A stretch of 20,485 bases of DNA from Candidatus Woykebacteria bacterium GWB1_45_5 (lineage in GTDB: Bacteria > Patescibacteriota > Microgenomatia > Woykebacterales > RBG-16-39-9b). Location of the stretch: contig MHCO01000023.1 in the NCBI GenBank assembly GCA_001816645.1, positions 1 to 20,485 on the forward strand, written 5' to 3'. The notes beneath the pieces were generated by a model. It saw only the letters and a program-made list of their open reading frames with translations, was not told the origin of the DNA and searched no databases. Positions 1 through 20,485 of this stretch are shown here, one piece after another. The first letter of the stretch is position 1. Every line of letters begins with the position of its first letter. The position numbers and the translations under genes are program-made.

Positions 1-1
1 G

Positions 2-169
2 GATACGGATGTAAAACTAAGCTTTCTGCCCCGACCTTCTCATGATCACCAAGCACGGCGGCCAAAGCTAACAAAGATAAAAGCCCTTGGTTGGTCACCC
101 AAGATCAGCCTTGAAGAAGGACTTGCCCACACTCTTAAATTGCCCCACTCTGCTACAATCAAAGTTTAA
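2..169 (+). CDS. NAD-dependent sugar epimerase/dehydratase, C-terminal fragment
   Basis: The window opens inside a reading frame that ends with TAA at 167-169. Its last residues contain RRPKLTKIKALGWSPKISL followed by EEGL. This is the classic C-terminal signature of extended short-chain dehydrogenases acting on nucleotide sugars (UDP-glucose 4-epimerase, dTDP-glucose dehydratase, UDP-glucuronate decarboxylase), where R-R-P-D-x-x-K-A-x-x-x-L-G-W-x-P comes just before a helix ending EEGL. The NAD-binding and catalytic parts lie outside the window, so the exact substrate cannot be given. The next gene starts 2 nt after the stop, so the two probably share a glycan-related job. Family call is good; specific activity is unknown. 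Confidence 0.8.
   Translation, partial: DTDVKLSFLPRPSHDHQARRPKLTKIKALGWSPKISLEEGLAHTLKLPHSATIKV
151..159 (+). promoter_or_regulatory. extended -10 promoter inside the end of the epimerase gene
   Basis: TGcTACAAT matches an extended -10 (TGn plus five of six bases of TATAAT). It lies 12 nt before the ATG at 172, so the expected transcript start is only about 5-6 nt ahead of the ATG, leaving no room for a Shine-Dalgarno; none is visible. No good -35 was found. It would let the glycosyltransferase be transcribed independently of the upstream gene. Confidence 0.5.
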
Positions 170-171
170 CT

Positions 172-1449
172 ATGAAACCAATTTCTTCTCCATTTGGACT
201 ACCAATCGGAATAAGTATCACGTTTTGGGCGCTAGTTGGTCTGATACGATTGATAATTGAAAAATTTATTAAAAAATCTATCTACCCAACTCCTGGTCCG
301 GCGGAAATGAAGTCGGAAGACATAGCGGTAATTTTACCGGCTCACAACGAAGAACTTGTCATCCGACGGTCAATTCAAGCTTTAAAACAGATGTTGGATC
401 AAAAACAGATCTATGTCGTTTCCGACGGCTCGGGTGACAAAACTTATCGCCGAGCCAGGATGGAGGGCTGTCATGTTTCTTACCTAGACCCAGGAAGAGG
501 TAAGGCGAGGGCAATGGTTTATTTACTTCGTCGGTTTCGTCTCTTTGAAAGATACAAACTGATGTTCATATTAGACGCTGACACTAGACCTGATAAGGAA
601 TTCGTAAAAAAGGCCTTGCCATTCTTCAACGACCCCGCTATTGGTGTGGTTTTTGCGAGCTCCCGAATTGTCTGGCGCCAGCACTGGATTCCAAATTTAA
701 AATATTATTTTATTTCCTACCGAGAAAGACTCAATCGGCTGCTTCAGTATCTGCTGATCTACGGTCAGACTTGGAAATATACTAGCGTGAATTATGTGAT
801 CCCGGGCTTTTGTACCATATACCGCTCGGATGTTTTGAAACAACTAAAGATTGATACCCCAGGGATTTTAATTGAGGATTTCAACCTCGCTTTTCAGTTT
901 CACAAAAAGAGACTGGCAAAGCTAGGCTATCATCCTTCTCTGATTGCCTGGGATCAGTACCCGGATAACTTCAGAGATTATGTGAATCAAGTGAGACGTT
1001 GGAATATTGGTTTTTTCCAAACAGTTAAAGCAAACGGTGTCTGGCCATCATTTTTCTGGCTGACGCTTGGGGTGTTTTCTTTTGAAGTGATAGCTAATTC
1101 TATTTTTGTCCTCTTTTTACCATTTCTGCTACTTTATCTTGTATCGCCTTGGTATTCGGGGGCAAACTCTATCTTAGACGGATTTAATAATCTTTACCAA
1201 CAATTTGGGCTGTACAAGCACCTAAGCTTGGGAGACATCTTTATCGGTACTTTTCTGATCGATTATGCTACCACAGTAGTGATTGGCCTAATAAATAAAA
1301 AACCACAGTTTATATTTTATGGATTGTTTTTCTTTGTCATGCATTTTGCGGTTTCCGTGGTGTTACTTAGCTCGATAATTCCTGGCTTTTTCAGCTCTTC
1401 AGCTGGTCGTTGGGTACCGCCGACAAGAAGTAAAGAGCAGCTTGGTTAA
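172..1449 (+). CDS. membrane glycosyltransferase family 2
   Basis: A 425-residue processive-type GT2 related to poly-N-acetylglucosamine, hyaluronan and cellulose synthases. It would transfer a sugar from a nucleotide-sugar donor to a growing glycan at the inner face of the membrane. Order of features: a membrane segment at about 12-30; the GT-A domain starting ILPAHNEE (55-62), VSDGSGD (83-89), the DAD metal/donor site in DADTRP (135-140), the acceptor/base ED pair at 235-236, and the Q-x-x-R-W signature as QVRRW (273-277). Hydrophobic segments follow at about 296-325 and in the last 70 residues. All key GT2 residues are present. It starts 2 nt after the epimerase stop with its own extended -10 and no Shine-Dalgarno. 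The sugar and the polymer are unknown. Confidence 0.88.
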   Translation: MKPISSPFGLPIGISITFWALVGLIRLIIEKFIKKSIYPTPGPAEMKSEDIAVILPAHNEELVIRRSIQALKQMLDQKQIYVVSDGSGDKTYRRARMEGCHVSYLDPGRGKARAMVYLLRRFRLFERYKLMFILDADTRPDKEFVKKALPFFNDPAIGVVFASSRIVWRQHWIPNLKYYFISYRERLNRLLQYLLIYGQTWKYTSVNYVIPGFCTIYRSDVLKQLKIDTPGILIEDFNLAFQFHKKRLAKLGYHPSLIAWDQYPDNFRDYVNQVRRWNIGFFQTVKANGVWPSFFWLTLGVFSFEVIANSIFVLFLPFLLLYLVSPWYSGANSILDGFNNLYQQFGLYKHLSLGDIFIGTFLIDYATTVVIGLINKKPQFIFYGLFFFVMHFAVSVVLLSSIIPGFFSSSAGRWVPPTRSKEQLG

Positions 1450-1452
1450 CGC

Positions 1453-1490
1453 AAAAAAAGAATCGCCCCGCTGGGAAGTTGCGGAGCGAT
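1453..1490 (-). terminator. intrinsic terminator of the 1537-2007 gene
   Basis: Read on the minus strand, ATCGCTCCGC and GCGGGGCGAT pair over 10 bp (one U-G) around a 9-nt loop, followed by TCTTTTTTT. On the plus strand the wobble becomes a C-A mismatch and there is no T-run, so it works for the minus-strand gene. The stem sequence recurs in the elements at 2091-2165 and 3030-3103. Confidence 0.8.
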
Positions 1491-1536
1491 ATCGCAGCAG
1501 GAGTTGATCTTATACCAAACTGATGATCGGCTCGGT

Positions 1537-2007
1537 TTAGAAGAGTTTTTTGGGTTTCTCCACCGAGAAGTCTAACTTTCTCGCCTGGCCACCAATTCGT
1601 GAAGCCACCTCCCAGATCCCAGGTTGTTTTACCTCGACCCTTGAGTAAGGCAGCAGCCCGTGATCTGACCTAACGACGGCCAGTATCCTTGGGAATAGGC
1701 GGCTTAGTAAACCAAGCCTCCTTGAACGTACGTGGAAAATGAATTCGGTCAGCCAACCCTCTGGGTGGGCCATAAAGCCGCTCGTTTTTTCTACTCCGTA
1801 CGCCTGCAGCTCTGGACGTTCTGCCCTGATCTCTTGCAAGAGAGTTACACCCAGCTGCCATACTCTCTCTCGCTGGAGATTCTTGTAACCCTCGTCTCCC
1901 AGCTGGAGGTGGGCCGGATCCATGTATTCATCTCCAGCTACTCGTCCGTCTGGACCTATCAACAAGTCACCCCAATTTCCTTTAACAATAGAGTAACGAG
2001 CTGTCAT
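1537..2007 (-). CDS. hypothetical protein (156 aa)
   Basis: No family recognised. The protein is soluble, without signal peptide or membrane segment. It begins MTARYSIVKGNWGDLLIGPD, has a helical, Glu/Arg-rich middle (about 38-70) and a strand-rich second half. The start is clear: AAGGAGA lies 7 nt before ATG, below a perfect-spacing promoter. The stop is followed by its own terminator. The gene is visibly richer in G+C than the neighbouring glycosyltransferase and follows the same unit plan (promoter, strong ribosome site, one gene, hairpin) as the two genes on its right. Real gene: likely. Function: unknown. Confidence 0.75.
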   Translation of the reverse strand: MTARYSIVKGNWGDLLIGPDGRVAGDEYMDPAHLQLGDEGYKNLQRERVWQLGVTLLQEIRAERPELQAYGVEKTSGFMAHPEGWLTEFIFHVRSRRLGLLSRLFPRILAVVRSDHGLLPYSRVEVKQPGIWEVASRIGGQARKLDFSVEKPKKLF

Positions 2008-2051
2008 GCTGGTTCTCCTTTCTTTATTGCGGTTTGACCGGCAAGCTGCTA

Positions 2052-2080
2052 ATTATAGGATATTTGCCAACAATAGTCAA
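2052..2080 (-). promoter_or_regulatory. sigma70-type promoter for the 1537-2007 gene
   Basis: On the minus strand TTGACT (2080-2075), a 17-nt spacer, then TATAAT (2057-2052). The expected leader is about 40 nt, ending in a strong AAGGAGA ribosome site. The -35 starts just beyond the terminator element of the upstream unit. Confidence 0.85.
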
Positions 2081-2090
2081 GGTTGATGTA

Positions 2091-2165
2091 AAAGAAAATA
2101 ACGTCCTTCGGACGATGTTTTCTAACGAAAATCGCCCCGCGGGGTAGTCGCGAGGCGATTGGTTG
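2091..2165 (-). terminator. double-hairpin terminator element, copy A
   Basis: Two hairpins lie downstream of the PIG-L gene. In minus-strand order, ATCGCCTCGCG pairs with CGCGGGGCGAT (2159-2131, one U-G) followed by TTTTCG; then GAAAAC(a)TCGTCC-type arms form a second hairpin with GGACG/CGTCC at its tip (2122-2094), followed by TTTTCTTTT. The 75-nt block matches 3030-3103 at roughly nine of ten positions. Several changes fall in loops, or alter the second hairpin so that it still folds. Confidence 0.75.
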
Positions 2166-2185
2166 ATTGTGTTTGGGAAGGTAAA

Positions 2186-2962
2186 CTACAAGGTGAAGAC
2201 TTTCTCCCCTAAGATTTCTGCCAGTATGTTTCTCCGAGGGTACTCCTCGAGTAGTTGCTGGCAGAGACCCTCCCCATATTCGATGCGAACTTGTTGCCCC
2301 CGGATGATCGCCCAGCGCCGAGTTTTTTCGACCGCTCCTTTACCCTTCTTTTCGAGGAAGCTCATCTGGCTTTCGTGAGCAGAGAAAGCTTCCAGCTTCT
2401 GTTCAATCACACTGCTTATATTAACGATCGTGTTCACCCGTACGATCTGTCCATCAGGTCCGATCAGCCCCTGTGGATCAGTGTGGTATACGAACGGTTG
2501 TGCTTCAAGAGCTGGGGCTTTGATCGGCGCTGGGAAGTTTGAGTGACGTGACTCCGGAACCGCCCAAAGCACCAACTGTCCCGCGTGGGCATGATCGGTC
2601 ATGTAATCAGCAGTTGGGTGAGTGAGGATGATGAGCGGATCTATTTCACGGATTACTGCCACGATCTTTTGGGCAGTTCCTAGATTATAGCTCACACAAC
2701 CGTCCCTTATTCCCAAACACCGATACTTTGCCCCGATCTTCTTTGCCGCTTCCTCTGCCTCTTTGGCCCTGATGGCGACTATTTCCTCTGCAGGGAGTTG
2801 TTGCGAGCCGCACTCCCCAGACGTAAGAGCTAGTATGGTAACCTTGAACCCCTCTTTGGCAAGAAGGGCTAGGGTGCCACCGCAGAACTGCTCCGCGTCG
2901 TCGGGGTGGCCGAAGACTGCCAGGACTCTTTTGTTTCCAACAGGTTGGGTTTGTTTTGCCAT
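2186..2962 (-). CDS. PIG-L/LmbE-family deacetylase
   Basis: A 258-residue zinc-dependent N-acetyl-sugar deacetylase fold protein of the PIG-L/LmbE family, which hydrolyses N-acetyl groups from GlcNAc-type glycoconjugates or related amides. The zinc and catalytic motif HPDD is at 19-22, preceded by a Rossmann-like strand (VLAVFG). The second zinc-region motif is THPTADYMTDHAHAG, with His115 and the DH pair at 123-124. A family-typical AHESQMSFL comes later. No signal peptide, so it is cytoplasmic. The start is supported by GGAGA 8 nt before ATG. It is a single-gene unit with its own promoter and terminator; a second, divergent PIG-L gene lies at 5843-6553. The substrate cannot be told from the sequence. 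Confidence 0.88.
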   Translation of the reverse strand: MAKQTQPVGNKRVLAVFGHPDDAEQFCGGTLALLAKEGFKVTILALTSGECGSQQLPAEEIVAIRAKEAEEAAKKIGAKYRCLGIRDGCVSYNLGTAQKIVAVIREIDPLIILTHPTADYMTDHAHAGQLVLWAVPESRHSNFPAPIKAPALEAQPFVYHTDPQGLIGPDGQIVRVNTIVNISSVIEQKLEAFSAHESQMSFLEKKGKGAVEKTRRWAIIRGQQVRIEYGEGLCQQLLEEYPRRNILAEILGEKVFTL

Positions 2963-2997
2963 GGCAAAAATCTCCTTCCTTGCTTAGAGTAGAGAGT

Positions 2998-3026
2998 AGT
3001 TTACTTACTATAAGATTTTTTGTCAA
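2998..3026 (-). promoter_or_regulatory. sigma70-type promoter for the 2186-2962 gene
   Basis: TTGACA (3026-3021) perfectly matches the -35 consensus. A 17-nt spacer leads to TAAACT (3003-2998), a four-of-six -10. The -35 directly abuts the terminator element of the Nudix unit. Confidence 0.7.
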
Positions 3027-3029
3027 GAA

Positions 3030-3103
3030 AAAGAAAATGACGTCCTTCGAACGACGTTTTCTTACGAAAATCGCCCCGCGGGTAGATGCGGAGCGATTGG
3101 TTG
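3030..3103 (-). terminator. double-hairpin terminator element, copy B
   Basis: Downstream of the Nudix gene. On the minus strand ATCGCTCCGC pairs with GCGGGGCGAT (3097-3070, one U-G), followed by TTTTCG. A second hairpin follows, with ACGTC/GACGT arms and a TTCGAA tip, inside GAAAA/TTTTC arms (3061-3033), and then TTTTTC. Near-copy of 2091-2165. Confidence 0.75.
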
Positions 3104-3116
3104 GGCCAGCTTTGTG

Positions 3117-3695
3117 TTATGTGAGCAGATCTGGACGGTGTTCCCTCAACCAGTCTTGGGCTCGACGCATGGCGTAGGGACCAAGAGGGTCATTGAACTC
3201 GTTGCGGTTATCCATAGCGATGAGTTCAGACAGGGGTACTGTTGTTACCTCTGTGTTTTCCTCACCGGAAGGGTCTTGGACTTTCCTCCCCGCCAGTAAG
3301 AGAAACGCATGTTGACTGGTGAAGGCAAGACCATCGATTGGATGCACCCCATCTTCTCGGTAAAGCGGCACCCAGTCTTGTTCGTTGAGAGCAACGACGC
3401 CAGCTTCCTCGAGCAGCTCCTTCCGAGCTGTGTCTAGCGGTGTGTCACCTGAATCGACACCACCACCAGGAAGCTCAATAGTAGTAATTGAGCCCTCGGG
3501 TGTCTCGCGAGTTTGGCGTACCACGTAGACCTCGTGGGTTTTCACATCGAGAGCAATTGCCGTCGCCCCGTTACGAAGGAACACTCGGGATTGAATACCG
3601 GCCTCACCGTTGGCTCGGACAAAAGGCCAGTAGACCACCTTCAAATGCGGACTGTTATCGAAAGCGGTCCTGGCGTTATCTGGCAGCCCTCCCAT
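3117..3695 (-). CDS. Nudix hydrolase (ADP-ribose pyrophosphatase-like)
   Basis: 192 residues. It carries a Nudix box at about 78-100: G-x5-D-x7-KELLEEAGV, where the usual first Glu is Asp and the Arg is Lys but the metal-binding EE pair is intact. ELPGGG before the box, and the preceding VYVVRQTRE strand, resemble ADP-ribose/nucleotide-sugar pyrophosphatases, which cleave X-diphosphate-linked nucleosides using Mg2+. An adaptation to house-cleaning of other nucleotides cannot be excluded. The start is decided by GGGAGG 7 nt before ATG. A single-gene unit with its own promoter and double terminator. Confidence 0.85.
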   Translation of the reverse strand: MGGLPDNARTAFDNSPHLKVVYWPFVRANGEAGIQSRVFLRNGATAIALDVKTHEVYVVRQTRETPEGSITTIELPGGGVDSGDTPLDTARKELLEEAGVVALNEQDWVPLYREDGVHPIDGLAFTSQHAFLLLAGRKVQDPSGEENTEVTTVPLSELIAMDNRNEFNDPLGPYAMRRAQDWLREHRPDLLT

Positions 3696-3737
3696 GGCAG
3701 ATCCTCCCTTTCCTCCAGACTGATTTTGTGGTCAGGG

Positions 3738-3766
3738 ATTATATCTTAAATCCCATAGAAATGCAA
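3738..3766 (-). promoter_or_regulatory. sigma70-type promoter for the Nudix gene
   Basis: TTGCAT (3766-3761), a 17-nt spacer, and a perfect TATAAT (3743-3738). It sits in the gap just after the stop of the GH18 gene, so the Nudix gene need not depend on the upstream operon. Confidence 0.85.
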
Positions 3767-3769
3767 GAA

Positions 3770-5038
3770 TTAGCGGAATTGTTTAGCGGTGGTCCAGACT
3801 TGGGGATCTTCACCGCCGAGGCGCCAGAAGGTGGCGGAAATGCCAAAACTTTTGGCAAATTCCAACTTTGGCTGAACAGTTTGGTAGTTTTCAAACCATA
3901 CTTCATGGGTTTGTCCGCCGCTTTCGTAAGTAAAATGAGCACTGCCTTCGGCGGTATCCACGACCAGCGTGGGTTTATATTGATTTATCAGACCGGCAAC
4001 TTCGGAATAGGTGAGACCTTTGGCTGTACCGTACGACGAGCCATTTTTTGGCCAATCCAGACCGTAAAGCGGTACGCCCATAAAGATTTTTTCCCGTGGC
4101 ACGCTGATTGAGAGTGCATAATTTATTACATTTCTTACCCAACTAAGGGAGGCAATTGGTCCAGGTAGAGATTCATCCCAATGCTCGCCATAAGTCATAA
4201 AATAAAGTTGATCAGCAGCAAGGGAAATTGGCACAAGGTCTTGCGCCGCGGAACCATTATCTTCTTGGGGTTTACCTTCGCCAGATTTTGGGTGGATAGC
4301 GACACCCAAAAGTTTCCCTTTTTCATGTAAAGCGGGAGCTAATTCTTTGATAAAGGCGGTAAAATTGTCCTTCTGATAAGTTTCGAGCTTCTCATAATCA
4401 ATACTGATACCGTCAAAATTCATCCGTTCCGCTAAAGAGATAATGTCAGCGATATGGTTACCTCGAGCCGATTTCGTACTAATTACCTTATTCACCCGTT
4501 CGCTATCCCAACCACCACCTTCGTCAGGTAGATTGGCAATTAGACCAAATACTTTTACGCCGTTTGCGTGAGCAAAATTGATTATTTGGGGATCTTCTGT
4601 AGCATAGGTGTATTTGCGGACACCGCCGTCGCGACTAAGTGTATACCAAAAAACAGTCACAAAATTGAAAAGATGGACATTTTGATTGAAAGAAGCAAAA
4701 GCAGCCGTCTGGTCCCAATACGGAATCGAGGCCCGATAGTAGAGGATTTTTGAATAGGTCTCTTCTATCTTTGCATTAGTTTGTATGGGGCTATTATTGT
4801 TATTAACCTTCTGGCTATTTTCTTTTTTGTCGGTTTCATTTGTATCGTGGATTGGATTATTGGGTGATAAAGTACTTGCACTGATAGTACCTTCTTTTAG
4901 TGCTGGGGATGAACGAGCCGGTTTCCCATCATTTAGTGAATAAAATATTAAGTAAGCAGATAGGAAAATAATAATTAATAACATGATAAATAATGTAAAC
5001 TGTAGCCACTTAGGTAACTTAATAAATATTTTAGTCAT
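3770..5038 (-). CDS. membrane-anchored GH18 (YaaH-like) glycoside hydrolase
   Basis: 422 residues. A short cytoplasmic N-terminus and one membrane segment at about 12-33 are followed by a Ser/Asn/Thr-rich linker (about 35-95), then a GH18 TIM barrel to the end. The catalytic motif is DGISIDYE (209-216), with Glu216 as the expected acid. The middle Asp of the chitinase motif DxxDxDxE is replaced, as in the YaaH/SpoVK-related branch that acts on peptidoglycan or N-acetylglucosamine polymers. The active domain is therefore expected outside the membrane. Its ATG lies inside the last codons of the WbqC-like gene (8-nt overlap), making it the last gene of a three-gene operon with a deacetylase. No LysM is seen. 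The substrate, cell wall or own exopolymer, is open. Confidence 0.85.
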   Translation of the reverse strand: MTKIFIKLPKWLQFTLFIMLLIIIFLSAYLIFYSLNDGKPARSSPALKEGTISASTLSPNNPIHDTNETDKKENSQKVNNNNSPIQTNAKIEETYSKILYYRASIPYWDQTAAFASFNQNVHLFNFVTVFWYTLSRDGGVRKYTYATEDPQIINFAHANGVKVFGLIANLPDEGGGWDSERVNKVISTKSARGNHIADIISLAERMNFDGISIDYEKLETYQKDNFTAFIKELAPALHEKGKLLGVAIHPKSGEGKPQEDNGSAAQDLVPISLAADQLYFMTYGEHWDESLPGPIASLSWVRNVINYALSISVPREKIFMGVPLYGLDWPKNGSSYGTAKGLTYSEVAGLINQYKPTLVVDTAEGSAHFTYESGGQTHEVWFENYQTVQPKLEFAKSFGISATFWRLGGEDPQVWTTAKQFR

Positions 5039-5846
5039 TTCCTAGAATTACATTTTGTGCCCTCTTAATATCGGCGTTCATTAAAAGATCAATTATCGAG
5101 AGGTTTGGTATAAAGCCAACTTGTTTGGTAAAAAGTTGAGGGTATTCATTGCATTTCCAATCCTGGACAGTTATTTTTATTCCATTTTCCGCAAAGATTT
5201 TGTCGTCCATGTAAGCGGCGGCGCCTGTTCCACCGCAATAATCTTCATTGGCCCCAATTTCTTTACAAAGAGCGATGATTTTTTCATTGGCCGTTAAATC
5301 CCCATTGTCAGTGAGTGCTCTACTTTCTGATGCGGATTGTATATCTTTCAGTCGGAAAATTTTTTGTTTTGCAAGCTTACGTTTAATAAATTCAAACGTG
5401 AGTTGCTCTGGTTCTACCTGTGGTTCACCGAGAAGATGAAGTATCCCCCAGAAAATTGTCGCAGTATTGAGCTGCACTAGATTATCGTACTGATAGGTCA
5501 ATAGATTTCCTATCTCCGGGCAGAGGGTTTGAAAATTGGCTGCTTTACTGTAAGAGAGTTGTATGGTTTTTAAGTGACTCTCCACCCAATCCTGATCGTA
5601 GGAAAGTTGGGTTTGTTGTAGATTAGTAAAACCTTCATGCTTCGTCAAAACCGTCAAAAGGTAGGTCCCGAAGGACTGCTTTATCGGTGTGTGAACTTGA
5701 AATGATTTGTCGGTCCTTCCGTCAGGATATTTGTGTTTGCGAACAAATTGAACGTCGTCTCTAACAACGAAAATATCGGCATTTAATATCCTAGCAAAAT
5801 AATGAAGACGAGGAAAATATTGTGGTTGTATTCCGGTATACCTCAT
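5031..5846 (-). CDS. WbqC-like family protein
   Basis: 271 residues with the WbqC family N-terminus: GIQPQYFPRLHYFARI, then a Asp/Arg strand (FVVRDDVQFVRKHK) and an LLT strand near residue 65, in the order typical of this family. WbqC-like proteins occur in O-antigen and surface glycan clusters and are proposed to act in amino-sugar modification; the reaction is not established. Its start overlaps the upstream PIG-L stop as ATGA and its 3' end overlaps the GH18 start, so it is translated with both. Conserved CNEYPQLF near the C-terminus resembles the family's end region. Cytoplasmic. Confidence 0.85.
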   Translation of the reverse strand: MRYTGIQPQYFPRLHYFARILNADIFVVRDDVQFVRKHKYPDGRTDKSFQVHTPIKQSFGTYLLTVLTKHEGFTNLQQTQLSYDQDWVESHLKTIQLSYSKAANFQTLCPEIGNLLTYQYDNLVQLNTATIFWGILHLLGEPQVEPEQLTFEFIKRKLAKQKIFRLKDIQSASESRALTDNGDLTANEKIIALCKEIGANEDYCGGTGAAAYMDDKIFAENGIKITVQDWKCNEYPQLFTKQVGFIPNLSIIDLLMNADIKRAQNVILGND

Positions 5847-6553
5847 ACCTTGATTTTATGGCAGTAAAAACCCTCAGCAAATTCTGTACCGATTATTGAC
5901 CCGCGAACCGCCGCCAAGGATTCTAAAACTTCTCTGCTTCTAGGGTAACCCGTACCCCTCATCTGACTTTTATACAGACTAACAGCTTTAATTTTATCCC
6001 CAAGTTCTCTGGCGGTTAATTTAACGAAAAAGTTGGGATTGCTGTTAGTTTCCAAAGACCAAAAACCCATCGGTGCCTCATAGGAAAGAATTAAATCCGG
6101 GACAAACTTATCGGCTTCCGAAGCTGGACGACAAGCAGAAAATGTCGCCCGCGCAGCAGCGGAATGGTCTTGGTTGTAATCTCCCAGGCAGGGGAAAGCG
6201 ACGATATCTGGCTTAAGCAATTCCAGGGAGATTTTTTCGCCCCGTTCTATCTCGTGAATAATTTGTTTTTGCCCAAGCCTATCCAGTTGAAGATGGTACA
6301 AATCTCCGGGAAAGGCAATTCGCCAACCGTCGAGCTTCAGAAATGAAGATACTTTTTTTATTTCTTCAACCCGCTCAAATTCAGTTGAGACACCTCTTTT
6401 ACTAAAATCAGAAGTAGTTCCGACGGTCAAATACAGAACATACACCTTTCCACCTAGAGATTTGATTTTACTAATTAGCCCTCCGCAACCGATTATTTCG
6501 TCATCGGGATGTGGGGCAATTATCAGTAAGGTTTTCTTTGTCAGATTTAACAT
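5843..6553 (-). CDS. PIG-L/LmbE-family deacetylase, first gene of glycan operon
   Basis: 236 residues. HPDDE zinc/catalytic motif at 15-19 in IIAPHPDDEIIGCGG, with the DYNQDH motif at 125-130 supplying further zinc or catalytic residues. This belongs to the PIG-L family; together with a WbqC-like partner it suggests deacetylation of an N-acetylated sugar during surface glycan synthesis (inference). It overlaps the next gene by ATGA. No Shine-Dalgarno precedes ATG 6553; the promoter predicts a leader of only about 12 nt. It differs clearly from the PIG-L protein at 2186-2962 and is not a recent duplicate. Confidence 0.88.
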   Translation of the reverse strand: MLNLTKKTLLIIAPHPDDEIIGCGGLISKIKSLGGKVYVLYLTVGTTSDFSKRGVSTEFERVEEIKKVSSFLKLDGWRIAFPGDLYHLQLDRLGQKQIIHEIERGEKISLELLKPDIVAFPCLGDYNQDHSAAARATFSACRPASEADKFVPDLILSYEAPMGFWSLETNSNPNFFVKLTARELGDKIKAVSLYKSQMRGTGYPRSREVLESLAAVRGSIIGTEFAEGFYCHKIKV

Positions 6554-6571
6554 AATTAATTATTAGAGGCT

Positions 6572-6600
6572 AATATAGCTATATGAAGCGGAGATGTCAA
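6572..6600 (-). promoter_or_regulatory. promoter of the PIG-L/WbqC/GH18 operon
   Basis: TTGACA (6600-6595), a 17-nt spacer, TATATT (6577-6572); the ATG follows 18 nt after the -10. Back-to-back with the plus-strand promoter at 6625-6653. Confidence 0.8.
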
Positions 6601-6624
6601 GTTAATTAAGACCCCTTCAAATAT

Positions 6625-6653
6625 TTGCATCGGATCTAAGTTTGTTGGATAAT
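6625..6653 (+). promoter_or_regulatory. promoter giving a leaderless start for the 6662 gene
   Basis: TTGCAT (6625-6630), exactly 17 nt, then GATAAT (6648-6653). Only 8 nt separate the -10 from ATG 6662, so transcription is expected to begin at or within 1-2 nt of the start codon. Confidence 0.75.
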
Positions 6654-6661
6654 CATTATTA

Positions 6662-7555
6662 ATGAGAGGGTTTTTCACCGGTATCTGCTTTTTCCTTTTC
6701 TTTATTGTCGCGCCTTTGGCTATTGTTTCTTATCTAATTAATTCTTTCGCGACGCCAGATTACGTCAAAGAGAAGTTGCGCGAAAGCGATAGTTATGAGG
6801 CTGTTGCAAAATCAATGCCGCAAATGGTTGGCTTACCCGAAAGTGATATAGCTGAAATCTCACCTGAAGCCAAAAAAGACATGGAGGCTTTTTTGGCAAA
6901 GGAGGTCACCGCCGACTATTTGCAAAAGAAAACCGAAGGGGCGGTTGATTCTGTTTCAGATTGGCTTAGTGGTAAAACAGAGACGGCTCCAAGTATTAGT
7001 TTGATTGAGCTAAAAGAAAAAATGGAATCTTACGCCAAGGAAAAAGGTTACCTGGTGCCGGAAGAAGTCAGTAAGCCTTTGTCTACTCCGGTTAAGATAA
7101 TTGAGCCAAATGAGGGCAATTTAAGGTTAAGAGACTGGTTCCAGTTATTTCAAAAAACACCCCTGATTTTGGGAGCGTTTTGCGGCGTTTTGTTGGCGAT
7201 AATTTTCTTATTGGCCCAAGGGTGGAAATCGAAACTTCGCAAACTTTCCTTGGCCTTTTTTGTGCCTGGTTTTCTTGGTTTACTATCTGTTCTCCCGGTT
7301 ATGTTCCTATTTGCTTTCATAACTGGAGCGGCCACGGATCAATTCAAAGGACCGGAGTGGGAAGGCTTGGCTGAATCGATCAAAAGCTTACTTTCCTCGA
7401 TATCAACCGATGTTTTTAAAAGAATGCTAGTAATCTATGCTAGTGCCATTATCGCGGCTATTATTCTTTTTATCGCCGCTATCTTTGTCGGCAATAAAGC
7501 GAAGGAGCCTTTTAAGATCCCCACTCAATCTAAACCTACCGAACCTAACTCATAA
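6662..7555 (+). CDS. hypothetical four-pass membrane protein
   Basis: 297 residues of unknown family. A membrane segment at about 5-27 is followed by a hydrophilic, Lys/Glu-rich domain of about 135 residues (28-160) that is predicted to lie outside. Three more membrane segments follow at about 167-187, 196-222 and 255-280, and a short polar tail. The topology (one segment, large loop, three segments) is the only visible clue; nothing catalytic is seen. The start is set by the promoter geometry: the ATG is where the transcript should begin. Transcribed away from the glycan operon. Confidence 0.75.
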   Translation: MRGFFTGICFFLFFIVAPLAIVSYLINSFATPDYVKEKLRESDSYEAVAKSMPQMVGLPESDIAEISPEAKKDMEAFLAKEVTADYLQKKTEGAVDSVSDWLSGKTETAPSISLIELKEKMESYAKEKGYLVPEEVSKPLSTPVKIIEPNEGNLRLRDWFQLFQKTPLILGAFCGVLLAIIFLLAQGWKSKLRKLSLAFFVPGFLGLLSVLPVMFLFAFITGAATDQFKGPEWEGLAESIKSLLSSISTDVFKRMLVIYASAIIAAIILFIAAIFVGNKAKEPFKIPTQSKPTEPNS

Positions 7556-7598
7556 TTAACATTTGGGAAATATTGGGTAGGACGTGAGTTACGAGGAC

Positions 7599-7898
7599 TT
7601 ATTTAGAAAGTTGAGAGGAAATAACCGCTTCGTATTCGGGGAAGAATCTTTGAATTTCTGATAAATCAAAGGTTGGTAAAATATTTTCTTTTGGTTCCTT
7701 TTCTAATAAAAATTGGAAAGAGCCTCGGATTAGTTCCTCTGGCGATTTTAGACCACCGGTTAAGCGGATATAAAGATCCTTGCGGAGAGTGACTTGGTGG
7801 GCAGTTTTTGATCCGTCATTACCACGCACTTCAATTACATAGTGTTGCGGGTCAGCTGCTGGGTCCATCGAGACTAGAGAAACGTTAACTTGGGTCAT
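7599..7898 (-). CDS. small conserved protein of unknown function (99 aa)
   Basis: No named family recognised. The N-terminal half is strand-rich with HYVIEVRGND and HQVTLRKDLY. The C-terminal half is helical (SPEELIRGSFQFLLEKEP, then FDLSEIQRFFPEYEAVI). The E-L-I-x-x-S-F-x-F-L-L-E-x-E-P and F-D-L-S-x-I-x-x-F-F-P-E-Y combination looks like a conserved small family rather than chance. The ATG at 7898 is chosen over a TTG at 7913 because the TTG overlaps the TATAAT box. Soluble; single gene. Confidence 0.7.
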   Translation of the reverse strand: MTQVNVSLVSMDPAADPQHYVIEVRGNDGSKTAHQVTLRKDLYIRLTGGLKSPEELIRGSFQFLLEKEPKENILPTFDLSEIQRFFPEYEAVISSQLSK

Positions 7899-7912
7899 AG
7901 TTTCTATGTACA

Positions 7913-7918
7913 ATTATA
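7913..7918 (-). promoter_or_regulatory. -10 box of the 7599-7898 gene
   Basis: A perfect TATAAT on the minus strand (7918-7913), 14 nt from ATG 7898. The expected leader is about 7 nt, with no Shine-Dalgarno. No good -35 is seen. Confidence 0.6.
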
Positions 7919-7936
7919 TCTCGCTAGAGAAACAAG

Positions 7937-7991
7937 CGCGAGATGCCCGCCTGCAACGCTATGCGTAGCATTGCGGGCAGGTAATCTTGCG
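7937..7991 (-). terminator. long hairpin between two minus-strand genes, probable terminator
   Basis: Nested arms: CGCGAGAT (7937-7944) with ATCTTGCG (7984-7991), and GCCCGC (7945-7950) with GCGGGC (7973-7978), with an inner GCTA/TAGC stem around TGCG. A competing CCTGC/GCAGG pairing is also possible. On the minus strand the hairpin is followed by CTTGTTTCT. It lies 27 nt after the PD-(D/E)XK gene stop, so an intrinsic terminator is the simplest reading. The GC-rich core also has the look of a dispersed hairpin repeat. Confidence 0.5.
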
Positions 7992-8017
7992 ATTATACCA
8001 CGCAACGAGTCCGCAGG

Positions 8018-8683
8018 TTAAAAATTCCCATTTTGCCAAAGGCCGTACGTACAAGAAGAGTGGTGGGGTGGAATTTCGCCCTTTAACACTCCAATCGCTT
8101 TCTCAAAAACCGCCCGACCAGCTTCGGCATCAATCCCCACTTTGACTGGTTCGACCGTAAAGCGGGTTAGCGCACCCTCTAAAACTTCTTTTGGTGAATA
8201 AAAAATAAGATAGCCAAAAGGCGCTGGCGGTAGGTTGTTTTCCTTTAGCAATAAAGCGTAGAGATCTAGTTGGAGCCGATAATAGGTATGCGAGTCGTCT
8301 TTGATTAAGCTTCCGCGGGTTTTGTAATCAAGCGGCGCATATTTTCCACCGTCAACCAAAAGAAGGTCATCGAGAGCGCCAATTAGTTTAGCATTGCGTT
8401 CGTGGTCAAAGTATTCCAGCCCAGTACGCCAATTGCGCCAGCGGTTAATTTTTGCTAAATCAGGAAAAAGCTTCCCTTCCACTTTTCCTTCGATTTCCGG
8501 CGGCAATTTTCCGCTGGTGCGAAATTTGTCGTAATAGGGTTTGAGGACATTATCCATCCCACCTGGGAGCGAGGGGAATGGACCGCTTGGGCGGTGGATA
8601 CTTTTATTGATATGTAGCCAAAAACAACGGCCGCAATCAGCAAAAAGATTTAAAGTGGAAGGTGAAAGGCGGACTAGTTCCAT
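8018..8683 (-). CDS. RecB/Cas4-like PD-(D/E)XK nuclease-family protein
   Basis: 221 residues from ATG 8683. The nuclease core is visible: G-A-L-D at 102-105 (Asp105), Asp119-Tyr-Lys121-Thr, and the downstream QLDLY helix motif (138-142), the order seen in RecB/AddB/Cas4-type PDDEXK_1 domains (Mg2+ DNA cleavage). N-terminal LSPSTLNLFADCGRCFWL matches the family's start motif. It has Cys17, Cys20 and a late Cys, but not the four cysteines of an Fe-S cluster protein. No helicase partner is nearby. The upstream in-frame codons to 8710 are rejected because they overlap the promoter. The family call is firm; the biological role is not known. Confidence 0.8.
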   Translation of the reverse strand: MELVRLSPSTLNLFADCGRCFWLHINKSIHRPSGPFPSLPGGMDNVLKPYYDKFRTSGKLPPEIEGKVEGKLFPDLAKINRWRNWRTGLEYFDHERNAKLIGALDDLLLVDGGKYAPLDYKTRGSLIKDDSHTYYRLQLDLYALLLKENNLPPAPFGYLIFYSPKEVLEGALTRFTVEPVKVGIDAEAGRAVFEKAIGVLKGEIPPHHSSCTYGLWQNGNF

Positions 8684-8690
8684 GCGCCTG

Positions 8691-8699
8691 ATTATACCA
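8691..8699 (-). promoter_or_regulatory. extended -10 giving a leaderless start at 8683
   Basis: TGGTATAAT on the minus strand (8699-8691), a perfect TATAAT with TGn, followed by 7 nt and then ATG. The predicted first transcribed base is at the start codon. Confidence 0.75.
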
Positions 8700-8836
8700 T
8701 AGAAAAACAAAATCAGCCAAAAAGTGAAGGATTGGAGAAAATAAGTAAAATCAGATTACTAATATGACGGGATCTGAAAGGCTATTTGGTTTTTGGATAA
8801 ATCTATTTTATTGACGCTTTCAAAGTTAAGAAATAC

Positions 8837-9118
8837 TTATTCCTTTGGTTCCTCTCGCTCGGGTTGTTCTTCCCTGGGCTTTGCTTCTGCAACGACAATG
8901 TTGCGGCCACCAACGTCGTTGCCATTAAGCTTTTCTATAGCTTTAGCAGCCTCGTCATCCGAGCTCATCTCGACAAAACCAAATCCGCGCGAGCGGCCGG
9001 TGTTGCGGTCGGTAATAACGGTAGCAGATTCGACCTGGCCAACTTGGCCGAAGAGCTCTTCTAGCTCACTGCTACTTGTGGCGAAGGGTAAACCCCCTAC
9101 AAACAGCTTTTTACCCAT
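8837..9118 (-). CDS. RRM-domain RNA-binding protein
   Basis: 93 residues made of one RNA recognition motif plus an acidic/basic tail. RNP2 is KLFVGGL (4-10) and RNP1 is RGFGFVEM near residue 45-52, with the aromatic residues that stack on RNA bases. The tail (from about 78) is rich in Pro, Arg and Glu. Such single-RRM bacterial proteins bind single-stranded RNA and are often cold- or stress-responsive. AAAGGA lies 9 nt before ATG. A long leader with a stable hairpin precedes it (see 9135-9152 and 9250-9278), so post-transcriptional control is plausible. Confidence 0.93.
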   Translation of the reverse strand: MGKKLFVGGLPFATSSSELEELFGQVGQVESATVITDRNTGRSRGFGFVEMSSDDEAAKAIEKLNGNDVGGRNIVVAEAKPREEQPEREEPKE

Positions 9119-9134
9119 CTTGGGTATCCTTTCT

Positions 9135-9152
9135 ACCCCGCTTGAGCGGGGT
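9135..9152 (-). promoter_or_regulatory. hairpin in the RRM gene leader, next to the ribosome site
   Basis: ACCCCGC and GCGGGGT form a perfect 7-bp stem around a 4-nt loop. In the mRNA it ends just a few nucleotides ahead of AAAGGA, which precedes the ATG at 9118. Its position suggests a role in translation or mRNA stability. Confidence 0.6.
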
Positions 9153-9249
9153 TCTACCTTTACTTACTTATTCGACTTGTTCGGATTCGGGAAGACGAAC
9201 ACGGACAGAGGAATAAGAAGAAGGACTTGTTAAAAATACTAACAAGACT

Positions 9250-9278
9250 ATTGTAACGAGTAGCTACTCAGCTGTCAA
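9250..9278 (-). promoter_or_regulatory. promoter of the RRM gene
   Basis: TTGACA (9278-9273), a 17-nt spacer, TACAAT (9255-9250). The expected start is near 9243, giving a leader of about 125 nt. An inverted repeat CTTGTTA/TAACAAG (9226-9232 and 9240-9246) lies at the predicted transcript start. Confidence 0.85.
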
Positions 9279-9317
9279 CCTAGAACTAAAAAATAAGAGC
9301 TGGCGTCCCCTTGAGAC

Positions 9318-9346
9318 TTGACAAATCTGCGCTGGAGGTGTATAAA
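9318..9346 (+). promoter_or_regulatory. promoter upstream of malic enzyme
   Basis: Perfect TTGACA (9318-9323), 17-nt spacer, TATAAA (9341-9346). The expected start is near 9353, giving a roughly 150-nt leader before the malic enzyme ATG. Confidence 0.8.
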
Positions 9347-9374
9347 TGTTCGGGTATTTTTCACCTCCTTTTTT
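9334..9374 (+). repeat. inverted repeat with T6 tract overlapping the promoter
   Basis: GGAGGTG (9334-9340) and CACCTCC (9362-9368) are perfect complements separated by 21 nt and followed by six T. The -10 box lies in the loop. It could form a terminator-like hairpin in a read-through RNA or act as a DNA operator. GGAGG also sits 7 nt before ATG 9346, which opens a 20-codon frame (see rejected items). Confidence 0.45.
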
Positions 9375-9434
9375 AGCCGGGCACAAAGTTGCTGGGACCC
9401 CGATTTAATCGGGGCCTTAGCAACTTCCCCGGCT
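9375..9434 (+). ncRNA. 60-nt structured leader or small RNA
   Basis: Three nested perfect stems: AGCCGGG (9375-9381) with CCCGGCT (9428-9434); AAGTTGCT (9386-9393) with AGCAACTT (9419-9426); CCCCGAT (9398-9404) with ATCGGGG (9408-9414) around TTA. Only small internal loops separate them, so 22 base pairs form one long rod. It lies just downstream of a strong promoter and ends about 70 nt before the malic enzyme start. After it comes TGTTTACTTCT, a weak T-rich tail. It may be a leader element, an attenuator, or the body of a small RNA. No known riboswitch class is recognised. Confidence 0.55.
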
Positions 9435-9504
9435 TGTTTACTTCTAGGTGAGGTTTTAGGTTCTATCTTGCGTTACTCATCACTGTTGGAGTATCTTGAA
9501 GGGT

Positions 9505-10629
9505 ATGGATTTTTACCAAAAGGCGCTCAAGAGCGCAAGGAAATTACCGGGCAAGATTGAAATAACCTCGAAGATCAAGATAAAAAACCGCAACGACCTA
9601 TCTACCTATTATACTCCAGGGGTTGCCGCCCTTTCTTTAAAGATTGCCAAAAGTAAAGATAAAGTCTTTGATTTTACCAACAAAGGTAACTGCGTCGCTG
9701 TTGTCTCCGATGGGTCCTCTGTTTTGGGACTAGGAGACATTGGTCCAGAAGCAGCCTTGCCAGTAATGGAAGGAAAGTGCCTTTTGTTTAAGGAACTGGC
9801 GGGAATTGATGCTTTCCCCATCGTTTTAGGGACAAAAAACGTTGACGAGACAGCCTCGGCGATAAAACTGATTGCCCCAAGTTTTGGAGGAATAAATCTA
9901 GAAGATATAGCTGCACCGCACTGTTTCGAGTTGGAGGAAAGGTTGCAAGATGTCGGCATTCCCGTTTTTCACGACGATCAACACGGGACAGCGACTGTCG
10001 TCCTTGCAGCGCTTATCAATTCTCTAAAAGTTGTTGGAAAAAAAATGGCGGAAATCAAAATCGTTATTTACGGTGCTGGAGCGGCAGGTATTGCCACCGC
10101 TAAATTAATTCAACCAGGCTGTCTGGTTATGGTCGATTCCAGGGGGCCAATCAATAAAAATCGGAAAGATCTCAATCGGTATAAAAGGGAAGTTACTGAA
10201 TTTAAAAACTACTGCCAAGCGGGTTCTTTAGAAGCAGCCTTTGAGGCAGCCGACGTCTTTATTGGTGTTTCTGGTCGCGGAAAGTTAGCCCCAGAATTGA
10301 TTAGACTGATGAATCCCAAGCCAATAATTTTCGCCCTTTCCAACCCAAACCCGGAGATCTTACCGAGAGAAGCAAAGGGGGCAGGGGCAGCAATTGTTGC
10401 CACTGGCCGCAGCGATTTTCCCAACCAAATTAATAACATTTTAGCCTTCCCGGGAATTTTCCGGGGTGCTCTAGATGCCCGGGCAAAAAGGATTGATTTA
10501 AAAATGAAGTTAAAAACTGCCTACACGCTGGCGGGAATGATCGGAAAACCGAGCCCGGAGAAAATTTTACCTTTACCATTGGATAAAAACGTCGTAAAAA
10601 CAATCAGCAAAGCAATTGTCGACCTATGA
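9505..10629 (+). CDS. malic enzyme (NAD(P)-dependent, short form)
   Basis: 374 residues. Oxidatively decarboxylates malate to pyruvate with NAD(P)+ and a divalent metal. Landmarks: TYYTPGVA (Tyr36 region), the catalytic-lysine region MEGK (Lys91), the metal-ligand segment INLEDIAAPHCFELEERL (130-147), HDDQHGTA (156-163), and the Rossmann motif GAGAAG (190-195). The ATG at 9505 matches the usual family start (M-D-[FY]-Y-x-K-A-L); an in-frame TTG at 9496 is 4 nt after GGAG and cannot be excluded. Its stop overlaps the glutamate dehydrogenase start as ATGA. It provides pyruvate and reducing power in a minimal central metabolism. The cofactor is not decided. Confidence 0.92.
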   Translation: MDFYQKALKSARKLPGKIEITSKIKIKNRNDLSTYYTPGVAALSLKIAKSKDKVFDFTNKGNCVAVVSDGSSVLGLGDIGPEAALPVMEGKCLLFKELAGIDAFPIVLGTKNVDETASAIKLIAPSFGGINLEDIAAPHCFELEERLQDVGIPVFHDDQHGTATVVLAALINSLKVVGKKMAEIKIVIYGAGAAGIATAKLIQPGCLVMVDSRGPINKNRKDLNRYKREVTEFKNYCQAGSLEAAFEAADVFIGVSGRGKLAPELIRLMNPKPIIFALSNPNPEILPREAKGAGAAIVATGRSDFPNQINNILAFPGIFRGALDARAKRIDLKMKLKTAYTLAGMIGKPSPEKILPLPLDKNVVKTISKAIVDL

Positions 10630-11753
10630 TTAAACACGACTCGTTGGGACCCGAAAAGTTAATTGAAGTCTATGATCCTAAAACTAAACTCCACGGGTTT
10701 TTAGTAATCGACAACACCCTGTTAGGAGTCGCAAAGGGTGGTTTACGGATGACTCCGACGGTAACATTGGAAGAAACTTTCCATTTAGCTAGAATAATGA
10801 CTTACAAAAACGCGATTGCCAATCTTCCATTTGGCGGTGGGAAATCAGGAATTGTTGCTGACGTTAAAAAGATAAGCCAGGAGGAAAAATCAGAGCTGAT
10901 CCGAGGATTTTCCAAAGCCATAAAACCACTTTGCCCCTCCCGCTATATCGCTGGCCCGGATGTGAATACTGGCGAAAAAGAGATGGCGGAATTTGTTAAA
11001 GCAAATGGCTCTTTGAAGTCAGCTACCGGTAAACCAGCTACCATGTGTGTCAAACCCGGGGTAGAGTGTGGCCTTCCCCATGAATTTGGCTCGACTGGTT
11101 TTGGCGTGGTCCAAGCGGTTTTAGCGGCCTTGGCTTTCTTAGGGAAAAATGTTGAAGGTATGAAAGTGGCGATCGCTGGGTTTGGCAATGTTGGTGGTTT
11201 TGTTACTAGCCTTTTGGCTAAAGAAAAAGCAAAGATTGTAGCGATTTCTGATAGCGGCGGTACTACTTATAATCCAAAGGGATTGGAAACCAAGAAAATA
11301 TTTGATATTAAAAAGAAAAAAGGTACTGTGACAGCTAACAAAGATGGGGAGGAACTTTCTAGCGAAGACATCGTTACCCTTAATGTTGATATTTTAATTC
11401 CGGCTGCATACCATGAGACAATCACCGCGGAAAATGTGAATGAAGTAAAAGCAAAGCTCATCGTTGAGGCAGCTAATTTAGCGGTGAAACCCGATGCAGA
11501 AGTTACCCTTTACAAAAAAGGTGTTTTGGTAGTTCCTGATATCGTCGCCAATGCCGGTGGGGTAATTTCTTCCTATGCCGAATATCGCGGCTACAATCCA
11601 AAACAAATGTTTACGCTGATAGAAAGAAAAATTAAAAGAAACTTAGGAACTGTTTTAGGGAAGTCAAAAGCGGAAAAAATCACCCCAAGACAAGCAGCTT
11701 TGAAAATCGCTTTGGATCGCCTAAACCGGCCAACAAATTCTAAACATGCTTAA
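10626..11753 (+). CDS. glutamate dehydrogenase family (Glu/Leu/Phe/Val dehydrogenase)
   Basis: 375 residues. Interconverts glutamate and 2-oxoglutarate plus ammonia with NAD(P)(H). Conserved points: KGGLRM (37-42), MTYKNAIANLPFGGGKSG with Lys61 and Lys73, GPDVNT (110-115), and the nucleotide-binding GFGNVG (185-190). It is shorter than the 410-450 residues of typical hexameric enzymes, and the Leu/Phe/Val dehydrogenase branch of the family is of similar length, so substrate is not certain. There is no Shine-Dalgarno; translation is probably coupled to malic enzyme by the 4-nt overlap. Malic enzyme and GDH together link malate, pyruvate, nitrogen and NAD(P)H balance. A perfect 9-bp hairpin follows the stop. 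Confidence 0.9.
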   Translation: MIKHDSLGPEKLIEVYDPKTKLHGFLVIDNTLLGVAKGGLRMTPTVTLEETFHLARIMTYKNAIANLPFGGGKSGIVADVKKISQEEKSELIRGFSKAIKPLCPSRYIAGPDVNTGEKEMAEFVKANGSLKSATGKPATMCVKPGVECGLPHEFGSTGFGVVQAVLAALAFLGKNVEGMKVAIAGFGNVGGFVTSLLAKEKAKIVAISDSGGTTYNPKGLETKKIFDIKKKKGTVTANKDGEELSSEDIVTLNVDILIPAAYHETITAENVNEVKAKLIVEAANLAVKPDAEVTLYKKGVLVVPDIVANAGGVISSYAEYRGYNPKQMFTLIERKIKRNLGTVLGKSKAEKITPRQAALKIALDRLNRPTNSKHA

Positions 11754-11758
11754 ACAAC

Positions 11759-11788
11759 GGGGATCGCAGCGATTCAGCAGCGATCCCC
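11759..11788 (+). terminator. hairpin at the end of the malic enzyme/GDH operon
   Basis: GGGGATCGC (11759-11767) pairs perfectly with GCGATCCCC (11780-11788) around a 12-nt loop, 5 nt after the GDH stop. No strong T-run follows (AAAACTACTTCTTT), so it is a stabiliser or weak terminator. Confidence 0.65.
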
Positions 11789-11952
11789 AAAACTACTTCT
11801 TTATCCGTTAATCTATTCTATGTTTTTTATATAAAGATTAAGGCAAAAGTAGAAGAAAATAGCTTCCAACCCATCTAACTTACTATAGCAAAATTAAACC
11901 AGCGTGACCACCTTGCCTTTTTAATTTAAGAGACGAAATATTTTGTGGTTTG

Positions 11953-11961
11953 TGGTAAAAT
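11953..11961 (+). promoter_or_regulatory. extended -10 for the 11998 gene
   Basis: TGGTAAAAT: TGn plus TAAAAT. The expected start is near 11968, giving about 30 nt of leader that includes GAGAGGGGCGGAAG ahead of the ATG. The rest of 11789-11952 shows nothing I can assign. Confidence 0.55.
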
Positions 11962-11997
11962 CTCTTACTAATAAATTGGTTGAGAGGGGCGGAAGAA

Positions 11998-12342
11998 ATG
12001 AGAGCGATGCCTTACCAGCGATTTTGGCTGAAACTGCTTGGCTTGGGTGAGTATCACATCTGTTACCCCAAAGTTAATCCGCGAACTGTCTTTGATGCAG
12101 AGAAAGGCCGTACGAACAATAGTTTCATCGGCTCGCTCATTGAGCACGGAGTTGAATTGGTGTCTATCCTTCACTCTCGGGGGATTGGAGAACCAGAGGT
12201 GCTCCATGAACTTATTGAGCTTCTTCACCCATCTCTGCCTCACCAAAAGATAGATATCATTTGTGATGAGCTTATCGCTGCTCGAGGTAGGGGAAACGCG
12301 AAAGAATTGGTGGTTTGTCTTGGGTTGGGCCTAAGAGGCTAG
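11998..12342 (+). CDS. hypothetical protein (114 aa)
   Basis: No family recognised. Residues about 1-15 are basic and hydrophobic (YQRFWLKLLGLGEYH). The middle is helical and rich in Glu/Leu/Ile (SLIEHGVELVSILH, then EVLHELIELLHPSL). The last part contains IDIICDELIAARGRGNAKELVV. No signal peptide or clear membrane segment. ATG 11998 is preferred because purine-rich GAGGGGCGGAAG precedes it; TTG 11980 and ATG 12007 are alternatives. It shares gene style with the next gene: strong ribosome site, extended -10 with TAAAAT, and higher G+C than the leaderless genes. Confidence 0.6.
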   Translation: MRAMPYQRFWLKLLGLGEYHICYPKVNPRTVFDAEKGRTNNSFIGSLIEHGVELVSILHSRGIGEPEVLHELIELLHPSLPHQKIDIICDELIAARGRGNAKELVVCLGLGLRG

Positions 12343-12362
12343 ATTAGCTGTCAGTAGTTAAA

Positions 12363-12398
12363 GGGGAGAGAGTTTTCAGTCCAAAACCTGCCCTCCCC
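12363..12398 (+). terminator. possible terminator hairpin after the 11998 gene
   Basis: GGGGAG (12363-12368) with CTCCCC (12393-12398) and an inner GTTTT/AAAAC (12372-12376 and 12383-12387). It has no T-run, so its efficiency is doubtful. Confidence 0.35.
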
Positions 12399-12492
12399 AT
12401 CCCCAAAATCAATCCCTTAAATCTTTTATCTGCTACCTGAAATTATAAAAAAGTTGATCTTTAGGCCTCTTTTCGCTTTTTACCGCTAAATC

Positions 12493-12501
12493 TGTTAAAA
12501 T
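12493..12501 (+). promoter_or_regulatory. extended -10 for the 12539 gene
   Basis: TGTTAAAAT, the same TGn-TAAAAT form as at 11953-11961. The start is expected near 12508, then AAGGAGG (12524-12530), 8 nt, and the TTG start. Confidence 0.6.
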
Positions 12502-12538
12502 TTCCTCTAATCAAAGGAGATGGAAGGAGGGAAGATCC

Positions 12539-12985
12539 TTGGGAGAGCTACAAAAGCCTCAAAAAAAGCAAATACTGGTCATTAGTAAGGACGCCGTTAG
12601 GTATTTCGGGGTTCTGAAAGGAACGATTTGCGATGGCTTAAAGGCTCAGCTCCTTATCCATGCCAAACGCGAACAAGCGACTGAAGAACTTAGTCTCAGT
12701 GAAATCCGAGGAACCGACGCTGTCATAATCACTCATGACGAAGGAGAAGGAGCCCAGGGGAGCAAGGAGTTGTTGAGGGTGGTTAATACCCTTCAGATAA
12801 TCAAGTTGAGCCTCATCATCCTTGTCCTCGGCGTGTCCGGCAAACGGCTTCAAAAGAGGCTACAAGAACGGAAGGCTATCGTGAGCGAGGAGGGTCTGGG
12901 CAAAGTAACCGAAGAAGGGCTGACGCGAAATCTCCAACAGGCGTTGGGAATTGAGGATCATGCTGCCGAAGATGCGCCGCGATGA
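12539..12985 (+). CDS. hypothetical protein with receiver-like alpha/beta pattern (148 aa)
   Basis: No confident family. The predicted order is strand QILVISK, helix, strand AQLLIHA, strand DAVIITH, helix KELLRVVNTLQ, strand LIILVLGVSGK, strand AIVSE, and helix LTRNLQQALG, which resembles a CheY-type receiver. However, the phospho-acceptor Asp position in the third strand would be Thr (DAVIIT) and the acidic pocket after strand 1 is lost, so at best a pseudo-receiver. TTG 12539 is accepted as start because AAGGAGG is 8 nt upstream. The C-terminus is polar. A clear terminator follows. Confidence 0.6.
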   Translation: MGELQKPQKKQILVISKDAVRYFGVLKGTICDGLKAQLLIHAKREQATEELSLSEIRGTDAVIITHDEGEGAQGSKELLRVVNTLQIIKLSLIILVLGVSGKRLQKRLQERKAIVSEEGLGKVTEEGLTRNLQQALGIEDHAAEDAPR

Positions 12986-13008
12986 TCGTTGCATCAGCCT
13001 GCAACATG

Positions 13009-13046
13009 GGCCGTGGGAAATCAACCACCCGCGGCCTTCTTGTTTC
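13009..13046 (+). terminator. intrinsic terminator of the 12539 gene
   Basis: GGCCGTGGG (13009-13017) pairs with CCCGCGGCC (13028-13036), 9 bp with one G-U, around a 10-nt loop, followed by TTCTTGTTTC. Confidence 0.75.
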
Positions 13047-13093
13047 CAGCACCCAGTTTATTATGTTGGAACTTATGTATTACTTGGGAAGAA

Positions 13094-13102
13094 TGGTATA
13101 AT
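13094..13102 (+). promoter_or_regulatory. extended -10 giving a leaderless start at 13109
   Basis: TGGTATAAT, identical to the box before the PD-(D/E)XK gene (8699-8691, minus strand), with 6 nt to ATG 13109. Confidence 0.65.
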
Positions 13103-13108
13103 TAATCA

Positions 13109-13222
13109 ATGAAACCATTTTCGCCGCAGGCAGTAAGGAAAAACTTTAATGCATTCAATATTCGAAATGCGAGTAAAAAGTTTTTCCAAAAAGGCCACCG
13201 AAAAGCAAATAAGCAAAAGTAA
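13109..13222 (+). CDS. putative 37-residue basic microprotein
   Basis: ATG to TAA encodes 37 residues beginning MKPFSPQAVRKNFNAFNIRN and ending with KGHRKANKQK. It has about a dozen Lys/Arg/His and no acidic residue, so it is strongly basic, with four or five Phe spaced through the middle; an RNA- or ribosome-binding or membrane-active peptide is possible. The main support is geometry: a perfect extended -10 exactly where leaderless genes of this window have it, between a terminator (13009-13046) and the end of a converging gene. No homologue is recognised; it could instead be the 5' part of a small non-coding RNA. Confidence 0.45.
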   Translation: MKPFSPQAVRKNFNAFNIRNASKKFFQKGHRKANKQK

Positions 13223-13258
13223 ATAGGGCCAGATACAAAATCCACTGAACTTCTAATC

Positions 13259-14416
13259 TTACTTAAAAACAATAGCGTTTGGTAGGGAACGGCCAGGGCC
13301 AACTTTGTAAGAACCATTATAAACAAGAGATGATGAACCCCCGCCGTCCAAATTCAAAGCAAAATTGGTTCCAATAGCCATCATTATTCCGGCAAGATCT
13401 GGAACCGAGGCGCTAGAGGTTACAACCAAGTAAACTGTGTGCCCCTTTATTCCAATTCCGCCGCGTGCTCCCTTGGTAAGTTGAGCGCTGGTCAGCTGAT
13501 AATTCCAAACTATATTTTGATTATTGTTTACTAGTCCTGGGAAATTCGCAATAGCGCCTCTCATACCAGCCAAACCAGTAAAACTATTTGTCTGCGGATA
13601 AAAAACAGCACCGCTGCTCGTAAAAGCGATCATTGCTCGGTTTGTCCAAGACAGAGACAGTTGATTCATCCATTTTCCAAGGTTTGTATTGTAGAGGGGC
13701 ATATCGAAGCTGTTTACTTTACCAGCGCATGAAGCATAATCCGGTGGGCAAAAGTAGGTGCCGTTGATGCCAATCGAAGCACCATTATCCTTAACATAAG
13801 AGAGAAGAGGTTTGGTTGGACAATTATCAGTACAATCGCTGTTAGTTGCGCTATCTACGATAGATATTCTAGAAAGATCAAGCGCGACGACGTGAGTCAT
13901 GAATGCTCCGTTACTTGTGTTTATTTGTAAGTAGCAGTAACCGCTGGTTGGTATCGTCGAACAAGTGGAAGAAACATATTTAGCTCTAGTTGCGGCATCG
14001 GCTGCCTGTTTTGCTTTCCAAAGGGCTTCGAGATCCGCGTCCATTTGGGTCAACTTTTTATCTGCCTCCGAATATTTTTTCCCGAGGATTTGGTCAATTA
14101 CTGTCGGTAAGTCCTTTTCTATCGAATCAACATTTACACCCTTGGTTTTGTAATTTGCCGCCTTCTCCTTTATTGCTTCGTATTTTCCAACCATATCTGT
14201 ATAGATCTTCAAGGCAGCTCTCGTATCCTCTTTTTGCAAAGCCGTGTTTTCCGCCGTTAGATTTCTTGTAAGTTGATCAAGCTGCGCAATTCTTTGATTT
14301 AAGTTCGAAATTTTAGCGGGGAAGTAGATAGCGGCAAAAATTAAAAACGCCGAAAGAAGAAGGATTAATGCTAAGAAAAAAGAAATATGGCTCTTTACTT
14401 TAAGTAAAAATTTCAT
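13259..14416 (-). CDS. membrane-anchored phosphodiester glycosidase (NAGPA domain) protein
   Basis: 385 residues. A membrane anchor at about 12-33 is followed by a helical, probably coiled-coil region (about 36-145), then a NAGPA/DUF2233 domain (about 160-385) outside the cell. Domain landmarks are INGTYFCPPDYASC, GGIGIKGHTVYLVV and, near the end, ALNLDGGGSSSLVYNG, the hallmark of this family. Its members cleave GlcNAc-phosphodiester-type links or act on exopolysaccharide and wall glycans. Several Cys in the domain could form disulfides. The start is fixed by TATAAT 14 nt before ATG; there is no Shine-Dalgarno. The coiled stalk may hold the domain away from the membrane. Confidence 0.85.
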   Translation of the reverse strand: MKFLLKVKSHISFFLALILLLSAFLIFAAIYFPAKISNLNQRIAQLDQLTRNLTAENTALQKEDTRAALKIYTDMVGKYEAIKEKAANYKTKGVNVDSIEKDLPTVIDQILGKKYSEADKKLTQMDADLEALWKAKQAADAATRAKYVSSTCSTIPTSGYCYLQINTSNGAFMTHVVALDLSRISIVDSATNSDCTDNCPTKPLLSYVKDNGASIGINGTYFCPPDYASCAGKVNSFDMPLYNTNLGKWMNQLSLSWTNRAMIAFTSSGAVFYPQTNSFTGLAGMRGAIANFPGLVNNNQNIVWNYQLTSAQLTKGARGGIGIKGHTVYLVVTSSASVPDLAGIMMAIGTNFALNLDGGGSSSLVYNGSYKVGPGRSLPNAIVFK

Positions 14417-14430
14417 GAGCAGTTATGTTT

Positions 14431-14436
14431 ATTATA
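14431..14436 (-). promoter_or_regulatory. -10 box of the NAGPA gene
   Basis: A perfect TATAAT (14436-14431) with 14 nt to ATG 14416; leader about 7 nt. No good -35. Confidence 0.6.
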
Positions 14437-14478
14437 CAATAAAAAAATTCAAGCCGAGTTTACCCTGAGTAAAGTTTA

Positions 14479-14533
14479 TGGTGAGTTTCAATCGAACCAT
14501 CGAAGTAGCTTGTGGTGAGTTAAATCGAACCAT
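14479..14533. repeat. pair of 21-22-bp direct repeats at the island edge
   Basis: TGGTGAGTTtcAATCGAACCAT (14479-14500) and TGGTGAGTTaAATCGAACCAT (14513-14533) differ only by one or two bases. On the minus strand each reads GGTTCGATT...ACTCACCA, like a tRNA T-arm plus 3' end, though no full tRNA can be drawn. GGATTCGAAG at 14569-14578 is a further T-loop-like sequence. They lie between the last ordinary gene and the toxin-antitoxin/restriction block, so remnants of an attachment site are possible. The rest of 14437-14638 holds a CTGCTT-GCCA-AAGCAG hairpin and the arm at 14583-14590. Confidence 0.5.
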
Positions 14534-14582
14534 TGCAGCCTGGTTGTAGCCCACGTCAGTGGCCGCAGGATTCGAAGTATTC

Positions 14583-14649
14583 TATAAAGTTGACCCCTGC
14601 TTGCCAAAGCAGTAAAATCCTCTTGCGCCGTTTGTGTGTTGACTTTATA
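14583..14649. repeat. inverted repeat flanking the toxin-antitoxin promoter
   Basis: TATAAAGT (14583-14590) and ACTTTATA (14642-14649) are perfect 8-bp inverted copies 51 nt apart. The right copy overlaps the toxin-antitoxin operator. Confidence 0.4.
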
Positions 14650-14667
14650 ACAAAAAAGTTATAATAT
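14639..14667 (+). promoter_or_regulatory. toxin-antitoxin promoter with palindromic operator
   Basis: TTGACT (14639-14644) with TATAAT (14660-14665, 15-nt spacer) or TAATAT (14662-14667, 17-nt spacer). A perfect palindrome TTATAAC-AAAAAA-GTTATAA (14645-14651 and 14658-14664) covers the spacer and -10, as expected for an operator bound by the antitoxin or toxin-antitoxin complex. The ATG is 4-6 nt beyond the -10. Confidence 0.7.
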
Positions 14668-14671
14668 TGTG

Positions 14672-14983
14672 ATGAAAATATTTGTTGACTCTAGGATTGA
14701 GAGTTTTCTAGATAAGCTAACTTCGGTTGAAAAAGCTAGACTGCGGCGGTATAGAAAACTTTTAGAAGAATATGGACTTTTCCTGCCCGAGCCGTACCTA
14801 AAAAAGTTAGGCAAAGACCTTTGGGAACTTCGACCTGGGAACGTGAGAATTTTATTTACCGGTAAGAAAGATAAAATTATTTTTGCCCATGCTTTTTATT
14901 AAAAGACACAGAAAACACCGGCCAAGGATTTAAGGGTAGCAAAAAGTCGAATTGTGGAGTACGAAAAGGAAAGCCTCTTATGA
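14672..14983 (+). pseudogene. HigB/RelE-superfamily toxin (Gp49-like) interrupted by an in-frame TAA
   Basis: The 76 residues from ATG 14672 to TAA 14900-14902 match the N-terminal three quarters of a Gp49/HigB mRNA-interferase toxin: KKLGKDLWELRPGNVRILF and IIFAHAFY. Directly after the TAA the same frame continues KTQKTPAKDLRVAKSRIVEY to a TGA at 14981-14983. This is just the C-terminal part expected of the family (F-x-K-K-T-x-K-T-P-x-x-x-I-x-x-A). The full frame would end by overlapping the antitoxin ATG (ATGA), the usual coupling. So one nonsense codon, probably from AAA, splits an otherwise intact gene. A truncated product may still be made; GTG 14669 is an alternative start. Confidence 0.8.
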
Positions 14984-15279
14984 GAAAAAATAAAATCAAA
15001 TTGATTCCATTTGAAAAAATTGAGAGACGCTGGGCGAAAAATCCAACCATCCAAAAAGTTTACGAAGAGCTAGAGCCTGAATACCAACTCGTAAAAAGTT
15101 TAATTGAAATACGGGTTAAAAAGAATTTGTCGCAAGAAGAGCTTGCGGAAAAAGTTGGGATGAAGCAACCGGTGATTTCTCGTATTGAATCAATGCACTC
15201 ATTGCCATCGGTAGCGACTCTTAAGAAGATTTCCAAAGCCCTTGGAGAACCACTTCTCATCCGCTTTGGTTCTAGATAG
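14980..15279 (+). CDS. HigA-type XRE-family antitoxin
   Basis: 99 residues with a Cro/C1-type helix-turn-helix at about 42-90: RVKKNLSQEELAEKVGMKQP, then SRIESMHSLPSVATLKKISKAL. It would bind and neutralise the toxin and repress the operon through the palindrome at 14645-14664. The ATG overlaps the read-through end of the toxin frame, and AAGGA lies 9-14 nt upstream. The N-terminal 40 residues probably contact the toxin. The reading frame is intact even though the toxin is broken. Confidence 0.88.
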   Translation: MRKNKIKLIPFEKIERRWAKNPTIQKVYEELEPEYQLVKSLIEIRVKKNLSQEELAEKVGMKQPVISRIESMHSLPSVATLKKISKALGEPLLIRFGSR

Positions 15280-15292
15280 CCCACAAAAAATA

Positions 15293-15327
15293 GGGAGGAC
15301 CCTAAATTAGGATCGTTCCCCAGTTTT
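15293..15327 (+). terminator. possible terminator after the antitoxin
   Basis: GGGA (15293-15296) with TCCC (15317-15320) and an inner CCTAA/TTAGG (15301-15305 and 15307-15311), followed by CAGTTTT. Weak but well placed, 13 nt after the stop. Confidence 0.4.
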
Positions 15328-15467
15328 ATGGCATTATTATAATAGCTTATAAAAGAGTTGTCAACGTTTAGGCTAGTTAATCAAAGGGAAGTTGGCGGCA
15401 AAAGAGTGAATAAATCCTTCTTACTCCAAAAATCCCCGAAGGCTTTCTATCAACCGATGGGTTTTTA

Positions 15468-15476
15468 TGCTAAAAT
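15468..15476 (+). promoter_or_regulatory. candidate promoter of the restriction-modification operon
   Basis: TGCTAAAAT, the same extended -10 form as at 11953 and 12493. It would give about 50 nt of leader before ATG 15533, with no Shine-Dalgarno seen. The rest of 15328-15532 holds nothing else I can assign. Confidence 0.45.
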
Positions 15477-15532
15477 TAAGGTTGAATCCTGCCTGATTGT
15501 TACGGTGGGATTTTTTGATAAGAGCTTAAATT

Positions 15533-15721
15533 ATGAAAAGAAACAGGATTAGTTCCACAGCAATATTTCTACTTGGAGTTGTTTTAGTTTCCTTCATTGT
15601 TACCGTTGCTAATACTATAAAATCTGACGACCTTCCCGCTAAAGGTGGATATTACGTTCAGACAACTACTGCTACACCTGGTAATATTGGTACTAGCGCT
15701 ATAACCACGACAACCCTATGA
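15533..15721 (+). CDS. small single-pass membrane protein (62 aa)
   Basis: A short basic N-terminus (MKRNR), one hydrophobic segment at about 9-27 (IFLLGVVLVSFIVTVAN), then a Thr/Gly-rich tail likely outside the membrane (TTTATPGNIGTSAITTTT). No family recognised. Its stop TGA overlaps the methyltransferase ATG as ATGA, so they are very probably translated together. Such a protein is not a normal part of a type III restriction system; it may anchor or sense for it, or be an unrelated passenger. It could also be read as a lipid-free signal peptide product, since there is no lipobox cysteine. Confidence 0.6.
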   Translation: MKRNRISSTAIFLLGVVLVSFIVTVANTIKSDDLPAKGGYYVQTTTATPGNIGTSAITTTTL

Positions 15722-17664
15722 GAAACGACTCTGTAACCAAAGAAGAATTAGAAAAAATTGAAGAAGAGTCTGGGAAGCAGGCAAGACCGGACCAAAAAGC
15801 AGTTGTTACTGTTTCTCCAAAGCTAAGGAAAAGGCTGACCAATTTACCAGATCCTAGCAACCCGCCTCTTGGTTGGGACGAACATAAAGGATTTGGTGCT
15901 GTGTATCCTTATTTGAAAGTTCCGGGACTTCATCCAAGAAACCACGGGGATACTGTCATTTTTAATGATCAAGAATTGCCAGCCAATAGGCTCTATCTTG
16001 GCGACAATCTAGAAGTTTTGCGGACATTACCTGCAGAGTCAATTGATCTTATCTACATTGATCCTCCGTTTTTCTCTGGTAGAAATTACAACGTTATCTG
16101 GGGTGATACAAACGAAGTGCGTACATTTGAGGACATTTGGGAAGGCGGGATTACCACATACCTGATCTGGCTAAACGCTCGCCTCTGGGAAATGCGCAGA
16201 GTCTTAAAAAAGACAGGTTCTATTTATGTCCACTGCGACTGGCACGCTAGCCATTACATTAAAACCGAAATGGATAAAATTTTTGGCTATGATATGTTCA
16301 AAAATGAAATAATCTGGTGGTACAGAAAATGGAGTTCAAGTAATAATAGATTTTTAAGGAATTATGACGCGATACTATTCTATTCTAAAAGCGAAGAGAA
16401 TATCTTCAATGTACAGTACACCGAGTTAGCTGAAAGTACGAAGAAACGATTTAGCGGGAAAACACAGGTTTGGGCTGATGAGGCACGCACTCGGAAAATA
16501 ACTATTGACGTTGAATCAAAGGGAGCGTACATGCCAGATGTTTGGAGCATAAATTATCTTCCAGGGGCTTCCAGTGAAAAAATTGGTTACCCCACACAAA
16601 AACCGGAAGCCCTCCTAGAAAGAATTATTAAAGCCTCAAGTAATGATGGTGAGGTGGTTGCCGATTTCTTTTGTGGTGGAGGTACAACACTAGCTGTAGC
16701 ACAGAAACTTAAAAGGAAGTTTATTGGTTGTGATTCTTCTAGAGTGGCTATTTCAGTAACTTTAGACAGATTAGTAAAACTTGGCGAAGAAATGAGTGGG
16801 GTTAAAAGCAACATTTCGTTAGATGGAAAGCCGTTTCAGTTTGGGTTACAGATGGAAGGCACCGTTGAAAAGGTTCCAAATATTGAGGTTTGGTATCTGG
16901 GCGTCTATCCAGTTGAGAAGTTCCAGAATTCAGAGCAAGAAGAATTTAATGATTTTGTTCTTACTGCTTATGGGGCTAGTAAAAATACTGGAGAAGGCCT
17001 CACAAGTGGTTTTCGACCACCAGGGCAACAAGAACCAATTCTAGTTGGCCCATCAAACCCAAATGAGACTATAAACGCACAAGATATTAAAAAGTTTTTT
17101 GATGAGGTAAAAGAAAAACTTGAGCCAAATAAACTGGTTAGGGCCAAAATAGTGGCTTGGCGATTTTCTAGACAAGTCTTAGCTTATATTAAGACCTTGA
17201 AAAATTACGCGGAGAAATACAATTTGCCACTGGAGTTGGAAGCCATACCGCTTGATTCTAAAGAGTTTAGGGCACGGATTCTGCAAAGGATGCCGGATAT
17301 TGAAGAAAACGAGTTTTTCCTAAGATTTTCCAAAGCACCAGTCATTGGAGATGTAAAAGTAAAGAAAACCGGACCGCTTGAATGCGAATTTGAAGCAATA
17401 GATGCCCTTTCGACTAATGAAGATGGTTGGTTGGTCAATTGCCAGTGGGATTTTGATTATCAAGAAGGCCACTTTGCAGCAGATAAAGATTATGTTTTGT
17501 CTAGAGAAAAGAAACAGGATAAAAAGCACGGAGAAATATTTGAAGCAGTTTTGAAAGCTAAGCATAAGTTTGAGAAAACGGGCGAATATACGGTTGCTTG
17601 CAAAGTTCAAGATAATTTAGCAGGCGAGACCATACTAAGCAGGAAGGTTGAGGTGAATAATTGA
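15718..17664 (+). CDS. type III-like Mod DNA methyltransferase
   Basis: 648 residues. A beta-class N6-adenine/N4-cytosine methyltransferase: the catalytic motif DPPF (115-118, in LIYIDPPFFSGRNY) precedes the S-adenosylmethionine motif DFFCGGGTT (317-325), preceded by YPTQKPEALLERII (291-304). This order is that of type III Mod. After residue 380 comes a long extra region: an alpha/beta module (about 388-520) and a C-terminal part with W-D-F-D-Y and HKFEKTGEYTVACKVQDN, resembling a PKD-like beta-sandwich. Target recognition probably involves residues 190-290 and the C-terminal part. It overlaps the small membrane gene by ATGA and ends 1 nt before the next gene. The DNA target is unknown. Confidence 0.9.
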   Translation: MRNDSVTKEELEKIEEESGKQARPDQKAVVTVSPKLRKRLTNLPDPSNPPLGWDEHKGFGAVYPYLKVPGLHPRNHGDTVIFNDQELPANRLYLGDNLEVLRTLPAESIDLIYIDPPFFSGRNYNVIWGDTNEVRTFEDIWEGGITTYLIWLNARLWEMRRVLKKTGSIYVHCDWHASHYIKTEMDKIFGYDMFKNEIIWWYRKWSSSNNRFLRNYDAILFYSKSEENIFNVQYTELAESTKKRFSGKTQVWADEARTRKITIDVESKGAYMPDVWSINYLPGASSEKIGYPTQKPEALLERIIKASSNDGEVVADFFCGGGTTLAVAQKLKRKFIGCDSSRVAISVTLDRLVKLGEEMSGVKSNISLDGKPFQFGLQMEGTVEKVPNIEVWYLGVYPVEKFQNSEQEEFNDFVLTAYGASKNTGEGLTSGFRPPGQQEPILVGPSNPNETINAQDIKKFFDEVKEKLEPNKLVRAKIVAWRFSRQVLAYIKTLKNYAEKYNLPLELEAIPLDSKEFRARILQRMPDIEENEFFLRFSKAPVIGDVKVKKTGPLECEFEAIDALSTNEDGWLVNCQWDFDYQEGHFAADKDYVLSREKKQDKKHGEIFEAVLKAKHKFEKTGEYTVACKVQDNLAGETILSRKVEVNN

Positions 17665-17665
17665 T

Positions 17666-18028
17666 ATGGATTTAAAATTTTTGATTCAAGTTTTGGCACC
17701 ACCTGTTATCGCTGCACTGGTAGCTATTATAGTTGCTTTTTGGCAATTCCGAAAAAGAAAAGAAGAGGAGAAAAAAGTTGAATCGTTAAAAGTTTTGCTT
17801 GGTACAGTTAAAGGTTGGAGAGAATACATTCAAAGTGCCGCAAACGCAAATACTTTACTACGCAATCATATAAGAGGGAGAACGGATGAAGGTAAAGATC
17901 TAACTAAGTTTAGTTCACTAGCCGACGTGGAATCAGCAGTCGAAACTAACGGCGCTTATCTAAATGGTTTGCATGTTGGGGTGGAAAAGGAGTTAGAAGA
18001 AATAGAAAAAGTATTGAAAGAAAAATAA
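17666..18028 (+). CDS. single-pass membrane protein with coiled-coil domain (120 aa)
   Basis: A hydrophobic segment at about 6-26 is followed by a very basic/acidic stretch (FRKRKEEEKKVESLK) that keeps the rest in the cytoplasm. Helical segments follow to the end, finishing with VEKELEEIEKVLKEK. The middle holds WREYIQSAANANTLLRNHIR. No named family. It sits 1 nt after the methyltransferase stop and its TAA touches the nuclease ATG, so it belongs to the same operon. Tethering the restriction complex to the membrane is a reasonable guess, no more. Confidence 0.7.
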   Translation: MDLKFLIQVLAPPVIAALVAIIVAFWQFRKRKEEEKKVESLKVLLGTVKGWREYIQSAANANTLLRNHIRGRTDEGKDLTKFSSLADVESAVETNGAYLNGLHVGVEKELEEIEKVLKEK

Positions 18029-18895
18029 ATGACTAACCAACTTAACCAAAAACTAATCAGCGCTATTAACGTTCAAGGTATACTTCTTCAAGAGAAGTGT
18101 GCGGATATTTTCGCTAAAGAAGGTTACAAAGTTATTACCGAGTACCCAGTAATGTTCCCAAAACCTTCCTTTGGAAATTTCGGTAAGGACGTTGTCATTG
18201 ACATTTGGGCGCGAAAGAATCTAACAAATGTGCAGATAGACTTTTTGGTAGAGTGCAAAAAGGCAGACCCAAAGCTTAAAAATTGGGTATTTTTCAAAGA
18301 TAAGTTTAGTTACTCAATTGGTAATGACAACATAAAATTCGTCAAGGGACCAGGGGACAATTGGAACACCAATACAATATTAGTTGATATACAAAAAGAG
18401 CTTAAGCTTGAACACGGAGACCGCTGTTTCATGGGAATTGAGTTAAAGGAAAAATTTAAAAAAGGCCCAGAAAAGGATGACACGGTAGCTACAACTCAAA
18501 GAATAAGTGATGCAAGTTATCAAGCCGTGCAGGCTGCAAACGGGACCTTTGACGAGTATGGAGAATTTTACTCTAAATTACAATCTACCCCCCTTCAAAA
18601 AAACGAACAAAATCTTTTTATTTTGCCCTTAGTTGTTACTACGGCAAACTTACTTGTAGCAGATTATGACATAGATAAAATAAGTGAGAATGGTGGTTTA
18701 GATGCTAAAGATGTATCTTTTGCAGAAAAGGATTTTATTCTCTATAACTATTCAATCCCAGGACATATAAGATTCCCAATGTTAGAAGGTGATATACCAA
18801 ATAGAACTTTGGAAACCAGACTAGGTTATAAGAAGACTTTGATAATAATTTGTTCAGTAAACTATCTTAAAAAATTTATTAATAAATTCAAGTAG
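18029..18895 (+). CDS. putative PD-(D/E)XK restriction endonuclease-like protein
   Basis: 288 residues. An N-terminal segment resembles the restriction endonuclease fold: Glu22 in a helix (LLQEKCADIFAKEGY), Asp58 at the end of a strand (KDVVIDIWA), and the Glu75-Cys-Lys77 pair in a strand (IDFLVECKKA), i.e. E...D...ExK. The rest (about 100-288) has no recognised match. No signal peptide or membrane segment. It follows the membrane/coil gene with no gap and its TAG touches the helicase ATG. In classical type III systems the nuclease is a domain at the end of Res, so a separate protein would be a variation; whether Res also has one cannot be seen, because that gene runs off the window. Confidence 0.7.
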   Translation: MTNQLNQKLISAINVQGILLQEKCADIFAKEGYKVITEYPVMFPKPSFGNFGKDVVIDIWARKNLTNVQIDFLVECKKADPKLKNWVFFKDKFSYSIGNDNIKFVKGPGDNWNTNTILVDIQKELKLEHGDRCFMGIELKEKFKKGPEKDDTVATTQRISDASYQAVQAANGTFDEYGEFYSKLQSTPLQKNEQNLFILPLVVTTANLLVADYDIDKISENGGLDAKDVSFAEKDFILYNYSIPGHIRFPMLEGDIPNRTLETRLGYKKTLIIICSVNYLKKFINKFK

Positions 18896-20485
18896 ATGCA
18901 ATACTTTTTTAAACAACACGAAGAAAATTTTAGGGAGTGGCGGAAAAACGGGTACCGCGGAATTAAAGACGAGGCTATAGCTTTCTTAAAACATATAAAT
19001 TCTCCAAGCTTCAAACCAAAACTTGATCTTTTCAACGAAAAACAGTGGAAAAAGATCCAAGTTGAGGCGATTGAAAGATGTGTTTACGCTTTTGAAATTT
19101 TGGGAGAGAAAGACCTCCTGACAAATATTGTAACTGGCGGTGGCAAAACTACAATTATTGGTGCGATGATTGCTTACATGATGATCGTGCATGAGCAAAA
19201 TAAATTTTTGATTTTAACCCCCAACACTATTGTTCGCTCAAGATTGCAAGATGAGTTTGAGCAAAATTCACCGATATACATTTATGATATTTTCCCATTT
19301 TTCTTTAATTCTTACTTACCTCTAAAAAACCGAATAACGATTCACATAATGAAAGCTGACAATCCAAACCCCACAGCGATTAGAAATGACACGATTTTAA
19401 TTGGTAATATTCACCAAATTTATGAACGAACTGATAACTGGAAAGTTTTAATGGAAAATGTAGATCAGCTGGTGATCTTTAATGATGAAGCGCATAACAC
19501 GAAAGCCGAGATGTATAACGATCTGATAAACAAATTGAAGCCAAAAAGGTTTTTTAGGCTCGATACTACGGCAACTCCAGATAGACTTGATGGTTTGCAT
19601 CCAGATAGCAAAATGGTTTTCGTCTATGGAATTGCTGAAGCAATGAAAGATAAAGTTATTAAGAGAATTGTGGTATTTCACCCGGATGTAACAAAGGTGC
19701 ATTTAACCTATGAAGATTTGGAAACAGGTAAAACAATCTCTGCCGAAGAAGTTCCTTGGGAAGAAATCGAAAGACGCAAAATTCCAGCCAGACGCTATAT
19801 TACCAGTGAAAAGCCTATGCGCCAGCAGATAGCGATCGCTTTGGAACTTTTAAAACAGCAATGGATGAGAGTACCAAAAGATAAGACAGGTAAACCACGT
19901 TTCAAACCATTGCTTTTTGTCATCGCCTTGTCAATTGAAGATGCCAAAAGGATTGCCAATGCTTTGGAGGGCATAGGCCCGAAATATGGTGTGAATAATA
20001 TTCTTTTAGTCCATAACGAACAGGAAGAAGAATTAAATGAACAAGCAATGGAGTTAAATAAAAACCCTCACCCAAAGTGGGACGCGGTTGTGTCCGTTTT
20101 GATGCTTAGGGAAGGTTGGGATGTGAGGAATGTTGCTGTCGAGCTGCTGTTCAGAAAATTTACCTATAAAAAAGTTGACGACCAAACCTTTTCAGTATAT
20201 GGCCCGCAGGTTATTGGTAGGGGTTTGCGCAGGATGAGTAAAAACCCGGAAGAGTGGGAGTCACTTTTTGTTATTGACCACCCGATTTTAAAGCACCAAT
20301 GGCTTTGGGATCATCTAAAAGCTACTGAATATCCCGAGGGTCTAGATCCAGCCAATATAATTGTTGATGAAGAAAAACTGCCAAAAGAGGAAGAAACTAT
20401 TGAGAAGGTGGAAGAAGGAGAAAAAACATTAGAGGAGGCAGAAAAACTGGATATATCTTCCCGCCCACCTACACCAGAGCCAGAA
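18896..20485 (+). CDS. Res-like superfamily 2 helicase, 5' part
   Basis: Open to the window edge, 530 codons seen. ATG immediately follows the upstream TAG. Helicase motifs are all present: Walker A TGGGKT (80-85), DEAH (197-200), the TATP motif (225-228), motif V-like LMLREGWDVRNV, and motif VI QVIGRGLRR (438-446). This set is that of type III Res subunits and related ATP-dependent DNA translocases. After motif VI comes IDHPILKHQWLW and an acidic, Glu/Lys-rich linker near the edge. A further domain, perhaps the nuclease, could follow outside. It would work with the Mod protein upstream for ATP-dependent restriction. Confidence 0.9.
   Translation, partial: MQYFFKQHEENFREWRKNGYRGIKDEAIAFLKHINSPSFKPKLDLFNEKQWKKIQVEAIERCVYAFEILGEKDLLTNIVTGGGKTTIIGAMIAYMMIVHEQNKFLILTPNTIVRSRLQDEFEQNSPIYIYDIFPFFFNSYLPLKNRITIHIMKADNPNPTAIRNDTILIGNIHQIYERTDNWKVLMENVDQLVIFNDEAHNTKAEMYNDLINKLKPKRFFRLDTTATPDRLDGLHPDSKMVFVYGIAEAMKDKVIKRIVVFHPDVTKVHLTYEDLETGKTISAEEVPWEEIERRKIPARRYITSEKPMRQQIAIALELLKQQWMRVPKDKTGKPRFKPLLFVIALSIEDAKRIANALEGIGPKYGVNNILLVHNEQEEELNEQAMELNKNPHPKWDAVVSVLMLREGWDVRNVAVELLFRKFTYKKVDDQTFSVYGPQVIGRGLRRMSKNPEEWESLFVIDHPILKHQWLWDHLKATEYPEGLDPANIIVDEEKLPKEEETIEKVEEGEKTLEEAEKLDISSRPPTPEPE

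Follow-up and report, generated by a model that had tools for sequence, protein, structure and literature searches.

A probable split type III-like restriction-modification operon with an exchangeable cargo slot between its Mod and helicase genes

In type III restriction-modification (R-M) systems, the nuclease is the C-terminal domain of Res, and ATP-dependent cleavage requires two inversely oriented sites. The operon described here resembles such systems (EcoP15I Mod-Res was used for comparison) in that it pairs Mod, an amino-methyltransferase whose central region varies, with a ResIII-family SF2 helicase, and in that most of its small nucleases match the RE_endonuc domain. It differs from them in that the nuclease is encoded by a small gene after the helicase gene (sNuc) rather than by the C-terminal part of Res, in that cargo genes lie between Mod and the helicase, and in that the helicase has no sequence match to EcoP15I Res in a PDB search.

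R-M and BREX loci are already known to harbour embedded defence genes. According to two papers (PMC3710099, PMC12707154), PrrC is kept silent by the R-M enzyme EcoprrI and freed when a phage blocks that enzyme, and Ymh is listed as found in operons with R-M. These systems share with our locus an effector gene placed inside an R-M locus, and Ymh is one of the cargo families reported below; the PrrC host, however, is of type IC with one effector superfamily, whereas here a split type III-like chassis carries many unrelated genes. PMC12988326 and PMC12255303 cite a 2024 preprint by Payne et al. on guilt by embedding, with Hma-embedded candidates, as dealing with defence genes nested between the genes of another system. 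The nesting of one defence system inside another is similar here, but our helicase, for whose 530-aa in-window part seven PADLOC families were listed, matches no Hma model at E 0.01. In BREX and BREX-related loci (PMC12839542), diverse nuclease effectors are embedded in the core loci as backup; diverse effectors inside core loci are the likeness, and the difference is that none of the six genes of our operon was recognised as a BREX core gene. No earlier description of the Mod-helicase-sNuc chassis and its slot was found in the open-licence literature outside preprints.

Gene order and the nuclease encoded after the helicase

The window (the whole stretch of DNA analysed, 20,485 nucleotides) had been annotated initially with five ORFs in tandem, separated by a 4-nt overlap, a 1-nt gap and two 0-nt junctions, and we reproduced both coordinates and junctions (-4, 1, 0 and 0 nt, in order; Table 1). 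The five ORFs stand as described, but the operon continues past the edge of the window, which cuts the helicase gene 486 bases before its end: the contig extends to 22627, and a sixth gene, sNuc, overlaps the end of the helicase gene.

Table 1. Positions of the operon features and of the source sequence
Feature	Coordinates	Strand	Basis or remark
Source: Candidatus Woykebacteria bacterium GWB1_45_5, GCA_001816645.1, MHCO01000023.1	window 1-20,485	forward strand	
62-aa ORF	15533..15721	+	hydrophobic stretch; 4-nt overlap with Mod start
Mod, amino-methyltransferase, 648 aa	15718..17664	+	PF01555, PDB relatives; start backed by aligned relatives
Mod residues 211-270, core of the exchangeable central (presumed target-recognition) region	16348..16527	+	identity windows
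Cargo slot between Mod and helicase, 1231 bp in the window	17665..18895	+	insert comparison across loci
Cargo 1, 120-aa membrane-type protein	17666..18028	+	coding score
Cargo 2, 288-aa PD-(D/E)XK-like protein	18029..18895	+	residues, predicted fold
Helicase, ResIII family, 691 aa	18896..20485 in window, ending at contig 20971	+	PF04851
sNuc, 123-aa PD-(D/E)XK-type protein	contig 20947-21318, wholly outside window		overlaps helicase end by 25 nt

Mod contains the DNA methylase domain PF01555 (Pfam, E 2.9e-49). Its relatives in PDB include CcrM, RsrI and EcoP15I Mod (E 6.4e-10 for the last), and the sequence search placed CcrM and RsrI closer to it than EcoP15I Mod. The helicase contains the ResIII domain PF04851 (Pfam, E 4.6e-21); by sequence, no convincing PDB relative of it was found, EcoP15I Res included, even at E 10. 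Because the helicase lacks such a relative and Mod is nearer to CcrM and RsrI, 'type III' denotes a resemblance.

It had been proposed initially to look for a C-terminal nuclease domain in the rest of the helicase gene. The complete 691-aa product has no detectable one: Pfam matched no nuclease domain in the full protein, and in an alignment of 76 helicases (the window's own and relatives of at least 600 aa), the N-terminal helicase motifs are conserved, and within residues 501-691 conservation reaches 70% at no D, E or K. With no such domain detected in the helicase, cleavage by a separate protein would be expected.

sNuc follows the helicase in 77 of the 82 loci examined, the window's own included. 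Of the other five, four stop too early for sNuc to be visible, and in the last one (L061) the helicase is broken. Alignment of 75 sNucs (74 loci plus the window's own, with the partial sNucs of L067 and L072 left out) showed that E26, D64, E78 and K80 are invariant (E...PD...ExK). All 75 match TnsA-like_N (PF08722), and 61 match RE_endonuc (PF19778), which we take to be the endonuclease domain of type III Res. By these residues and domain matches, sNuc belongs to the PD-(D/E)XK superfamily, and it is most likely the restriction cutter, rather than the 288-aa protein. The initial idea that cleavage is carried by a separate protein thus agrees with a helicase devoid of a nuclease domain, but its assignment to the 288-aa protein does not agree with the conservation of sNuc. 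Together, these loci, which come from both bacteria and archaea, define a relative of type III restriction that is split into three genes.

Turnover in the Mod-helicase gap and within Mod

An insert of more than 300 bp between Mod and helicase was present in 13 of the 14 loci of the close helicase clade (SH-aLRT 100 in a quick-method tree of 80 helicases of at least 450 aa) versus 10 of 64 more distant loci (Fisher p 6e-8, related loci not being independent). In one of these 10, L078, the gap measures 341 bp and no cargo gene in it is convincing. Four loci without a measurable gap (L043, L061, L069 and L082) are outside the 14 and 64, and L124, a duplicate of L047, was excluded from all counts. 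As a control, the helicase-sNuc junction was wider than 300 bp in 2/77 loci, in each of which the helicase is divided between two ORFs. Nesting of other genes between core genes, which defines embedded defence genes, was found in many relatives.

In the close clade, almost every slot has contents of its own: TIR, OLD-like ATPase, HNH, Ymh, NYN, DUF3800 and protease genes were found, and only one of the 78 pairs among the 13 inserts (L051/L052) showed DNA likeness. L044 and L046 are 96.6% identical in their helicases and 95.1% in their sNucs; the slot of the former contains TIR and DUF3800 genes, and that of the latter UvrD-like and DUF3800 genes. Judged by these comparisons, filling and turnover of the slot are clade-specific. 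The chassis does not need cargo, because L040, a member of the close clade, has an empty slot in an otherwise complete operon; 54 of the 64 distant loci have no insert either.

TIR, OLD, NYN, HEPN and DUF3800 proteins have roles in defence. By manual count, there are 18 cargo genes in the close clade, and a Pfam domain was found in 12 of the 16 scanned (the two of L052 were left out). For PADLOC, 11 cargo genes were scanned, a hand-picked sample of 10 of the 18 plus one gene from the distant L067. Apart from the window's own two, six of nine chosen cargo genes had a match at E 1e-7 or better versus none of nine flanking control genes, the controls being longer than most cargo genes (ten were collected, of which an 86-aa ORF of L045 was dropped). 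With the two non-matching cargo proteins of the window included, the tally is 6 of 11.

Mod varies as well. Using 30-residue windows in five pairs of loci, we found 7-36% identity in the central region (residues 211-270) versus 87-100% in the adjoining windows 151-180 and 301-330. On this pattern, the central region is exchanged between related loci; from knowledge of the family, we presume that it is the target-recognition region. Identities of Mod and helicase are correlated in the close clade (Spearman 0.71, a value reached in 1 of 2000 permutations; 12 of 14 loci, without L049 and L052, in which Mod is partial). The correlation between sNuc and helicase is 0.43, permutation having been applied to Mod-helicase only.

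Possible role of the cargo in the Woykebacteria locus

The gene order, the detached nuclease with conserved active-site residues, the turnover of the slot and the swap within Mod can all be read from the sequence comparisons. They are probably to be explained by a split type III-like R-M operon (Mod, helicase and separate sNuc) with an exchangeable cargo slot. The 691-aa helicase and the small, 123-aa PD-(D/E)XK nuclease would together take the place of the usual Res subunit. The replaceable central region of Mod would recognise the site that Mod methylates, and, by analogy with the family, helicase and sNuc together with Mod would sense unmodified sites, use ATP and cut. The cargo genes for the 120-aa and 288-aa proteins are probably transcribed together with the chassis genes and coupled to them in translation (junctions 1, 0 and 0 nt), and their products would most likely form a second defence line beside or after restriction, like PrrC beside EcoprrI.

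There is almost an even chance, however, that the cargo genes are passengers, the Mod-helicase gap merely tolerating insertions that gain operon expression and have no functional tie to restriction. The complete operon of L040, the many distant loci without insert and the mostly unrelated nature of the cargo genes are consistent with this, as are the five other genomes in which the 288-aa protein has relatives, none of these being beside R-M genes. Against it speak the contrast between an occupancy of 13/14 in one clade and an empty helicase-sNuc junction, and the many cargo genes from defence-type families. An ordinary type III system with passengers had been expected to combine a nuclease-bearing Res with membrane genes that do not recur near Mod, and the outcome was mixed: the membrane genes indeed do not recur, but a nuclease domain is missing from Res.

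Should the slot prove functional, a single restriction chassis would serve many unrelated effectors as their shared trigger or carrier, and any gene between this Mod and helicase would become a candidate defence gene. We tentatively suggest, as a less likely possibility, a plug-in immune chassis made up of the conserved Mod, helicase and sNuc. Two of its modules, namely Mod's target-recognition region and the effector slot, would be open to exchange, and the chassis would gate the plugged-in effector and release it when restriction is blocked or foreign DNA is engaged. The effectors would be TIR, OLD-like ATPase, HEPN-type Ymh, NYN, DUF3800 or protease genes, and in this locus the membrane-type and PD-(D/E)XK-like proteins.

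The 62-, 120- and 288-aa proteins have no match in Pfam, PADLOC or NCBIfam, and these searches place the window's own cargo in no known defence family. The nuclease-like D...ExK motif noticed in the 288-aa protein is real: D58, E75 and K77 are invariant in 83 aligned sequences (D...E-C-K-K). Structure prediction for the same gene yielded a fold resembling PD-(D/E)XK proteins, with McrBC among the best fold matches. By predicted fold and D...(D/E)xK residues, the protein is a member of that superfamily; its activity is uncertain because Q21 replaces the E found in at least 90% of its family. The family, 250 proteins at E 0.001, is uncharacterised and is put forward as a defence candidate. Among related loci, only that of the window has this protein adjoining the R-M system. 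The match to McrBC would fit a role as backup of sNuc, with a second cutting specificity or with cleavage of modified DNA that escapes restriction, but we regard such a role as improbable.

The small ORFs were judged to be membrane proteins by eye only. The coding score of the 62-aa ORF is ambiguous (0.165 versus 0.133 in the best other frame); no relatives were found in 136 other genomes and no similar ORF in the related loci compared. It is doubtful as a gene and probably lies outside the system. The 120-aa ORF scored 0.228 versus 0.022, and its product has an N-terminal hydrophobic stretch followed by a charged helical part; no convincing relatives were found in 372 other genomes (five matches at E 0.0015-0.008). 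The codon score was trained on genes of the window including Mod and helicase, so the scores of these two are circular, a problem that does not affect the 62-, 120- and 288-aa ORFs. None of the three proteins was found in the related operons, and neither membrane-type protein has a homologue beside Mod there, which leaves membrane tethering unsupported. Of the 13 close-clade loci with an insert, two (L045 and L050) have proteins with hydrophobic stretches in the slot; since these are unrelated, a variable slot fits better than a tether. A membrane-tethered type III system, with the 288-aa protein as the restriction nuclease and the small membrane proteins as anchors, would suit the PD-(D/E)XK-like fold and residues and the tight gene junctions, but is very improbable given the nuclease gene conserved after the helicase, the absence of the three proteins from related operons and the doubtful 62-aa ORF.

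Returning to the exchangeable slot, defence-type genes were also seen after sNuc in some loci; therefore, the Mod-helicase gap may be one of several places for such genes.

The operon beyond the window edge and its probable separate nuclease gene

The five open reading frames (ORFs) of the initial annotation, with junctions of -4, 1, 0 and 0 nt, were re-found in the sequence. The contig (MHCO01000023.1; genome of 882 kb in 55 contigs) extends to 22627, the window being its first 20485 bases. Past the window edge, the helicase gene ends (stop at 20971; product 691 aa) and is overlapped by 25 nt by a sixth gene, sNuc, which lay beyond the view of that annotation. Its 123-aa product carries E26, P63-D64 and E78-x-K80 and matches TnsA-like_N (E 6.5e-9). 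Just upstream of the operon lie a toxin-antitoxin-like pair and a perfect sigma-70 consensus facing away from the operon (table). Promoter-like sites in the 7-kb region scanned numbered 18, compared with 14.4 in shuffles.

The helicase contains ResIII and DEAD-type domains (Pfam). As anticipated by the earlier proposal that cleavage is carried by a separate protein, a check of all 691 residues for a C-terminal nuclease revealed no nuclease domain by Pfam. Among 76 aligned helicases, the N-terminal helicase motifs are conserved, and no D, E or K is conserved at 70% in residues 501-691. E26, D64, E78 and K80 of sNuc are kept in 75/75 aligned sequences, all of which match PF08722 and 61 of which match PF19778 (RE_endonuc). 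On the simplest reading, sNuc would be the Res nuclease domain carried as a separate gene. A PDB sequence search with the helicase found no convincing relative, EcoP15I Res included; we therefore call the system type III-like.

Distribution of the Mod-helicase-sNuc chassis

A helicase-alignment scan of one genome per species (84,980 species) gave 120 confirmed relatives. The best 80 of these, the window's own locus and one viral contig made up a set of 82 loci, in which Mod-helicase-sNuc is the usual gene order. sNuc was found in 77 loci, Mod in 78 and all three genes in 74. Four loci (L058, L084, L106 and L115) show no sNuc because the sequence left past the helicase match (4-672 bases; match ending at residue 471-644) is too short to show it; in the fifth, L061, which also lacks Mod, the helicase is broken. 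In the other Mod-less loci (L043, L069 and L082), the sequence begins shortly before the helicase.

Among the hosts are Patescibacteria, Nitrospirota, Chloroflexota, Bacteroidota and archaea. Among 372 other genomes of the window's class, near-relative pieces occurred in only 2 (60 and 70% identical, both partial). A close clade (L040-L052 and L057; helicases 65-73% identical to the window's) spans Patescibacteria, Nitrospirota, Planctomycetota and Desantisbacteria, and no close-clade helicase relative was found in six searched genomes of the window's own family, which suggests that this system moved between phyla.

The Mod-helicase slot and the Mod centre

The gap between the Mod stop codon and the start of the helicase is two-valued. 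Inserts of 348-2738 bp occupy this slot in 13 of the 14 loci, the window's own included, whose helicase is at least 65% identical to the window's (1 bp in L040), whereas inserts >300 bp occur in 10/64 more distant loci (Fisher p 6e-8, the related loci not being independent). The L078 insert, counted among these 10, has no convincing gene. On a quick tree, the close clade (SH-aLRT 100) comprised 15 rows, 13 with an insert, 1 without and 1 unknown, and the insert label needed 11 changes, compared with 20 in shuffles. At the control junction, helicase-sNuc, distances >300 bp were found in 2/77 loci, in both of which the helicase is split over two ORFs.

Close-clade cargo is diverse (table). Insert DNA was alike in 1/78 pairs, L051/L052; DUF3800 proteins nevertheless recur. 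L044 and L046 have helicases that are 96.6% and sNucs that are 95.1% identical but different cargo, so slot turnover is fast relative to the chassis. Seven of the 10 distant inserts hold a PIN, NYN, PDDEXK_3, AAA, SLFN_AlbA_2 or nucleotidyltransferase gene, L090 and L105 being outside the scan. In a PADLOC scan with a cut-off of E 1e-7, matches were obtained for 6/9 chosen cargo genes and for 0/9 control genes (best 6.6e-5). As controls, nine of these loci each contributed the longest ORF that lay well clear of the operon. The window's own two cargo genes had no PADLOC match; with them the cargo tally is 6/11.

Mod matches PF01555, and its start codon is backed by aligned relatives. Its PDB relatives are CcrM, RsrI and MboIIA and, more weakly, EcoP15I Mod. 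Across five locus pairs, Mod windows 211-240 and 241-270 showed 7-36% identity and windows 151-180 and 301-330 showed 87-100%; the remaining windows were more variable, with identity down to 36%. This profile is the pattern of a putatively swapped target-recognition region. Predicted target specificity and cargo each vary on one chassis.

Features of the operon region, slot cargo and related loci
Locus	Positions	Strand	Feature
Window	14669-14902, 14980-15279	+	Gp49-like protein (PF05973) and HTH_3 protein
Window	15336-15364	-	TTGACA, 17 nt, TATAAT; faces HTH gene
Window	16258-16617		replaced Mod central region (residues 181-300); loci L044, L046, L048, L050, L057, L041, L051
Window	17665-18895		slot; cargo pair (120 aa + 288 aa), no Pfam domain
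Window contig	20947-21318		sNuc
L041			cargo: HNH (Pfam)
L042			cargo: Ymh (Pfam)
L044			cargo: CAP12/Pycsar TIR + DUF3800 (Pfam)
L045			cargo: 251 aa, no domain; hydrophobic stretches by eye
L046			cargo: UvrD-like helicase + DUF3800 (Pfam)
L047			cargo: trypsin-like peptidase (Pfam)
L048			cargo: DUF5677 (Pfam)
L049			cargo: DUF3800 (Pfam)
L050			cargo: 108 aa, no domain; hydrophobic stretches by eye
L051			cargo: WYL + NYN (Pfam)
L052			cargo: insert DNA 83% identical to L051 insert over 711 bp
L057			cargo: AAA_15/AAA_21 ATPase (Pfam); PADLOC likeness to AriA, Old, GajA
L041	6577-9471		defence-type domain after sNuc
L044	6779-7960		defence-type domain after sNuc
L055	9313-10992		defence-type domain after sNuc
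L126	8141-9962	-	SLFN_AlbA_2 protein (485 aa) + 102-aa membrane-type protein before helicase start
L067	7297-9978		ATPase gene before helicase
L082	31-1239		ATPase gene before helicase
L106	8811-10001		ATPase gene before helicase

Proposed roles, precedents and variant loci

What sequence comparison establishes is a detached putative nuclease with conserved active-site residues, a conserved gene order, a swapped Mod centre and an exchangeable insert. Mod would methylate its own site, the helicase with ATP would engage unmodified sites, and sNuc would cut. By analogy with PrrC, the cargo most likely plays a second-line role. PrrC is encoded within the EcoprrI locus, kept inactive by EcoprrI and released once a phage blocks restriction (PMC3710099, PMC12707154). 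A serious rival is that the cargo genes are passengers in a tolerated place; we put it only a little short of an even chance, because its chassis part is common to the best explanation, that of a second-line cargo.

A 2024 preprint by Payne et al. is reportedly among the work on embedded defence genes. Published work already describes such genes embedded within R-M, Hma and BREX loci (PMC3710099, PMC12255303, PMC12988326, PMC12839542), and no description of the Mod-helicase-sNuc chassis or its slot was found in the open-licence literature searched; the novelty thus lies in the chassis and slot, within a known kind of arrangement.

Defence-type domains (KAP NTPase, YhcG-type PDDEXK, OLD-like ATPase) follow sNuc in three loci (table), a possible second cargo place. 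L126, from a genome of the window's class, has two genes before a helicase ORF with a stop after 61 codons. Three distant loci carry an ATPase gene before the helicase, AAA_16 or BrxC/D-like in the two scanned (L067 and L106), with SLFN_AlbA_2 alongside once; these loci perhaps represent a subtype of the system.
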